Shown here: positions 1 through 64,000 of the stretch, one piece after another
How the letters are laid out: the number at the start of each line of letters is the position of its first letter
How positions within the stretch are numbered: position 1 is the stretch's first letter
Assembly (NCBI GenBank): GCA_020847175.1
Contig: JADLCM010000019.1
Location: forward strand, 1-64,000
Source: Phycisphaerales bacterium
Lineage (GTDB): Bacteria > Planctomycetota > Phycisphaerae > Phycisphaerales > UBA1924
Direction: 5' to 3'
Length of the DNA: 64,000 bases
Notes under the pieces: generated by a model
Seen by the model: the letters and a program-made list of their open reading frames with translations, nothing else
The model's database searches: none
Told to the model about the DNA's origin: nothing
Position numbers and translations under genes: made by a program

Positions 1-82
1 CGGGCACGTAGATGGCCTGCACCGAGGTAATGGCGCCCTTGGCCGTCGAGGTGATGCGCTCCTGCAGTTCACCCATCTCGGT
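1..82 (-). other. In-frame continuation of atpD beyond an internal TAG
   Basis: Reading on past the TAG at 83-85 in the same minus-strand frame gives TEMGELQERITSTAKG followed by AITSVQAIYVP up to the window edge. This is the textbook F1-beta sequence that should follow YQPTL. There is no frame change and no further stop in the visible part. The rest of the beta subunit therefore seems to be present but separated from its N-terminal part by one stop codon. No obvious restart codon with a ribosome-binding site is visible within these 82 bases. Confidence 0.8.
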
Positions 83-1009
<927 letters not shown>

Positions 1010-1204
1010 TCATCCGCGCGGGCCCGGGAGGGCTCCAAGGGTAGCGCGAAGGCCGCGTCGGGGCCAGTTTCAGAGCGTTGCGGCGCGCCTGCCTTGCGCC
1101 GCTGGTCGGTAAAAGTTCGCGGGATACACGACAGTTCTTTCCGTGGCCGCCCCCGCCGCGCCGCAGCCGCCCTTTCGGGGCTCTCTCGAGTGTCGCGCGT
1201 CTTG

Positions 1205-1210
1205 TACCAT
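1205..1210 (+). promoter_or_regulatory. Possible -10 box TACCAT
   Basis: TACCAT lies 36 bases upstream of the ATG at 1246 in the 284-bp divergent region shared with atpD. It fits the relaxed TAnnnT form of -10 boxes in high-GC bacteria and recurs near other starts here. No clear -35 box is seen. Confidence 0.3.
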
Positions 1211-1245
1211 GCGCTCGGGGCCGACGCGCGCCCGGAGACCTCGTC

Positions 1246-1872
1246 ATGGCCCTCACCAAGGAGCAGGCCCAGAAGATCACGGATGTCGTCGCCGCCGACG
1301 AGCGCTGCGTCAAGCACATCGACAGCACGTTCGCGGCCTTCATCCCCGACACCATCGGCTTCGCGGGGGGCACGCGGAACTTTGCGATGGTGCTCGGCAA
1401 CCTGCCCAGCGATGTCGTGGGCCTGATCGCCGACCCGGTGGGAAACCTGGTGCGCGAGGGGGCGTACTACGTGGGGCACAACTACGTGCACCCCTATCTG
1501 CCTTCCGAGCCGCAAGGCCGGTGGAAGTTCTGGCGTCCCTTCGACAACGCCGACCCCGAGATCGAAGCCTACATCTGCATCGGCATCGCCAACCTCACCG
1601 TCGAAGTCATCAACGCCGCGATCAAGAGCGGCGTGCTGAAAGAGGCGGGCGTCACTCAGGCGGAGTTCTGCGATCGCGCCACGGGCATCGCCCACGCCGC
1701 CACTCGCGTCAAGATGGAAGATGAGACCGACTACGTCTTTGACTGGCACTGCACGCTCAACGTCAAGAACCCCATGGTCTACAAGACCGAAGACTGGCAC
1801 AACTGCACCGGGGGCGAAACGCTCGCCAACTTCGAGGGGTACACGGACGAAAAGGCCAAGCCGGAACGGTGA
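1246..1872 (+). CDS. Conserved hypothetical protein, 208 aa
   Basis: I do not recognise this protein. It starts MALTKEQAQK and is well formed, with no signal peptide and no clear membrane span. It has a moderately hydrophobic middle (residues about 30-75), several aromatic and histidine residues (AYYVGHNYVHPYLP) and Cys residues in the ERCVKHID and DWHCTLNV segments. I chose ATG 1246 over upstream in-frame starts because a GGAG-containing stretch lies about ten bases before it and the upstream translation looks like noncoding sequence. It is divergent from atpD and followed by the convergent aldehyde dehydrogenase gene. No function is proposed. Confidence 0.75.
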   Translation: MALTKEQAQKITDVVAADERCVKHIDSTFAAFIPDTIGFAGGTRNFAMVLGNLPSDVVGLIADPVGNLVREGAYYVGHNYVHPYLPSEPQGRWKFWRPFDNADPEIEAYICIGIANLTVEVINAAIKSGVLKEAGVTQAEFCDRATGIAHAATRVKMEDETDYVFDWHCTLNVKNPMVYKTEDWHNCTGGETLANFEGYTDEKAKPER

Positions 1873-1941
1873 GCGTCGCCGTGCGCGCCCAGGTCTTGTG
1901 GCGTGGTCGGCTGCCCGTCACCGTGTGGTCGGCCTCCCGCT

Positions 1942-3555
1942 CTATTCCCCGCCCGTCCGCACGTACGCCCGCAGCCCCTGCCTGCCCCCCTCACGCCCGA
2001 AGCCCGATTCCTTGTACCCGCCGAAGGGGGCGGCAGGGTCGAACATGTTGTATGTATTGCACCAGATGACGCCCGCCTTGAGGCGCGCTGCCACCTCGAA
2101 CACCTTCGAGCCCTTATCCGTCCACACCCCCGCCGCCAGGCCGTAGGGCGTGTTATTCGCGCGCTGAATCGCCTCCTCGGGCGTGCGGAAGGTCGTGACC
2201 GCGAGCACCGGGCCGAAGATTTCCTCGCGCGCGATCGCCGCGGAGGGTTGCACCCCAGTGAACAGGCAGGGGCGGCACCAGAATCCCTTGAGGCTGCCGT
2301 TGGTCGCCGCGCTCGGCATCGGGCCCTCGCCCTTCCAGGTGCTCAATCCCTGGCCCAGCACCCCGCCGACATGGCACTCGGCCTCGCGCGAGCCGATGTC
2401 GAGGTAGCGCCGGATCGTCTCGGCCTGGGCGCGCGAGTTGATCGCCCCCACATCCGTGTTCTTGTCCAGGGGGTCGCCCACGCGCAGCGTCGCGAGGCGG
2501 CGCTTGAGCCGCTTCACGACCTCGTCGTGAATGCCCTCCTGCACCAGCAGCCGCGAGCCGGCGCAGCATACGTGACCCTGGTTGAAGTAGATGCCCTGGA
2601 TGATGCCCTCGACGGCCTGGTCCAGGCTCGCGTCCTCAAAGATGATGTGGGGCGACTTGCCCCCCAGTTCCAGCGTCAGCCGCTTTGCCGTGCCCGCCGC
2701 GGCGCGCGCGATGCGCTTGCCCACCTCGGTTGATCCCGTAAAGGCGATTTTGTCCACCCCCGGGTGGTTCACCAGCGCCGCACCCGTGCGCCCGTCGCCG
2801 GTCACGATGTTGACGACGCCCGGCGGCAGCTCGACCTCGTGCAGGATCTCCGCCAGCCGCAGCGCCGTCAGCGGCGTCGTCTCGGCGGGCTTGAGCACCA
2901 CGGTGTTGCCGCAGGCGAGCGCCGGGGCCAGTTTCCACGCGGCCATGAGCAGCGGGAAGTTCCAGGGGATGATCTGCCCGCAGACGCCGACCGGCCGATG
3001 GCCGCCCCCGAACACCCAGTCCAGCTTGTCGGCCCAGCCCGCGTGGTAGAAGAAATGGGCCGCGGCGAGCGGGATGTCTACATCGCGGCTCTCGCGGATC
3101 GGCTTGCCCCCGTCCATGGTCTCCAGCACCGCGAGTTCGCGGGCCCGCTCCTGGATGCGCCGGCTGATGCGGAAGATGTACTTGGCCCGCTCGGTCGCGG
3201 GCAGCGCCTGCCACGCGGGCAGAGCCGCGCGTGCCGCCCGCACCGCGTGGTCCACGTCCGCCTCCGACCCCTGCGCGACCTCGGCGAGCACTGCTTCGTT
3301 GGCCGGGTTGACGGTGGGGAAGTGCGCGCCCTCGCCGGGTTCAACGAACTGACCCCCGATGAAGTGCCCGTAGCGCGGCGCGATCGCGACCTTCACCGTC
3401 TCGGGCGCGGGGGCATACTCCCACGCCCCGCCGAACGCCGCGGCGAGATCCGCAATCGCTGCGGAGCGCGAGGGAGTGCGCGGGAACGCCGGAATGCGCC
3501 TGCTGCTGGAGTATTCGCGCTTGGGTTTTCGAAGGGTGTTGTGACTCTTCGGCAT
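1942..3555 (-). CDS. NAD(P)-dependent aldehyde dehydrogenase family protein
   Basis: Oxidises an aldehyde to the acid with NAD(P)+. It has 537 residues against a usual 480-500; the excess is an N-terminal extension of about 60 residues before RYGHFIGGQF. Visible family signatures are PWNFPLLMAAWKLAPAL, FTGSTEVGK (Rossmann loop), ELGGKSP with the general-base Glu near residue 296, and FNQGHVCCAGSR with the nucleophile Cys near 330 (His replaces the usual Gln of GQ). FGPV and PFGGYKESGFGRE close the fold. It lies downstream of deoC on the same strand with one small gene between. DeoC releases acetaldehyde plus glyceraldehyde-3-phosphate, so acetaldehyde is a plausible substrate; that is inference from context. 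Confidence 0.92.
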   Translation of the reverse strand: MPKSHNTLRKPKREYSSSRRIPAFPRTPSRSAAIADLAAAFGGAWEYAPAPETVKVAIAPRYGHFIGGQFVEPGEGAHFPTVNPANEAVLAEVAQGSEADVDHAVRAARAALPAWQALPATERAKYIFRISRRIQERARELAVLETMDGGKPIRESRDVDIPLAAAHFFYHAGWADKLDWVFGGGHRPVGVCGQIIPWNFPLLMAAWKLAPALACGNTVVLKPAETTPLTALRLAEILHEVELPPGVVNIVTGDGRTGAALVNHPGVDKIAFTGSTEVGKRIARAAAGTAKRLTLELGGKSPHIIFEDASLDQAVEGIIQGIYFNQGHVCCAGSRLLVQEGIHDEVVKRLKRRLATLRVGDPLDKNTDVGAINSRAQAETIRRYLDIGSREAECHVGGVLGQGLSTWKGEGPMPSAATNGSLKGFWCRPCLFTGVQPSAAIAREEIFGPVLAVTTFRTPEEAIQRANNTPYGLAAGVWTDKGSKVFEVAARLKAGVIWCNTYNMFDPAAPFGGYKESGFGREGGRQGLRAYVRTGGE

Positions 3556-3602
3556 GGTGGGTTCCAGAAGTGACGGGTTGTCGGTGCAAAAACCAAGGCA
3601 CG

Positions 3603-4259
3603 CTAACCCTGTCGGGGCACTTTCAAACTACGCTGGTGAATGAGGGGTTGCAGCTTCCCTCGTATCTGCTCAACCGATTTTTGAAAGATTGTCGTGGCTC
3701 GGAATTCCGCGCGACTGGAGTCGTCACTGGACATGAAATTGAGAGCACGGAAGCGCTCGGGACTCGCCCCGGAGGCGCCTAGCGAGGGGTCAAAGAGTGT
3801 GGTTCCGAAATTGAACAGATTCCTGCTCAACTCCGCAAGTTGATTCATCGCTTTCGTGATGTCGGCGTCACAGAGAACCCCAACCAGGAATGCGCGATCG
3901 CGGACGCGATGGAACGCCGCGTCGAACGCGCGATACCTGTACTGCCAAGCGAGATACCCCTTCTGTTCTTCGTCATATGACAACGGCGCGCTTTTGCCTG
4001 TTTCTTGGCAGGCCTTTTGAGCTGCGTCCGCCAACTCGCCCATGGATGTGAAGGTCTGTCGCGCACGATCAAGCGCCTCGCGCATCGACTCAAGTGCCGT
4101 GAGCAACGCCAGCACTGCTTCAAAGGCTGCTTTGCCCTTGTGTTCCGCGTGCCAGTCCGAGATTCCACTCCGCGCAACCCGGACACCCCAGATCGCCACG
4201 GCCAACGTACAGCCGTCTATCAGCGCACCAATCCAACCTGTGATCGCGCACTCGGTCAC
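3603..4259 (-). CDS. Small membrane-anchored hypothetical protein coupled to deoC
   Basis: 218 residues, starting at GTG (4257-4259), which overlaps the TAG stop of deoC by one base (TAGTG); translational coupling is therefore likely. Residues about 8-28 form one hydrophobic span (WIGALIDGCTLAVAIWGVRV), followed by a mainly helical, charged cytoplasmic or periplasmic region with many Glu, Arg and Ala residues. I recognise no domain. Base composition is visibly lower in G+C than in the flanking genes, which suggests a later insertion between deoC and the aldehyde dehydrogenase gene. No link to deoxyribose metabolism is visible in the protein itself. Confidence 0.7.
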   Translation of the reverse strand: MTECAITGWIGALIDGCTLAVAIWGVRVARSGISDWHAEHKGKAAFEAVLALLTALESMREALDRARQTFTSMGELADAAQKACQETGKSAPLSYDEEQKGYLAWQYRYRAFDAAFHRVRDRAFLVGVLCDADITKAMNQLAELSRNLFNFGTTLFDPSLGASGASPERFRALNFMSSDDSSRAEFRATTIFQKSVEQIRGKLQPLIHQRSLKVPRQG

Positions 4260-5230
4260 TACGCCTCCGCAAAGTCATCGAATGACTGGTACACGCCCGA
4301 CTTCTCTTTCACCAGCTGTCGCAGAATGTCGTTGAGCAGCGAACTGGCGCCGAAGCGGAAGAGTTCGGGCGTCAGCCAGGCATCGCCGAGGGTCTCCTTC
4401 ACCAGCACCAGGTATTGCAGCGCTGTCTTGGCGGTGCGGATGCCCCCGGCGGGCTTCATGCCGATGGGGGAGGGCAATGGGGAATGGGCAGCAGGCAATG
4501 GGCCAGAGGGACCGCCGCAGGCATCGCGGATCGCTTCGAGCATCACCAGCGTCACCGGCAGGGTCGCCGCCGGGGTCACCTTCCCCGTGCTCGTCTTGAT
4601 GAAATCGCCGGGGCGGATGTTCTCGATGGCGAGGTCGCTCGCGCGCCGGACGTTATCCAGCGTTTCGAGTTCCCCGGTTTCAAGAATCACCTTGAGGTGG
4701 GCCTCGCCGCACGCCTGCACGGTCTCTCGAATCTCCCGGGCCACCTCGTCGTATCGCCCGGCAAGGAAGGCCCCCCGGTTGATCACCATGTCGATCTCAT
4801 CGGCCCCGTCGCGCACCGCCATCTGCACGTCGCGCAGGCGCACCGCGAGCGGGTACTGGCCGCTCGGGAAGCCCGTCGCCACGCTGGCCACGCGCACCGT
4901 CCGCCCCTCGGGCTGGGCTCGGTGCAGTTCGTCCACGACCGGCTTGATCATGCTCGGGTAGACGCAGACCGCCGCCACCGGCGGCAGGCGCACCCCCAGC
5001 ACATCCTGATCGCGCTCGAAGGGGCGCGCCGCCTTGCGGCAGAGACTCCGCACCTTTCCGGGCGAGTCCTTGCCTTCCAGCGTGGTCAGGTCGATCATCG
5101 CCAGGGCGAGCGTCAGGCCCGCGACCTTGGCCTGCTTCTTGATCGAGCGCGTCCCGAGTATCGCGCACCGACGCTGCACCATCACCGGATCGACCGTGGG
5201 CATGTGGGATGGTAGGAAAGCCCCCGCCAT
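4259..5230 (-). CDS. deoC: Deoxyribose-phosphate aldolase with a short repeat-derived insert
   Basis: Cleaves 2-deoxyribose-5-phosphate to glyceraldehyde-3-phosphate and acetaldehyde. The 323-residue protein has the DeoC markers VASVATGFPSG, DGADEIDMVIN (catalytic Asp), FIKTSTGK (Schiff-base Lys near 212) and GMKPAGGIRT (second active-site Lys near 259). Between these two lysines, at residues about 238-257, is a Gly/Pro/Ser/His-rich insert (CGGPSGPLPAAHSPLPSPIG) encoded by the low-complexity repeat at 4471-4510. The N-terminal 45 residues are also longer than in E. coli DeoC; a later start at MPTVDPV is possible. First gene of a likely operon with the coupled small gene and the aldehyde dehydrogenase. 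Confidence 0.92.
   Translation of the reverse strand: MAGAFLPSHMPTVDPVMVQRRCAILGTRSIKKQAKVAGLTLALAMIDLTTLEGKDSPGKVRSLCRKAARPFERDQDVLGVRLPPVAAVCVYPSMIKPVVDELHRAQPEGRTVRVASVATGFPSGQYPLAVRLRDVQMAVRDGADEIDMVINRGAFLAGRYDEVAREIRETVQACGEAHLKVILETGELETLDNVRRASDLAIENIRPGDFIKTSTGKVTPAATLPVTLVMLEAIRDACGGPSGPLPAAHSPLPSPIGMKPAGGIRTAKTALQYLVLVKETLGDAWLTPELFRFGASSLLNDILRQLVKEKSGVYQSFDDFAEA
4471..4510. repeat. Low-complexity GGCAATGG-type repeat inside deoC
   Basis: Overlapping copies of a short unit (GGCAATGGGGAATGGGCAG, then GGCAATGGGCCAGAGGG) lie in frame inside deoC and encode the Pro/Ser/His-rich loop between the two active-site lysines. The words differ in style from the surrounding coding sequence and look like a small minisatellite. 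Confidence 0.65.
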
Positions 5231-5367
5231 TCCCGGTCCCGGGCGCGTGTATCGCGCCGGCCGATGAATATGGGCCCGGCGACGTTTGGCGCGCGGGCCC
5301 GCAGGGGGGGGCAGGGGTTCACATCACGCCGAATGCGAGGTGAGGCCGCGTCCGCGGTTGCGCCTCC

Positions 5368-6183
5368 TCAATAGTCGCGCCCGCGGATGCCGTCGGGGGT
5401 GTCGTGCAGTCGCGTCCGCGAGCCCGAGATGGCGTTGCGGGCCGCCGGCGCGGCGTGCAGGGGGTTGATCGCATCCGCGTGCCCGTCGGCGAAGACCATC
5501 GGCGTCGGAAAGTCGTAGTGGTCTTCGGTCTCGTCGAGTCGCGGCTCCTTGCGGACATAGGACAGGTCCACATCCCAGAGCATCACCTTGCCGGAGGGAA
5601 ACAGCACGTCACCCGGGGCCGCCCCCCTGTAGAGCGAGGGCAGTTCTTCGGCGCGGGGCGGGTTTGACTCGTTCCACACGCGGGGAGACGCGACAAACGA
5701 GTTGGAATACCTCCACGAGATGTGCGGCTTGAGGTCGTTGATGTCAAACTCAAACTCGCTCGACGGGAGTTTCGTCTCGAGCCCCGGGCTCACCCACGTC
5801 GCGTAGTTCTCCGCCCAGGGCGCCGTCGCCGAGAGCAGCGCGGGCCAGAGCGATTCGAGGTGCCAGTGGCTGCTCGTCCCCACGATCGTCCCCACCGGGT
5901 ACCACTTCACGAAGATGATCCCGGGCCGGGGCGGCACGCGCACGCCCTCGGGCAGGTGCGCATCGTCGGTGTAGGGATACGTCGTGTACTCCCCGGCATA
6001 CTGCTCAAACGCCGCGCCCACCATGCGCCCGTTCGAGAGGGCCTGCGTCTCCTTGGCGCTCTGCTTCGCCCCCGCGAGCGCCGGCAGCAGGATGGAGATA
6101 ATGATGGAGGTGATGACGATCACCACGAGCAGTTCGATCAGCGTAAACCCCGCTCGGGCCCGCCCCGCCTCGATGCCGGCCAT
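5368..6183 (-). CDS. Prepilin-type N-terminal cleavage/methylation domain protein
   Basis: Type II/IV pseudopilin-like protein. The N-terminus is MAGIEAGRARAG followed by FTLIELLVVIVITSIIISIL. A prepilin peptidase would cut after the Gly and methylate Phe+1; Glu+5 is present. The rest (to 271 residues) is an extracytoplasmic globular domain, with a late AFADGHA-like element (MVFADGHADAINPL) of the type seen in planctomycete DUF1559-like pseudopilins. I set the start at 6183, not at longer upstream options, because AAGGAG stands six bases before this ATG and puts the cleavage site at the normal distance. It follows the membrane-anchored gene at 6243-7172, 59 bp away on the same strand, probably in one transcript. 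Confidence 0.85.
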   Translation of the reverse strand: MAGIEAGRARAGFTLIELLVVIVITSIIISILLPALAGAKQSAKETQALSNGRMVGAAFEQYAGEYTTYPYTDDAHLPEGVRVPPRPGIIFVKWYPVGTIVGTSSHWHLESLWPALLSATAPWAENYATWVSPGLETKLPSSEFEFDINDLKPHISWRYSNSFVASPRVWNESNPPRAEELPSLYRGAAPGDVLFPSGKVMLWDVDLSYVRKEPRLDETEDHYDFPTPMVFADGHADAINPLHAAPAARNAISGSRTRLHDTPDGIRGRDY

Positions 6184-6242
6184 GCGATTCTCCTTGCCCC
6201 GCGGCGCGCCGCTCCGGACACGCGACTCCGGAAGTTGTCGGT

Positions 6243-7172
6243 TCAATCGCGCTGACGGGGCATGAAGCCCTCGCGCAGCGCCTGGTTGTGCAGATAGAGG
6301 TCGTACGCCGCGGGCTGCCAGCGCTTCGCCTGCGCGTCCCACACCATGATGACGCCCAGGTGCATGTCCGGCGACTCGCTCGTGGACCCCTTGACCCGCA
6401 CGGGCGCCAGCACCTGCACCGCACGCCGCCCCTTGGCGACGAAGTCGTCAAGCCCGGGAAAGAGCCCCCGGGGCCAGTTGCGCACGAGCGTCGTCGATGT
6501 CTCGGCGCCGTCTTCGCCTCTCCGGTTCATCTGGTTCACCACCATCATGCCCGCCTGAGCGTACTTCCAGTCCTCGCCCGCGGCGGCTCCCGTGGGCACC
6601 GGACGCACCGTGACCTTTGACGTGTCGATCGAGGCATAGCCGAGCTGGTCGGCGTACTGCGCAAAGAGGGCGCGGATCGTCGGGCGATCCTCCGGGGGCC
6701 GTTCGCCCCCCAGCGCCGCAAGGGCATCGATGAACCCCTCCTCGGAATCCGCAAACAGCGGCGCGAGCACGCTGGTGGCGTCCTCCGCGAGTCTCTCTCG
6801 CCCGAACGCGCCGAGGTCCGCGAGCCCGGCTCCCTCGCTCGCGGCCTCAATCCCCCGGCTCAGCGATTCGGCCTGCGACGCCAACGCCTCAACGTCCCTG
6901 ACCTTCTCAAAGGTGTACTCGCCTTGGGGCGAGGGGAGGTCAAGCCCCGGGCCTTGGCCCGGCGCGCGCGTCATCCGCCGCTCGTTCGACGCCAGCGGGG
7001 GCGGGTCGCCCGGCGCAGTCGCGGCCCGTTCGCGGAACATCCGCGTGCGCCCTTCCTTCACCGGCTTGAAAAACTGATATCCCGCCCGACCCACCCACCC
7101 CAGCCCGGCCAGGGCCAAGACCCCCAGGACGGTCGCCTTAGTCAAGTAGGTTGCGCGCGCCCGGTCAGTCAT
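6243..7172 (-). CDS. Membrane-anchored hypothetical protein
   Basis: 309 residues, not recognised. Residues about 12-32 (TKATVLGVLALAGLGWVGRA) form one N-terminal membrane anchor, followed by a Pro/Arg-rich linker to about residue 75 and then an extracytoplasmic domain with helical stretches and a C-terminal mixed region (MHLGVIMVWDAQAKRWQPAA). It has no lipobox. It lies directly upstream of the pseudopilin-like gene on the same strand, so a shared job in a type II/IV-like surface structure is possible but not shown. Confidence 0.75.
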   Translation of the reverse strand: MTDRARATYLTKATVLGVLALAGLGWVGRAGYQFFKPVKEGRTRMFRERAATAPGDPPPLASNERRMTRAPGQGPGLDLPSPQGEYTFEKVRDVEALASQAESLSRGIEAASEGAGLADLGAFGRERLAEDATSVLAPLFADSEEGFIDALAALGGERPPEDRPTIRALFAQYADQLGYASIDTSKVTVRPVPTGAAAGEDWKYAQAGMMVVNQMNRRGEDGAETSTTLVRNWPRGLFPGLDDFVAKGRRAVQVLAPVRVKGSTSESPDMHLGVIMVWDAQAKRWQPAAYDLYLHNQALREGFMPRQRD

Positions 7173-7511
7173 GGCATGCCCCCGATTTGGGGGACGGCGA
7201 GCCCCAGCCGCCCAACCGCCACCCGATGCGCCCGAATCAGGCCGCCGTCACAAACCGGGCCACTTTCCTCATTTCACGCGCCGCGGGTGCGCATCTCGGG
7301 GCTGTTTTCGGACCCGCTGCCGGCACGGTGCTGCCCCCAGGGCCCGAAAGCGCGCCGATTGCGCCCTTTCCGGGCGTGTGCCGAATCAAGTTGGCGAAGC
7401 GGTAAGTCTTGCGCGGGGTCGCCGGCTCCGGGGAAGCCACGGGCGCACAAGTCGCGCGATGGCCGGTCGGGTACCCGCCGATGAAAGCAGACACCCTCTG
7501 GAGGCCGACGA
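7173..7511. other. Intergenic region, 339 bp
   Basis: I recognise no gene, RNA or repeat here. It is the upstream region of two divergent genes (6243-7172 minus and 7512-7745 plus). The only clear signal is GGAGG at 7500-7504, seven bases before the GTG at 7512. Confidence 0.5.
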
Positions 7512-7745
7512 GTGAGCACCATGCCGAGCCTTCGCCTGATCTGGCCCGCCGACGAAACCACCGATGCAATCCCCTTCCCCCGCCAGGGGCTGGAGCGCCC
7601 ACGCTGGGGTCGCCTCGTGGGGGTCGATCCCATCAAGATGGCCGAACGGGCCCTGGCCGAGACCGAAGAGGGTATGAAGAGCCTCGAAGCGCTTCTCAAG
7701 CCCTTCGAGTTCTCGGCCCCGTCAGACGGCCCCCGCGCGGCGTAA
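7512..7745 (+). CDS. Small hypothetical protein, 77 aa
   Basis: Starts at GTG 7512 (reading MSTMPSLRLIWP), supported by GGAGG at 7500-7504 with seven-base spacing. An ATG four codons later is the alternative. The short protein has a hydrophobic N-terminus, a middle LVGVDPIKMAERALAE and a helical Glu-rich stretch. It carries no recognised motif, no signal peptide and no cysteines. The good ribosome-binding site, the isolated position and the stop just before the convergent phosphatase gene favour a real gene. Confidence 0.55.
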   Translation: MSTMPSLRLIWPADETTDAIPFPRQGLERPRWGRLVGVDPIKMAERALAETEEGMKSLEALLKPFEFSAPSDGPRAA

Positions 7746-7759
7746 TCGCCCGCGAGGGC

Positions 7760-8752
7760 TCAGTCTCGATACTCGCTGTGGCACGCCGTGCACGATGCGC
7801 CGATTCCCTTGAGCGCCGGCGTCAGCGTCGCGGCCTCCGGCGTCGCTGACGCGAGCAGGTCTTCCAGTTGCTGCGCCTTGGCGCGGCTTTCCTCCATCAA
7901 CCGCAGAAACTCCGCCGGCTTGCGCCGCGCGTACTCCCCCGCAGCCAGCGTGCGAAAGTGGTCGGCAAGGCGCCCCGCCTCGGCGGGAGGCACCAGGTCG
8001 GGGTGATCCGGCGGGGGGCGCCACCCGGCCTTCTCGATGAGTTTGAGATGCTCAAACGCCTCGTCGATCTCGACCATGCCCTGCACAAAGCCGGAGGGTC
8101 TGGAGACCGCCGGAAAATCACCCGGGATCGCATCGATCGCGCTCACCTTGACCACCGTTGCCGCGGCGGCGCATTCGTATAGGCCGGTGTATGTCGGGGC
8201 GGTGCCGGAGATTCTCATCCGCGCCACACCCTGTTCCGGGGTCAGCCAGCCGAGGCTGGAGGCAATCGCCGCCGCCGCTCCCGCGCTGCGGTGCTTCCCG
8301 TGGTGGCAATGGATGTAGACCGGCCCCTCGCGCCGGGCATCGCGTGCGGCCCGGGCAAGTTCCAGCCGGCGCGACTCGTCGAAGCCGTTGTACCCGATGG
8401 GCAGGTGGATGTAGCGCATCCCGAATGCCGCGGCGCGCTCCGCCTCGGGCTCGGCGCCGTCCACGCTGATGATGGTCCGAACGCCCATCGCGGCGAGCGT
8501 CGCGAACCCCGCATCGCCTTCGGGCGCGCTGCCGGAGACGAACCCGTCGTGAAAGGCGACTGCGTTGTGAATGCCGGGATACTCGCGGGGCGCCACCTCG
8601 GTGACGGAGGGCATCGCGAGGGTGGTCCGGCCCTGCACCTGTCGGGCTTCGGCGGGTCGTTCGACGCTCGGCTGGCCGCACCCCGCACCGAACACAACGG
8701 CACATCCGGAGCAGGATGTCAGGAAACGAAATCCGGCCGTACGCATCGCCAT
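7760..8752 (-). CDS. Exported tyrosine/dual-specificity phosphatase fused to a cytochrome c'-like domain
   Basis: 330 residues. The N-terminus is a signal peptide ending in a lipobox-like FGAGC (Cys25). Residues about 55-200 form a dual-specificity phosphatase-like fold with the P-loop HCHHGKHRSAG, a CX5R motif (Cys149, Arg155). The C-terminal third is helical and ends ASCTACHSEYRD, a CxxCH haem c site (Cys321, Cys324, His325) in the position and context typical of cytochrome c'/c556 four-helix domains. Export would allow haem attachment in the periplasm. I chose ATG 8752 because GGAGAAGGG precedes it. The pairing of these two domains is unusual. The substrate is unknown; the haem may sense redox state or gas, which is inference. 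Confidence 0.85.
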   Translation of the reverse strand: MAMRTAGFRFLTSCSGCAVVFGAGCGQPSVERPAEARQVQGRTTLAMPSVTEVAPREYPGIHNAVAFHDGFVSGSAPEGDAGFATLAAMGVRTIISVDGAEPEAERAAAFGMRYIHLPIGYNGFDESRRLELARAARDARREGPVYIHCHHGKHRSAGAAAAIASSLGWLTPEQGVARMRISGTAPTYTGLYECAAAATVVKVSAIDAIPGDFPAVSRPSGFVQGMVEIDEAFEHLKLIEKAGWRPPPDHPDLVPPAEAGRLADHFRTLAAGEYARRKPAEFLRLMEESRAKAQQLEDLLASATPEAATLTPALKGIGASCTACHSEYRD

Positions 8753-8984
8753 TCCCTTCTCCGTGCGTTCCTTGAGAACCATACCTGCGGAGTCTTGGTG
8801 CGAACCCATCGCCGCGCCGTCGCCCGTGAGGAAGGTGCCCGCTGCCGCCCACCCCGGACCCGCGAGGCCAACGACCGAGGTCGGTGCCCGCGGCCTGAAG
8901 CCAGGCCTGCAAGTGCTCGACGACGATCCACGATAGTCTCTCCCCGCGGCGTCCGTTGCGGCGCCGACGCCCTCGGAGAGTCGC

Positions 8985-9533
8985 ATGAAACCTCTCGCCC
9001 TTCTGGCCGCGGGCCTCGCCGGCGTGATCTTTCTTGGCGGGTGCGCCTCGCGTTCCGCCGGCGCGTGCGCCATGTGCGATTCGGGAGCCTGTCACGCTTC
9101 CGATGCGCCCCGGCCGAGCGCCATGGCCTCACCCCAGGGAGCACCCACCATGCAGCTCGGCGCGTTCTCCGTCAGTCTCGCGGTCAAAGACCTCGGCGCA
9201 TCGAAGGCGTTCTACGAAAAACTCGGCTTCGCTCCGATGGGAGGCGATGGGAAGGGCTGGCTCATCCTTCAGAACGGCACGACCACGATCGGACTGTTCC
9301 AGGGCATGTTCGATAAGAACATCCTGACCTTCAACCCCGGCTGGAACCACCGGACGGAGACGCTCGCGGCGTTTGACGACGTGCGTGACATCCAGCGTCG
9401 CCTCGTCGCAGCGGGAATCACGCCGGTGATGGCCGCGGAGGAGACCTCGACGGGCCCGGCCTCGTTCGTGATCGTGGACCCCGACGGCAACAGCATCCTG
9501 TTCGACCAGCACGTGCCGAGGCCCGCGAAGTGA
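8985..9533 (+). CDS. Lipoprotein with a glyoxalase/VOC domain
   Basis: 182 residues. The N-terminus [20 protein letters not shown] is a lipoprotein signal with the lipobox at GGC, followed by a Cys/Ala-rich linker. From residue about 58 comes a vicinal-oxygen-chelate fold: [21 protein letters not shown], then [16 protein letters not shown] and the closing [19 protein letters not shown] proteins include glyoxalases, dioxygenases and antibiotic-binding proteins, and the exact reaction cannot be read here. Lipidation would place it at the membrane outside the cytoplasm, which is less common for this fold. The next gene, 28 bp downstream, is also a lipoprotein. Confidence 0.85.
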
Positions 9534-9561
9534 CACGCGGCGCGCGGGCCAACAATGCGTC

Positions 9562-10440
9562 ATGACTGCCGCCTGCGTTCGGGTGATCCTCGCGTTCGCA
9601 TTCCTCGGTCCGCTCGCAAGCCTGACCGGCTGCGCCCAGCCGGCGCGCGTGCATGTCGCGACGTGGAACATCTGGCACGGCGGGCGCGAGGATGGAGAGG
9701 AGATCGGCCCGGCGCGCGTGGCCCGGATTCTTCGCGAGTCCGGCGCCGACTTGATCGCCCTGCAGGAGACCTACGGGTCGGGAGAGCGCCTCAGCGCCGA
9801 TCTCGGCATGCACTTCCATGCACGCGGCACCAACGTCTCCATCCTCAGCCGCTGGCCCATCACCCAGGATCTCTCCGTCCACGAGCCGTTCAAGTGCGTC
9901 GGGGCGCTGGTGCAGACCCCGCTCGGACCTGTCGCGTTCTACTCCATCTGGCTCCCGTATGACGCCGAAATCTGGGAAGAAGGCACGCGGCCCCTCGGCG
10001 ACGAGGCCGCCATGCTCGCGGCGTGCGCCTCCTCCGCGGTCAACCTTCGGGCGATCGAAGAAGCGATCGAGGCACGCCTGGCCGAGGCGCAACTCACGCA
10101 CGTCCCCGTCGTTCTCGCCGGCGACTTCAACTCCATGTCACACCTCGACTACACGCCCGCCGCGATCGACCAGTACCACATGGTCATCGACTGGCCCACC
10201 AGCAGGGTGATGTCGGGCGCCGGGTACCGGGACGTCTACCGCGAACTGCACCCGCGCGTCGACCGCGCCCGCGACCGGACCTGGACGCCGCGCTTCCCGC
10301 GCCAGGAGCAGGACCGCATCGACTTCATCTACGTTCGGGGCGATCTCGCGGCGCTCCGGGCCGAGGTCGTGGACCGTCACGACGGGGGCTTTCCTTCCGA
10401 CCACGCCCTGTTGCGGGCGGAGTTTCGCGGCGCACGGTGA
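9562..10440 (+). CDS. Endonuclease/exonuclease/phosphatase family lipoprotein
   Basis: 292 residues with a lipoprotein signal peptide (lipobox LTGC near residue 23). The mature part has the order of motifs of the EEP superfamily: VATWNIWHGG, IALQETYG (metal-binding Glu), VVLAGDFNS (Asp/Asn pair) and a C-terminal PSDHALL (catalytic His). Such enzymes hydrolyse phosphodiesters in nucleic acids, sphingolipids or phosphoinositides with Mg2+. Being a surface or periplasmic lipoprotein, it may act on external nucleic acid or phospholipid; which one is not readable. The gene lies 28 bp behind the VOC lipoprotein gene and probably shares its transcript. Confidence 0.87.
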   Translation: MTAACVRVILAFAFLGPLASLTGCAQPARVHVATWNIWHGGREDGEEIGPARVARILRESGADLIALQETYGSGERLSADLGMHFHARGTNVSILSRWPITQDLSVHEPFKCVGALVQTPLGPVAFYSIWLPYDAEIWEEGTRPLGDEAAMLAACASSAVNLRAIEEAIEARLAEAQLTHVPVVLAGDFNSMSHLDYTPAAIDQYHMVIDWPTSRVMSGAGYRDVYRELHPRVDRARDRTWTPRFPRQEQDRIDFIYVRGDLAALRAEVVDRHDGGFPSDHALLRAEFRGAR

Positions 10441-10456
10441 GGACGCCGGGGGCAAG

Positions 10457-10540
10457 TGCGGGCGACAGGAATCGAACCTGCACAGCCTTTCGGCCACGGG
10501 AACCTAAATCCCGCGCGTCTGCCAGTTCCGCCACGCCCGC
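10457..10540 (-). tRNA. tRNA-Leu (anticodon UAG)
   Basis: The minus strand folds as a class II tRNA. The acceptor GCGGGCG pairs with CGCCCGC; the anticodon stem CGGGA/TCCCG encloses loop TTTAGGT with anticodon UAG; a long variable arm follows; the T arm is CAGG-TTCGATT-CCTG. The discriminator is A and CCA is not encoded. It would read CUA and other CUN leucine codons. Confidence 0.95.
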
Positions 10541-10658
10541 GGCGCTCCATCCTACCGCCGCGGTGCTGCAGCATCGAAGGGCGCCGCGGTTGATCGGGTT
10601 TTTATAGGACCATCCCGGGCCCGACGCGAGAGCCCGGAAATTGGCCCCCGCGCCCTCC

Positions 10659-10664
10659 TAGGCT
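10659..10664 (+). promoter_or_regulatory. Possible -10 box TAGGCT upstream of pckA
   Basis: TAGGCT stands 36 bases before the pckA ATG. The same hexamer occurs on the minus strand upstream of the genes starting at 17052 and 33176. It fits TAnnnT; no convincing -35 box is visible. Confidence 0.3.
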
Positions 10665-10699
10665 ACCCCCCTGTCATTTCACGATGGAGCCAATGGGCC

Positions 10700-12295
<1,596 letters not shown>

Positions 12296-12500
12296 TCGGC
12301 GGAGTTCATGCAAGGGCTCGTCGGTTCAGGTGTGGCCGCATCAAGCCGCAGAACCCATACACGCGGCGCGGCACTTCATTGCGCCGACGAACCCGTGTGC
12401 CGGTGGAACTCTCCCGGCCCGCCGAGGCTCACGCACATCACCGGTGTACATCCTCGCCATCCGGCGCTCGGAGCCGGGGCCGCGGGTCAAATGGGGCACG

Positions 12501-13214
12501 TCAGGCGCGGGCGTGCCGCCGGCTCTCCGCTTCGAGTTCGGCGCCGATCCGAGACGCGAACGCGCGGAAGACGACGCAGCGCGACTTGACCGGCGCGACA
12601 TGGCGCCGGTCGTACGCGACGAGCAGGCCGATGGGCCGCCCGTCGCCCGTCAGGAGCCGAGCCCCGGTCACCAGGGAGGCCCCGAGCGCCCGCACGTCGG
12701 CGCCTTCGGGGTACGCATCCATCGCGCCAGGCCCGTGGCAGACCGGCGCCGTCATGTCGCCCGCAAAGGGGCCGCCGCGGATGTCGATCTCCCCGGTCCA
12801 TCCTGCCTCGCCCGCGAGCACATGCTCGGTGACAAGCATCCGGCCCTCGCGGTCGAGGGCAATGAGCGCCCCCTCCACGTCGAGCGCCTCAACCAGGGCC
12901 CGCAGCAGTCCTTCCAGCGTCACCGCGCCGCGCGGCAGAGCGAGGGCCTCGAGTGCCAGCAGGTGATCCGACTTGCCCTCCCCGAATGACTCGAAGGCGA
13001 TCCGCGCCAGGTCCACGCGGGTCCGCGCGCCGAGCTTGCGCCCGATCTGCTGGCGGTGCGACTTGATTGTCGGCAGCGCGCGCCCCAGCTTGGCGGCGAT
13101 CTCGCTCGATCGCAATCCCTGCGCAATGAGTCGGAGAACTTCCAGTTCGCGCTCACTCAGGACTGAGAGGTCCGGGGTGCGCACACCTTCATTACTCGGT
13201 CCGCCCTGTGCCAT
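12501..13214 (-). CDS. LuxR-type HTH regulator with a C-terminal GAF-like sensor domain
   Basis: 237 residues from ATG 13214. Residues about 17-75 are a LuxR/FixJ-type DNA-binding domain: LSERELEVLRLIAQGLRSSE, then LPTIKSHRQQIGRKLGARTR. Residues about 85-230 look like a GAF domain (VEALDVEGALIALDREGR ... DGRPIGLLVAYDRRHVAP). LuxR-type regulators normally carry the sensor first and the HTH last, so the order here is reversed. It is divergent from the ABC ATPase gene 72 bp away and may control it; the ligand is unknown. No phosphoreceiver domain is present, and the ribosome-binding site is weak. Confidence 0.82.
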   Translation of the reverse strand: MAQGGPSNEGVRTPDLSVLSERELEVLRLIAQGLRSSEIAAKLGRALPTIKSHRQQIGRKLGARTRVDLARIAFESFGEGKSDHLLALEALALPRGAVTLEGLLRALVEALDVEGALIALDREGRMLVTEHVLAGEAGWTGEIDIRGGPFAGDMTAPVCHGPGAMDAYPEGADVRALGASLVTGARLLTGDGRPIGLLVAYDRRHVAPVKSRCVVFRAFASRIGAELEAESRRHARA

Positions 13215-13286
13215 CTGGCTACAGTTCGCCTCTTCCACCCCCGGCGGATGCCCCGAGCCAATATTTTTCTGGGATGGCGAAGGTAC

Positions 13287-14354
13287 ATGACCACGTCCAT
13301 CAGCATTCAAGCGTTGGAAAAGACTTACATCACGCCTCGGCGCACGGTCCGGGCGGTCGCCGGGGTGAATCTGGACATTTCCCCGGGTGAACTCTTCTTC
13401 CTGCTCGGCCCGTCGGGCTGCGGAAAGACCACCCTGCTCCGCATGATTGCCGGTTTCATTGACCCGACCGGCGGGCGCATCGCCTTCAGCGGGCGCGATG
13501 TGACTCATATGCCTCCCAACAAGCGGAACACGGGAATGGTCTTCCAGTCCTATGCGCTGTGGCCCCACATGACGGTGGCCCAGAACGTCGCATTCGGGCT
13601 CTCGGTGCGCCGGGTGAAGGCGGACGAGCGCGACCGGCGTGTGCGAGAAGCCCTTGAAGCAGTGCAACTTGCAGACTTCGGCGCCCGCAAGCCCAACGAA
13701 CTTTCCGGGGGGCAGCAGCAGCGGGTCGCGCTGGCCCGTGCCCTGGTCATCCGTCCGGATGTGCTCCTTTTGGACGAGCCGCTCTCGAACCTGGATGCGA
13801 AACTTCGGATCGAACTGCGAGCCCAGATCAGGGCGATCTGCAAGTCCACGGGCATTACCAGCGTCTATGTGACCCACGACCAGAAGGAAGCGCTGAGCAT
13901 GGCCGATCGCATCGCGATCATGCGCGCGGGGCAGGTTGAGCAGGTGGGCGAGCCGCGCACCCTGTACCGGAGGCCGACTTCCGCTTTCGTCGCGGAGTTT
14001 CTGGGTGAGACAAACTTTCTCAGCGCTGAGGTTGAGCAGTCCGGACCGGAGGGTTCAAGCCTGCGCACCCCTGCGGGAGTGCTTCGTTCCAGTCACGCCG
14101 GTGCCGGCGGGGCCCGGGTGACTCTCTCGATCCGGCCCGAGGCCCTGGCGCTCCTCGATGCGCCGGCGGGGGGCGCGCTCGAAGGGCGGCTTGTCGAGAC
14201 GTGCTACCTGGGTGAGATCGCGCAGCACGTGGTTGAACTGCCAGGGGGGATGCGGGTCAAGGTGGCCGCCCTCAATCCCGGGGCCCGGTCCCCTGAACCC
14301 GGGGCGCAGGTCCGGCTCCGCGCGGACCCGGATGATGTGGTCATCGTGGGGTGA
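13287..14354 (+). CDS. ABC transporter ATP-binding protein of the Fe3+/spermidine/sulfate type (orphan)
   Basis: 355 residues from ATG 13287 (GAAGG just upstream). It has Walker A GPSGCGKTT, Q-loop VFQSYALWPHMT, signature LSGGQQQRVALARAL, Walker B VLLLDEPLSNLD and H-loop VTHDQKEAL, followed from about residue 240 by a TOBE-type regulatory domain (VTLSIRPEALALL). This is the layout of PotA, CysA, FbpC and MalK ATPases. No permease or binding protein gene lies nearby, so its partners must be elsewhere; the substrate cannot be told. Divergent from the LuxR/GAF regulator, a plausible controller. Confidence 0.92.
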   Translation: MTTSISIQALEKTYITPRRTVRAVAGVNLDISPGELFFLLGPSGCGKTTLLRMIAGFIDPTGGRIAFSGRDVTHMPPNKRNTGMVFQSYALWPHMTVAQNVAFGLSVRRVKADERDRRVREALEAVQLADFGARKPNELSGGQQQRVALARALVIRPDVLLLDEPLSNLDAKLRIELRAQIRAICKSTGITSVYVTHDQKEALSMADRIAIMRAGQVEQVGEPRTLYRRPTSAFVAEFLGETNFLSAEVEQSGPEGSSLRTPAGVLRSSHAGAGGARVTLSIRPEALALLDAPAGGALEGRLVETCYLGEIAQHVVELPGGMRVKVAALNPGARSPEPGAQVRLRADPDDVVIVG

Positions 14355-14484
14355 ATCGGCGCGCCTGGCCCCAGGACTGTCTCGTCGCAACCCAAGGCTC
14401 GGCGTGACCCGTCTCAGGGAGGAGTGGGGCGGGCGCGCTGAATTTGCCGTTCCGGCCTCATCGGTGATCGGTCGCGCCGCGCGC

Positions 14485-17052
14485 TCAGCAACCTTGGACG
14501 AAAAGGTCGAGGAAGTAGAAGAAGTCCGCCGCGTCGATGATGCCGTCGGGGACGCCGTAGCCCGGATGGTTGGGGTCTGCGCTGCCGGTGAGGTCGGCGA
14601 CGGCGGCGTTCATGGCGACGAACTGGTCAAGGAAATAGAAGAAGTCAGAGGCATCGACGATCCCGTCGGGGCTCCCGTAGTCCGGATGGTTGGGGTCGGC
14701 GCTGCCGCTGAGGTCACCCGGGCAGGGCGCCGGGCACGGCTCGAAGGCCCAGCCCCCGAATCCAAGGTTCCGCAGGCACCACTCCGAACCGTCAGAGGCG
14801 AGCGCTCGCACATCGGCGCGTGCGTCGCCCGGAAGCAGCACGTACCCGAAGGTCTGCGGATCGAAGGGGAGGAACGTGGGGGGCAGGACCACGGGGGCGT
14901 CTGCGGCATCGAAGATCGCCTGGATTGAGAAGCCGGGCTCATCACAGGCGCGCGAGATCACCGCGGCATCGTCGGGTGCGCCGTCGGCGTCGAGGTCGGC
15001 CAGGGTCTGAATGACAAGGTCGGCGGGGTCGGCGAGCGCGAGCGCGATGTCGTCGGTCGTGGTGACGATTCGGAACGGATCCTCGGCGTCGGGCGTGCCC
15101 AGGCCCGAGACCGACAGCGCCATCGCGATGAACTCGCGGACGCAGGCGTGGGTGTCCGGGGGCGCTTCTCGAAAGAGCACGAGGCGCGCCGGGTCGGAGG
15201 ACGCGGCGAGGAGGTCGGAGGCGTGCCCGGGGATGAAGTCGAGCCGAACTCGATCGACCGGCGCGCCCGCCGAGGGGACGAAGTGGTCGGCGGGGGCTGC
15301 GGCGGGCGCGACCGAGGTGATGCGCCAGAGGTCGGGGACGACGAACGGGGGCGGGGCGAACGCCCCACCTCCGTCGCCGTCGAGCGACGCCAGGACGATT
15401 GGTTGCGCGGCGCCCCGCCCGACCGATTCGACGTTCAGCAGGGCGAAGGGGTTGCCCTCCAGGAGGAGCTGCGCGAAGGAATCGACGGGGATGAATCGCG
15501 CGCCGGAGGCGTTGTCGGGGGCGACGGCCTGCGCGAGCGGGCCCGAGAACGCGAACCAGCGCATCCCGGTCGCGGGTTCGTACACGAACGTGGCGGCGGG
15601 GTCGGCCCTGACCATGTGGGCCTGGCCGTAGGTCGTAAAGACGAGGCGGACCTGGCCGGGCACATCCTCGCGGAGGTCGTGGAGACGCCAGAAGTCGCCG
15701 GCGCCCGGCGTGCCGAGGGCCGGGTCGGCGAGCATCGGGTCGCGGGCGAGCTCGATCACCACGCCCGTGGGGACATCGACCTCGTCAAGCTCGAAGCCCC
15801 AGAGAACGCCGTCGAAGCGGTCGTGGCAGAGCGTCCACTGGTTCGGCCCCATGCCGCTGATGGGCGGCACGACGTAGCAGTTGCTGGAGTCGTCCGGCGT
15901 GACGGAGGAGTTGTTGGTGGTGAGCACCTTGGAGACGGGGTCGCCGTCCGGGAGGCCGTCGTTGTCGGAATCGGTCCAGGTGTGCGAGCAGCGTTCGCCG
16001 TTGGGGCCGCGCGTGTAGACGGTGACGGTGATCTTGCCTTCGGCGCTGCGGGTGATGACCACCTCGCCCGTGGGGCGTTTGCCGTCATCGGGGACGGTGA
16101 GGCGGACCGATCGGCCCATGAACGTGAGGTCGAGGATGCGGTCGAGCCGGAGCGCCGCCATGTCGCGGTCCCAGTGGACGAGCAGGGGGCTGCGGTACTT
16201 GCCGTCGTAGTACGCGGCGCGCCACGAACGCCCCCCGGCGATTTCGTTGCCGAAGAGATTGTCGCGACGGTCGCGGATCTGCTGGTCGGCCCAGTCGGCC
16301 ATCCCGTAGAACGCCAGGAGTTCTTCAGGGGTATCGACGCCGAGATCGCGCAGGCACTTGGCGAGGAGCTTTCCCGCTTTGCCCTCGGCCTCGATCTTGG
16401 CGAGCGTGTCATGGGGCACGGGGTCGGTTTCATCGGGCCCGGGCGGGGCGAAGAGCCGCTCGAAGAAGGCGCGGGTGAGCTTGGCGTCGAGGATGTCGGA
16501 GTCGCGTTCGCCGTCGCACGCCGCCTTGTCCTTGTCCATCGTCGAGAGGCCCATCGGCTGGCACTGGTAGACATGGGCGAGTTCGTTGGCGAGCGATTCC
16601 AGGATGCTGAGCTTGGCCTTGGCCCTCTCCACCGGCTCGGCGCTCATGTCGCACCAGGTGGTGAGGTCGGCCTGGCTGAGGGTGACGACGTCGTTGTCGA
16701 TGCCCTTGCATGGGGCGCACGAGGCGGTCCCGGCCTTCTGCTTCGGGCTCTTGACGACCTTGCCGCTCTTGATGAGTTCCTTGTAGTGCTTGAGCCCTTC
16801 GGCGATGGTGGGGTCGCGGGGCGGCGTGCCGACCTTCTCATATTCGGTCTGCACGCCGGTCTGCCCCGCCGGGTTGAGGCAGCCCCGGAACGTCATGCTT
16901 GTGGGGCCCATCTCGGCGTCGAGCTGGATCATGAGGTCGATCAGCGCTTCGACTTTCTTGACCTCCATCGCTGTCAGCGCGGTCTGCCCCCCTGCGAGGG
17001 CGACCAATGAGCCCGCGGCGGCGATCGCGCATCGTGTGGCGGCAGCCCGCAT
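14485..17052 (-). CDS. Large secreted protein with two C-terminal dockerin-like repeats ending in Gly-Cys
   Basis: 855 residues, with a signal peptide (MRAAATRCAIAAAGSLVALA). The N-terminal third is Cys-containing and helical (CAPC, SLANELAHVYQCQ; this resembles an HExxH helix but lacks the first His). The middle is beta-rich and unrecognised. The tail holds two EF-hand-like units, each DLSG/DLTG-SADPNHP-x-YG-x-PDG-I-x-DA/DS-DFFYFLD, and the protein ends FVQGC. This tail matches the GC-type dockerin-like anchor of Phycisphaerales secreted proteins and recurs in the genes at 22592 and 31028. I chose ATG 17052 because GGGAG precedes it. Function of the main body unknown; attachment to a cell-surface partner through the tail is inference. 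Confidence 0.85.
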   Translation of the reverse strand: MRAAATRCAIAAAGSLVALAGGQTALTAMEVKKVEALIDLMIQLDAEMGPTSMTFRGCLNPAGQTGVQTEYEKVGTPPRDPTIAEGLKHYKELIKSGKVVKSPKQKAGTASCAPCKGIDNDVVTLSQADLTTWCDMSAEPVERAKAKLSILESLANELAHVYQCQPMGLSTMDKDKAACDGERDSDILDAKLTRAFFERLFAPPGPDETDPVPHDTLAKIEAEGKAGKLLAKCLRDLGVDTPEELLAFYGMADWADQQIRDRRDNLFGNEIAGGRSWRAAYYDGKYRSPLLVHWDRDMAALRLDRILDLTFMGRSVRLTVPDDGKRPTGEVVITRSAEGKITVTVYTRGPNGERCSHTWTDSDNDGLPDGDPVSKVLTTNNSSVTPDDSSNCYVVPPISGMGPNQWTLCHDRFDGVLWGFELDEVDVPTGVVIELARDPMLADPALGTPGAGDFWRLHDLREDVPGQVRLVFTTYGQAHMVRADPAATFVYEPATGMRWFAFSGPLAQAVAPDNASGARFIPVDSFAQLLLEGNPFALLNVESVGRGAAQPIVLASLDGDGGGAFAPPPFVVPDLWRITSVAPAAAPADHFVPSAGAPVDRVRLDFIPGHASDLLAASSDPARLVLFREAPPDTHACVREFIAMALSVSGLGTPDAEDPFRIVTTTDDIALALADPADLVIQTLADLDADGAPDDAAVISRACDEPGFSIQAIFDAADAPVVLPPTFLPFDPQTFGYVLLPGDARADVRALASDGSEWCLRNLGFGGWAFEPCPAPCPGDLSGSADPNHPDYGSPDGIVDASDFFYFLDQFVAMNAAVADLTGSADPNHPGYGVPDGIIDAADFFYFLDLFVQGC

Positions 17053-17132
17053 GTCCGATCTCCCACCCCTGTGCGGGGCGATCGCCGAAGGGCGAGCGAA
17101 GCGGGGACGACGTGACGCCCTCCGACAGTCGC

Positions 17133-17138
17133 AGCCTA
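17133..17138 (-). promoter_or_regulatory. Possible -10 box TAGGCT for the dockerin-tailed gene
   Basis: TAGGCT on the minus strand, 80 bases before the start at 17052. The same hexamer is found before pckA and the M29 aminopeptidase gene. No -35 box is clear. Confidence 0.25.
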
Positions 17139-17321
17139 CCAGCAAGGGCGCCAGTATCCAAGCGCGCTGTGGCCCGTCGGCACACGCTGAAGCTGCACGT
17201 GGTCGATCGGAGGCCCGCCACGCCGCGAGTGACGGGACGGCGAGGGGCAGGGGGTAGGCTCGGCGGGGTTGAATCAGGCCCCGGCGAATCTGAAAGCGGC
17301 AAATGCAACCGCCGAGATCAG

Positions 17322-17372
17322 CCGCCGGAAAGCCGGCGGTGGGGGTTCCGGCCTCCGGGATGGAGGGCCGGA
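17322..17372 (-). terminator. Two tandem hairpins downstream of speA
   Basis: CCGCCGG-AAAG-CCGGCGG (17322-17339) is a perfect seven-pair stem. Directly after it, TTCCGGCC ... GGCCGGAA (17346-17372) forms an eight-pair stem that can extend by three pairs past a bulged G. They lie about 150 bp past the speA stop on the transcribed strand. There is no U-tract, so simple intrinsic termination is doubtful; a structured 3' end or RNA element is the alternative. Confidence 0.4.
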
Positions 17373-17520
17373 AGGTGATTCAGCCGGGGTCAAGCAGAGA
17401 GGGTGAGTCGCAGAAAAGCCCGGCCGCAGGGGACACGTGAGGGAGCGGCCGGTCGCCGGCCCCAGACTCTCACTTTCCATGTCCTCATTTCCTCACTTGC
17501 TCAGTTGGCCCCTTGGCCCG

Positions 17521-19515
17521 TTACTCCAAATACGTGTACCCCTCCATGGCGACATCGTAGAACTTGAGCAGGTTCTGCCCCTCGCTCACCGAGATGCGCC
17601 CGGCCTTCACCGCGCGCTCGACATCGCGGCGCATCGAGCGGATGAGGTCTTCAGAGTCGTACTGCACGTAGGCCAGTACTTCCTTGACGGTGTCGCCCTC
17701 GATGACTTCGTCGAGGTCCCAGTCGCCCACGCCCGGAGAATCGTCGAAGGAGACGTGCACGACGTGCGTGTCGCCGTAGAGGTTGTGCAGGTCGCCCAGC
17801 ACTTCCTGGTATGCCCCGAGCAGGAAGACGCCGAGGTAGTAGTGCTCACCCTCGCGCGGCTCGTGGAGCTCGAGCATGGGCTTGCAGGGCGAACGGGCAT
17901 CGATGAACTTGTCAACCTGGCCGTCGGAGTCGCAGGTGATGTCAGCGAGCACGCCCCGGCGCGTGGGGCATTCGTCGAGCCGGTGGATGGGCACGATGGG
18001 AAAGAGCTGGTCGATGGCCCAGTGGTCGGGGAGGCTCTGGAAGATCGAGAAGTTGACGTAATAGATGTCGCTCAGGATCTGGGGGAGGTCGCCGAGGTCG
18101 TCGCCGAGCACGGCGCCCTTCTTCTTGGCCCGGTCGAGCACGCGCTGGCCGACGGCCCAGAAGAGCCGTTCGGTGGCCGAGCGCATGGGGAGGCTGAGGT
18201 ACCCCAGGTTGAAGAGGCTCATGGCCTCGTCCACGGCCTGCGCCGCGTCGTGGTATACCTCCAGCAGGTTGACGCGCGGCTGGTCGAGCGCATCGAAGGC
18301 GTCGATGAGCTCCAGCACGGGCTGGGGTCGGCTGCCCTCCTTCTCCATGAGCCCGCGCACTTCATCGCCCGTGGCATCGGTGGGGAACTTGGTGGCCCCC
18401 AGCACATCGACGATGAGCAGCGAGGAGTGGGCGACCATCGCCCGCCCGCTCTCGGAGAGGATGCGGGGGTGCGGATACCCCGCCGCGTCGCAGACGCTCT
18501 TGACGCGGTAGACGATGTCGGCGGCGTACTCGGCCACGCCGTAGTTGACGCTGGAGGAGGAGGACGAGGCGGAGCCGTCGTAGTCGATGCCCATGCCGCC
18601 GCCCACGTCGATGGTGTCGAGGCCCGCGCCCTGGCGCTTGAGTTCGCAGTAGATGTGGGCGAGCTCGTTGACGGCGCCCTTGATGGCGCGGATGTCGCCG
18701 ATCTGGCTGCCGATGTGGAAGTGGATCATGTTGAGGCAGTCGGCCATGCCCTCCTGCTTCAGGCGTTCGAGCGCGTGCAGGAGCTCGGTCATGGTGAGGC
18801 CGAACTTGGAGCGCATGCCGCCGGAGGTCTGCCAGCGCCCGGTGCCCTGGGCGCTGGGCTTGGCGCGGACGCCGATCCGCGGGCGGACCATGTATCGCTT
18901 GGCGTGCCGGATGATCCATTCGAGGTCGCTGAAGCGCTCGACCACGGGGATGATGTGGCGCCCGAGCTTGGTCGCCAGGATCACCGTCTCGATGAACTCC
19001 GAGTCCTTGAACCCGTTGCACACGATGGGCATGTTGGGCAGGTTCTCGGTGAGCCCGAGCACCGCGAGGAGCTCGGGCTTGCTGCCCGCCTCCAGGCCGA
19101 AGCCGAGCTCGCTCCCGATGTCGCGGACTTCCTGGCAGAGCTGGCGCTGCTGGTTGACCTTGATCGGATAGACGCAGCAGTACGCGCCCGTGTACTGGTG
19201 ATCGCGGATCGCCGTGTCGAAAGCCCCGCGGATCTCCCGCAGCCGGTGACGCAGCAGGTCGCCGAACCGGATGACCACCGGCGTTCCCAGCTCACGCTCG
19301 CGCAGGCCCGCGACGACCTCGAAGAGATCGACCGCGCGCTTCGCGTCGCGCTCGGGCATCACCACCACGTGCCCCTCATCGTTGATGCCGAAGTAGCCGT
19401 TGCCCCACTCGGGGATGCCGTACAGGCGGGCCGCGGCCTCGATCGTCCAGGGTTCGCGGGGCTTGGGCTCTCCGTTGGGGGCGGCGGGCGAACCGGGAAT
19501 GGAAATCTGTGCCAT
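17521..19515 (-). CDS. speA: Biosynthetic arginine decarboxylase
   Basis: PLP-dependent decarboxylation of arginine to agmatine, the entry to putrescine and spermidine. It has 664 residues, in the usual range for bacterial SpeA (about 630-660). Signatures are the N-terminal YGIPEWGNGYFGIN, VYPIKVNQQRQ with the PLP lysine, IHFHIGSQIGDI, VGGGMGIDYDGS and the C-terminal-domain SCxD-like region CDSDGQVDKFID. A Ser-rich run (SASSSSSSVNYG) follows the VGGGMGIDYDG motif, where homologs usually have a few residues. ATG 19515 opens the conserved MAQISIPGS; longer starts run into noncoding sequence. Monocistronic. Confidence 0.96.
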   Translation of the reverse strand: MAQISIPGSPAAPNGEPKPREPWTIEAAARLYGIPEWGNGYFGINDEGHVVVMPERDAKRAVDLFEVVAGLRERELGTPVVIRFGDLLRHRLREIRGAFDTAIRDHQYTGAYCCVYPIKVNQQRQLCQEVRDIGSELGFGLEAGSKPELLAVLGLTENLPNMPIVCNGFKDSEFIETVILATKLGRHIIPVVERFSDLEWIIRHAKRYMVRPRIGVRAKPSAQGTGRWQTSGGMRSKFGLTMTELLHALERLKQEGMADCLNMIHFHIGSQIGDIRAIKGAVNELAHIYCELKRQGAGLDTIDVGGGMGIDYDGSASSSSSSVNYGVAEYAADIVYRVKSVCDAAGYPHPRILSESGRAMVAHSSLLIVDVLGATKFPTDATGDEVRGLMEKEGSRPQPVLELIDAFDALDQPRVNLLEVYHDAAQAVDEAMSLFNLGYLSLPMRSATERLFWAVGQRVLDRAKKKGAVLGDDLGDLPQILSDIYYVNFSIFQSLPDHWAIDQLFPIVPIHRLDECPTRRGVLADITCDSDGQVDKFIDARSPCKPMLELHEPREGEHYYLGVFLLGAYQEVLGDLHNLYGDTHVVHVSFDDSPGVGDWDLDEVIEGDTVKEVLAYVQYDSEDLIRSMRRDVERAVKAGRISVSEGQNLLKFYDVAMEGYTYLE

Positions 19516-19910
19516 CGGCGGGTGGGCCCTCGGCAGGGCGTCGGAAGGCCGACGCATCGTGCGCACAGCGCGGATGCTCGAACCGGCCCCCGGCGGGCAA
19601 GCGCCCGCTGCGGCCGGGGAATCGCGCTGCACAACAGTATGACGGCACACAGGCGGAGCACCAAGCCTCCTTCGACGTTTGCCCTGCGCGAGCCCGGATC
19701 ACCTCCCGCGCTGCGCGACACGCGGGCCTGGGTTCTCCTCTCGGGGTGCAGGGTGCCCGCGGTCGCGCCGCAGGTTCGGATGGATGGAGCCGATTCTCCC
19801 GCCCGGGTGCCCGCAGTCCGCGTGCGTGGTCGCGCGACTGCGGCACGGATGTGCCCGTCGTCTCAAGTCGCGCCGGGGCGCCGTGAGGGCGGGCGCGAGG
19901 GATGAGAACG

Positions 19911-20060
19911 CCGCAGTCGCGCCGCGGGGCCGGCGGGCTGCGGGCACCCGAAGTTTCACCCCCGAAGTTCCACGCCCGAAGTTTGGTAGCCGGAGTTCGG
20001 TACGCGAGGTTTGGTACCCGAGGTTCGGCGCGGGTGATGGGGGACGCCGCAGTCGCGCCG
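19911..20060 (-). repeat. Inverted copy of the 136-bp higher-order repeat
   Basis: On the minus strand this is one full 136-bp unit of the family found three times at 63307-63715: six 14-bp modules of the AACYTCGGGYNNNS kind plus a CCGCAGT ... ACTGCGG hairpin module. The word CCGCAGTCGC starts at 19911 and again at 20047, giving exactly the same 136-bp period. A second unit begins but is cut off after about 14 bases. Confidence 0.85.
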
Positions 20061-20299
20061 CGGGGGAAATTCTCGGTTTCCCTGGAACCGTCTGGGGCGG
20101 GCTCCGTATCGACAGGCGTGCATGGCGCGGCTGTTCTTGTCGCGCGACGAGTTCCCGGTTCCTGAGTTCGGGAATGACCGATGGCGGAAGCCGAGCGTGG
20201 CTGTTCGCCTGCACCTCGCCGCGTCAGCAGCGGGGAAACACGACTGCATCTCGCGTTTGCGCGAGCCACAAGCCCCACGAGAGGGCGGAAGCCCTGACG

Positions 20300-20325
20300 A
20301 GGCCCGGTGTGTGCCGGGCCTTTGT
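20300..20325 (+). terminator. Rho-independent terminator-like hairpin (plus strand)
   Basis: AGGCCCGG-TGTGTG-CCGGGCCT followed by TTGTC: an eight-pair GC-rich stem with a short T-rich tail on the plus strand. It lies just after the convergent end of def. No plus-strand gene precedes it, so it may end an unannotated small RNA or serve def as a bidirectional hairpin. Confidence 0.6.
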
Positions 20326-20348
20326 CATTGGTCGAATCGCGCTTCGGT

Positions 20349-20909
20349 TCAGCGGCGCTTGCCCGAGCGTTCGAGGGCGCGCACGAACGAGCGGTTCTTG
20401 GCCTTCGCCTCGGGCGTGAAGCGGTCGAGGATCAGCACGCCGTTGAGGTGGTCCATCTCGTGCTGCCAGCACCGGGCGAGCAGCCCCCCGGCCCGACGCG
20501 TGAAGGGCCGGCCCTTGGCGTCGAAGGCGGCGATGGTGATGATCGGCGGGCGCATCACGTCGCCCCGGATGCCCGGCAGGCTCAGGCACCCCTCGTCGAA
20601 CACCTCGGGCTCGCCCTCGGGGTTCGAGAGGACGGGGTTGATGAACACTTCCGGCGCGGCGGAGGCCGTGGGGGGCGAGGCCTCGGGCGAGCGCTCGGGG
20701 CTGGCGGGCACGAAGGCCACGAACATGCGGATCGAGCGCCCCACCTGCGGGGCGGCGAGGCCGATGCCCTCGGAGTCACGCATGGTTTCGAGCATCGCCT
20801 GGGCGAGCCGCTCGATCTCCGGCGTGAAGGCCTGAACCGGGGCGGCGACGGCGCGCAGCACGGGGTCGGGGTGCAGAACGAGGCGCAGGCTGGGGGAATC
20901 CGGGGGCAC
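20349..20909 (-). CDS. def: Peptide deformylase
   Basis: Removes the N-formyl group from nascent proteins in the cytoplasm. The 186-residue protein has the three diagnostic motifs: GIGLAAPQVG (motif 1), EGCLSLPG with the metal-binding Cys (motif 2) and QHEMDHLNG with HExxH (motif 3). It starts at GTG 20909 (MPPDSPSLRLVLHPDPVL); upstream frames lack family character. A Ser/Pro/Ala-rich insert (SPERSPEASPPTASAAPEVF) stands before the usual ANPEI-like strand. Divergent from the TPR gene, with a 118-bp shared promoter region. Confidence 0.95.
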   Translation of the reverse strand: MPPDSPSLRLVLHPDPVLRAVAAPVQAFTPEIERLAQAMLETMRDSEGIGLAAPQVGRSIRMFVAFVPASPERSPEASPPTASAAPEVFINPVLSNPEGEPEVFDEGCLSLPGIRGDVMRPPIITIAAFDAKGRPFTRRAGGLLARCWQHEMDHLNGVLILDRFTPEAKAKNRSFVRALERSGKRR

Positions 20910-20974
20910 GGACGGATCGTATCGTGAACGCGCGCCTCCGGCGCGAGGCCCGGCACGGGGCGACGCCGGGCGCG

Positions 20975-20980
20975 TACGAT
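20975..20980 (+). promoter_or_regulatory. Possible -10 box TACGAT for the TPR gene
   Basis: TACGAT, 47 bases before the TTG start at 21028, in the def/TPR divergent region. TACGAT occurs in the same place before the gene starting at 34536 on the minus strand. No -35 box is recognised. Confidence 0.3.
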
Positions 20981-21027
20981 GCCCGCGCGCCACGGGGCGG
21001 CGCAGCGCACGATCGGAGGCACGCGGT

Positions 21028-22536
21028 TTGGCGATCTTCGGCAACAAGAGCGGCGAGGGCGACGGGAACAAGAACGGCGAGGCCGCAGGGTTCGGCGCGC
21101 TCTCGCCCGAAAAGGCCAAGGCGTTCTTCGATCGCGCGCGCACGGTGCACGACACCACGAACTACGAATACGCGATGACGATGTGGCTGAGCGGCCTGCG
21201 CCTCCAGCCCAACAGCCTGCCGGCCCTGGAGGGATACTGGAAGTCGGCGGTCGCCTTTGAGAACGAGCACGGCAACAAGCTGAGCAAGGACACGCGCAAG
21301 GGGTTCTCAGGGAAGGGCGAGATCGAGGGCTTTCTCGCCGCGATGCTCGACTGGGGCGTCGAGCCGGTAGACCCCGCGCACCCGGTGAAGGCGGCGGAGC
21401 ACGCGGCGAAGATCCACGCCGCGGGCGCGCCGATGGGCGAGGTGGGCGACTGGATTCTCGCGCGGGCGACGCGCCTGGTGGAGCAGGAGAAGAAGCCCCG
21501 GGCCCGCAAGCACATGTATGTGAAGTTGATGGAGGCCGCCGCCACCATCGGCCTGTTCGAGTACGCGGTGCGGTGCGGCGACGCGGCGAGCAAGCTCGAC
21601 CCCGCGGACATCGAACTCGCGACCCGCACGCGCAACATGGCGGCCCAGGCGACGATGTCGAGCGGCGGGTACGACCGCACGGGGCAGGAGGGCGGCTTCC
21701 GTTCCAACATCCGCGATGCCGACACGCAGCGCCGGCTCGAGGAGACCGAGCGGATCGGGAAGTCGGAGGACACCAAGGAGCGTGTGCTCGCCGACTGGGA
21801 GAAGGAATACCAGGCGAAGCCGGGCGACGTGCCGACCGTGAACCAGTATGTGAAGGCTCTGCTGGAGCGCGGCCGCCCGGAGGATGAGCGGCAGGCCTAC
21901 AGCGTGCTCAACCGCGCCTTCGAGACGATGCACCAGTTCCACTTCCGGCAGAAGGCCGGGGAGATCCGGCTCCGCCAGGCGCGTCGCAAGCTGGAGGACT
22001 ACCGGGCCGCCGCCTCGGCAAGCCCGGACGACGAAACGGCCCAGCGGAACGCGCAGATCGCCGGGCGGAAGTACCTGGAGATGGAACTGCAGGAGTATCG
22101 GCTGCGTGTGGAGAACTACCCCACCGACGTGAGCCTGAAGTTCGAGCTCGGGAAGCGCGAGTTTGAGCTCGGCAACAACGAGCAGGCGATCGCGCTCTTC
22201 CAGGAGTCGCAGCAGGACCCGCGCAACCGCACGGTATCGATGACCTACCTGGGGCAGGCCTTCTCGCGCATGGGCTGGGTCGATGAGGCGATTGACACTT
22301 TCCGCAAGGCCTGCGAATGGCACCAGGACATGAACGACGCGACCGGCATGGAGCTGCGCTACGCGCTGCTCTGCGCGCTTCAGGCCAAGGCCGGGACCGA
22401 CCGTTCACTCGAAGCGGCCCAGGAGGCCGAGAAACTCGCCTCGAGCATTGCGATCCAGCAGATCTCCTATCGGGATATCCGCGATCGGCGCGACTCGCTC
22501 AAGAAGCTCGTGAGCGAACTGCGCCAGGGCGCCTGA
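21028..22536 (+). CDS. Tetratricopeptide-repeat protein
   Basis: 502 residues, starting at TTG 21028 with GGAGG about nine bases upstream (MAIFGNKSGEGDG). Helical throughout, with TPR-like units near residues 30-65 (TNYEYAMTMWLSGLRLQPNS) and 370-440 (LGKREFELGNNEQAIALFQ; YLGQAFSRMGWVDEAIDTF). No signal peptide or membrane span, so probably cytoplasmic. A scaffold or partner-binding role is what the fold suggests; no enzyme motif is seen and no partner is indicated by the neighbours (divergent def, convergent subtilase). Confidence 0.85.
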   Translation: MAIFGNKSGEGDGNKNGEAAGFGALSPEKAKAFFDRARTVHDTTNYEYAMTMWLSGLRLQPNSLPALEGYWKSAVAFENEHGNKLSKDTRKGFSGKGEIEGFLAAMLDWGVEPVDPAHPVKAAEHAAKIHAAGAPMGEVGDWILARATRLVEQEKKPRARKHMYVKLMEAAATIGLFEYAVRCGDAASKLDPADIELATRTRNMAAQATMSSGGYDRTGQEGGFRSNIRDADTQRRLEETERIGKSEDTKERVLADWEKEYQAKPGDVPTVNQYVKALLERGRPEDERQAYSVLNRAFETMHQFHFRQKAGEIRLRQARRKLEDYRAAASASPDDETAQRNAQIAGRKYLEMELQEYRLRVENYPTDVSLKFELGKREFELGNNEQAIALFQESQQDPRNRTVSMTYLGQAFSRMGWVDEAIDTFRKACEWHQDMNDATGMELRYALLCALQAKAGTDRSLEAAQEAEKLASSIAIQQISYRDIRDRRDSLKKLVSELRQGA

Positions 22537-22591
22537 ACCGCCGAGCGGGGCAGGCGCATCAGGAGCCGACGCCCGGACGAGGGCGGTGCGC

Positions 22592-24118
22592 TCAGCACCC
22601 CTCAAGAAACCGATCGAGGAAGTAGAACAGGTCGGAGGCGTCAACGACGCCGTCGGGCACGCCGTACTCGGGGCGCGCGGGGTCCACGGTGCCGGTGAAG
22701 TCCGCGCGCGGGTCCTGCCGCTCGACGAGATCGAGGAAGAAGAAGAGGTCGGAGGCATCAATGACGCCGTCGGGCACGCCGTAGCCCGGGCTCGCCGGGT
22801 CGGCGGAACCGGAGAAGTCCGCTTCGCACGGCACGTCGCCTTCGAGTGCGCGGCGGGCATCGACGCGCCCCCAGCCAAAGACCCCGTCTTCGCCGGGTGC
22901 GCCCAGATCCTCGCAGGAGAAGAGCAGGCGGTCGCGGGCCTCATCGGCGCTCAGGCCGGGGTGCGCGCCCCACGCCAGCGCGAGAACCCCCGCCGCCAGC
23001 GAAGTCGCCATGCTGGTGCCGCCGCGCTCGCAGGGCGGGGCGTTGTTGCAGGTGCTCAGGATGTCGGTGCCCGGGGCGAAGAGGTCCAGGGCCGGGCCGA
23101 AGTTGGAACTAGCGGCCTTGGCGTCCTGCGGGTCGGTGGAGCCGACCACGAGCACGTCGGGGTGGTCGAAGGAGAAGAGTTCGGAGTTGTTGTTCCCGGC
23201 GGCGTAGAGATAAACGCCGCCCCGCGCGCGGATGTACGCCCCAGTGGTGTTGATCGCGGGGTTTGACACGCCGGTGAACGACGTGGAGATGACCCGCGCG
23301 CCGTGGTCGGAGGCCCAGCGCGCCCCTTGCAGCAGGTCGTCGGTCATCGCCGTGCCCAGGGGAGAGTTGGAAACCCGAACCATCATGTAGGGGGTGTTCC
23401 AGCAGACGCCCGAGCCCTGCGTGCCGTTGTCTCCCGCTGCGATCGCGATGCCCGCGACGTGGGTGCCGTGCCCGTTGACATCATCGATCGCGCCGCCGGC
23501 GATCTCGTCGCGGTCGTCCACTGCGTTGAAGCCGGGCAGGCGAAGCGGGGCAAGGTCCGGGTTGTCCAGATCGACCCCGGTGTCGGTGATGCCGACGATG
23601 ATGGCCCCTGAGCCCGTGAAGGAATCCCAGGCGAGCGGGGCGTCGATCCTGGCAAGGTGCCACTGATCGGGGAAGGCCGGGTCGTCCGGGATCGTCTCGG
23701 CCGGGTAGCAGCGCCAGTTGGGCCAGACGTACTCGAAGAGGCCCGTCGCGAGAAGGTCGGCGGCGAGCCGACGCTCCGCCGACCCGGGCGCGGCTTCTCC
23801 GCGCTCAGGGTCGGCCCCGGCGCGAAGAACGAACTCATCAACCTCCGGGTACGCGCGCTGCGCGCGCCCGGCGAAAAGCGCCAGCGCCCGGGCGCGATCC
23901 GGCGGCGAGAGATCTTGGCGGGGCCTCGCGATCAACTCGCCGGAGAACTCGAGTTCGCCGGGCCGCTCAACCCATGTGCGGGTGATCTCGTCGGGCGTCG
24001 CGGGCTGCGCCGACCGGCGATCCGCATTCGCCTGGTGATCCGCCCGGGGAGACGCGATCACGCCGGGCGAGGCGCCCAGGCAAGCGAGCCCCAGGATCGC
24101 GGCGTGATGGCGAGGCAT
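22592..24118 (-). CDS. Secreted subtilisin-like serine protease with dockerin-like GC tail
   Basis: 508 residues with a signal peptide (MPRHHAAILGLACLGASPGV), an N-terminal prodomain-like region to about residue 145, then an S8 catalytic domain: IVGITDTGVDLDN (Asp179), NGHGTHVAGI (His217), AAGNNN (oxyanion Asn near 309) and GGTSMATSLAAG (Ser369). All triad residues are present. The last 75 residues are two dockerin-like calcium-loop units (FSGSADPASPGYGVPDG; FTGTVDPARPEYGVPDG) ending FLEGC, the same tail as in the genes at 14485 and 31028. Likely an exported protease attached to a surface partner via the tail. Confidence 0.93.
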   Translation of the reverse strand: MPRHHAAILGLACLGASPGVIASPRADHQANADRRSAQPATPDEITRTWVERPGELEFSGELIARPRQDLSPPDRARALALFAGRAQRAYPEVDEFVLRAGADPERGEAAPGSAERRLAADLLATGLFEYVWPNWRCYPAETIPDDPAFPDQWHLARIDAPLAWDSFTGSGAIIVGITDTGVDLDNPDLAPLRLPGFNAVDDRDEIAGGAIDDVNGHGTHVAGIAIAAGDNGTQGSGVCWNTPYMMVRVSNSPLGTAMTDDLLQGARWASDHGARVISTSFTGVSNPAINTTGAYIRARGGVYLYAAGNNNSELFSFDHPDVLVVGSTDPQDAKAASSNFGPALDLFAPGTDILSTCNNAPPCERGGTSMATSLAAGVLALAWGAHPGLSADEARDRLLFSCEDLGAPGEDGVFGWGRVDARRALEGDVPCEADFSGSADPASPGYGVPDGVIDASDLFFFLDLVERQDPRADFTGTVDPARPEYGVPDGVVDASDLFYFLDRFLEGC

Positions 24119-24376
24119 TGCGTGGTCCGGTCCCCCCCCGAAATGGAGATCGCCTCCATGTGGTTCGGCCCGAAGGAAGAAAGACGTGGGGAACCTCCGT
24201 CGAGCGCCGCAGCCGGAGCGAATTCCGGCGTTTCAGGCGACACCGGTTCAGATCGCCGGTCCGAGAACGGCGCGGCACCGGGCTTTCCGAGGCAACAATC
24301 GTGCCCACCGCGCGCCCCGCTGCAAACGCGCGGGCGCGATCCGGCTGCGAGCGGATTCCCGTTCGTCGCCGGGGAG

Positions 24377-26227
24377 TCAGTGCGCCGACGGTTCCGGTCG
24401 CTGCTCCGCCACCCATCGGTTGACGCGCTGCTCCAGCACGTCGAGGGGCAGGGCCCCCGCCGAGAGCACCACGTCGTGAAACGCGCGAAGATCGAAGCCT
24501 TCGCCCAGCGCCGCCTCGCTCTCGCGCCGCAGGCGCCGGATCGCGAGTTCGCCGATCTTGTAACCGCACGCCTGGCCCGGCCACCCGATGTACCGATCGA
24601 CCTCGCGCTCGATGTTGTGGGGCGAGAGGGCGGAGTTGGCGAGCAAGTAGTCGATCGCCTGCCGGCGCGACCACCCCTTCGCGTGAATGCCGGTATCCAC
24701 CACCAGGCGGCAGGCCCGCCACATCTCATACGTGAGCCGCCCGAAGTCGTCGTATGGGTCTTCAAAGAACCCGTGCCCCCCCGCGGCGCGAGGCGTCTCA
24801 CCCATCTCCAGCCCGAGGCTCTCGGCGTAGAGGGCCCAGCCCTCGACGAACGCGGTGTACCCGAGCAGCGTGCGGAATCGGTGCACGCCGCTCGCCTCCT
24901 GCGCGAGCGCGATCTGGAAGTGGTGCCCGGGCACGGCCTCGTGCAGGGCCAGCGCGATCATCTCGTACGTCGGGCGCTGGTCGAGCCGATAGGTGTTCAC
25001 GATGAAGGTGCCCGCGACGCCCGACTCGAGCGAGCCGTTGAGGTAGTACGCGTTGGGCGACGCTGGGGCCATGATCTGCGGCATCTCGCGCACGCCGTAG
25101 GGCAGACGCGGCAGCACCCGGAAGAGCCTGGGCAGCTCGGCGTCGATCCGCTTGCAGAGCGCCTGGTAGCGCTCCACCAGTTCGCCGGGGCTTCCGGCGT
25201 GGAAGCGCGGGTCCGTGCGGATGCCCTCGATGAACGCGCGGAACGTCGCCGCCTCGTCCGCCCCTGCGGGGGGCTTGAAGTCTGACCTCCGGATCACCTC
25301 CATCATCTCCGCACGGATCCGCGCGACCTCCGCGAGCCCCGTCCGGTGAATCTCGTCGGCGGTGAGGTCAAGCGTGGTGTGCTGCCGGAGCGCGTGCTCA
25401 TAGGCGGGCAGGCCGTCAACGCCGTCGCTGGCGCCGATGGCGGCGCGGCAGTTCGGCTCATACTCCTCGCGCACGAACGTCGCGAGGCGCGCGAACGCGG
25501 GCGTCACGCCGCCCGCGATGGCCTCGCGCGCCCGGGCCGCGCTCGGGTCATCCTGCGGGAGCGCGAGATAGGGTTCGTAGAACGGGCTCGTCTCGGGCTC
25601 GCGCGCGAAGCGTGCATCGGCGAGGGCGTCACACTGCTCCGCGGCGCCGGCCACGGCGGCGCGGGGGGGCACGCGCCCGGCCTTCAGCCCGAGGCGCATC
25701 TGCGCGATGGCCTGGTCGATCGCGGTCGGGATCGCCTCCAGGCGGGCCGCGTAATCGCTGTAGTGCCTGGGCTTGAGAAAGGACAACTGCCGGTGCATCG
25801 ACGGCAATTCGATCTGCGGTCCCCACCGGGCGTCGAGCACGTACTGCTCCGGGTGAAACCGGCGACCCTCGACGGAGAGTTCAAGTTCCCGGCGCAGGAG
25901 CGCGGCATCGACGGTGTCCGCCGGCCCGAACGAGGCGCTGTCCATCCCGTTGAGGCGGGCCAGAAACCCGTCCACCGCCCGGGCGCGCCGCGCCTCGGCC
26001 TGCGGGCTCGAGTCGGCGAGCCGATCATTCCAGCGCTCGTCGCCCTGCTGGCTCGCCCACACCGGGCTTTCTTCCATCTGCCACTGCACGTAGTCATCAA
26101 GCAGCGCCCACAGGGCCGCGTCGCGCCCCGCGGGCGCAACGACCGGCGCCTCGGGCGGCGGGGGGGCCGTGCAGGGTGCTGCCAGAGCCAGTCCGGTCAC
26201 CACGGAAGCAAGTGCGAGCGTGCGCAT
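24377..26227 (-). CDS. DUF885-family protein, putative zinc metallopeptidase
   Basis: 616 residues from ATG 26227 (MRTLALASVVTGLALAAP, a signal peptide). Helical, with the family hallmark HEAVPGHHFQ, an HExxxGHH zinc site, and the following conserved FVEGWALYAE and MWRACRLVVDTGIH segments. DUF885 proteins are exported and have the look of gluzincin-like peptidases; their substrate is generally not known. The length fits the family (about 580-620). A start at 26317 would overlap the mcsB end and add non-signal sequence, so I rejected it. Downstream of mcsB on the same strand, 80 bp away. Confidence 0.9.
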   Translation of the reverse strand: MRTLALASVVTGLALAAPCTAPPPPEAPVVAPAGRDAALWALLDDYVQWQMEESPVWASQQGDERWNDRLADSSPQAEARRARAVDGFLARLNGMDSASFGPADTVDAALLRRELELSVEGRRFHPEQYVLDARWGPQIELPSMHRQLSFLKPRHYSDYAARLEAIPTAIDQAIAQMRLGLKAGRVPPRAAVAGAAEQCDALADARFAREPETSPFYEPYLALPQDDPSAARAREAIAGGVTPAFARLATFVREEYEPNCRAAIGASDGVDGLPAYEHALRQHTTLDLTADEIHRTGLAEVARIRAEMMEVIRRSDFKPPAGADEAATFRAFIEGIRTDPRFHAGSPGELVERYQALCKRIDAELPRLFRVLPRLPYGVREMPQIMAPASPNAYYLNGSLESGVAGTFIVNTYRLDQRPTYEMIALALHEAVPGHHFQIALAQEASGVHRFRTLLGYTAFVEGWALYAESLGLEMGETPRAAGGHGFFEDPYDDFGRLTYEMWRACRLVVDTGIHAKGWSRRQAIDYLLANSALSPHNIEREVDRYIGWPGQACGYKIGELAIRRLRRESEAALGEGFDLRAFHDVVLSAGALPLDVLEQRVNRWVAEQRPEPSAH

Positions 26228-26307
26228 GCCAGAGGATACCGGGGGCGTGCTCGGACGGAGCACCTGGAGCCACGCGGCGAGGCAGCGAGTCGCCAGCCCC
26301 GGGGCAA

Positions 26308-27441
26308 TCAGCGGCAATAGCCCGAAAGCTCTCGGCGAAGCACATCGGCCCGGGCGACGCGCCGCTCCGCCTGGTTCATCTCGCGCCCCGCGAGCCGCTG
26401 CAGGTGCGCAGGCTGGATGAACAGCATGAGTTGGTTCACGTGCTGCTGGTCGAGCCCGGGCAGCAGCCCCAGCACCGCGCCCAGCCGGATGCGGCTCAGG
26501 CAGTCCATCGACTCGTCGCTGGAGAGAATCCGCGCGTGCGTCACCGTGCCCAGCGCGCGGAAGGCCTGGTCGGCCAGAATCTCCGCCCGGCGCTCCAGCA
26601 GTTGCCGCCGGGCGATCCGCTCATACTCCACCACGCGCGGCACGATCTCCTGCTCCATCTCGTGCAGCAGCACGCCCTCGCTCTTGCCCAGCGTGGTCTG
26701 GTTGGAGAGCTGGTACAGGTCTCCGACCGCCTCCGAGCCCTCGCCGTAGAACCCGCGCACCGCGAGGGACATGTCCCCCGCCGCCCGCTTGACCTTGTCG
26801 ATCTCGCCCGTGAGTTTGAGCCCCGGCAGGTGGAGCATCACGCTGAAACGGGCCCCGGTGCCGACGTTGGTGGGGCAGGCGGTGAGGTAGCCGAACCGGG
26901 GGCTGAAGGCGATGTCGAGGGCCTCTTCGAGGCGGTCGTCGGCGGCGTCAGCCGCGTGGTATGCCTCGGCAAGGTCGAACGCCGGGCGCATCACCTGCAC
27001 GCGCAGATGGTCCTCTTCGTTGACCATGATGCTCATGGACTCTTCGGGGAGCGCGATGGCCACGCCCCGGGGCTCGTCAGGCCCGCCCGAACTCGGCCCG
27101 AGTTTCCCCTTGGCGTGCTGCTTGGAAATGAGATGCCGCTCGACGAGCAGGGTGCGGTCGATCGCCGCCGCGTGGTGCAGATCGACCCAGAGCAGGCGTT
27201 CGGTGAAGCCGGCACCGAGAATGCGGGCCTTGGCGAGTTCCAGCACCCGGGCCCGGTCGGCGCGCCCCGCCCGGTTGGGAAAGGCGAACCCCGCGATGTT
27301 CCGCGCCAGGCGGACGCGTGAGGAGAGCACCACGTCGCTCAGGCGCCCGTCGCCCCGGAGCCACCCGGCCCTGGACCGGTGCAGGTCCCCTTGCAGGGGC
27401 GTGGTGCGCTTGGGTTCGCCGGGTTCGGAGGGGGCGTTCAT
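26308..27441 (-). CDS. mcsB: Protein-arginine kinase McsB
   Basis: Phosphorylates arginine residues of proteins; in Bacillus this tags them for ClpCP and controls CtsR. 377 residues (typical about 350-360). ATP:guanido phosphotransferase motifs are LSSRVRLARNI, VNEEDHLRVQV and TACPTNVGTGAR with the reactive Cys region. The C-terminus resembles the McsB regulatory segment (RIRLGAVLGLLPGLD). Its ATG overlaps the mcsA stop (ATGA, 27438-27441), so translation is coupled and the order mcsA-mcsB is conserved. No ctsR or clpC gene is adjacent, unlike in Firmicutes. Confidence 0.94.
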   Translation of the reverse strand: MNAPSEPGEPKRTTPLQGDLHRSRAGWLRGDGRLSDVVLSSRVRLARNIAGFAFPNRAGRADRARVLELAKARILGAGFTERLLWVDLHHAAAIDRTLLVERHLISKQHAKGKLGPSSGGPDEPRGVAIALPEESMSIMVNEEDHLRVQVMRPAFDLAEAYHAADAADDRLEEALDIAFSPRFGYLTACPTNVGTGARFSVMLHLPGLKLTGEIDKVKRAAGDMSLAVRGFYGEGSEAVGDLYQLSNQTTLGKSEGVLLHEMEQEIVPRVVEYERIARRQLLERRAEILADQAFRALGTVTHARILSSDESMDCLSRIRLGAVLGLLPGLDQQHVNQLMLFIQPAHLQRLAGREMNQAERRVARADVLRRELSGYCR

Positions 27442-28001
27442 GCGAGGCTTCCTCCGGAGCCCTCCAGGGCCCGCATTTCGTCGCGCAGCCGCGCGGCGCG
27501 CTCGAACTGCTCGTTGCGCACCGCTTCGTCAAGCTGCTTGCGCAGCAGGTTCAGGCGTTCTTCGCGCTCCCGGATCGACCCCAGCAGGGCCTCCATCGGA
27601 CGCCCGCCCTGGCGCGAATGGGCGAGGGCCCGCCGGGGCACCTTGCCGACGTGATGCGTGGCCCCCTCGTGGGCCCGCTCGACCACCGGCCCGAGCGACG
27701 CTTCCATGCTCGCGTAGCACCCGGCGCACCCGAGCAGGGAGTTGGCCTTGAAGTCTCCGAATGTGGTGCCGCACGTCTCGCACTTGAGTGTGCGGGCCGA
27801 CTCGAGCGCCCGGGCGGGGGCCACGGGCGCCGGGGTGAGCACGAAGTTCTTGAGCAGCTCGTGGATCGGCACGTTGGGGCGGGTATCCACCCCGTGCTGC
27901 TTGGCGCAGACCTCGCACAGGTGGCGTTCGAGTTTCTTGCCTCCCCGGATCACCACTTCGTGCGTCGTGGCCTCGTTGTCGCACAGGTCGCACTTCATCA
28001 T
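27438..28001 (-). CDS. mcsA: McsA-like activator: double zinc finger plus UVR motif
   Basis: 187 residues. Two pairs of CxxC motifs form zinc-binding units (CDLC ... CEVC at the N-terminus; CETC ... CAGC in the middle), followed by a C-terminal UVR helix hairpin (LLRKQLDEAVRNEQFERAAR). This is the McsA layout; McsA binds and activates McsB. Two adjacent ATG codons at 28001 and 27998 start the protein; longer options would add sequence unlike the family. Overlaps mcsB by four bases. The coupled pair implies a protein-arginine phosphorylation system in this organism. Confidence 0.93.
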   Translation of the reverse strand: MMKCDLCDNEATTHEVVIRGGKKLERHLCEVCAKQHGVDTRPNVPIHELLKNFVLTPAPVAPARALESARTLKCETCGTTFGDFKANSLLGCAGCYASMEASLGPVVERAHEGATHHVGKVPRRALAHSRQGGRPMEALLGSIREREERLNLLRKQLDEAVRNEQFERAARLRDEMRALEGSGGSLA

Positions 28002-28048
28002 CCGCACCCTCAGCCGCCTGTGGATGGTACGTCTCTCCGTCCTTCCGG

Positions 28049-28054
28049 TACCAT
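28049..28054 (+). promoter_or_regulatory. Possible -10 box TACCAT for the M1 peptidase operon
   Basis: TACCAT in the mcsA/M1 divergent region, 55 bases before the ATG at 28110. The context (GTACCATGCG) is the same as upstream of the gene at 1246. No -35 box is seen. Confidence 0.3.
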
Positions 28055-28109
28055 GCGTTTCCGGTCGGCGCCGGGCCCCGGCGCGGCGCCACCCCAGATG
28101 GAGCCAGCG

Positions 28110-30233
28110 ATGCGTCTTACGTTGTTCGTGTGCTGCATGTCGGTTCTCGCCTCTTGCGCGGGCAAGGGGCCCGTGGCCGAGGAGCCCGCCGCGCCCCCCG
28201 CACCGACCGAGCCGGTCGCCCGGGTGGACCCCGAGGTGGAGCACTTCCGCACCCCCGGCCCGCGCGCCCAGGAGACTATTTTTTCGCCCCTCCCCTGGCG
28301 CGAGGCGAGCGAGGAGCGGCTCGCCTCCGGCGTGCCCGGGCCCGCGTACTGGCAGAACCGCGCGGACTACGTCATCCATGCAGCCCTCGATGAAACCGCG
28401 AACCGGATCACCGGGCGCGAGCGCCTGACGTACACCAACAACTCACCCCATACGCTTGACTACATCTGGATCAACCTCGAACAGAACCTCTTCAACCCCG
28501 AGAGCAAGGGCGCCCGTCTCACCCGCCCCGGCGCCCGCTTCGGCAACCGCGACGGGCACGAGGGGGGATTCGAGCTCGGCCCGGTGCGCCGGGTCGATCC
28601 GCACACGGTGCCCTCCCCGGGCGACGAGCCGGCGCCGCAGGGCGCGGCGGGCGCGCCCCCGATCGTCGCGGGCATGAGGCCTCACCAGCCCGAAGGCGAG
28701 GCGCTCTCCTGGCATGTCTTTGACACCGTGGCTCGCCTCGACCTCAACCCGCCCCTCGCCCCCGGGCAGGTGCTCACGCTCGACCTCGAGTTCGCCTACG
28801 TGGTCCCGGACTACGGCTCCGACCGCACCGGCATCGAGGCCGCCGCTGCGGGCAAGATCTTTGAGATCGCGCAGTGGTTCCCCGCGGTGTGCAAGTATGA
28901 CGATGTCCACGGCTGGAACCATCTGCCCTATCTCGGCCAGGGCGAGTTCTACACCGACTTCGGCGACTTCGAGGTGAGCCTCACCGTGCCCCGGAGCCAC
29001 CTTGTCGCGGCCCCGGGCGTGCTGCTCAACCCCGAGGAGGTGCTCACCCCCGCGCAGCGCGAACGCCTGGAGCAGGCCCGCGCCTCGAAAGACACCGTGA
29101 TGATCCGCACGCCCGAGGAGGTCGCAGACCCCGCCTCGCGCCCCGCCGGCGAGGGGCCCCTCACCTGGCGCTTTGAGGCGGAGAACATCCGCACGTTTGC
29201 GTGGGCGAGCAGCGCGTCCTTCATCTGGGACGCCGCCGCGGTCCAGGGCTCGCACGCCCACACCCTGGCGCAGTCGATGTACCCCGCCGAGGCGCTGCCC
29301 GCCTGGAGCGAGTCCACCGAAATGCTCCGTTGGTCCATCGAGCACTACAGCACCATGTGGTTCGAGTACCCCTACCCCGTGGCGACGAACGTGAGCGGCG
29401 TGGTGGGCGGCATGGAATACCCGCAGATCATCTTCTGCCGCGGACGGGGTGAGCGGCGCGGGCTCTTCGGCGTCACCACGCACGAGATCGGGCACAACTG
29501 GTTCCCGATGATCGTCGCCACCGACGAGCGCCGCTACCCGTGGATGGACGAGGGGTTCAACACGTTCATCAACTACTACTCGAACCAGGGCTTCTTTCCG
29601 GGCAACGAGCCCGGCCGGGGCGGGGCGCGGGCCTTCGCGGGCGGCATGCTCCGCCCCATGGCCCAGCCGCTGATGACCTACGCCGACCAGATCCGCGGGC
29701 GGGCCCTCGGCCAGCTCGCGTACGCCAAGACATCCGTGGGCCTCGTCCTGCTCCGCGAGTTCATTCTCGGCCCGGAGCGCTTCGACTTCGCCTTCCGGCG
29801 CTACATCAGCCAGTGGGCCTTCCGGTCGCCCAGGCCCGAGGACTTCTTCCGCACCATGCAGGATGCCACGGGCGAAGACCTGGACTGGTTCTGGCGCGGC
29901 TGGTTCTACGAAACCGCCGTGCTCGACCTTGCCGTCGAGGGCGTGAACTACCCCACCCGGCGCTCGGGCCAACCCACCGGGCTGGTTGAGGTCACCTTCC
30001 TCTGCAACCGCGACCTCGTCATGCCCATCGAGTTCGAGGTCTCCTACACCGACGGCAGCACCGAGAGGCGACGCATCCCCGTCGAGTGCTGGTTCAACAC
30101 CACGCGATGGACAACGCAGTGGCCCATCGGCGACAAGCGCATCGCGCGCGTCGAACTCGACCCCCGGGGCCTCACCCCCGATGTAGATCCGCTCAACGAC
30201 ACCTGGAATGCCCCCGTGGAGAACGCGCCATGA
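28110..30233 (+). CDS. M1-family metallopeptidase, lipoprotein
   Basis: 707 residues from ATG 28110 (GGAG seven bases upstream). The lipoprotein signal ends in LASC (Cys near residue 15). The M1 (gluzincin) core has GGMEYPQI, the equivalent of the GAMEN exopeptidase loop, and HEIGHNWFPMI with the distal zinc Glu in WMDEGFNTF (His458, Glu459, His462, Glu481 by count). The layout suits an aminopeptidase-like enzyme outside the cytoplasm. The Glu/Asn change in the GAMEN-like loop resembles other bacterial M1 proteins with unknown substrates. Its stop overlaps the start of the cyclophilin gene (ATGA), so the two are co-translated. Confidence 0.92.
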   Translation: MRLTLFVCCMSVLASCAGKGPVAEEPAAPPAPTEPVARVDPEVEHFRTPGPRAQETIFSPLPWREASEERLASGVPGPAYWQNRADYVIHAALDETANRITGRERLTYTNNSPHTLDYIWINLEQNLFNPESKGARLTRPGARFGNRDGHEGGFELGPVRRVDPHTVPSPGDEPAPQGAAGAPPIVAGMRPHQPEGEALSWHVFDTVARLDLNPPLAPGQVLTLDLEFAYVVPDYGSDRTGIEAAAAGKIFEIAQWFPAVCKYDDVHGWNHLPYLGQGEFYTDFGDFEVSLTVPRSHLVAAPGVLLNPEEVLTPAQRERLEQARASKDTVMIRTPEEVADPASRPAGEGPLTWRFEAENIRTFAWASSASFIWDAAAVQGSHAHTLAQSMYPAEALPAWSESTEMLRWSIEHYSTMWFEYPYPVATNVSGVVGGMEYPQIIFCRGRGERRGLFGVTTHEIGHNWFPMIVATDERRYPWMDEGFNTFINYYSNQGFFPGNEPGRGGARAFAGGMLRPMAQPLMTYADQIRGRALGQLAYAKTSVGLVLLREFILGPERFDFAFRRYISQWAFRSPRPEDFFRTMQDATGEDLDWFWRGWFYETAVLDLAVEGVNYPTRRSGQPTGLVEVTFLCNRDLVMPIEFEVSYTDGSTERRRIPVECWFNTTRWTTQWPIGDKRIARVELDPRGLTPDVDPLNDTWNAPVENAP

Positions 30234-30847
30234 CCACCCTCGTCGCCGTGCGCCGCTGGCTCGGGCTCGCCCTCGGCATGCTCGTCTTCTCGGGGTGCGC
30301 CGCGCAGCGACCGGCCCACACCCGCGTCCTCTTCGACACGTCGATGGGCGCGATCGAGATTGAACTCGACGAAGCCCGTGCCCCCGTCACCGTCGCCAAC
30401 TTCCTCTCCTACGTCGATCGCGGCGCCTTCGACGGCACCATCTTTCACCGCTGCGTGCCCGGCTTTGTCGTCCAGGGCGGAGGACACGAGCCCGATCTCA
30501 CCGAACGCGCCAAGACCGAGGGCGGGGGCGAGGACAAGGATCCTCGCATCCTCAACGAGTGGACCAACGGCCTCAAGAACGTGCGGGGCAGCGTGGGCAT
30601 GGCACGCGAAACCGAGCCCGATTCCGCCACCCGGCAGTTCTATTTCAACCTCAGCGACAACGCGCGCCTCGACCTGCCCCGCGAAGTGAGCGGCAACGCC
30701 GGGTACTGCGTCTTCGCGCACGTCATCAAGGGCATGGACGTGATCGACGCCATGGCCGCGGTGCGCACCAAGAGCGTGCCCGCGCTCGAGATGGAGAACA
30801 TCCCCGTCGAACCGATCGTGCTTCGCACCGCGCGCCGGGTGCCGTAG
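30230..30847 (+). CDS. Cyclophilin-type peptidyl-prolyl isomerase, lipoprotein
   Basis: 205 residues. The signal peptide ends in the lipobox FSGC (Cys near 23). The cyclophilin fold follows: FDTSMGAIEIELDEARAPVT, then FHRCVPGFVVQGG, RGSVGMARE, and FVFAH-equivalent YCVFAHVIKGMDV. The catalytic Arg lies in FHRCVPG. It catalyses cis-trans isomerisation of prolyl bonds and probably helps fold exported proteins. ATG 30230 overlaps the stop of the M1 peptidase gene; the coupled pair puts a protease and a foldase in the same extracytoplasmic compartment. Confidence 0.93.
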   Translation: MTTLVAVRRWLGLALGMLVFSGCAAQRPAHTRVLFDTSMGAIEIELDEARAPVTVANFLSYVDRGAFDGTIFHRCVPGFVVQGGGHEPDLTERAKTEGGGEDKDPRILNEWTNGLKNVRGSVGMARETEPDSATRQFYFNLSDNARLDLPREVSGNAGYCVFAHVIKGMDVIDAMAAVRTKSVPALEMENIPVEPIVLRTARRVP

Positions 30848-30968
30848 CACCCCTCCCGCGTGTCGACGCACCCCAGGCCCCGTCACTGCCGGACCAACCC
30901 AAGGGACGATTTCGCCCCAGAAACCCCCGGTCTGGTTTCAGCAATTCTGCTTTGGTCGCGCGTGCAAT

Positions 30969-30983
30969 ACCAGATAATCTGGT
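30969..30983. promoter_or_regulatory. 15-bp palindrome (operator candidate) upstream of a secreted-protein gene
   Basis: ACCAGAT-A-ATCTGGT is a perfect inverted repeat, seven bases each side, 45 bases before the ATG at 31028. Its centre includes GATAAT, a near-consensus -10 box, with TTTGGT about 16 bases upstream as a weak -35 box. A repressor bound here would block the promoter. Confidence 0.45.
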
Positions 30984-31027
30984 GCAGAGGAGCGTGTGCG
31001 CCTCGGTACAGACAGAAGGAGTGAATC

Positions 31028-31882
31028 ATGTCTCGAACCCCCCTCGCGCTTGTTCTGCTCGCCGCCGCATCTCCCTTCGCCCTCGGCCAGGAGTTGTGGC
31101 GTCAGAACCCGTTCAACACGTGCGGGGGATATTCGTCGCAGGACGCGCGGAACCTCGGCGGCCTCGGCTGGTTCAGCGAAGTGGCCGAAGACTTCCAGGC
31201 GCAGGCCGATTGGCGCATCGGGAGCATCGAGTTCTGGGGCGGGTATTGCACCCCGGACAACGCACGCGGCAACACCCAGTCCTTCGTCATCCGCTTTTAC
31301 ACCGACAACGGCAACATCCCCGGCACCGAGATCTACGAGGCCGAAGTCACCACCTTCACCGAAGACCTGTACTACACCATCCCCGGCCCCGACCTCGCCG
31401 GGTATCACTACACGCTTGACCTTCCCCTTCCGTTCGAGACCGGGGCGGCGGGCGAGTTCTGGATCAGCATCGTCGCCGTGCTCGATCGCGGCGGCACGTC
31501 CAGTGAACCCCAGTGGGGCTGGGCCGAGTCATTCGAGGACTACGGCAGCATCATGGCGAGCTGGTTCTTCGACCCCCACAACTTCCAGCCGAACCTGAAC
31601 AACGCGGAGATGGCCTTCGTGCTCCACGCGGCGGACGACACCTGCGCCGCCGACCTCAGCGGGAGCAGCGACCCGAATGACCCCTCCTACGGCGTGCCCG
31701 ACGGCAGCGCCGATTCGGCTGACTTCTTCTACTACCTCGATCAGTTCGTCGCCGGCAACCTCGCCGAGGCGGACCTCACGGGCAGCAGCGACCCCAACGA
31801 TCCTGCGTACGGCGTCCCCGACGGGCTCATCGACGCCGCCGACTTCTTCTACTACCTCGACCTCTTCGTGCAGGGGTGCTGA
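31028..31882 (+). CDS. Secreted protein with dockerin-like GC tail
   Basis: 284 residues. A clear signal peptide (MSRTPLALVLLAAASPFALG, likely cut before QELW). Residues about 25-200 form a beta-rich domain with many aromatics (FWGGYCTPDNARGNTQSFVI; VIRFYTDNGNIPGTEIYEAE), of the carbohydrate- or surface-binding look, but not a family I can name. The tail has two dockerin-like units, GSSDPNDPSYGVPDGSADSA and GSSDPNDPAYGVPDGLIDAA, each followed by DFFYYLD, ending FVQGC. AGAAGGAG precedes the ATG. Followed by a plus-strand terminator and preceded by a palindrome, so probably a single-gene regulated unit. Confidence 0.88.
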   Translation: MSRTPLALVLLAAASPFALGQELWRQNPFNTCGGYSSQDARNLGGLGWFSEVAEDFQAQADWRIGSIEFWGGYCTPDNARGNTQSFVIRFYTDNGNIPGTEIYEAEVTTFTEDLYYTIPGPDLAGYHYTLDLPLPFETGAAGEFWISIVAVLDRGGTSSEPQWGWAESFEDYGSIMASWFFDPHNFQPNLNNAEMAFVLHAADDTCAADLSGSSDPNDPSYGVPDGSADSADFFYYLDQFVAGNLAEADLTGSSDPNDPAYGVPDGLIDAADFFYYLDLFVQGC

Positions 31883-31987
31883 AGCCGCCGGTGAAGGAGC
31901 ACCACATCGCGGCCTGAAGGGAGTTTTGGCGTGCGCCCCTCCCCCCTGCGCGCACCGCGCGCGGCAAGGCACGTGAATCGCACCTGA

Positions 31988-32025
31988 CGAAGCCGCGCCC
32001 GCGGGGGTGCGGCTTCGCCCTTTAT
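31988..32025 (+). terminator. Rho-independent terminator
   Basis: CGAAGCCGC ... GCGGCTTCG, a nine-pair stem with a 12-base loop, followed by CCCTTTAT on the plus strand. It lies 105 bp behind the dockerin-tailed gene and reaches the convergent stop of the M29 peptidase gene, which it may also serve. Confidence 0.7.
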
Positions 32026-33176
32026 CGTCCCGGCCAGTCCGCGAAGACGAACGCCCCGTCGCGCTGGATGACCTCGCCGTCGGCCTCGATCACGCCGCCG
32101 GGGCGCGCCGTGCCCGGACGCATCTCGCACACCATGTCCCAGTGCAGGCCCGACTCGTTGGTGCTGCCGCTCTCGGGGTACCCCGCCCCGACGGCCGCGT
32201 GGAAGGTGCCGCCGATCTTCTCGTCAAAGAGCGTGTTGCGGGAGAACTCCTGGATCTGGTAGTTGGTGCCGATGGCGATCTCGCCGAGTGCGCGTGCCCC
32301 TTCATCCTGGTCCAGCATCTTGATGAGAAACTCCTCGCCCTTGGCCGCGCTCGCGTCGACCACGCGCCCGCCCCTGAAGGCGAGGCGGATGCCGTGCGCC
32401 TCACGCCCCTGGTAGACGCCCGGGTAGGTGTAGTTGACGTGCCCTTCGACGCCCTGCGGGCCGGTGAAGACCTCGCCGTCGGGGAAGTTCTCTGTGCCCG
32501 CGCAGTTGATCCAGATCGCCCGCGCCGGGTCCACGTTGACGCGCAGGTCGGTGCCGTCGTGCCCGTCGTGGGGCGGCACGAAGAACCGCAGCTCGCGCCG
32601 CTTCGAGAGATACTCGCAGACGCGCTGCTGGCGCTCGTGCACGGCGCGCCACGCGCTCACGGGGTCGGGCAGGTGCAGCAGCCCCGCGCGAAAGACGAAG
32701 TCTTCATACTGTGACAGGCTCATCTCGGCATCCTGCGCCGAGGCCTGCGTCGGAAACTGCGTGCCCACCCAGCGCAGCTCGCCCCTGGCCGTGCGATCAA
32801 AGTACACCTTGGTGATGGGCTTGCGGGACGCCTGGCGGAGCGCCTGCCGGGCGGGGTCCATCCGCGACCGGGAGCGCGTGTTCACCTCGGCCCAGAGGTT
32901 GATCGTCACATCAATCGTCTTGACCGTGAACTCCATCACCGGCTGGACATGCGTGAGCTGGTCCGCCGATCCGTGCCTCAGCATGATCTCTTCCAGGCCG
33001 TCGCTCGTCGCCTGGTAGTACGGGTGCCCGCCCGCCCTGAGCACCGCCGCGTAGATCGCCTCCACCAGGGCCATCCCCGCGGGCTCGCTCACGATCCGCA
33101 CGACCTGGCCCGGGCGCACCTTCGTCGAATAGTTCACCAGGACATCGGCGAGTCGGTCAAGACGCGGGTCATGCAT
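32022..33176 (-). CDS. M29-family aminopeptidase
   Basis: 384 residues, cytoplasmic. Resembles thermophilic aminopeptidases (AmpS/PepS, AmpT): the N-terminal LADVLVNYSTKVRPGQVV, then NFPDGEVFTGP with metal-binding Glu, and the C-terminal block IGTNYQIQEFSRNTLFDEK followed by IGGTFHAAVGAGYP and NESGLHWDMV, which supply Glu, His and Asp ligands of a two-metal centre. It releases N-terminal residues from peptides. ATG 33176 has AAGGAG a few bases before it. Downstream of infA on the same strand, 184 bp away, with its own possible -10 box. Confidence 0.93.
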   Translation of the reverse strand: MHDPRLDRLADVLVNYSTKVRPGQVVRIVSEPAGMALVEAIYAAVLRAGGHPYYQATSDGLEEIMLRHGSADQLTHVQPVMEFTVKTIDVTINLWAEVNTRSRSRMDPARQALRQASRKPITKVYFDRTARGELRWVGTQFPTQASAQDAEMSLSQYEDFVFRAGLLHLPDPVSAWRAVHERQQRVCEYLSKRRELRFFVPPHDGHDGTDLRVNVDPARAIWINCAGTENFPDGEVFTGPQGVEGHVNYTYPGVYQGREAHGIRLAFRGGRVVDASAAKGEEFLIKMLDQDEGARALGEIAIGTNYQIQEFSRNTLFDEKIGGTFHAAVGAGYPESGSTNESGLHWDMVCEMRPGTARPGGVIEADGEVIQRDGAFVFADWPGR

Positions 33177-33202
33177 GGTGGGCTCCTTCGCGGGTCCGCA
33201 CG

Positions 33203-33208
33203 AGCCTA
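33203..33208 (-). promoter_or_regulatory. Possible -10 box TAGGCT for the M29 peptidase gene
   Basis: TAGGCT on the minus strand, 27 bases upstream of the start at 33176. Directly beside it (33211-33228) is a perfect GC palindrome, CCCGGCGC-GT-GCGCCGGG, which could be the end hairpin of infA or an operator. Confidence 0.3.
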
Positions 33209-33360
33209 TCCCCGGCGCGTGCGCCGGGTTGCGGGCCGCGCCCGATCTGCACTCGGCGGAGTCGTGCTCGGCGTCGGGCGGCCCCCGGGCGCCCGCCGGC
33301 GCGCAGCGCGACGAGAAGCCGGGGCGCGAGCCCCGCCCTTTGCCGCAATCTCAACGCAAA

Positions 33361-33588
33361 TCAGCGCCCGCGGAAGGTGATGCGGCCCTTGGTCAGGTCG
33401 TACGGGCTCATCTCGACCGTGACGGTGTCGCCGGGAAGAATGCGGATGTAGTTCTTGCGCATCTTGCCCGAGACATACGCCAAGATTTCGGTCTTCTGCT
33501 CGTTGGGAAGCTGGACCTTGAACATCGCGTTGGGAAGGGCCTCGATGACCTTGGCCTCCATCGTGAACTTTTCGTCCTGCTTCGCCAT
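33361..33588 (-). CDS. infA: Translation initiation factor IF-1
   Basis: 75 residues, an OB-fold protein that binds the ribosomal A site during initiation. The sequence [20 protein letters not shown] ... [20 protein letters not shown] is typical, with the family's usual length of 71-75. I chose ATG 33588 because AGGGAG stands seven bases before it; a nearby upstream ATG would add MSQGSS. In many bacteria infA sits in a ribosomal protein operon next to rpmJ or adk; here it stands alone between unrelated genes. Confidence 0.96.
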
Positions 33589-33738
33589 TGAACTCCCTTG
33601 GGACAAGCCGCGCCGGGCCCACCCGGGCCTCGCTCTCCACCTCACCGCGCGGCACGACCGACTCGGCCCCGAGGCGGGCCAATCGTAGCCCGCCCGCAGC
33701 CTCGCGCCGGGCTCGCCCGCGCCCGGCAAACCGCTGCC

Positions 33739-34536
33739 CTACGACGGTCCTGGGCCCTCGCCGAGCAACCACCGCACCGCCCGTGCCCTGGACATGGCGT
33801 TCAGGGCCACGTCCTCGGCCTCATCCCCGGCGAGCGCACCGTACTCCGACCCTTCTACGACGATGTCGCCGTCCTGGACGGGCATGTCCAGTTCCGCCGC
33901 ACGCGCGAGCACCTCCGCCCGCGCCTCCGCCAGGATGTCGGCCTCGGGGCGGGCGTGCGACCCCGCCCGGACCTGCTCGCGGTAAACGCACAGGGTCTCA
34001 TCGGCTCGCTGCAGGATGAGGTGGAGCTCGGCGCTGACCCGGCGCAGGACCTCCTCCGCGCGCATGCGCGGCGTCATCTCGCCCGCGTTGATCCGCCGGA
34101 TGGCCTCGGCGGTGACCTCGGCCTCCACGCCCGGCCGAAGCGGGGGCATCGCGTCGATGGCCCCGACCGCCCACAGCAGCAGGCCGAGCGATTCCTGCTG
34201 CGACTCCATCAGGTCGAAGTCCTCTTCGGCCCAGCCGCCGAGCACTTCGCGCATGGCGCGGCAGAAGGGCACGCTGAGCGCTGCGGCCCCGTTCGGGACC
34301 GCGCCGTTGAACGCCTCCAGAATCGTCCAGTATTCCTCCTGCCTCTCCACGACGGCGGCCTTGCGCGCCGCCTTCTTCTTCGGCGGGGGCGACTCCTCCC
34401 ACGCGTCCAGGATTTCGAGCTCCAGCGAGCCTCGGCTGCAATACAGGCTGGAGAGGCCGATCATCCTGATGACTTCATCCAGCGTCGGCGCCGGGGCGCG
34501 GTGGTCGCACCCTTCGGTGCATTCGTGGTCGTGCAT
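33739..34536 (-). CDS. Conserved hypothetical protein, DUF4272-like
   Basis: 265 residues. The N-terminus is His/Cys-rich (MHDHECTEGCDHRAP). The body is helical and has the DUF4272-type pieces RALVL/L...LLLWAVGAIDAMPPL and a C-terminal AMSRARAVRWLLGEG. A lysine-rich loop (PPPKKKAARKAA) breaks the N-terminal half. No catalytic motif, signal peptide or membrane span. The family has no firmly known role. The family match is by eye and uncertain. TACGAT at 34566-34571 upstream may be its promoter. Confidence 0.7.
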   Translation of the reverse strand: MHDHECTEGCDHRAPAPTLDEVIRMIGLSSLYCSRGSLELEILDAWEESPPPKKKAARKAAVVERQEEYWTILEAFNGAVPNGAAALSVPFCRAMREVLGGWAEEDFDLMESQQESLGLLLWAVGAIDAMPPLRPGVEAEVTAEAIRRINAGEMTPRMRAEEVLRRVSAELHLILQRADETLCVYREQVRAGSHARPEADILAEARAEVLARAAELDMPVQDGDIVVEGSEYGALAGDEAEDVALNAMSRARAVRWLLGEGPGPS

Positions 34537-34565
34537 GGCCGGCTCCCGGGCGAGGCGTGGGCGGC

Positions 34566-34571
34566 ATCGTA
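34566..34571 (-). promoter_or_regulatory. Possible -10 box TACGAT
   Basis: TACGAT on the minus strand, 29 bases upstream of the start at 34536. It has the same sequence and distance class as the box before the TPR gene at 21028. Confidence 0.3.
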
Positions 34572-34574
34572 CGG

Positions 34575-35750
34575 TCAGCCGCGCGCGAGCGCATCGGCGA
34601 TCGCGCCCCGCATGCGCTGGTCGAACCGCTCCTCGCTGAACCGCAGGGCCGCCGCACGCGCGGCGTCCGGCCGGGTCTGCGTCGCGCGCGCGGCCCGGAC
34701 AATCGCGCCGGGCTCCGGCTCATCGAACATCGCGCCGGTGTCGCCGTGCGCGAGAATCTCCGCCGCCCCGCCCGCGCGGCGCGCCACCACCGGCGCCCCG
34801 CAGGCGAGGGCCTCGACGAGCGCAATGCCGAAGTCTTCAACCTGCGGAAAGACGAAGAGCCCGCAGCGCCGAAAGAGATCGCGCAGCCTCTCGTCGCTCA
34901 CCCGGCCGAGGAATGTCACGTGGCCGCCGGCGGCGCGCTCCAGCCGGCGGCGCATCGACCCCTCACCCGCCACGATGAGCGGCGCTCCGGCCCGGCGCGC
35001 CGCCTCGATGACGAGTTCCGCCCGCTTGTACGGCTCAAGCGCCCCCGCGACGAGCCAGAAACCCTCCCGCGCAACGCCCGCGTCGGGGGTGAAGAACCCC
35101 GTGCGCACCGGGGGGTGGACCACCTCGCTCTCGCGCCCGTAGCACCGGCGTATCTCCTCCCGCGTGTGCGCGGAGTTCGCGATGAACTGCGTCACCCGCG
35201 AGGCCGACGCGGCATCCCAGCGGCGCAGCCTTGCCCCGAACACGCCAAGCCCGGCCCGCATCGCGGGCCCCCCCGCGCGGGCGTATTCGTCCGCCTGCGA
35301 CCAGAGATACCGCGGGGGCGAGTGGCAGTAGCACAGGTGCGCCACGCCCGCCGGCGCCCGCACGCCCTTGATGAGCCCGGACGAACTCGAAAGGAGCAGG
35401 TCGATCGGTTCGCGCTCGTGCGCCCGCGCCAGCGCGCCTGAGAGTTCCGCCGCCCCGCGCGGGTACAGGGGCAGCAGCCAGCGCCGCGCCCGGGCGGGTG
35501 CCCGCGACAGCCCGCTCAGCGTCACCGGCCACTGCGAGAGCGTCTCCGTCAGCGGCGTCCGCCCGCCGAAGAGGGAATAGAGGCCCGCCGGCGCGTGTTC
35601 GCGAGCGATCAGGCCCGCGATGCGGTCGAGCACGCGCTCCCCGCCGCGCATCCCCACCAGCCAGTCATGGGCGAGGGCGATGCGCGCCGGGCGCTGAGCC
35701 TCGACGCGCACCGGCGCGCGGACCGGGGCGGCTTGACGCGGGTCTACCAT
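34575..35750 (-). CDS. Glycosyltransferase family 4 protein (GT-B fold)
   Basis: 391 residues from ATG 35750 (MVDPRQAA). The N-terminal half begins ARIALAHDWLVGMRGGERVL, with HLCYCHSPPRYLWSQADEY typical of mannosyl/rhamnosyl-type transferases. The C-terminal half has the nucleotide-sugar site: LVAGALEPYKRAELVIEAA and FPQVEDFGIALVEALACGAP (EX7E motif). It transfers a sugar from a nucleotide donor to a lipid or glycan acceptor at the cytoplasmic membrane face; neither is readable. A start 24 bases further upstream would overlap the divergent amidohydrolase gene by two bases. Confidence 0.9.
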   Translation of the reverse strand: MVDPRQAAPVRAPVRVEAQRPARIALAHDWLVGMRGGERVLDRIAGLIAREHAPAGLYSLFGGRTPLTETLSQWPVTLSGLSRAPARARRWLLPLYPRGAAELSGALARAHEREPIDLLLSSSSGLIKGVRAPAGVAHLCYCHSPPRYLWSQADEYARAGGPAMRAGLGVFGARLRRWDAASASRVTQFIANSAHTREEIRRCYGRESEVVHPPVRTGFFTPDAGVAREGFWLVAGALEPYKRAELVIEAARRAGAPLIVAGEGSMRRRLERAAGGHVTFLGRVSDERLRDLFRRCGLFVFPQVEDFGIALVEALACGAPVVARRAGGAAEILAHGDTGAMFDEPEPGAIVRAARATQTRPDAARAAALRFSEERFDQRMRGAIADALARG

Positions 35751-35772
35751 CGCCTCGGAGGGTACGAAGGCC

Positions 35773-36876
35773 ATGATGCAGGCAGCGAACCGGGGCGCCA
35801 ACCTGCTCGGGCTCGATTATCGGGCCGAAGCGTCCCGGCTCGGCCCCCCGGCCGTTCCCATCATCGACATCCACGCCCACATCAACGGCGCCGGCGCGTC
35901 CCGGGTCTATCTCGAGGCGGCGCGGCTCTTCGGCGTCGAGCGCGTCCACACCCAAACTCGCCTCGCCGAGGCGCCGCGCGTGCGCGAGGTGCTGGGCGAT
36001 TTCGCCCGCTTCGTCGCGATCCCCAACTTCGGCGCTCCCGACCGCGCCCGGGCGTGGCGGGCAGGCTTTCTCGACGACATCCGCACCTTTCACCGCGAGT
36101 TCGGGGCCCGGATCGTCAAGTTCTGGTGCGCCCCGCGCATGCGCGAGATGTTTGACCCCGAGCGCGACGCCGACATCGTCAACCTCGACGGCGCCGCGCG
36201 GCGCGAGGCCGCCGACCTCGCGATGAGCCTCGGCATGTCGTTCATGGCCCACGTCGCCGACCCCGACACCTGGTTCGGCACGCGCTACCGCGACGCCTCG
36301 CGCTTTCTGCCCAAGCGCGAGCACTACGCCCCGCTCGAACGCATGGTGGACTGGTACCCCGCGCGATGGATCGCGGCCCACATGGGCGGCTGGCCCGAAG
36401 ACCTTGCCTTCCTCTCCGGCCTGCTCGAGCGGCATCCCAACCTCCACCTCGACACCTCCGCGACCAAGTGGATGGTCCGCGAACTGAGCGCGCACCCGCG
36501 CGAGGAGTTCCTCGCCTTCATGTCACGCTGGCAGGGGCGCGTTCTCTTCGGCTCCGACATCGTGACCACCGACGAGCACCTCACCCCCAAGCCCGAGCCC
36601 TCCAAGACCTTCGCCGCCGATCTCGCCGCCTCTCCCGCCGAGGCCTTCGAGCTCTACGCCAGCCGCTACTGGGCCTTGCGCACGCTCCTCGAAACCACCT
36701 TCGACGGCCCGAGCCCGATCGCCGACCCGGACCTTGCGATGGTGGATCCGTCGCGGTTTGGTCCCGCCAGCGCGCCGCGTCTGCGGGGCAAGTCGCTCCC
36801 AAAGGACCTGCTTGTCTGGATCTATCGCTCCGCCGCGGAACGATCCGACCCCGCATCCACCGGCGCGCGGGGCTGA
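35773..36876 (+). CDS. Amidohydrolase-related TIM-barrel protein
   Basis: 367 residues from ATG 35773; GGAGGG lies about ten bases upstream. Features of the amidohydrolase-2 group: IIDIHAHING (metal-binding HxH), FMAHVADPD, WIAAHMGGWPEDL and the late VLFGSDIVTT with catalytic Asp. This group includes decarboxylases such as ACMSD and various metal-dependent hydrolases acting on ring or carboxylate substrates. The substrate is unknown. Divergent from the glycosyltransferase gene. Confidence 0.87.
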   Translation: MMQAANRGANLLGLDYRAEASRLGPPAVPIIDIHAHINGAGASRVYLEAARLFGVERVHTQTRLAEAPRVREVLGDFARFVAIPNFGAPDRARAWRAGFLDDIRTFHREFGARIVKFWCAPRMREMFDPERDADIVNLDGAARREAADLAMSLGMSFMAHVADPDTWFGTRYRDASRFLPKREHYAPLERMVDWYPARWIAAHMGGWPEDLAFLSGLLERHPNLHLDTSATKWMVRELSAHPREEFLAFMSRWQGRVLFGSDIVTTDEHLTPKPEPSKTFAADLAASPAEAFELYASRYWALRTLLETTFDGPSPIADPDLAMVDPSRFGPASAPRLRGKSLPKDLLVWIYRSAAERSDPASTGARG

Positions 36877-36934
36877 GGCGTGATGCGCCCGCAGATCGCC
36901 CGAGGTCGCGCGCCGCGGCGCACCCGCGCGCCCG

Positions 36935-36940
36935 TATCAT
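36935..36940 (+). promoter_or_regulatory. Possible -10 box TATCAT
   Basis: TATCAT in the context CGTATCATGGA, 26 bases before ATG 36967. The same ten-base context occurs at 44220-44229 upstream of the export cassette. No -35 box is clear. Confidence 0.35.
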
Positions 36941-36966
36941 GGACCTGCGGCGGCGCGCCGTGATCG

Positions 36967-37404
36967 ATGATTCCCTTCTTTACAGGCTTCGCGGTCATCG
37001 TGTGGATGCTCGCCGCGTTCTACCGGCGCAGGTGGCAGTCGTTCGCCTCCATCCTGCTCGCCATGCTCTTCATGGCCGGACTCATCCGGTTTCACAGTTA
37101 CATGGGCGAGGTGACTGAAGGGCGCATCTACACGCCGGTGCTGCGTCACGTCCTCATCGGATACGCCTGCTTCGTGGGGGTCACCGGGCTCTTCCTGGCC
37201 TGCATCCCGCGGGCGTTTCCGCGCGGCTGCTGTCAGGGGTGCGGGTACGACCTCGCGGGCCTGCATCACCTGCGCATGTGCCCGGAATGCGCGACCTCGG
37301 TCCGCGAGTCGCTGGCCCGCGCCGCGCGCCGGCACGGCCCTACCGGCGAGCCACCCGCACCACCACCCCGAGCCCCAGAATCGCCAGCGGCAGGCCCGCG
37401 ATGA
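36967..37404 (+). CDS. Small membrane protein with a C-terminal zinc ribbon
   Basis: 145 residues with three hydrophobic spans (about 3-20, 28-45 and 62-80), then CCQGCGYDLAGLHHLRMCPECA, written here in two parts: CQGCGYDL and CPEC, a four-Cys zinc ribbon. Membrane proteins with this CxxCGYDLxG...CPEC tail are frequent in planctomycete genomes and have no assigned role. The 3' end (Pro-rich) overlaps the convergent GldG-like gene by 65 bp, tail to tail. Confidence 0.78.
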   Translation: MIPFFTGFAVIVWMLAAFYRRRWQSFASILLAMLFMAGLIRFHSYMGEVTEGRIYTPVLRHVLIGYACFVGVTGLFLACIPRAFPRGCCQGCGYDLAGLHHLRMCPECATSVRESLARAARRHGPTGEPPAPPPRAPESPAAGPR

Positions 37405-39469
37405 TGAGCCAGCCCAGCAGCCGCTGACGCCCCTCGCTCATCGGACGCACCCGCGCCACGGCCCGCGCCGCGGGCCCCGGCGCGATCAGGTCATCCTGCC
37501 CCGCGAGCCACGAGATCGACGCGTCGAAGAACTCGGAGTTGCCCGGGTTCGCGAGCACCGTGCGTCCGTCCTCGGTCACCGAGGGCAGTGTCTGCGAGTC
37601 GAAGAACCAGCCGTTGGCGCCCACCACGACCAGGCGCTGGTTCACCCCGTCGCGCAGCCGGCGCTCGGCGAAGTACGCCACGGTCCACGGCCCGCGCAGG
37701 TCATCCACGCCCTCGTTCGGCGTGGGCAGGCCCGCCCCCGCGGCGGCCTCGACCCGCTGCTGCGCGAAGAACCTCCAGAGCCCCAGCCACTCGGCCTCCG
37801 CCCACGCCCCCGCCCGCGCCACCTCGATCGCGGGCACGCGCATCACGTCGTCGTGCCCGGGCAGCGTCGAGAGAGGCAGGCACCAGCGCAGCACCGTGGG
37901 CAGACCTTTGACGGCGCCCAGCACCGCGTGCTCACCCTCCAATGCCTGCACCCGCATCGTCGCGTCAACCTGCGCCCCCTGGGGCGTCTGCGTCAGGCCC
38001 AGGATGGGTCGCCCCGAGTCGGCCCTCAGCCCGAAGTCCCCGAGCACCGCCGCGGCGTCGTCGGTCCCTCCCCACGACGGCGCGGGCGAGGGCGCGAGCG
38101 AGACCAGCAGCGGCTTGCCCGCATCGACGACCAGGTGCAGGGCGCGCCCCAGCGCCGCGGCCCGGGCCGGCCCCGAGAGGCCCGCATCCTGCCCGATGCC
38201 GCTGCTTGCGTCGGTGCCCAGCGCCACGTAGACCACGGGCCTGCGGCCATCCGGGTCCGCAGCGCTCAGCACAGGCATCGCGGGGCGCTGCGTCACCGGC
38301 CACTCGACAAACGTCACCCGGCGCAGTTCCAGGCGCGCCCGCATGGCGTTCATCGCGCCTGATTCAAGCAGCGAGGCGCTCCCCTCGGCGTGCATCAGCA
38401 CCACGATCGGCGCATCCGGGTTGACCAGCGTGCCGAGCGCCGTCGTCACCACATCCTCGGCGTGCCGGCGCAGGCTGCCCCCCGTCACGTCCTCGGCCCC
38501 GGGCGGAAAGAGCGCATCGAGGCTGATCGCCGTCAGCCCCAGTTCGGGCGGGCCGATGATGATCGCGGCGGGCCCGCGCTCCAGCAGGCGGGCGACGCGC
38601 AGCACATCGGGGCGCGTGAGCCGCGCCAGTTCATCGGCGCCGAGGCGCATCCGCTCGCGCAGCGGGCCGATCGCCCCTGCGATCGCCTCGACCCGGGCCC
38701 GCGCTTCCCCGGGCAGCGTGCCCGTCGCCGAGGCCCCGAGGTCTCCCTCCAGGGACGCCAGGTCCGCATCCAGCCGGGTCAGCGCCGCGCGCAACATGCC
38801 CGCGGCGTCATCGAGCGCCCCCACCGGCACGCCCCCGACCTGCGCCTCCCCGCGCGTCCGGGCCTCTGCGCGCCGCTGGCGCGCCTGCGAGGCGAGAATC
38901 CGCACCACCCCCGCGCGCATGTCAAATGCCTTGCGCGCTGCGTCCGCATCGGCCCCGCCCGGCAGCGCGTCGCGCGCCTGTTCAAAGACCGGGCTCCACG
39001 AGCCCAGCGCCGCCGCCCCCTCCTCCAGTGTGAGCGAGGCGCGATCCAGCGCACCCTGCCACGCGCCGACCTGCGCCTGGTCGCGCGCCGCGAGCCCCTT
39101 GAGCACGTCCATGTAGGTCGCCTGCCCCTCGGGCGAGAGCGTGTCCACGGGCGTGAACGCGAAGGGCCCGTGCGCCCGGTCCATCTCCCGCAGCAGGTCG
39201 AACACCTCGCGCTGCGCCGCGCGTCCCGGCACGCCGGGGGTCCCTTCCGGCGCTGACCACGGCCCCGCGAGCACCAGGCGGCACGGGCCGGGCACCCGTT
39301 CCAGCGCGCGCAGGGCCCGCGCCGAGAGCCCCTGGTCGCCCCAGGCGGTGACATCCCAGCGCGGCATCTCCCGCGAGGTCGCGACGATCACCCCGGCGCA
39401 GCCGAGGGTCGCCGCCAGCGCGATCGCGCCCGCCCGCACGCCGAACCGGAAGCGCCGCGAGCGGTTCAT
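37340..39469 (-). CDS. GldG-like ABC-associated extracytoplasmic protein
   Basis: 709 residues. Topology: an N-terminal membrane anchor (FGVRAGAIALAATLGCAGVIVA), a large extracytoplasmic domain and a C-terminal span (LLGWLIIAGLPLAILGLGVV) before a basic end. This is the layout of GldG/ABC_transp_aux proteins that accompany GldA and GldF. Visible pieces: an N-terminal domain with a thioredoxin-like look (PCRLVLAGPWSAPEG) and late LVVVGANGWFFDSQ and LANPGNSEFFDASISWLAGQ, which are typical for the family. ATG 39469 overlaps the permease stop (ATGA). In other bacteria such systems take part in gliding or envelope processes; the role here is unknown. Confidence 0.85.
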   Translation of the reverse strand: MNRSRRFRFGVRAGAIALAATLGCAGVIVATSREMPRWDVTAWGDQGLSARALRALERVPGPCRLVLAGPWSAPEGTPGVPGRAAQREVFDLLREMDRAHGPFAFTPVDTLSPEGQATYMDVLKGLAARDQAQVGAWQGALDRASLTLEEGAAALGSWSPVFEQARDALPGGADADAARKAFDMRAGVVRILASQARQRRAEARTRGEAQVGGVPVGALDDAAGMLRAALTRLDADLASLEGDLGASATGTLPGEARARVEAIAGAIGPLRERMRLGADELARLTRPDVLRVARLLERGPAAIIIGPPELGLTAISLDALFPPGAEDVTGGSLRRHAEDVVTTALGTLVNPDAPIVVLMHAEGSASLLESGAMNAMRARLELRRVTFVEWPVTQRPAMPVLSAADPDGRRPVVYVALGTDASSGIGQDAGLSGPARAAALGRALHLVVDAGKPLLVSLAPSPAPSWGGTDDAAAVLGDFGLRADSGRPILGLTQTPQGAQVDATMRVQALEGEHAVLGAVKGLPTVLRWCLPLSTLPGHDDVMRVPAIEVARAGAWAEAEWLGLWRFFAQQRVEAAAGAGLPTPNEGVDDLRGPWTVAYFAERRLRDGVNQRLVVVGANGWFFDSQTLPSVTEDGRTVLANPGNSEFFDASISWLAGQDDLIAPGPAARAVARVRPMSEGRQRLLGWLIIAGLPLAILGLGVVVRVARR

Positions 39470-40185
39470 CGCCACCTCCGCGAGGCAAGCGCCAGGTACG
39501 CGAGCGTGACGAACCACGCCGAGAGCGCGATGAAGTACGCGACGTGCGACAGGTCGATGACGCCGCGGGCGAAATCACCCAGCCGGGTCGGTATCGACAG
39601 GCGGCGCAGCACTTCAGCCGCCCCGGCCCAGCGCGGAATGAGAATGTCCGGCCCGGCGAGCATCACGAGGAGCAGCAGAAACGCGCCGAGGAAGGCGAGG
39701 GTCTGGCTGGAGGTCAGGGCCGAAACCAGGGCGCCCGCCGCGAGATACAGCGCGCCCACGAGCACCAGCGAGAGATAGCCCGCGACGATGGGCCCCGCGT
39801 CCGGCGGGCGGTCGGAGAGCGCCGCGAGCAGGGGCACGTACAGCAGCGACGGCGCGATCATCGACAGCAGAAAGAGAAGGCCGCCCAGGTACTTCCCGGC
39901 GCACACCGCGGCGTCGCTGACCGGGCTCGTCAGAAGGGGCTCGATGGTCCCCGTGCGGGCCTCTTCGCTCAGGAGGCGCATCGACACCGCGGGGCAGATG
40001 ACGATGAGCAGGGCGCCGGTTGCCGAGAAGTAGTCGCGCATCGAGGCGATCTCTCCGGGGCGCAGCGCCGCCGCCGCGAACACCACCCCGCTGATCAGCG
40101 CCCCGAGCGCGATCACCACCCACCCCACCGGCAGGCGGAAGAACGATGCCCACTCGCGGGCCGCGATGGTCCAGGCGCCTCTCAC
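39466..40185 (-). CDS. ABC-2 type permease, GldF-like
   Basis: 239 residues with six hydrophobic spans, beginning MRGAWTIAAREWASFFRLPVGW; a conserved ABC-2 element MRLLSEEARTGTIEPLLTSP sits after the second span. I chose GTG 40185, which overlaps the ATPase stop (GTGA), over a TTG 21 bases upstream. It is the membrane channel of the three-gene operon ATPase-permease-GldG-like protein. All three junctions are four-base overlaps, so subunits are made in step. Confidence 0.9.
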   Translation of the reverse strand: MRGAWTIAAREWASFFRLPVGWVVIALGALISGVVFAAAALRPGEIASMRDYFSATGALLIVICPAVSMRLLSEEARTGTIEPLLTSPVSDAAVCAGKYLGGLLFLLSMIAPSLLYVPLLAALSDRPPDAGPIVAGYLSLVLVGALYLAAGALVSALTSSQTLAFLGAFLLLLVMLAGPDILIPRWAGAAEVLRRLSIPTRLGDFARGVIDLSHVAYFIALSAWFVTLAYLALASRRWR

Positions 40186-41120
40186 GCGCCCTCCCGCTCG
40201 ATGCAATCCATGAACACTCGCTCCAGCGTCGGCTCGTCAAGGTGCAGCTCGCGCACCCGCACCCCGTCGAGCGCCTTGGCGATGCCTTCGCGCGGATCGC
40301 CCTCGACGATCAGCCGCACCCGCGCCCACGGCGCGCCCGGTTCACTCTCCACGTGCGCTTCCGCCACGCCGGGCACCGGGCGCAGGCGTGCCATGAGCCC
40401 CTCCAGGTCGTGTATCCCCTGCGCGAACTCCACCCATGCCCGGCGCGGGCCCGCCGCCCGCGCGACCAGCGCGTGGGGCGTGCCGTCGGCCATCACACGA
40501 CCGCGCGCGATGATGATCACCCGGTCGCATGTGCGCTCGACCTCGGCGAGAATGTGCGAACTCACCAGGAGCGTGCGTTCCGCGCCGATCTCCCGGATCA
40601 GCCGTCTCATCTCCACGATCTGCGTGGGGTCGAGCCCGTTCGCCGGCTCGTCGAGGATGACCACCTTGGGGTCGTGCACCAGCGCCGCCGCCAGCCCCAC
40701 GCGCTGCCGGTAGCCCTTGCTGAGATGGGCGATGCGCCGCGTGCGGACTTCCCGCAGCCAGCAACGCTCAATCACCCGTCCCGCCGCGGCGCTGCGCTGG
40801 CGCCGCCCCACGCCGCTGAGCGCGGCACGAAACTTCAAAAAGTCTCCCACCCGCATCTCCGGATACGACGGGGCGGATTCGGGCAGGTACCCGAGCATCC
40901 TGCGGGCGCCGAGCGAATCCTCGAGGCTGTCCTTGCCGCAGAGCGAGATGCCCCCCTTGTCCGCCGGAAGGTACCCCGCCGCGATGCGGATGGTCGTGCT
41001 CTTGCCCGCCCCGTTCGGACCGAGCAATCCCGTAATTACACCGGGTGCCACATCGAACGACACGCCGCGCACGGCGTGGACCTTTCCGAACGACTTGTGG
41101 ACTTCTCGGACGCTGAGCAT
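40182..41120 (-). CDS. ABC transporter ATPase, GldA-like
   Basis: 312 residues. Walker A LGPNGAGKST, Q-loop LGYLPESAPSYPEM, signature LSKGYRQRVGLAAAL, Walker B VVILDEPANGLDP and H-loop SSHILAEVE are all intact. The LSKGYRQR signature and the C-terminal extension (LHLDEPTLERVFMDC) are typical of ABC-2/GldA-type ATPases. It powers the GldF/GldG-like partners downstream. First gene of the operon; a 275-bp divergent region separates it from the sensor gene at 41396. Confidence 0.93.
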   Translation of the reverse strand: MLSVREVHKSFGKVHAVRGVSFDVAPGVITGLLGPNGAGKSTTIRIAAGYLPADKGGISLCGKDSLEDSLGARRMLGYLPESAPSYPEMRVGDFLKFRAALSGVGRRQRSAAAGRVIERCWLREVRTRRIAHLSKGYRQRVGLAAALVHDPKVVILDEPANGLDPTQIVEMRRLIREIGAERTLLVSSHILAEVERTCDRVIIIARGRVMADGTPHALVARAAGPRRAWVEFAQGIHDLEGLMARLRPVPGVAEAHVESEPGAPWARVRLIVEGDPREGIAKALDGVRVRELHLDEPTLERVFMDCIEREGA

Positions 41121-41395
41121 GGTGAACGTGCAGGATTCGGGTTCGCTTGGCCGAAGGTTCTTTGGCAGATCGGATCGGTTGGGGTAACTACAGTGAGAAT
41201 CGGTGCACGCCAGTCTCGGATTCCCTCAAATAGGGGTGTGTTCGCATCCGAATGAAATCGCGTGCGTATCGGTTTCTCGATTGAGTTTGCGGGGCGTCAG
41301 CCGGCGAACTCGATTGTCGGTGGGTCAGTCAGGCCCGGCGCGGCGAGCCAGAACACTCGCGCGGCACGGGCGGGGCCCATGCGGAGGGTTCGGGT

Positions 41396-42913
41396 GTGAG
41401 CGCCCCGGTGGGGATGGGTCGAGGCGTGCAACCAAGTGTGCCACCTGAGGCGCCGGGCGAGGCCATTCTGGGCCTGAGCCCGGACGGCATGGCATTGTTC
41501 ACCGGCACGGGCGAACTGATCCACGCGAACGCCGCCTTCGGTGCGCTCCCCGAGGTGCTGCGACTCCGGGTCGTCGAACTGGTCACGGCTTCGGCACTCC
41601 GTCCGCCCGAGCGTCGGGGCGGGCCCCTGCCGCAGGCGCTGAGCGAAGTGGAGTTGCCCGGGGGCGCGACCTTCGAGGTTCGCGTGCTCCCGCAGGCCTC
41701 GGGCACCCATGCCCGCGCGGCGGCACTTGTCCGCGATGTGACCGAGGCGCGGAACTTCTCGCGCTGGCTCGGGCAGGTGGACCGGGCCGGCGCCGAGCTG
41801 CTCCGGTACGACGCGCAGCAGATCCGCGACATGAACGCGGTGGAACGCCTGCAACTGCTCGAGACCCGGCTGGTCAAGGCCGCCCGCGACGTGCTGCACT
41901 TCGAGAGTTTCTCGGTCTGGCTGCTGGACGAGAAGTCAGGACGGCTGGAGTGCATCATCCGCCACGGCCTGCCCGCGGAAGTCGCGAACCTGGAACTCTA
42001 CCGCGGACAGGACGGGAACGGAATCACCGGGCATGTCGCCGCCACGGGGATGAGTTACCTGTGCGACGATACCGAGTCAGACCCGCTCTTCATGCCGGGC
42101 GCGACCGGGGCGAAGTGCTCGCTGACAGTCCCCTTGAAAATCCACGAACGGGTGATCGGGATTCTGGACGCCGAAAGCACGCAGGCCCACGACTTCAACG
42201 CGGAGGACCGGACGCTCGCCGAAGCCTTCGGCCGATACGTGGCGATGGCCCTGGGCATGCTCGAACTTCTCGTGGTCGAGCGGGCTGCGACCAACGCGAC
42301 CGCCTGCGGGCGCGTGGAAGGCGAGATTCGAGAGCCGCTCGAAGATATTCTGACCGAGGTCGAATCGTTGCTCACCCGCGACGAGACCGCCAAGAGCGAA
42401 GGGTGCGGGCACGCGGCTCGCATCCGGGCCGACGTGGAGAGCATCCGCCAGAAACTGCGCGATGCCGCCGCCGGGCCGCAGACGATTCTCGGCGTCGAGC
42501 GCGCCTTGGCCAAGCGCGAGGCCGATCCGGTGCTCGCGGGCAAGCGGGTGCTCGTGGCGGACGACGAATCACGCATCCGGCGCGTGCTCGGCGATGTGCT
42601 CCGCAACCGCGGCTGCCTGGTCACGATCTGCGCGTGCGGCGAAGAAGCCATCGAAGCGATCCGGCACGCCGAACGCTTCGACCTGGTGGTCAGCGACATC
42701 AAGATGCCCGATCGCAACGGGTACGAGGTCTTCGCCGCGGCGCGGGCCAAGCTCGGCGATGTTCCCGTGATCCTCATGACCGGCTTCGGCTACGACCCGC
42801 ACCACTCCATCGTGCGCGCGAGCCAGGAGGGCCTGCAGGCCGTGCTCTTCAAGCCCTTCCAGATCGAGCGCATGGTCGATGAGGTGCGTAAGTCGCTCAC
42901 GCCGAAGCCCTGA
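41396..42913 (+). CDS. PAS/GAF sensor with a C-terminal receiver domain
   Basis: 505 residues, starting at GTG 41396 with GGAGGG ten bases upstream. Residues about 20-115 are PAS-like (ILGLSPDGMALFTGTGELIH), about 150-290 are a GAF domain (WLLDEKSGRLECIIRHGLP; GNGITGHVAATGMSYLCDD), followed by a helical segment without a recognisable histidine kinase H-box or ATPase, and residues 383-505 are a CheY-type receiver with acidic DD at 389-390, phospho-acceptor Asp434 (VVSDIKMPDRNG) and Lys486 (LFKPF). It has no output domain. The partner kinase is not encoded nearby. Confidence 0.88.
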   Translation: MSAPVGMGRGVQPSVPPEAPGEAILGLSPDGMALFTGTGELIHANAAFGALPEVLRLRVVELVTASALRPPERRGGPLPQALSEVELPGGATFEVRVLPQASGTHARAAALVRDVTEARNFSRWLGQVDRAGAELLRYDAQQIRDMNAVERLQLLETRLVKAARDVLHFESFSVWLLDEKSGRLECIIRHGLPAEVANLELYRGQDGNGITGHVAATGMSYLCDDTESDPLFMPGATGAKCSLTVPLKIHERVIGILDAESTQAHDFNAEDRTLAEAFGRYVAMALGMLELLVVERAATNATACGRVEGEIREPLEDILTEVESLLTRDETAKSEGCGHAARIRADVESIRQKLRDAAAGPQTILGVERALAKREADPVLAGKRVLVADDESRIRRVLGDVLRNRGCLVTICACGEEAIEAIRHAERFDLVVSDIKMPDRNGYEVFAAARAKLGDVPVILMTGFGYDPHHSIVRASQEGLQAVLFKPFQIERMVDEVRKSLTPKP

Positions 42914-42979
42914 GCATGACCCCAATCTTCAGCGCCCCCGCCCCGGGCAGGTCGCGCGTGCCGAGCGCCGTCGCGCCGG

Positions 42980-44146
42980 CTACACCCGGTACGCCTGGGC
43001 CACCTTGTGCAGCGCCTCTTCGACCACGCGGAAGTGCTCGTCGGACAGGTCGTGGTGCATGGGCAGGCAGAAGACCCGCTGCGAGAGCGCATCGGCGACG
43101 GGGGGGTGATCCTTCACCACGGCGCGGAAGGCCGGCTGGCGCGTGAGGCTGCGCGGGTAGTGCGTCGCCGTGGGCACGCCCTCGGCCCCCAGCGCCTTGC
43201 AGAACTCATCGCGCGTGCAGCGGACGCGGCCCAGATCGAGGCGCGCGGTGTACAGGTGCCACACGCCCTCCGCCCCGGGCGTCCGCGCCGGGGGCTCGAT
43301 GCCGCCCACCCGGGCCAGGATGGCGTCGTACCGATCGGCGTTGCGCCGGCGCTGGGCGGTCTGGTCGGCGAGGCGGTTGAGGCGCGAGCACCCGATCGCC
43401 GCGGCGATGTCGTTCAGGCGGTAGTTGTACCCCACCTGGTCATGCAGGTACTTGTCGGTCTCGCCGTGCGAGCGGAGTAGGCCGAGCTGGCGTGCCAGCG
43501 CATCGTCGTTGGTGCTCACCAGTCCGCCCTCGCCAGTCGCGAGGTTCTTCGTCGCATACAGCGAATAGGTCACCGCGTCGCCGAAGGCGCCCAGGCCCTT
43601 GCCCTTGTACGTCGCCAGGTGCGCCTGCGCCGCGTCGTAGATGACCTTGAGCCCCGCGTCGCGCGCCAGGGCCTGCACCGCGTCGATATCCACCGGCATC
43701 CCGTACAGGTGCGTGCAGGCGATCGCCGTGGTGCGCTTCGTGAGACGCCGGCGTGCATCGGCGGCGTCAATCTGCATCGTGCCCGGCAGGGCGTCGCAGA
43801 AGATCGGGTTGCCCCCCCGCGCCACCACCATGCTCACGGTCGCGATGTAGGACCACGCCGGCACGAGCACATCGTCGCCGGGCTTGAAGAGGGGCTCGTA
43901 CGCCAGTTGGAGCGCGCACGTGCCGTTGGCGCAGGTCAGGGTGTGCCTGGAGCCCGTCAGCTCGTTCCAGCGCTTCTCCAGTTCGGCGCACCGGGCGCCC
44001 TGGCGCAGGATCCCCGAACGCAGCACCGCCGTCGCCGCCTCGATGTCGTCGGGCGTCAGCGCCAAGGACATGAACGGCACGGGCTTGGCGGAGACCGGCG
44101 TCCCGCCGGAGAGGGCCAGGGCCGGAGGAGCGACGGACTGCGGCAT
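42980..44146 (-). CDS. DegT/DnrJ/EryC1/StrS-family sugar aminotransferase
   Basis: PLP-dependent aminotransferase that usually makes amino sugars for polysaccharides or antibiotics. 388 residues (usual 370-390). VIYDAAQAHLATY carries the PLP ring Asp171, and YSLYATKNLATGEGGL carries the PLP lysine Lys200 in the classic SxxxxKNLxTGEGG context. NYRLNDIAAAIGCSRL and the C-terminal region complete the fold. ATG 44146 has AGGAG eight bases upstream. Some members are dehydratases, but the lysine rules that out here. No sugar-nucleotide genes are adjacent; it is divergent from the export cassette. Confidence 0.94.
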   Translation of the reverse strand: MPQSVAPPALALSGGTPVSAKPVPFMSLALTPDDIEAATAVLRSGILRQGARCAELEKRWNELTGSRHTLTCANGTCALQLAYEPLFKPGDDVLVPAWSYIATVSMVVARGGNPIFCDALPGTMQIDAADARRRLTKRTTAIACTHLYGMPVDIDAVQALARDAGLKVIYDAAQAHLATYKGKGLGAFGDAVTYSLYATKNLATGEGGLVSTNDDALARQLGLLRSHGETDKYLHDQVGYNYRLNDIAAAIGCSRLNRLADQTAQRRRNADRYDAILARVGGIEPPARTPGAEGVWHLYTARLDLGRVRCTRDEFCKALGAEGVPTATHYPRSLTRQPAFRAVVKDHPPVADALSQRVFCLPMHHDLSDEHFRVVEEALHKVAQAYRV

Positions 44147-44220
44147 GGGAGACTCCTGGGGCGCTGGGCCCGGGAGAGCAAGGGTAGGGGGCGGGTGGAA
44201 CGGAAGCCGCCGCGCCTGCG

Positions 44221-44226
44221 TATCAT
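44221..44226 (+). promoter_or_regulatory. Possible -10 box TATCAT upstream of the export cassette
   Basis: TATCAT in the context CGTATCATGGA, identical over ten bases to the site before the gene at 36967. It lies 120 bases before the ATG at 44346. No -35 box is clear. Confidence 0.35.
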
Positions 44227-44345
44227 GGAGAACCCCGGGAGGCCCGCACAGGCGGAGCCGGACGGTTCGCCCTCCCACCTTGAGCGGAGAGCCGGGCCAT
44301 GCGGGGCCCCCACGAGTCGGATGAGGTTCGAGTTGAGGGCTGAAC

Positions 44346-45320
44346 ATGCGCGTGAGGCGAGCGGGCGTCGGTGTGGGTCTGGCTGCCTTGGCGGGCGCCG
44401 CGTTTGCGGTCGGAGCCGGTCCGATCCCGCAACCCGGGGCAAACACGGGGCCTGACGGCACGGAGAGCGTCGAGGACCTCGCCGCCCGGTTCGCGGGGGA
44501 GCGAAGCTACACCCAGGCAAGCCGGGATGCCCAGGTCGGGTTTCAGATTTCGACGCAGGTGATGCAAGTCCTGGTTCGAGGGGGCGAGCGCGTCCACGTC
44601 GATCAGGAACTCGTGATCGGCGACGCGGGCGAGGAGGCGGCCCTTCTCGAAATCCAGCGCACCCGGGCCAACACCGATCTGCCGGTGAAGCGGGCCGAGG
44701 CGGCGCTCGAACTGGCGAAGGTTGAACTCGCGCGCATGAAGGAGGCCCACAGCCGGGGCGGCGCCACCGACAACGAACTGAACCGGGCCGAGGTCTCGGA
44801 GGTGATCGCCCAGATCGATCTTGAAACGGCGAAGTGGAACCAGGCGCAGGAGGGCGCCCAGCTCGGCCGCCTCGAAAAACGCGTCGCCCGGTACAGCCTG
44901 CTCGCCCCCTTCGACGGCATCGTGGACATGGTGATCGTGGACCGGGGCGACGTGATCCGCGAGTCGGAGCCGGTGCTGCGGGTGGTGCAGATTGACCCGC
45001 TTTTGATCGACGTGCAGACGCCCATCGACATCGCCATGGGCCTCGCGCTCAAGAAGGGCGATCCGGCCTGGGTGCTGCTCGAGGTGCCCTCGAACCCCGT
45101 GCTGACGAAGGGGAAGGTGATCGAGGTGAGCCCGATGGCCAACTTCGCCGCCCGCAAACTGCGGATCCGCGTCGAAGTCGCCAACCCTGAACTCTGGCCG
45201 GCCGGGCTGGCGGCGTGGGTGCGCTTCGACAACCCCGGCGAACCCTGGAATGGCATGTTGCGCGCGGAAGCGGGCGCAGCGCCGGAACCCGCCGCCGCGG
45301 GAGCCTCCGGAGATCAATGA
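44346..45320 (+). CDS. HlyD/RND-type periplasmic adaptor
   Basis: 324 residues, with a signal peptide (VGVGLAALAGAAFAVGAG). The fold is that of a membrane-fusion protein: a first lipoyl half (VMQVLVRGGERVHVDQELVI), a long alpha-hairpin at about residues 100-180 (RAEAALELAKVELARMKEAH ... LETAKWNQAQEGAQLGRLEK), a second lipoyl half (YSLLAPFDGIVDMVIVDRGD) and a beta-barrel. It is the first gene of the four-gene cassette; the next gene starts one base after its stop. No RND pump or TolC-like channel is nearby, so the pump it serves may be the M50/SecA-like pair downstream. That is inference. Confidence 0.87.
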   Translation: MRVRRAGVGVGLAALAGAAFAVGAGPIPQPGANTGPDGTESVEDLAARFAGERSYTQASRDAQVGFQISTQVMQVLVRGGERVHVDQELVIGDAGEEAALLEIQRTRANTDLPVKRAEAALELAKVELARMKEAHSRGGATDNELNRAEVSEVIAQIDLETAKWNQAQEGAQLGRLEKRVARYSLLAPFDGIVDMVIVDRGDVIRESEPVLRVVQIDPLLIDVQTPIDIAMGLALKKGDPAWVLLEVPSNPVLTKGKVIEVSPMANFAARKLRIRVEVANPELWPAGLAAWVRFDNPGEPWNGMLRAEAGAAPEPAAAGASGDQ

Positions 45321-45321
45321 C

Positions 45322-47277
45322 GTGATCGACCTCTCGAAGATCAAGGCTCCGGGCTGGCAGCGCGTGGTCGAGGAACTCTCCAGGCCCGCGCCCGACGACC
45401 GCGCGTTCCTCGCTCGGCTCCTCTCGATCCAGGCGCAGGTCTCCGGCGCACGCCAGGGCGTGCTGTACGCCGTGCCCCCCGCCCAGGGGGCCGCCCCGGG
45501 CGCCGAGCCCGAGCCCACGCCCCTCCTCATCTGGCCTCCGGCCGAGGGCGGCACGGGTGAGCCGGGCACCGTGCCCATCGAACACGAATCGGAGGCCCGC
45601 GACGCGGCCCGGGCCGCCGGGGGTTCGCGCCAGACCCGAGTCTTCGGCCTGGAGAAGAGCGACGGGCTTTACGAGGGCGGATCGCAGGCATACATGGTCG
45701 GGGTCTCGCTTTCACCCGGGAGCGACCATGCCCCGGGGCATGTCATCACGCTGCTCATCGAGGCCCGCACGCGCCAGGCGCTCCAGACCACCCTCGCCCT
45801 CGTCGAGGTGGTCGCGGGGTACATCCACGCCCACGCGGCCCGGCGCGAACTCGCCCGCGCGCGGGCGTCCAGCGCGTCGCTCGATCTCGCCGTGCGCCTC
45901 ATCGCCTCGATCAACCAGGCCGCGGGCTTCCGCGGCGCGTGCATGCAGGTGTGCAACGACCTGACGCGGCACCTCGCGCTCGACCGGGCGGCCCTGGGCT
46001 GGGTCAAGGGCGTGGGCGCGAACTCGGGCACCCTCCGGGCCGTCGCCATGAGCGACACCGAGCACTTCGACCGTCGCATGGCATTCGTCAAGAAGGTCGA
46101 AGCCGCGATGGACGAGTGCTTCGACCAGGAGCAAGCCGTGCTGCACCCGGTGCCGCCGGCAGAAGGGCCTGCGGGCGACGTGCTGCTGGGGCAGGCGATC
46201 GCGCACGCGCACCGCGAACTCGCCTCGGCGGACGCGAAGCTGCGGGTGGCTTCGGTTCCGCTTCGCGTGGGGGATGACGTGCTGGGCGTGCTGACGGTCG
46301 AGTCCGCCGCGGATGCATCGACGCTGGGCGTGCCCCTCGTCGAACTGCTGCAGGCCGCGATGGACCTCGTGGCGCCGGTGCTCGCGGTGCGCCGAAGCGA
46401 TGACCGCGTGCTCGCGCTGCGGGCCGTTGATTCCACGCGCCGGGCCGGATCGTGGCTCGTCGGGCCCAGGCACACGATCTGGAAGCTGGCCCTCGTGGCG
46501 GCGACGATCGCGGTGCTCGCCGCGGTCTTCGTCACCGTGCCCTACCGCATCGAAGCGCCGATGGAGCTCACGCCCCGCACCCAGCGCATCGTGAGCGCCC
46601 CCTTTGACGGCGTCATCGACCGGCTGGGCGAACACGCGATCAAGGGTTCGACCGTCAAGGCGGGCGACCTGCTCGTCTCGATGCGGACCACCGAACTCCA
46701 CCTGGGTCTGCAGGACGCTCTCGTGAAGATGCAGCAGGCCCAGACCCGTGCCGACGCCTCGCTGCGCGAGGGCAAACTCGAAGAAGCCGAACAGGCGAAG
46801 CAGGACATCGAGGCGGCGAAGGCCCAGATCGACCTGCTGCGCTACCGAATCGACCAAGCCGAACTCCGCAGCCCCATCGACGGCGTGATCGTGGACGGCG
46901 ACCTCCGCGAGCGGGTCGGCAGCACCGTCAAACTCGGCGATGCCTTCTTCGTCATCGCCAGGGTGGACGACATGATCGCCGTCGCCAAGGTCTCCGACAC
47001 CGACGTGAGCTACATCGCCGAGTCGATGCGCGGCGAACTCGCCACCCGCAGCGACCCCGCCGCGACCTTCGGCGTCCACGTCGAACGCCTCGTGCCCATG
47101 GCCCGCGCGGAAGGCGGCAGCAACACCTTCGAGGTCCGGGCCGCCCTCGACGAAACCGCCCCCTGGATGCGCCCGGGCATGGAGGGCATCGTGAAACTCA
47201 ACACCGGACCACGCTCGATCGCGTGGATCCTCACGCGCCGCATCCGCGACACCGCCCGCTTGTGGCTCTGGTGGTGA
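45322..47277 (+). CDS. GAF-TM-HlyD protein (cytosolic sensor fused to an export adaptor)
   Basis: 651 residues, starting at GTG 45322 with GGAG at -10. Residues 1-385 are soluble and contain one or two GAF-like domains (best at about 190-350: VCNDLTRHLALDRAALGWVK; VASVPLRVGDDVLGVLTVES). One span at 387-408 (IWKLALVAATIAVLAAVFVT) leads to a HlyD-type adaptor region: IVSAPFDGVIDRLGE, a coiled coil at about 460-520 and LRSPIDGVIVDGDLRERVGS. The protein is thus a cytoplasmic small-molecule or redox sensor joined to a periplasmic adaptor. One base separates it from the upstream gene; both are probably co-translated. Confidence 0.88.
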   Translation: MIDLSKIKAPGWQRVVEELSRPAPDDRAFLARLLSIQAQVSGARQGVLYAVPPAQGAAPGAEPEPTPLLIWPPAEGGTGEPGTVPIEHESEARDAARAAGGSRQTRVFGLEKSDGLYEGGSQAYMVGVSLSPGSDHAPGHVITLLIEARTRQALQTTLALVEVVAGYIHAHAARRELARARASSASLDLAVRLIASINQAAGFRGACMQVCNDLTRHLALDRAALGWVKGVGANSGTLRAVAMSDTEHFDRRMAFVKKVEAAMDECFDQEQAVLHPVPPAEGPAGDVLLGQAIAHAHRELASADAKLRVASVPLRVGDDVLGVLTVESAADASTLGVPLVELLQAAMDLVAPVLAVRRSDDRVLALRAVDSTRRAGSWLVGPRHTIWKLALVAATIAVLAAVFVTVPYRIEAPMELTPRTQRIVSAPFDGVIDRLGEHAIKGSTVKAGDLLVSMRTTELHLGLQDALVKMQQAQTRADASLREGKLEEAEQAKQDIEAAKAQIDLLRYRIDQAELRSPIDGVIVDGDLRERVGSTVKLGDAFFVIARVDDMIAVAKVSDTDVSYIAESMRGELATRSDPAATFGVHVERLVPMARAEGGSNTFEVRAALDETAPWMRPGMEGIVKLNTGPRSIAWILTRRIRDTARLWLWW

Positions 47278-47446
47278 GCGGGGCGGGGGGAGGGGTGGGC
47301 AAATGACCACACGGGGAAATAGGGAAATGAGCCATTGTTGATCGCAGTTCGCCGCTTGCCCGCTTACCGCATGGCCTGAATCCGCGCCGCTTCACCTCGC
47401 CGCTTCGCCACCACACCGCCTCACAACCTCACCCTCCATCCTCACC

Positions 47447-49621
47447 ATGTCCGAGCGTCCGACATTCTCTCCCTTCTGGCACCGGGTCCGGGCGCTGCGC
47501 CCGCGCCTGCGTCCGCACGTGCAGATCACCCGGCAGCACTACCGGGGTGAGCGCTGGCATGTCGTGCATGACCCGTCCTCCAACCAGTTCTATCGCCTCA
47601 ACCCGATCGCCCACGAGTTCGTCGGGCTGCTGGACGGCCGGCGCACCGTGGAAGAGGTGTGGGAGCTCTGCCTCACCCGGCACGCCGACGCCGCCCCCAC
47701 GCAGAACGAGGCCCTCCAGCTCATCGCCCAGCTCTACGGCGCGAACCTTCTGAGCGTGGATGCCTCGCCCGAGGTCGAGCAGCTGCTGCGGCGCGGGCGC
47801 GACCGGCTGAAGAAGAAGGCGATCGGGCAGATCGTGGGCATCATGTACTTCAAGATCCGGCTCTTCAACCCGGATCGTCTCGTCGCCGCCGTCGAGCCGG
47901 TGCTCCGCCCGCTGATCTCCCGTCTCGGGCTCGTGCTCTGGGCGGGGCTGGTGTTCTTCGCCCTCCTCTCGCTCGCGCCGCACGCGCGCACGCTGATGGG
48001 CGACGCGTCCAGCGCGATCGCTCCCTCCAACTGGGGCTGGCTCAGCGTCGTCTTCATCCTCACCAAGGCCGTTCACGAACTCGGGCACGCCGTCATTCTC
48101 AAGCGCTTCGGCGGGCAGGTGCCCGAGTGCGGCCTGATGCTGCTCGTGCTCTTCCCGGCGCCGTACGTCGATGCCTCCGCCGCGTGGACGCTCGAGAACA
48201 AGTGGCGCCGCATCGCGGTGGGCGCGGGGGGCATGCTCTTCGAACTCTGCATCGCATCCGTCGCGGCCCTCGTGTGGGTGGGCACGCTCGGCGCCGAGGG
48301 TTCGCTCACGCACCAGCTCGCGTACAACGCCATGTTCATCGCCAGCGTCTCTACGGTGCTCTTCAACGCCAACCCCCTCATGCGATTCGACGGCTACTAC
48401 ATGCTCAGCGACCTCATCGAAATTCCCAACCTCATGCAGCGCTCGCAGCGCCTCATCCAGCACTTCTTCAAGCGCCATGCCTACCGGCTCAAGCACGAGC
48501 CCGCGCCCACCACGAGCCCGTCGGAGCGCTGGGTTCTCGCCCTGTACGGCGTGCTCAGCCTCGCCTACCGCCTCTTCCTGTTCCTCAGCATCACCCTGCA
48601 CGTGATGGGCGTGATGTTCGGGCTCGGCCTCCTGCTCGCCCTCTGGACCAGCGCCATGTGGTTCTTCCTGCCCGTGGGCAAGTTCATCCACTGGCTCGCC
48701 GCGGGCCCCGCCCTGCACGACCGGCGCTGGCGGGCGGTGGGGGTGAGCCTCCTGCTCGCCCTCGCGGTCATCATCCCGGTGGGGCTGGTGCCCTTCCCCG
48801 ACCACCGGCGTGCCTCGGGCGTCGTCGAGGCCCGCCTGCGCACGGGCGTCTACTTCGGGGTTGACGGTTTCGTCGAAGAGGCCTTCGCACGCCCCGGAGA
48901 TCGCGTCGAGGCGGGCCAGCGGATCGCCCGTCTCTCGAACCCCGAACTTGAACAGCGGATCACCGCGGGCCGGGCCCAGATCGCCAAGGTCCGCAGCCTG
49001 ATGCTCCAGGCGACGCTGGAGCAGCCCGTCGCCGTCGATGTCTACGAGGCCCAGCTCGACGCACTCGAGGAACAGCTCGGGTTTCTCCTCACGCGCCGCG
49101 AGGCGCTCGACGTCGTGGCCCCGCACGCGGGGGTCATCGTCGGCGCCGACCCCGATGCGCTCGTCGGGTCGTATGCGCGCGAGGGCCAGGCCATCTGCGA
49201 GCTCGTCGATGACGCCTCCCTCCACATCGTCGCTAGCCTCGGACAGCGCGAGAACGCCTGGGCCATCTCCGCGCAGCGCGGCGACCTCGAACTCCGCGCG
49301 CACGCCCGCTTCCTCAGCCGCGCCTACGTCAGCGTGCCCTGCGCGGTCGAGGAGGTGATCGAGGCCGGCCAGCGCACGCTCGCGCACGGCGCGCTGGCCT
49401 ACGCCGGTGGCGGCACCATCCAGACCCAGTCCGACGACCGCACCGGGCGCCAGGCTTCCGCCAAGCAGTTTGAAGTGCTGCTGGCCCCCGGGCCGGGCCC
49501 GGGCTGGCGCGGCAGCCCCGGCGAGCGCGTCGCCCTGCGCTTCACGCTTCCCGCCCGGCCCCTCGCCTTCCAGTGGGCCGACCGGCTGCACAAACTCATC
49601 CAGTCCCGGGTGAAACTCTGA
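47447..49621 (+). CDS. PqqD-like / M50 site-2 metalloprotease / HlyD-like membrane protein
   Basis: 724 residues. N-terminal 100 residues look like a PqqD-type winged helix (YRLNPIAHEFVGLLDGRRTV). The central region has about eight spans with an M50 active site, AVHELGHAVILKRFGG (His210, Glu211, His214), and the partner motif FNANPLMRFDGYYMLSDL near 307-325, which supplies the third zinc ligand Asp. The C-terminal 260 residues are a lipoyl/HlyD-type adaptor (GVYFGVDGFVEEAFARPGDR; ALDVVAPHAGVIVGADPDAL). Peptide-export systems sometimes join an M50 protease with a HlyD-like part. It is 169 bp after the GAF-HlyD gene and 19 bp before the SecA-like gene. Confidence 0.88.
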   Translation: MSERPTFSPFWHRVRALRPRLRPHVQITRQHYRGERWHVVHDPSSNQFYRLNPIAHEFVGLLDGRRTVEEVWELCLTRHADAAPTQNEALQLIAQLYGANLLSVDASPEVEQLLRRGRDRLKKKAIGQIVGIMYFKIRLFNPDRLVAAVEPVLRPLISRLGLVLWAGLVFFALLSLAPHARTLMGDASSAIAPSNWGWLSVVFILTKAVHELGHAVILKRFGGQVPECGLMLLVLFPAPYVDASAAWTLENKWRRIAVGAGGMLFELCIASVAALVWVGTLGAEGSLTHQLAYNAMFIASVSTVLFNANPLMRFDGYYMLSDLIEIPNLMQRSQRLIQHFFKRHAYRLKHEPAPTTSPSERWVLALYGVLSLAYRLFLFLSITLHVMGVMFGLGLLLALWTSAMWFFLPVGKFIHWLAAGPALHDRRWRAVGVSLLLALAVIIPVGLVPFPDHRRASGVVEARLRTGVYFGVDGFVEEAFARPGDRVEAGQRIARLSNPELEQRITAGRAQIAKVRSLMLQATLEQPVAVDVYEAQLDALEEQLGFLLTRREALDVVAPHAGVIVGADPDALVGSYAREGQAICELVDDASLHIVASLGQRENAWAISAQRGDLELRAHARFLSRAYVSVPCAVEEVIEAGQRTLAHGALAYAGGGTIQTQSDDRTGRQASAKQFEVLLAPGPGPGWRGSPGERVALRFTLPARPLAFQWADRLHKLIQSRVKL

Positions 49622-49640
49622 GCCCCCGGAGCGCTCGCCC

Positions 49641-51626
49641 ATGACCCAGGCCCTCACGCGATACGCGGCGCTGCACGGCTCGATCATGAGCCGCCGGCGC
49701 GTGCCGCGCACGCTCAAGGGCCTTGACCGGCTCAACGCCTGGCTTCAGCTCCGGGCCGCCCAGCGGCGCTCCCGTCCGAGCGTGCTGTGGCGCCACGTGC
49801 GCGCCGCCGAGGCCCTCGCCCCCGCCCTCCGCAGCCACTCCGAGGCGGCGTTTGATGAGCAGGTGATGCGCATCCGCGAACGGTTCATCCGGCGCGATGT
49901 CGACACCGACGTGCTGCGTCGGGCGCTCGCCGTGGTGCGCGAGGCGGCGCGGCGCGAGACGGGCGAAGAGGCCTACCCGGTGCAGATGCTCGGCGCGATG
50001 GCCCTCTACCACGGGCGGATCATCGAGATGCTCACCGGCGAGGGCAAGACGCTCACGGGCTCGCTCGCGGCCCCCCTCATCGCCTGGACGCACCGCTCCG
50101 TGCACGTGCTGACGGTGAACGACTACCTCGCGCGGCGCGATGCGCACTCGCGGGCGGGGCTCTACCGGCGCCTCGGGTGCTCGGTGGGGGCGATCCAGCA
50201 GGAGCAGGAGCCGCTCGAACGCTTTGACATCTACGCCCGCGCGATCGTCTACGGCACTCCCAAGCAGATCACCGCGGACTTCCTGCGCGACCAGCTCCGC
50301 GTTGCGCCCCTGGGCGCCCCGTGGGCGGGGCGCATGGCCCTCGCCCGCTTCGGCGATGACGCCCGCGCCATGGGGCCGATGATCCCGGGCTTGCGGGCGG
50401 CGCTCGTGGATGAAGCCGACGCCGTGCTCATCGATGAAGGCGTGGTGCCCCTCATCATCGCTCAAAGCCGCCGGGGCGACGACATGGCCCGGGTCTACCA
50501 CGAAGCCTGCTCGATCGCCGCGAAACTCGACGAGGGCCCCGATTACGCCGTCGATCACCTCCGCAAGCGGGCCGAGATCAGGCGCCGCGGCCTCGCCCGC
50601 GCCGAACAGATGTGGCGCGCCTGTGATGCCCCCATCTGGAGGGCCCCCCGGCGCGCCGAAGAACTCATCCGCCAGGCGCTCATCGCCCGGCATTGCTACC
50701 TGCGGGGCAAGCAGTACGACATCGTCGACGGGCGCGTGGTGATCGTCGATGAGTACACCGGGCGATTCCTCGCCGATCGATCGTGGGAGCACGGGCTGCA
50801 CCAGGCCGTCGAAGCCAAGGAAGGGGTCGAGGTCACCGCCGACCGCGAGACGCTCGCCCGCATGAGCTTCCAGCGGTTCTTCCGGGGGTACCCGTTCCTC
50901 TGCGGCATGACCGGCACCGCCGCCGACGCCTCGCGCGAGATGGAGCACGTCTACGCCCGCCCCGTGAGCCGCATCCCCACGCACCGGCCGATGATCCGCG
51001 TGCAGTGGCCCATGCGGGTCTTCCGGCGCCCCGAAGACCGCGACTCGGCGCTGGTCGATGAGATCGAACGCCTCTCGCGCGAGGGCCGCCCCGTGCTCAT
51101 CGGCACGCGCTCGATCGAAGCCTCCGAGGCGCTCTCAGCCCGGCTCGCGGCCCGCGGCCTGCCTCACAAGGTTCTCAACGCCCTGCACGATGCCGAAGAG
51201 GCCGAACTGATCTCGGGCGCGGGCGCCGCCGGCGCCATCACCGTCGCCACCAACATGGCGGGGCGCGGCACCGACATCCTCCTCGACCCCGCCGCCCGCG
51301 CCGCCGGGGGCCTTGTGGTGCTCCTCTCCGAGATGCACGGGGCCAAACGCATCGACCGCCAGTTCATCGGGCGCGCCGGGCGGCAGGGCGACCCGGGCGC
51401 GGCGCGCATCTATGCCTCGCTCAAGGACGAACTCCTCGGCCAGCACCTGCGCCCGGCCCGCACCCTGCTCGAATCTTCGTGCAAGGAGGGCGAAGTGACC
51501 ATGCGCCGGCTCGCCGCCCGCTGCTTCCGCCTCGCCCAGCGCCGAAGCGAAGCCCGCGCCCGGCGCGGCCGGGCCGATGTGCTCCGCCAGGATGACTGGA
51601 TCGACAAGAATCTGCCGGGGTGGTGA
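49641..51626 (+). CDS. Short SecA-like translocase ATPase
   Basis: 661 residues; housekeeping SecA usually has 850-1000. Motor motifs are all present: Walker A IEMLTGEGKTL (132-137), VDEADAVLIDE with a DEAD box at 257-260, VIVDEYTGR, SFQRFFRGYPFLCGMTGTA, VATNMAGRGTDI (about 535-546) and the arginine-finger region FIGRAGRQGDPG. The preprotein-crosslinking region between DEAD and IVDEYTGR is only about 100 residues, and the helical wing, two-helix finger and C-terminal zinc tail are short or missing; the protein ends DKNLPGW. It is therefore a paralog, not the main SecA. Position directly behind the PqqD-M50-HlyD gene suggests that it powers export through that complex. Confidence 0.88.
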   Translation: MTQALTRYAALHGSIMSRRRVPRTLKGLDRLNAWLQLRAAQRRSRPSVLWRHVRAAEALAPALRSHSEAAFDEQVMRIRERFIRRDVDTDVLRRALAVVREAARRETGEEAYPVQMLGAMALYHGRIIEMLTGEGKTLTGSLAAPLIAWTHRSVHVLTVNDYLARRDAHSRAGLYRRLGCSVGAIQQEQEPLERFDIYARAIVYGTPKQITADFLRDQLRVAPLGAPWAGRMALARFGDDARAMGPMIPGLRAALVDEADAVLIDEGVVPLIIAQSRRGDDMARVYHEACSIAAKLDEGPDYAVDHLRKRAEIRRRGLARAEQMWRACDAPIWRAPRRAEELIRQALIARHCYLRGKQYDIVDGRVVIVDEYTGRFLADRSWEHGLHQAVEAKEGVEVTADRETLARMSFQRFFRGYPFLCGMTGTAADASREMEHVYARPVSRIPTHRPMIRVQWPMRVFRRPEDRDSALVDEIERLSREGRPVLIGTRSIEASEALSARLAARGLPHKVLNALHDAEEAELISGAGAAGAITVATNMAGRGTDILLDPAARAAGGLVVLLSEMHGAKRIDRQFIGRAGRQGDPGAARIYASLKDELLGQHLRPARTLLESSCKEGEVTMRRLAARCFRLAQRRSEARARRGRADVLRQDDWIDKNLPGW

Positions 51627-51665
51627 ACCCTTCGGTCGAAGGTGCGCCTCGCTGCGTGCCGCTCC

Positions 51666-53231
51666 TCAATCGTCGGCCGAGTACACCCCGCGCAACGTCA
51701 GCCCGAGCCTTTCAAAGGCTTCGCGCCGGGCGAGCATCGCGTCGTGGTGCATCCAACTGCTCACCAGCACATCAGTCGCGCCCAGCGCCGCTGCCGCTTC
51801 GCGGGCGACCACAGGCCACCCGCAGAGACGTTGTCTGTGCTGCGCCGGGTCATCGTCGATGATGCAGGCGATGCGCACGCCGAAGCGCAGTTCGCTCTCC
51901 GCCAGCACCGAGGCGAGCTCAATCGTGTGCCTCCCGCCCCCGTAGAGCGCGATGGTGCGCCCGCGCAGGCGCTGCAGGGCCTCGCGCAGCCGCGTCGCCC
52001 CATCCGGCGGCACGCTTCCCGACCCTCCCCCCGGCGCGCCCCCGCACGACCCGAACGCGCACGCCCGGGTCGCGGGCCACGGCCGGGGCGGCGCATCGAC
52101 GACCTCCCGAAGCAGGGCGGCGACGGCATCAACGTGCCGCGCGAGGCCGAACCGCGCCCGCGCATCCTCGACTCCTGCCCGCGACATCGCCGGGGCGTCT
52201 CCCACGGCGAAGCAGGCAACCGCCCGGGCCATGGCGTGCCCCGCGGCCTCGGCGTCATCGTCCGGGCCCGTTTCAGCGAAGAGGCCCGTAACGCCCTCGC
52301 GGATGGCCTGCGCCGCCCCCGAGCGCACCCGGGCGATGATCGGCACGCACCCGCACGAAAGCGCTTCGAGCATCGAGATGCTCAGCCCCTCATAACGCGA
52401 TGCGAGCACGAAGGCGTCGGCGCCCCGCAGCATGGCCCGCACACCGGCGGGCCCGCACGCCGGCACGCGCCGCACCCGGCGGGGGCGCGCCGCGCACAGC
52501 GCATCAACCTCGGCGCTCGCCGGACCGTCGCCCAGCAGGGTCAGTTCGTGGGCCACGCCCTGCGCGCTCAGGACATCGCTCATCACGATCAGCGCCCCCA
52601 CGCGCTTCTGCTCGTGCTCGATCCGCCCGGTGTAGACCAGCCGCACCGCCCGGCCCGCGAGCGGCTCGCGCCGCGCCGGGGCCTCCTCCGCCTCCACGCC
52701 GTACGCGATCTCGCGCACGTGGGCGCGCCGGCCCGGGTGCGCCCGGCGCAGTTGCTCCGCGATCACCCCGCTCACGCCCACGAAGGCGTGCAGCATGGGC
52801 TCGTAATGCGCGAGCAGTCGCGCGTCGTAGGCGATGTCGGAATGCCGCCACCCGATGACCCGCACCCGCTCCGGCATCGTCTGCGCCAGGCACGCCGCCG
52901 CGCCGTAACTCTCGCCGTGCAGGTTCGGGCTCAGCACGACCACCGGGTCCGCCAGCGTCTCTGCCGCGCGCCGGTACAGGGGCACGTGCCGCGACAGGTC
53001 GCCCGCGCAGAGGCGAAGGGGCGTGAGGTCCGATGCGTCCCACACCCGCACCCCCGCGTGCAGCGGCACATCGAGCCTGGACTGCCCCGGGGGCAGCGCA
53101 TGCACGATCAGACCCGCCGAGCCGCCTCGCGCCGCCAGCGCGTTCGCGAGGCGCACGCCCCACATCGTCACGCCGCTGACATTGAACCCCTGGGGCAGGT
53201 CGATCAGCATGGCGGGCGGGCGATCCGTCAT
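51666..53231 (-). CDS. Glycosyltransferase (GT-B, family 4-like) with a C-terminal Rossmann-like domain
   Basis: 521 residues from ATG 53231. Residues 1-395 are a GT4-like transferase (DLPQGFNVSGVTMWGVRLAN; LVYTGRIEHEQKRVGALIVM; VLASRYEGLSISMLEALSCG). After a Gly/Pro-rich linker (CGGAPGGGSGSVPPDG) comes a second domain of about 110 residues, IALYGGGRHTIELASVLAES ... IACIIDDDP, of the nucleotide-binding Rossmann type seen with methyltransferases and sugar-modifying proteins. The fusion joins sugar transfer with a sensor or helper domain of unknown ligand. Next to a methyltransferase gene on the same strand, so both may modify one glycan. Confidence 0.87.
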   Translation of the reverse strand: MTDRPPAMLIDLPQGFNVSGVTMWGVRLANALAARGGSAGLIVHALPPGQSRLDVPLHAGVRVWDASDLTPLRLCAGDLSRHVPLYRRAAETLADPVVVLSPNLHGESYGAAACLAQTMPERVRVIGWRHSDIAYDARLLAHYEPMLHAFVGVSGVIAEQLRRAHPGRRAHVREIAYGVEAEEAPARREPLAGRAVRLVYTGRIEHEQKRVGALIVMSDVLSAQGVAHELTLLGDGPASAEVDALCAARPRRVRRVPACGPAGVRAMLRGADAFVLASRYEGLSISMLEALSCGCVPIIARVRSGAAQAIREGVTGLFAETGPDDDAEAAGHAMARAVACFAVGDAPAMSRAGVEDARARFGLARHVDAVAALLREVVDAPPRPWPATRACAFGSCGGAPGGGSGSVPPDGATRLREALQRLRGRTIALYGGGRHTIELASVLAESELRFGVRIACIIDDDPAQHRQRLCGWPVVAREAAAALGATDVLVSSWMHHDAMLARREAFERLGLTLRGVYSADD

Positions 53232-53283
53232 CGGTTCATTCTCGCGGTTCCCCGTTGCATCCCGCGGCTGCCTCCACCCCGGG

Positions 53284-54060
53284 TCATGCGGGCCTGCACA
53301 GCAGCGCGCAGCACGCCCAGGGCGAGGTCGGCGCCTCGCCCCGTCTCCAGGCCAGTTCGGCTTCCATTGTCTCGGCGAGCCCCGCATCGGTCTGCGTCAC
53401 GAAGCGCCGGCGCAGCACCCGGAACCCGCACCCCCGCACAAAGCGCCGGAACTCCGACGACGCCCATTCTCGGACATGCTCGGGCTTGGCACACGCGCGG
53501 CAGTCACGCCCGCGCAGGCGGTCGCGGTCGGGCGTCGAGAGCAGCACCACCGTGCGGGAGTGACAGGCCTCGCGGATCATCCGCAGCGCCGGGCGCGGAT
53601 CGGCGAGGTGCTCCAGCACATCGGCGCAGAGGATCAGGTCGAACGTCCGCCACGCCCGGGGCGGCGCATCCAGGTCCGCCTCACGCACCCGGCCCTCCGC
53701 CGGCCCCTCGGCCCGAAACCGCGCCAGCGCCGAGGCCTGGTCGATGCCCTCGATGTCGTCGGTGAGCGGGGCGATCAGTGCCTTGAGCTTCCGCCCCGTG
53801 CCGCACCCCACGTCCAGCAGGCTCAGGCCCGGGCGCGCCCGGAGAATGGACGCGGCCCAGTCGTAGACGTGCCATTGATACCGCCCGCTCATGTCCGCGC
53901 GCTCTTCGTGCCAGTAACTGTTCTTCCATTGGCCGCCGCGCGGGCGCGCCGGGTCAAAGCTGAAGTTCGCCGGCTGCTGCCGGTAATCCGCCGGCAGCCC
54001 GAGCACCTCGGGGGCCGGAGGTTGCGGTACACCACGCGTCGAAACCGGGAGCGCGCTCAT
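53284..54060 (-). CDS. SAM-dependent methyltransferase
   Basis: 258 residues from ATG 54060 (MSALPVSTRG); two ATG codons 6-9 bases upstream are alternatives and no strong ribosome-binding site decides. Class I motifs: motif I LSLLDVGCGTGRKLKAL, acidic loop GIDQAS and motif IV-like FDLILCADVLEHLADP, followed by a CxxC-like cluster (RDCRACAKPEHVREW). The target is not readable. It lies 52 bp upstream of the glycosyltransferase gene on the same strand and is probably co-transcribed with it. Confidence 0.87.
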   Translation of the reverse strand: MSALPVSTRGVPQPPAPEVLGLPADYRQQPANFSFDPARPRGGQWKNSYWHEERADMSGRYQWHVYDWAASILRARPGLSLLDVGCGTGRKLKALIAPLTDDIEGIDQASALARFRAEGPAEGRVREADLDAPPRAWRTFDLILCADVLEHLADPRPALRMIREACHSRTVVLLSTPDRDRLRGRDCRACAKPEHVREWASSEFRRFVRGCGFRVLRRRFVTQTDAGLAETMEAELAWRRGEAPTSPWACCALLCRPA

Positions 54061-54207
54061 GCGCATCATCCATCGGCGCGCAGGCCCCCCGTGGAACAGC
54101 CGGGCCGGCGTCATTCTGAGGTGTCATCCCGGCTCCACGCCGCCCGGCACGGCCGCCGCGCCGGCGTGTGCCCCGCGACTGATGCCGCCCCGCCCGCGTG
54201 CGCCGGT

Positions 54208-56283
54208 TCAGGCCGCCTGCGGCGCCCCGAGCCCACGCACGCTGGCCTCGCGCCGGATGGTCTGGGCGGTCTTGCCTTCCTCCGCCGCGGCGATGTTCTC
54301 ACCGAACCGAAAGAGCCGGAAGGAGTTGCCCAGCACGAAGATCTCGCCCGCGAAGTGGTACAGGGCCGCCGCGGGCACCGCCAGCCACCCCGCCGAGGCC
54401 ATCACCAGCCCGATCAGCACGATCAGGATGCTCGCGGCGATGTTCATGGCGATGATCTGGCGGGTCTTGCGGGCCAGTTCGATGATGAACGGCACGCGGT
54501 TGAGGTCGTCCGTCATCAGCGCCACGCCCGCCGAGTTGGTCGCGATGTCCGAGCCCGACAGCCCCATCGCCACGCCCACGTCCGCCGCGGCGAGGCTCGG
54601 GCCGTCGTTGATGCCGTCGCCCACCATCATGGTGCGGTAGCCCTGGGCGACGAGCTGCTTGATCTGCTGGTGCTTCTCTTCGGGGTGGCACTCGGCCTCG
54701 ATGGCATCAACGCCCACCGCCAGGCCCACGCGCTTGGCGACGCTCAGGCGGTCGCCCGTGAAGATGGCGATGGTGCGCACGCCCAGGTCGCGCAGCCGCT
54801 GGATCACGCTCTTGGTGCTGGCCCGCACCTTGTCCTCGAGGCCCACCACGCCGAGGTACCGCCCGTCGCGCATCACGTGCACGCCCGACATGCCCTCGAT
54901 CCGCGCCTCCGCCGCCTCGATCTCCGCCCGCGACCTGGGGCTGAGCTCGATGAGCCACTTGGCGCGCCCGACGCAGAGTTCGCCCACGCTCGTGCGGGCG
55001 CGGACACCCCGCCCGTGAATCTCCTCGAAATCGCTCGATCCGTCCGGCGTGATCCGCGCCGCCAGCGCCGTGCGCAGGATCGACTGGGCGAGCGGGTGGT
55101 TCGAGTGCTGCTCGGCGTTCGCCGCGGCCTTGAGCAGTTCCGCCCCGTCCACGCCCTCGGCGGGCGCCAGGCGCGACACCTCGAACTTGCCCGTGGTGAT
55201 CGTGCCGGTCTTGTCCATCACCACCGCGTCGACGTTCGCCGCCGATTCGAGGTAGTGCGTCTGCTTGATGAGCACGCCGAGCCGCGCCGCGGCCGCGAAC
55301 GCCGCCACCATCGCGGTGGGGCTCGCCAGCAGCAGCGAGGCGGGACACGCGACGATGAGCACGGTGATGGCGCGCCGGGCCGCCTCGGCCTTGCTCGCGG
55401 CGTCGGGGCTCTGGCTGTTGATGAACCACACCACCGCCGCCACCGAGAGCGCCACCGGCACGAAGAACCGCGACACCTGCTCGATGAGCAGCTGCCGGGG
55501 CGTGCGGGTCTCTTCGGCCTCGCGGATGAGCCGCGTCACCTTGCCGATGGTGGTCTCGCCCCCCACCTGCGTCACTTCCACGTCGATCTGCCCGGTGAGG
55601 TTGGTGGTGCCCGCGTACACCGGGTCGCCCGCCTGCACCTCTACCGGCATCGCTTCACCCGTGAGCGATGCCTGGTTGATGCTCGACCGCCCGCCCGCGA
55701 CCCGCCCGTCGACGGGCAGGTTCTCGCCGGGGCGCACCCGCACCACCGCGCCCACCGTGACCTCGGAGAGCGCCACGTCGCGCTCCGTGCCATCGGGCGC
55801 CAGCAGGCGCGCCTGGTCCGGGGTCAGGTTGACAAGCTGTTCAATCGCGCGCTGCGCGCCGAAGGCCGTGCGCCGCAGGATCTGGTCCGCGATCAGCAGC
55901 ACGAACGCGAGCAGGCCCGCTGTGCGATAGTCACCCGTCGCCATGGCCGCCAGGATACCCACCGCCACGAGCGTCGAACTCGAAGGGCGCAAGTCGCGCA
56001 CCTCGCGGAAGGCGGCCCAGAACAGGGGCGCGCTCAGCAGGATCGCGCCCACCAGCGCGGGCAGATCGCCCACCCCGGAGGCCCCGAACCCGAACCACCG
56101 CGAAAACAGGCTGACCAGCACCAGCACGCCGCCCACCAGGTACAGCGGGATCAACTTGTCGATCTTGGCGATCTCGTGGTGCGCGCAGCAGGTCATGGTC
56201 CCCGAATACTCGCCCGAACCGCCGGAGGCCGGCGCGTGCGAAGCGTGGTCGTGATGCTCGTGCCCGTGATGATCGTGCGCCAT
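54208..56283 (-). CDS. P1B-type metal-transporting ATPase with CPA in place of CPC
   Basis: 691 residues. A His-rich N-terminus (MAHDHHGHEHHDHASHA) and a following Cys pair (MTCCAHHE) could bind metal; there is no classical heavy-metal-associated domain. Eight spans are interrupted by SLTGEAMPV (A domain, TGE), the membrane motif IVACPASLLLASPTAMVAA at 310-328, the phosphorylation site MDKTGTITTGK (Asp357), HP locus SNHPLAQSI and MVGDGINDGPSL. The metal-binding membrane motif is CPA (313-315), not the CPC of Cu and Zn pumps, so ion specificity is uncertain; His-rich ends suggest Zn, Co or Cu. Exports or imports a soft or borderline metal across the cytoplasmic membrane. Confidence 0.93.
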   Translation of the reverse strand: MAHDHHGHEHHDHASHAPASGGSGEYSGTMTCCAHHEIAKIDKLIPLYLVGGVLVLVSLFSRWFGFGASGVGDLPALVGAILLSAPLFWAAFREVRDLRPSSSTLVAVGILAAMATGDYRTAGLLAFVLLIADQILRRTAFGAQRAIEQLVNLTPDQARLLAPDGTERDVALSEVTVGAVVRVRPGENLPVDGRVAGGRSSINQASLTGEAMPVEVQAGDPVYAGTTNLTGQIDVEVTQVGGETTIGKVTRLIREAEETRTPRQLLIEQVSRFFVPVALSVAAVVWFINSQSPDAASKAEAARRAITVLIVACPASLLLASPTAMVAAFAAAARLGVLIKQTHYLESAANVDAVVMDKTGTITTGKFEVSRLAPAEGVDGAELLKAAANAEQHSNHPLAQSILRTALAARITPDGSSDFEEIHGRGVRARTSVGELCVGRAKWLIELSPRSRAEIEAAEARIEGMSGVHVMRDGRYLGVVGLEDKVRASTKSVIQRLRDLGVRTIAIFTGDRLSVAKRVGLAVGVDAIEAECHPEEKHQQIKQLVAQGYRTMMVGDGINDGPSLAAADVGVAMGLSGSDIATNSAGVALMTDDLNRVPFIIELARKTRQIIAMNIAASILIVLIGLVMASAGWLAVPAAALYHFAGEIFVLGNSFRLFRFGENIAAAEEGKTAQTIRREASVRGLGAPQAA

Positions 56284-56509
56284 GCAAACCTCGAAGATTC
56301 TGCCCCTCCCCGGCCCGCGCGCCCGTCACGCCGCCCGCAACAGGCGACGCTCCGGCACTCGTGCCCCACCGCGTCCGGGGTCGCGCCCGCCGAGAACCCG
56401 CCGGGCGCGTGCATAGTAGAGCCGGCCGGTCCGACCGGCTCGAACTCGGTACCCTACGACCCGTGCCCCGCACGGGTTCACTCGCCCGGCGATCCGCTGG
56501 AGCCTGACC

Positions 56510-57589
56510 TTGGCCCCCAACCCCCCTGCAACTTCCGACGCCCGCCTCGGCATCGACGGCAAGCCGGCGCGCGTCGCGATCCTCGGCCTCGGCCAGATGG
56601 GCCTCGTCTGCGCCGGCCTGCTCGCCTCCCCCGACCGGGCCCGGGGCAGCGGCGAGCAGCCCTCGCCGCGCATCCTCATGTGGGGGCACAACTTGGATGA
56701 AGCGGGCGAACTCGCGCAGAGCCGCCAATCCATCCGGTTGCCGGGGTTCACTCTGCCTGAATCCGTGCGCGTCGTCCAAAGGGACGAGCACGTGCGCGAG
56801 TGCGATCTCGTGGTCGCGGCGGTGCCCGTGCAGCATTTGCGTGAAGCCCTCACGCGCCTCAGGCCGCACCTGCCCCCTCGCGTGAGCGTGGTCAGTGTCG
56901 CCAAGGGAATCGAGAACGAATCGCTGCTCCGACCGACGCAGCTCATCGGGTCGGTCCTGGGCCGCGATCGCCCTCTCGGCGTGTTGAGCGGCCCGACCAT
57001 CGCCGCCGAGCTCGTTCGGTGCCTCCCGGCGACCATGATCTCGTCCAGTGAAAACCCCGGGTTCGCCTTGGCGGTGCAGCGTCTCTTCAGCACCTCATGG
57101 CTGCGCATCTACACGCAGGCCGACATGGTCGGCGTCGAACTCGCGGGCGCCACCAAGAACGTCATTGCCATCGCGGCGGGCATTCTCGACGGGCTCCAGG
57201 CCGGCAACAACGCCAAGAGCGCGCTCCTCGCCCGCGGGCTGGCCGAGATCACCCGACTCGGGTCATCGATGGGCGCCAACCGCGACACCTTCTTCGGGGT
57301 CGCGGGCGTGGGCGACCTGGCGACCAGTTGCTTCTCGCCCGAGGGGCGCAACCGCTCGTGCGGCGAGGCGCTGGGCCGGGGCGAAAAACTCGAGACCTAC
57401 CTCAAGCGCTCCCGCCACGTGGTGGAAGGCGTCTGGACAACCCGGAGCGTCATGGACCTCGCCGCAAAGTTCAACGTGGACATGCCCATCACGCAGGCCG
57501 TGCACGCCGTGCTCTTCGAGGGCGTCGATCCGCTGGAGGCAATCGGGCGCCTCATGGCGCGCGGGCTGAAAGATGAAGTGGTGGGGTAG
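56510..57589 (+). CDS. gpsA: Glycerol-3-phosphate dehydrogenase [NAD(P)+]
   Basis: Reduces dihydroxyacetone phosphate to sn-glycerol-3-phosphate for phospholipid synthesis. 359 residues, starting at TTG 56510 with GGAG eight bases upstream (MAPNPPATSD). Motifs are VAILGLGQMGLVCAGLL (dinucleotide fold; an extended loop SPDRARGSGEQPSPR follows), VVAAVPVQHLREAL, VSVAKGIENESL, LSGPTIAAELV and ELAGATKNVIAIAAGILDG with the catalytic Lys; GRNRSCGEALGRG is close to the usual RNxxxG. Single gene. Confidence 0.95.
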   Translation: MAPNPPATSDARLGIDGKPARVAILGLGQMGLVCAGLLASPDRARGSGEQPSPRILMWGHNLDEAGELAQSRQSIRLPGFTLPESVRVVQRDEHVRECDLVVAAVPVQHLREALTRLRPHLPPRVSVVSVAKGIENESLLRPTQLIGSVLGRDRPLGVLSGPTIAAELVRCLPATMISSSENPGFALAVQRLFSTSWLRIYTQADMVGVELAGATKNVIAIAAGILDGLQAGNNAKSALLARGLAEITRLGSSMGANRDTFFGVAGVGDLATSCFSPEGRNRSCGEALGRGEKLETYLKRSRHVVEGVWTTRSVMDLAAKFNVDMPITQAVHAVLFEGVDPLEAIGRLMARGLKDEVVG

Positions 57590-57989
57590 CCTGGCAGGCC
57601 GCGCGCCTCGGTTTGACCCTGCCCCGTCCCCCCTCTACCCTCCCCCGTTCGGTTCGGAACCGGGCGAGACGTCGAAAGCCGGCTCGTCCAGGGGTCCCGC
57701 CCGCAGCGGCATCGCCGCACGCGGCAAGGGGGGGCCTGAGTTCCCAGGCGGGTCCGACTGGCGTTGCGCCAGCCGACTTTCCCGCCGACAAGCCGCGGCC
57801 AACGGCACACGGGCAAGGCCCGTTCCCGAGGACCGCGAAGGTCGTTTCGGGTTGCGCACCCCCAAAATGGGTGACGCAAGCCGCTCTTCGAGGGCGGCAC
57901 AAGGAGCCTTGGCCGGTCAACCCTCTGCACAGAACAGGCCGGAACCGCGCCCCACGGCGCTTGCTCCGGCATGTTCAGCGACCCGGGTT
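57590..57989. other. Intergenic region, 400 bp
   Basis: GC-rich, with many short hairpins such as TGGCG-TTG-CGCCA near 57758-57770 and GGGC-AAGG-CCCG near 57813-57824, but I recognise no known RNA family and no believable gene. It contains the upstream region of tRNA-Gln. Confidence 0.4.
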
Positions 57990-58060
57990 TCCCCGGTAGT
58001 GTAACGGTAGCACATCAGATTTTGGTTCTGACTGTTCAGGTTCGAATCCTGACCGGGGAG
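57990..58060 (+). tRNA. tRNA-Gln (anticodon UUG)
   Basis: Acceptor TCCCCGG/CCGGGGA with discriminator G. Anticodon stem TCAGA/TCTGA encloses loop TTTTGGT with anticodon UUG; T arm TCAGG-TTCGAAT-CCTGA. CCA is not encoded. It precedes the housekeeping operon by 38 bp. Confidence 0.96.
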
Positions 58061-58098
58061 TTTCGCCCTCTGCGGGTCGTTCCGCACGGGCACGCGAG

Positions 58099-58878
58099 GT
58101 GAGCGTGACGCAGACAACGCCCGACGGCGACAAGCCCGCGGCGATCATCCTGGCGGCAGGCAAAGGCACGCGGATGAAGTCCGACCTGCCCAAGGTCTGT
58201 CACCCCGTCGGGGGCAGGCCGATGGTCTGCGCCGTGGTTGATGCCTGCCGCGCCGCCGGATGCGGACGCATCGTCGCGGTCGTCGGCTACAAGCAGGAAC
58301 TGGTCCGCGAGGCGCTGCGGGGCTACGAGGGTGTGGACTACGCCGTGCAGGCCGAGCAGCTGGGCACCGGGCACGCGGTTCGGTGCGCCGAGGCAGGCTT
58401 CGGGACGAACCCCAAGGGCGAGGTCTTCGTGCTCTGCGGCGACGGGCCGCTGATCCGTGCCCAGACCCTGCGCAGGGTGCTTGATCGCCATCGCTCCGCC
58501 GGCGCGCGGGCGACGCTCGCGACCAGCATCGTGCCCGACCCCTCGGGATACGGCCGGATCACGCGCGACGCCTCCGGCCGCTTCACGGGCATCGTGGAGC
58601 AGAAGAACGCCACGCCCGAACAGATCAAGATCCGCGAGATCAATCCCAGCTATTACTGCTTCGAGGCGGGCGCGCTCTTCTCGGCGCTCCGCGACGTGAC
58701 GAAGAACGAAGCGAGCGGCGAGTACTACATCACGGATGTTCCCGGTGTGCTCATGGCGCGCGGGGACCGGGTCGAGGTGATCGACGCCGTGCCGCCCGAG
58801 GACGTGCTGAGCATCAACACGCTGGAGCAGCTCGCGGAGGTGGACCGGATCTTTCGTTCACGCGGGGGGCGCGGATGA
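58099..58878 (+). CDS. GlmU-like nucleotidyltransferase without the acetyltransferase domain
   Basis: 259 residues. The N-terminal nucleotidyltransferase half of GlmU is intact: IILAAGKGTRMKSDLPKVCH, AEQLGTGHAV (uridine and sugar contacts), VLCGDGPLI with metal-binding Asp, and EYYITDVPGVLMARG. The left-handed beta-helix acetyltransferase half of standard GlmU (about 450 residues in all) is absent, since the frame ends at TGA 58876. It therefore probably forms UDP-GlcNAc or another UDP/dTDP-sugar but cannot acetylate glucosamine-1-phosphate. GTG 58099 or GTG 58105 is the start. It overlaps prs (ATGA); glmU-prs-rplY-pth is a widespread order. Confidence 0.9.
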   Translation: MSVTQTTPDGDKPAAIILAAGKGTRMKSDLPKVCHPVGGRPMVCAVVDACRAAGCGRIVAVVGYKQELVREALRGYEGVDYAVQAEQLGTGHAVRCAEAGFGTNPKGEVFVLCGDGPLIRAQTLRRVLDRHRSAGARATLATSIVPDPSGYGRITRDASGRFTGIVEQKNATPEQIKIREINPSYYCFEAGALFSALRDVTKNEASGEYYITDVPGVLMARGDRVEVIDAVPPEDVLSINTLEQLAEVDRIFRSRGGRG

Positions 58879-59858
58879 ACACGTCCGACCGGAACGGCTT
58901 CAAGGTCTTCGCGGGGCGCCACTCGAAGGAACTGGCGCAGCGCGTGTGCACGCGCCTCAAGGTGCCCCTGGGCGACGCGAAGTCCTTTGTCTTTCCGGAC
59001 GGCGAACTGCTGGTGAAGCTCGATGAGGATGTGCGCGGGCGCGATTGCTACGTGGTGCTTTCCACGTGCGAGCCCGTCAACGACAACCTCATGGAACTGC
59101 TCATCTTCCTGGACTGCCTCAAGCGGGCGAGCGCCAAGCGGGTGACGGCGGTGCTCCCCTACTTCGGCTACGGCCGCCAGGACCGCAAGGACGAGGGGCG
59201 CGTGCCCATCACGGCGAAGCTGGTCGCGAACCTCATCACCCACGCCCGAGCCGACCGCGTGCTCGCCCTCGACCTGCACGCCGCCCAGATCCAGGGGTTC
59301 TTCGACCTCCCGATGGACCACCTCCAGGCGACGCCGGTCTTCCTCGACTACTTCCGCTCGATCCGCGATGAACTCGACGACCTCTGCCTGGTGAGCCCGG
59401 ACGTGGGCAATGTCAAGGTGGCGGAGAAGGTCGCGAACCTGCTGCACGGCGATCTCGCGATCATCCACAAGCAGCGGCTCAGCGGCTCGCAGGTCGTGAG
59501 CGCCAACCTCATCGGCTCGGTCGAGGGCAAGACCGTGCTCATGTACGACGACATGATCTCCACCGCCGGCACCGTCTGCGAGGCGGCGAAACTGGTCATG
59601 GCCCGCGGTGCGAAGCGGGTGATCGCCGCGGCGACGCACGCCGTGCTCGTCGGGCCCGCCATGGATCGCCTCCGCGCCGCGCCCATCAGCCGCATCGTCG
59701 TCACCGACACCGTGCCCATCGGCGACCGCTGCGCCCCCATCCGCGACCGGCTCACCGTGCTGAGCGTGGGCGACCTGCTCGGCGATGCCATTCACAACAT
59801 CCACCACAACCTGTCCATCAGCGCGCTCTTCCGCGACAAGGTCGGACCAAAGCGGTAA
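58875..59858 (+). CDS. prs: Ribose-phosphate pyrophosphokinase
   Basis: Makes PRPP from ribose-5-phosphate and ATP for purine, pyrimidine, histidine and tryptophan synthesis. 327 residues (usual about 315). Motifs: AGRHSKELAQ, VPYFGYGRQDRK equivalent (LPYFGYGRQDRKDEGR), LDLHAAQIQGFF (metal and ATP), SPDVGNVK, and the PRPP loop MYDDMISTAGT. ATG 58875 overlaps the stop of the upstream nucleotidyltransferase gene, so the two are coupled. Confidence 0.97.
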   Translation: MNTSDRNGFKVFAGRHSKELAQRVCTRLKVPLGDAKSFVFPDGELLVKLDEDVRGRDCYVVLSTCEPVNDNLMELLIFLDCLKRASAKRVTAVLPYFGYGRQDRKDEGRVPITAKLVANLITHARADRVLALDLHAAQIQGFFDLPMDHLQATPVFLDYFRSIRDELDDLCLVSPDVGNVKVAEKVANLLHGDLAIIHKQRLSGSQVVSANLIGSVEGKTVLMYDDMISTAGTVCEAAKLVMARGAKRVIAAATHAVLVGPAMDRLRAAPISRIVVTDTVPIGDRCAPIRDRLTVLSVGDLLGDAIHNIHHNLSISALFRDKVGPKR

Positions 59859-60047
59859 CCGGCGCCGCGCGGAGTTCGGGACATCGGAACAGGCCACGCA
59901 CACACGAGGATGAGGATCGACGACTGACCTTCGGCCGCGCAACGCAGGCACAACCCACCGCACGACTCTGACCGCACCCCGAAACAACCTCCATCTCGCA
60001 ATCTCACGATCTCACCACCCCACACGAACGCTCACGAGGAGTTGACC

Positions 60048-60767
60048 ATGCACGAGGATGCACCGATTCTGGAAGCAAACCGCCGCGCCAAGCTGGGTTC
60101 GAGGTACGCCAAGCGGGCACGGGCCGAGGGCCGGATTCCCGCCGTGGTGTACGGGCACAAGCAGGACGCGGTGCCGGTGGCGCTGGACTCGCGCGCGGCC
60201 GTGCGGCACTTCAACAAGGGCGAGCGCGTCTTCCGCATCGCCATCGACGGCAGCACCCCCGCCTACATCCTGCTCAAGGACCTCCAGTTCGATCACCTCG
60301 GCACGCACCCCGTGCACGCGGACTTCATGCGCGTGGACCTGCACGAGCGAATCACGGTCAATGTCTCGGTGCACCTCGTGGGCGAGGCCAAGGGCCTCGG
60401 CACCGCGGGCGCCGTCATGATCCGCCCCTACACCGAGATCGAGGTGGAGTGCACCCTGGCCACCCTTCCCGAGTTCATCGAGGTGAACGTCGCGGACATG
60501 GACGTGGGCTCCTCGCTCACGGCGAAGCAGGTGGCCCTGCCCGACGCCTCGATGAAGCTCAAGACCTCGCCCGACGCGGTCGTCGCGCACATCGTGATCG
60601 TGCAGGAGGAGAAGGTCGCCGAGGCCGCGCCCACCGATGCCGCCGCCGCCGCGGCGACCCCGGCCGCCGGCCCCGCCGTCATCACCGAGGAGAAGAAGAA
60701 GGAACGCGACGCGGCGAAGGCCGACGCCGACAAGCCCGCGGCCAAGGGCGGCGCCCCCAAGAAGTAG
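60048..60767 (+). CDS. rplY: Ribosomal protein bL25 of the Ctc (long) form
   Basis: Binds 5S rRNA in the large subunit. 239 residues: the N-terminal L25 domain (RYAKRARAEGRIPAVVYGHK), the C-terminal TL5/Ctc beta domain (HERITVNVSVHLVGEAKGLG; LPEFIEVNVADMDVGSSLTA), and an Ala/Lys-rich tail of about 50 residues (AAAAATPAAGPAVITEEKKK) longer than usual. GAGGAG is six bases before ATG 60048; an upstream in-frame TTG is less likely. A 189-bp gap follows prs, which may hold an internal promoter. Confidence 0.95.
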   Translation: MHEDAPILEANRRAKLGSRYAKRARAEGRIPAVVYGHKQDAVPVALDSRAAVRHFNKGERVFRIAIDGSTPAYILLKDLQFDHLGTHPVHADFMRVDLHERITVNVSVHLVGEAKGLGTAGAVMIRPYTEIEVECTLATLPEFIEVNVADMDVGSSLTAKQVALPDASMKLKTSPDAVVAHIVIVQEEKVAEAAPTDAAAAAATPAAGPAVITEEKKKERDAAKADADKPAAKGGAPKK

Positions 60768-60790
60768 TCCGCGTTTCAGGAGTGGATGCG

Positions 60791-61471
60791 GTGAAACTCA
60801 TCGTCGGGCTGGGCAATCCGGGGAAGACCTACGAGCGCACGCGCCACAACGCCGGCTTCATGGCCGTCGATGCGCTGGCGCGCGAGGTCGCCCCCGGCGA
60901 GCCGGTCCGGGCGAAGTTCTCCGGCGACCTGGTGGAAGCGAACCTCGGGGGCGAGAAGTGCCTGCTTCTCAAGCCCATGACCTACATGAATCGCTCCGGC
61001 ACCAGCGTGGGCGAGGCCGTGCGGTTCTACAAGCTGCTCCCCGCCACCGAGGTGCTCATCGTCACCGATGACATTTACCTCCCGGTCGGCACGCTGCGGC
61101 TGCGGGGCGACGGGGGCGACGGGGGGCACAACGGCCTGCTCGATATCGCCCGCGCGCTCGGCAGCAGTGCCTATCCGCGGCTGCGCATCGGCGTGGGCGA
61201 AAAACCCCCGTTCATGGACCAGGCCGACTGGGTCCTCAGCCGCTTCACCGAGCTGGAATGGCCCCAGATCGAGGATTCCGCCCACCGGGCCGCGCAGGCC
61301 TGTCTGATGTTCGCCCGCGAAGGACTCGCCAAGGCGATGAACACGTTCAACAGCCGCCCGGGCGCGGAGCGCCCCCGGCCCCGTCCGACGCAGAACCCCG
61401 AAACCCCAGGCGGGCCTGATGTGCCCGTGGTCGGGCCCGCGAGGCCCGAAGAAGGAAAGTCCAATGGCTGA
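60791..61471 (+). CDS. pth: Peptidyl-tRNA hydrolase
   Basis: Releases peptides from stalled peptidyl-tRNA. 226 residues, starting at GTG 60791 with AGGAG eight bases upstream (MKLIVGLGNPGKTYE). Catalytic features: the GNPG and RHNAGF (His) motifs, KPMTYMNRSG (Asn), and LRLRGDGGDGGHNGLLDI, which in most homologs reads GGSGGHNGL. The C-terminus has a Pro-rich tail of about 30 residues. Its end overlaps rpsF by eight bases. Confidence 0.95.
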   Translation: MKLIVGLGNPGKTYERTRHNAGFMAVDALAREVAPGEPVRAKFSGDLVEANLGGEKCLLLKPMTYMNRSGTSVGEAVRFYKLLPATEVLIVTDDIYLPVGTLRLRGDGGDGGHNGLLDIARALGSSAYPRLRIGVGEKPPFMDQADWVLSRFTELEWPQIEDSAHRAAQACLMFAREGLAKAMNTFNSRPGAERPRPRPTQNPETPGGPDVPVVGPARPEEGKSNG

Positions 61472-61910
61472 ACAGCGTATCTATCCGTACGAGGTGATGT
61501 TCCTCCTCTCGCAGTCCGCCGCCACCGACTTCGGCGGGTGCATCTCGCACATCAACGACCTGTTCCATCGCGCGGGGGCCGACATCCTCGCCATGCAGAA
61601 GTGGGACGAGCGTCGCCTGGCGTACGAGATCAGGAAGCAGCGCCGGGGCGTCTACATCCTGGCCTACATCACCTGCGCCAACGACCGTATCCACGACCTC
61701 GAGCGCGACTGCGTGCTCTCCGAGAAGATCCTCCGCGCCCAGATCATCCGCGCCGACCATCTCTCGCCCGACGAGATGCGGGCCTTCGACCAGCGCAGCG
61801 ACCTCGAAGTCGAGGCCAAGCTGCGGGCGGAGCGCCAGAAGGAAGCCGAGCTCGCCGCGATGGCCGCCGCCGGCCCCGGTGACGATGCCGACGAGCCCGA
61901 GCAGAACTGA
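61464..61910 (+). CDS. rpsF: Ribosomal protein bS6
   Basis: 148 residues; the small-subunit protein that pairs with bS18. The ferredoxin-like fold starts IYPYEVMFLLSQSAA and has the WDERRLAYEIRKQRRGVY core, followed by an acidic Ala/Glu/Asp-rich tail of about 40 residues (EAELAAMAAAGPGDDADEPE). ATG 61464 has AAGGAAAG before it and overlaps the end of pth. Ssb follows 73 bp later. Confidence 0.95.
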   Translation: MAEQRIYPYEVMFLLSQSAATDFGGCISHINDLFHRAGADILAMQKWDERRLAYEIRKQRRGVYILAYITCANDRIHDLERDCVLSEKILRAQIIRADHLSPDEMRAFDQRSDLEVEAKLRAERQKEAELAAMAAAGPGDDADEPEQN

Positions 61911-61983
61911 GCCGTACCCTCCCTGACGGCACGCCCCTCGGCGGGGCCGGGTGTCGCACGCCGACCCTCACCAGGAGAAACGC

Positions 61984-62436
61984 ATGGCCGGGAACTTCAA
62001 CAAAGTGCTGCTGATGGGCAACCTGACCCGGGATGTCGAGCTTCGCCACACCACCAACAACAACGCCGTGGCGAAGTTCGGCCTCGCCGTCAACCGGCGC
62101 TTCTCGGTGGGCGAGGGGGCCAACCGCGAGCAGCGCGAAGAGACGACCTTCGTCGATTGCGAAGCCTGGGGACGCACCGCCGAGGTCATCGCCCAGTACC
62201 TCTCCAAGGGGCGCCCGGTCTTCATCGAGGGGCGCCTCAAGCTCGACCAGTGGCAGGACAAGGAGTCCGGCCAGAACCGCTCCCGCCTCCTCGTCGTCGT
62301 CGAGAACTTCCAGTTCGTCGACAGCCGGGGCCAGGGCGGGCCCGGCGGTGAAGACGACGGGGGCGCACCCCGGCGCACCCAGGCCCCGCGCCCGGGCGCC
62401 GGCCAGAAACCCGACGAAGATGACATCCCGTTCTGA
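61984..62436 (+). CDS. ssb: Single-stranded DNA-binding protein
   Basis: 150 residues. An N-terminal OB fold (FNKVLLMGNLTRDVELRHTT; TTFVDCEAWGRTAEVIAQYL; VFIEGRLKLDQW) and a Gly/Pro-rich tail ending in the partner-binding tip DDIPF. ATG 61984 has AGGAGA seven bases upstream; a GTG start 33 bases further up would add MSHADPHQEKR. Ssb between rpsF and rplI is a conserved position; rpsR, which usually follows it, is missing. Confidence 0.96.
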   Translation: MAGNFNKVLLMGNLTRDVELRHTTNNNAVAKFGLAVNRRFSVGEGANREQREETTFVDCEAWGRTAEVIAQYLSKGRPVFIEGRLKLDQWQDKESGQNRSRLLVVVENFQFVDSRGQGGPGGEDDGGAPRRTQAPRPGAGQKPDEDDIPF

Positions 62437-62575
62437 TGATCCTCCGCGTTCACCCCGCGGCACGCGCCCGTCGGCCCGTGTCCGCGCCTCTTGCCCCGCC
62501 CGTGTGCGGCGGGCCACGCTGGGGCGGCGACCCGCTCCTCAACTTGCGCGGGATTGATCCCGCAAGGACAGCCTC

Positions 62576-63283
62576 ATGAAGAAGACCGTGAAACTCCTCC
62601 TCACCGAAACCGTTGACAACCTCGGCATCGTGGGCGACGTCGTCACCGTGCGCGCCGGCTACGCCCGCAACTACCTCCTCCCCCGGTCGATGGCGACCGA
62701 GCCCTCGGAGGAGCTGGTGGCGCAGCTCGCCGCCAGGCGCGCCGAGGCCCAGAAGTTCCTCGCCGAGCAGCGCAAGCACCGCGAGGCGATGCTCCAGAAG
62801 ATGATCGGGTTCTCCACGAACGTGGCGCGTTCGTGCAACGACCAGGGCATCCTCTACGGCGCGGTCACGCAGCAGGACCTCTCCGATCTCCTCGCCAAGC
62901 ACGGGTTCACGGTCAAGCCGCGCGAGATCCGCATCCCGCAGGTCATCAAGCGCGTCGGCGACTACGACGTGCACATCAAGCTCGACAGCGACCTGCAGAC
63001 CGACATCAAGCTCCACGTCGCGGCCGACCGCGTCATCCACGAGGATGACGAACGCGAGGAGATGGACTTCGACAACGAGGGCAACCTCATCGAGAAGCCC
63101 AAGGGCGAGAAGCGTGCCAAGGGCCGCGAGGGCGACAAGCCCGCCGAGGCCGCCGAAGCCCCCGCCGCCGAAGAAGCCCCCAAGGCCAAGCCCCGCAAGG
63201 AAGGCAAGAAGGACTTCAACCCCGACGACGTGGCCGTCGAAGTAGCCCCCAAGGCGGGCAAGGCCAGGGCCAAGAAGAGCTGA
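62576..63283 (+). CDS. rplI: Ribosomal protein bL9 with a long charged tail
   Basis: 235 residues against the usual 148-150. The N-terminal domain (VKLLLTETVDNLGIVGDVVT; AGYARNYLLPRSMAT), the connecting helix and the C-terminal domain (ILYGAVTQQDLSDLLAKHGF) end near residue 155. A Lys/Ala/Glu/Pro-rich tail of about 75 residues follows (KPAEAAEAPAAEEAPKAKPR). Tails of this kind occur in bL25 and bS6 of the same operon. Last gene of the operon; the 136-bp repeat array begins 24 bp behind it. Confidence 0.94.
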   Translation: MKKTVKLLLTETVDNLGIVGDVVTVRAGYARNYLLPRSMATEPSEELVAQLAARRAEAQKFLAEQRKHREAMLQKMIGFSTNVARSCNDQGILYGAVTQQDLSDLLAKHGFTVKPREIRIPQVIKRVGDYDVHIKLDSDLQTDIKLHVAADRVIHEDDEREEMDFDNEGNLIEKPKGEKRAKGREGDKPAEAAEAPAAEEAPKAKPRKEGKKDFNPDDVAVEVAPKAGKARAKKS

Positions 63284-63306
63284 ACCCGGCCGAGCACCCC
63301 GCGCCG

Positions 63307-63715
63307 AACCTCGGGAGCCAAACCTCAGGTACCGAACTCCGGCTACCAAACTTCGGGTCCCGAACCTCGGGCGTGGAACCTCGGGTGTGGAACTTCGGGT
63401 GCCCGCAGTCCGCCGGCTCTGCGGCGAGACTGCGGCGTTTCCAATCACCCGCGCCAAACCTCGGGTACCGAACTCCGGCTACCAAACTTCGGGTCCCGAA
63501 CCTCGGGCGTGGAACCTCGGGTGTGGAACTTCGGGTGCCCGCAGTCCGCCGGCTCCGCGGCGCGACTGCGGCGTTTCCCATCACCCGCGCCAAACCTCGG
63601 GTACCGAACTCCGGCTACCAAACTTCGGGTCCCGAACCTCGGGCGTGGAACCTCGGGTGTGGAACTTCGGGTGCCCGCAGTCCGCCGGCTCTGCGGCGCG
63701 ACTGCGGCGTTTCGT
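63307..63715 (+). repeat. Tandem 136-bp higher-order repeat (three units)
   Basis: Three head-to-tail units with exact 136-bp spacing (unit starts at 63321, 63457 and 63593), preceded by one extra 14-bp module. Each unit is six 14-bp modules of the form AACYTCGGGYNNNS plus a 52-bp module holding the hairpin CCGCAGT ... ACTGCGG with an inner CGCCG/CGGCG stem. The third unit loses its last part after GGCGTTTC. The 136-bp length is not a multiple of three, so coding is unlikely. An inverted copy lies at 19911-20060. Confidence 0.93.
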
Positions 63716-63751
63716 CCCAGGCGTTCTTCGTCACCCGCGCGCCGGTGCTTT

Positions 63752-64000
63752 TCAGGGCGACAGCCGGGTGCTTGTCCACGTGGATTCGCGCGGGCCCGGG
63801 CGGCGCCACTCCGCCCGGTCGTGCAGGCGTCCGAGCACGTTCGCCCACAGTTCCACCCGCATCATCCGCAGCCGGTAGCCGCCCCACCAGTCAGGGCGCG
63901 GCACGCGGGCCCGCGGGCTCTCGGTCATCACGTCGGCGACGCTCACGCCGAATCGGTCCATCACCTCGCGCACCCGTTCCACCAAGGCCGTGCGCGACGC
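63752..64000 (-). CDS. pdxH: Pyridoxamine 5'-phosphate oxidase, C-terminal part (runs off the window)
   Basis: The frame is open to the window edge, so only the last 82 residues are visible. VPRPDWWGGYRLRMMRVELW, RLHDRAEWRR and the end WTSTRLSP match the C-terminus of PdxH (family pattern: P..WGGYR..P...EFW......RLHDR......W...RL.P). The enzyme oxidises pyridoxine or pyridoxamine 5'-phosphate to PLP with FMN. MRVELW replaces the usual ..EFW. The N-terminal FMN-binding part lies outside the window. Confidence 0.8.
   Translation of the reverse strand, partial: ASRTALVERVREVMDRFGVSVADVMTESPRARVPRPDWWGGYRLRMMRVELWANVLGRLHDRAEWRRPGPRESTWTSTRLSP

Follow-up and report, generated by a model that had tools for sequence, protein, structure and literature searches.

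A conserved gene set of adaptors, an M50 protease and a short SecA as a candidate export route for large LEPR-leader surface proteins

What might a SecA-like motor, a membrane protease and several periplasmic adaptors accomplish together when their genes stand side by side? The question is raised by four same-strand genes at positions 44346-51626 of the window, by which we mean the whole 64,000-nucleotide stretch of the Phycisphaerales contig JADLCM010000019.1 that was analysed. A first-pass annotation had described these genes as a membrane fusion protein (MFP), a GAF-TM-HlyD protein, a PqqD-M50-HlyD protein and a short SecA, and had read the set as an undescribed, energised export or processing system. 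All four open reading frames were confirmed and their content matches that description. The reading itself is supported by conserved synteny, linked giant genes and additional SecA genes, although export has not been shown experimentally. We consider it probable that the cassette is a trans-envelope exporter dedicated to large surface proteins marked by an N-terminal LEPR leader, a proposal for which there are no biochemical or genetic data. The genes and their parts are as follows.

44346-45320, + strand: gene 1, MFP1, a soluble periplasmic adaptor (RND/HlyD-type membrane fusion protein; HlyD_3 2.3e-9, RND_mfp 7e-26, also HlyD_D23)
45322-47277, + strand: gene 2, GAF-TM-HlyD adaptor (Pfam GAF 1.7e-4, HlyD_D23 7e-15)
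45940-46374, + strand: GAF domain in the cytosolic N-terminal part of gene 2 (Pfam)
46486-46542, + strand: single membrane span of gene 2 (hydropathy)
46576-47181, + strand: periplasmic HlyD part of gene 2 (Pfam, hydropathy)
47447-49621, + strand: gene 3, PqqD-M50-HlyD membrane protein (Pfam/NCBIfam, AlphaFold2, Foldseek)
47558-47752, + strand: PqqD-like (RRE-type) domain of gene 3, cytosolic side, candidate leader reader (PF05402 E 4e-8)
48074-48088, + strand: M50 zinc-protease motif HELGH, residues 210-214 (H210, E211 and H214 invariant)
48365-48394, + strand: second M50 motif NANPLMRFDG with the metal-ligand Asp, residues 307-316 (D315 invariant)
48785-49561, + strand: periplasmic HlyD/MacA-like adaptor half of gene 3 (HlyD_D23, Foldseek)
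49641-51626, + strand: gene 4, short SecA-family ATPase with NBD1, PPXD and NBD2 (Pfam, alignment, AlphaFold2, Foldseek)
50487-50813, + strand: preprotein cross-linking domain (PPXD), inserted in NBD1 of gene 4 (PF01043 E 6e-22, full model covered)

The intergenic distances given previously (1, 169 and 19 bp) are correct provided that gene 2 begins at the GTG at 45322; the alternative ATG start at 45250 would create a 71-bp overlap with gene 1. Hydropathy places a signal-peptide-like hydrophobic stretch at residues 6-24 of the gene 1 product, and the gene occupies the same place in the loci of relatives. ABC genes at 39466-41120 showed no conservation alongside the cassette in relatives' loci, and PADLOC returned no defence match.

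The most conserved marker of the system is gene 3, whose product combines PqqD (E 4e-8), Peptidase_M50 (1.8e-6) and HlyD (1.9e-7) matches in Pfam. The PqqD domain scores 33.9 bits, above the gathering score of 23.4; its region also gives a profile match to PqqD 3g2b (E 0.0018), and R50 and G64 are invariant in an alignment of relatives. With HExxH and a distal NxxPxxxxDG in membrane helices, the protein meets the criteria for the M50 (site-2-protease) family. The active-site motifs are complete, and HExxH is kept in 52 of the 52 relatives listed. An AlphaFold2 model (mean pLDDT 87) was compared with known structures by Foldseek, which matched the C-terminal half to MacA, MexA and AcrA, with a TM-score of 0.70 on target length for MacA 3fpp. 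The adaptor fold is one shared with MacAB-TolC and AcrAB-TolC, but the cassette lacks a pump protein and its adaptor is fused to a protease.

Domains of the PqqD (RRE) type bind leader peptides in RiPP pathways, and the first-pass annotation had taken this as a hint about the cassette. Conceivably, the substrate of the PqqD-M50 protein is a small modified peptide that it cleaves and sends out, much as happens in daptide or epipeptide maturation, and RiPP leaders are indeed bound by PqqD-like domains. The best NCBIfam match of gene 3 is daptide_HExxH, at 188.9 bits. Furthermore, the daptide (NF041824) and epipeptide YydH/LiaK (NF058609) M50 proteins are likewise intramembrane proteases linked to leader-bearing precursors, and the daptide model spans the PqqD region. 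Yet the daptide score falls far under the curated cut-off of 300, the epipeptide model yields 45 of 225 bits, and gene 3 differs from both in its fusion to a complete MacA-like adaptor and in its giant substrates. Membership of either equivalog was rejected on these scores and on the absence of any conserved small precursor among the features noticed in the cassettes, where no modification enzyme was noticed either. The sole small partner, DUF3467, carries no leader motif, and the linked partners are giant proteins. We thus regard peptide maturation as very improbable. Since the substrates appear to be large LEPR-leader surface proteins rather than small precursors, the RiPP hint stands merely as an analogy to what PqqD and M50 proteins do elsewhere.

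Gene 4 satisfies the criteria for a motor of the SecA superfamily. It carries Walker A and DEAD box motifs together with those of PPXD and NBD2, the ATPase motifs are invariant, and the Pfam matches are strong (SecA_DEAD 9e-81, SecA_PP_bind 6e-22, P-loop_SecA 6e-48). The earlier description of a SecA without much of its preprotein-binding parts needs revision: the PPXD is present over the whole Pfam model, whereas the C-terminal third is gone. Specifically, the chain stops where the scaffold helix begins, near the equivalent of residue 603 in B. subtilis SecA; it has only the beginning of that helix and no wing domain, two-helix finger or C-tail. Because every aligned family member has the same C-terminal end point, the shortness is a trait of the family and not the product of a frameshift. 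Foldseek matched the AlphaFold2 model (mean pLDDT 84.5) to SecA, including the C-truncated SecA-N68 5k9t. The loss of the two-helix finger suggests, by inference, that the motor handles its chain in a way unlike ordinary SecA. In the accessory Sec system (SecA2/SecY2, serine-rich repeat adhesins), a dedicated SecA paralogue is similarly tied to very large surface proteins. However, the cassette SecA lacks the C-terminal third, there is no SecY2, the partners are MFP and TolC proteins, and the leader is not an extended Sec signal. Membership of accessory Sec was rejected given the missing third and SecA2 scores far under their cut-offs (TIGR03714, 411 of 930 bits; TIGR04221, 405 of 725; TIGR04397, 437 of 1085). 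Whether the genome held other SecA genes had been left as a point to check. It has three, namely one within a 1364-aa open frame on contig C2, the window copy and a copy on contig C52, so the cassette copy is not the sole SecA.

The gene order is conserved far beyond chance. Synteny, proposed in the first-pass annotation as a check, is kept in dozens of relatives, across phyla, and in a second cassette of the same genome. That second cassette, on C52, reads DUF3467, GAF-HlyD, PqqD-M50-HlyD, SecA. MFP1 is found only in the window copy and DUF3467 only in the C52 copy, as if an original set of five genes had undergone duplication and a different member had then disappeared from each copy, although this history is inferred. 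Among 54 M50 loci from the same order, SecA is present in 47; the arrangement MFP1-GAFHlyD-M50-SecA occurs in 18, DUF3467-GAFHlyD-M50-SecA in 10, and all five genes in 4. Outside the window, the set is extended by DUF3467 and sometimes by TolC.

The cassette ranges over at least ten phyla. The best 80 GTDB loci, with taxa as recorded and MAG binning unverified, come from Planctomycetota, Verrucomicrobiota, Lentisphaerota, Kiritimatiellota, Omnitrophota, Elusimicrobia, Spirochaetales, Nitrospirota, Desulfobacterota-type groups, Chlorobiaceae, Fibrobacter and alpha-, beta- and gammaproteobacteria. GAF-HlyD was found in 76 of them, SecA in 67, MFP1 in 59, DUF3467 in 15 and TolC in 12, counts that are lowered by loci cut at contig ends. 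TolC also occurs in 4 of 12 plasmid loci, and the window genome has TolC-family ORFs, but away from the cassette. Most cassettes include the short SecA, but it is either dispensable or able to act in trans. A nearby SecA is absent from 25 of 150 classifiable loci, and its presence changes about 12 times on a FastTree phylogeny of the M50 protein; the motor can therefore be lost, replaced or supplied from elsewhere.

What the cassette handles is indicated by its neighbours. Linked giant secreted genes, which the first-pass annotation had suggested looking for, do exist: giant LEPR-leader genes lie directly upstream of cassettes. In Proteobacteria, the cassette stands directly downstream of giant genes of 24-43 kb, with up to 14,390 codons. 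Plasmid cassettes in Alphaproteobacteria were found by tblastn. The upstream giant gene measures 31.8 kb in Pontibrevibacter (where it is annotated LEPR-XLL), 26.5 kb in Methylosinus, 24 kb in Alisedimentitalea, 31.5 kb in Mesorhizobium and 38 kb in Pseudosulfitobacter; DUF3467 usually sits between the giant and the cassette at these five loci, and TolC is present in Methylosinus. Where the giant beside a SecA-bearing alphaproteobacterial cassette was read to its N-terminus, it began with a basic stretch and xEPRxLLxAD in five of five cases (MEPRVLLSAD, LEPRVLLNAD, LEPRLLLSAD, FEPRVLLSAD and LEPRLLLAAD), the motif of the Alisedimentitalea giant lying just upstream of the annotated start. Thalassospira has the same arrangement without SecA, and a more distant SecA-less set stands behind giants with LESRQLFDGA or LEPRFMFDAA on plasmids of E. 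coli and Azospirillum. In seven further genomes, a same-strand motif frame of 7,974-14,390 codons stops 1.7-2.5 kb short of the M50 gene. This gap is the room taken by a GAF-HlyD gene, so the motif giant ends just before GAF-HlyD; in six of the seven the length of the contig agrees as well, and for one (G435) placement rests on coordinates only. Motif genes also adjoin the cassette in Planctomycetota, Verrucomicrobia, Omnitrophota, Magnetococcales, Massilia and Roseovarius. Cultivable, non-pathogenic strains in which a cassette and a LEPR giant are neighbours include Neptuniibacter caesariensis MED92, Massilia sp. Leaf139, Methylosinus sp. C49 and Mesorhizobium ciceri R30. Among the 226 ORFs in cassette surroundings that reach 800 aa or more, a strict motif expression matched the N-terminus of 14, where shuffled sequences would give 0.16. 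Loose matches without the E-x-L-E-x-R spacing (loci L156, L178 and L188) were set aside as noise.

Across 46 cargo heads, the leader has the consensus [FL]E-x-LE-P-R-[VLI]-LL-S-A-D following a basic region. The expression used to collect them fixed E, E and R, restricted some further positions and left the flanking F/L, P, S, A and D unconstrained. The part before the motif is basic and mostly non-hydrophobic, with a median best 12-residue Kyte-Doolittle mean of 0.44 and values above 1.6 in only 3 of the 46. Judged by composition, then, the leader is not a typical Sec signal, as it has no Sec h-region. The motif of the linked giants is the one known as LEPR-XLL in NCBIfam (NF012209), as Planc_extracel (PF07595) and as RRLxxExLExRxLLA, all of which describe the tag only. 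In PMC8567305, the planctomycete motif RRLxxExLExRxLLA is given as a presumed novel export signal (Studholme et al. 2004, cited therein), and in Tuwongella it is reported on 8 of the 10 longest proteins. We count the linked proteins as cargo because they share the motif at their N-termini and because LEPR-XLL matches over cut-off lie near the N-termini of long cassette-linked proteins.

The association also holds at the level of genomes. We scored the M50 gene by profile A1 (E<=1e-30) and the motif by NF012209 in 392 Planctomycetota genomes. The M50 gene was present in 37 of 38 motif genomes, compared with 98 of 392 overall (Fisher 4e-24). When stratified by family, using only genomes with a family recorded, the exact p was 9e-7. 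In a sister family of the same order (f2), motif and M50 gene were both absent from nine of nine genomes, and in nine of the Planctomycetota genomes no more than about 5 kb separated a motif gene from the M50 gene. In addition, of the 30 cassette-bearing genomes picked from the GTDB contig scan (A1), 28 had motif proteins over cut-off, as did 1 of 14 control genomes. There were 61 M50-positive genomes with no strict motif match among the matches listed; the motif model has only 24 positions. A strict motif without the M50 gene occurred in two genomes, one by NF012209 (G222) and one by PF07595 (G242). PF07595 proved too weak as a stand-alone marker, since the M50 gene was present in 20 of the 32 genomes with matches at E<0.01, and in 8 of the 9 with matches over cut-off. 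As for LapB/LssB-type type I secretion (TIGR03375), none of 343 Planctomycetota genomes had a match over cut-off. Used as a negative control, TIGR03375 matches above 400 bits occurred in 18 genomes, probably representing peptide exporters, and the motif was present in 2 of these, about as expected by chance. We consider the functional link between leader and cassette to be strong, with leader binding, cleavage and the channel remaining inferences.

These distributions bear on the possibility that the cassette is an unusual tripartite efflux pump or an accessory Sec apparatus for ordinary substrates, tied to LEPR proteins only by shared lifestyle or ancestry. Its MFP parts are like MacA and AcrA and its ATPase is like SecA and SecA2, as such a device would have. 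Nevertheless, operon-type adjacency to motif giants recurs in unrelated phyla, the co-occurrence persists within families, and no RND, MFS or ABC pump gene is conserved in the cassette. Of the alternatives considered, this one has the least to recommend it, and we give it hardly any credence.

How might a dedicated LEPR exporter work? By analogy with RREs in RiPP pathways, the PqqD domain on the cytosolic side would bind the leader. The short SecA would then grip the unfolded chain through NBD1, PPXD and NBD2 and drive it across the inner membrane. The pore could be SecYEG or the cassette's own membrane part, for example the M50 membrane domain; it has not been identified, and this is the main gap in the proposal. 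In the periplasm, the HlyD half of the M50 protein, GAF-HlyD and MFP1 may assemble into a mixed duct leading to a TolC-type channel. The M50 site is predicted to cut the leader, perhaps near LLS(A)-D. Finally, the GAF domain could couple export to a cytosolic signal, and DUF3467 may be an accessory factor.

Alternatively, the cassette could be confined to sorting and processing. LEPR proteins would pass through the inner membrane in some other way, leaving the cassette to recognise, cut and anchor or release them in the manner of exosortase or rhombosortase. That the protease and the leader-binding domain are the most conserved parts would fit this scenario, as would the loci without SecA and the absence of an encoded inner-membrane channel from the cassette. 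It is difficult to see, however, why a processing device would need three MFP domains, a frequent TolC and a conserved ATPase. Moreover, the tag is N-terminal and no Sec-type hydrophobic signal precedes the motif. We therefore think processing alone unlikely, though it deserves more weight than the other alternatives, and continue to favour export.

Among known exporters, type I secretion (HlyB/HlyD/TolC, and LapB/LapC for giant adhesins) resembles the cassette in its HlyD-type adaptors, in TolC at some loci and in giant repetitive surface cargo. In contrast, the cassette has a SecA-family ATPase and no ABC transporter, its presumed cargo shares an N-terminal leader where type I substrates bear a C-terminal signal, and it adds a PqqD-bearing M50 protease and three adaptor-type components. 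Membership of type I secretion was accordingly rejected, as MFPs are present but an ABC gene is not conserved. The first-pass annotation knew of no named system with this gene set, and our search of the open-access literature (for the gene set, DUF3467, LEPR-XLL, Planc_extracel and giant planctomycete proteins) likewise found no description of the cassette; nor did the papers found name an export machinery for the LEPR tag. Preprints and many journals lay outside that search, and priority is therefore not certain, but the system is apparently undescribed. We lean, with less assurance than for export itself, toward a new category of secretion system, present in at least ten phyla, that would use a truncated SecA where type I secretion uses an ABC ATPase. 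Its PqqD-M50 protease-adaptor fusion would read the N-terminal LEPR leader and remove it, and the largest exported proteins would have about 14,000 residues. The SecA-less branch, including that on E. coli plasmids, may serve DUF4347-type giants with a LESRxLFDGA leader. If this is true, some of the largest known proteins cross two membranes without a Sec signal peptide, a SecA-family motor works in a TolC-type duct, and a RiPP-style leader reader has been reused for giant proteins. In the papers found, the export route of the LEPR tag has gone unnamed since the 2004 proposal, and the cassette offers a concrete, directly testable candidate with linked cargo in many genomes.

The window's own genome has no cargo gene adjacent to either cassette, which is expected if one exporter serves several substrates. 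It does encode likely cargo at a distance. Three proteins match NF012209 over cut-off near the N-termini of 1793-, 2618- and 809-aa frames, and a fourth candidate was recognised by eye from KLEPRQMLFS at the head of a 3211-aa frame. Of these, the 1793-aa frame encodes a subtilase bearing P- and PPC domains, and the 809-aa frame a cyclophilin; both products match PF07100, the cyclophilin just under cut-off.

The window's own genome holds another copy of the cassette (contig C52, L005:6426-12929), whose gene content is complementary to that of the window copy, with DUF3467 present (L005:6426-6746) and the periplasmic adaptor MFP1 absent. DUF3467 also lies between the giant gene and the GAF-HlyD gene in several phyla. 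We conclude that this family of unknown function belongs to the cassette system.

Two of the LEPR-motif proteins encoded by the same genome are:
L113:3164-8542, LEPR subtilase
L115:4494-6920, LEPR cyclophilin
They have in common a C-terminal stretch that matches PF07100 (ASRT), slightly under the cut-off in the cyclophilin, and this stretch is possibly a surface-anchoring module.

Among the longest open frames with the motif found in our analysis are one of 14,390 codons in a Sulfuritalea MAG (G434:C11:76104), upstream of its cassette (L174), and one of 14,158 codons in Verrucomicrobia IMCC26134 (G455:C1:3701295), adjoining the L171 cassette. Matches to the motif were also obtained from a control genome, Deinobacterium chartae, for which presence or absence of the cassette is undetermined.

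Several genes lie beside the cassette in the window:
37340-41120, minus strand, single operon encoding ABC ATPase-like, permease-like and 709-aa proteins
41438-42913, plus strand, GAF and response-regulator protein, shortly ahead of the cassette
42980-44146, minus strand, DegT-type aminotransferase, divergent from the cassette
Because the cassette includes a GAF-HlyD protein, the GAF and response-regulator protein is a possible regulator. The operon resembles Gld-type transporters in gene arrangement, and its 709-aa protein had no match in Pfam. Many related cassettes in the family have beside them a gene that agrees with the aminotransferase gene in orientation and roughly in size (about 390 aa), its identity as DegT-type being unchecked.

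A relative of the cassette that lacks SecA occurs on E. coli plasmids (L096; NZ_CP081687.1, 44829-64580), where the set comprises an Ig-like giant beginning with FALESRQLFDGA, TolC, MFP, HlyD and M50-HlyD. Across 5426 complete E. coli genomes, 24 carry the M50-HlyD gene, which is located for the most part on plasmids.
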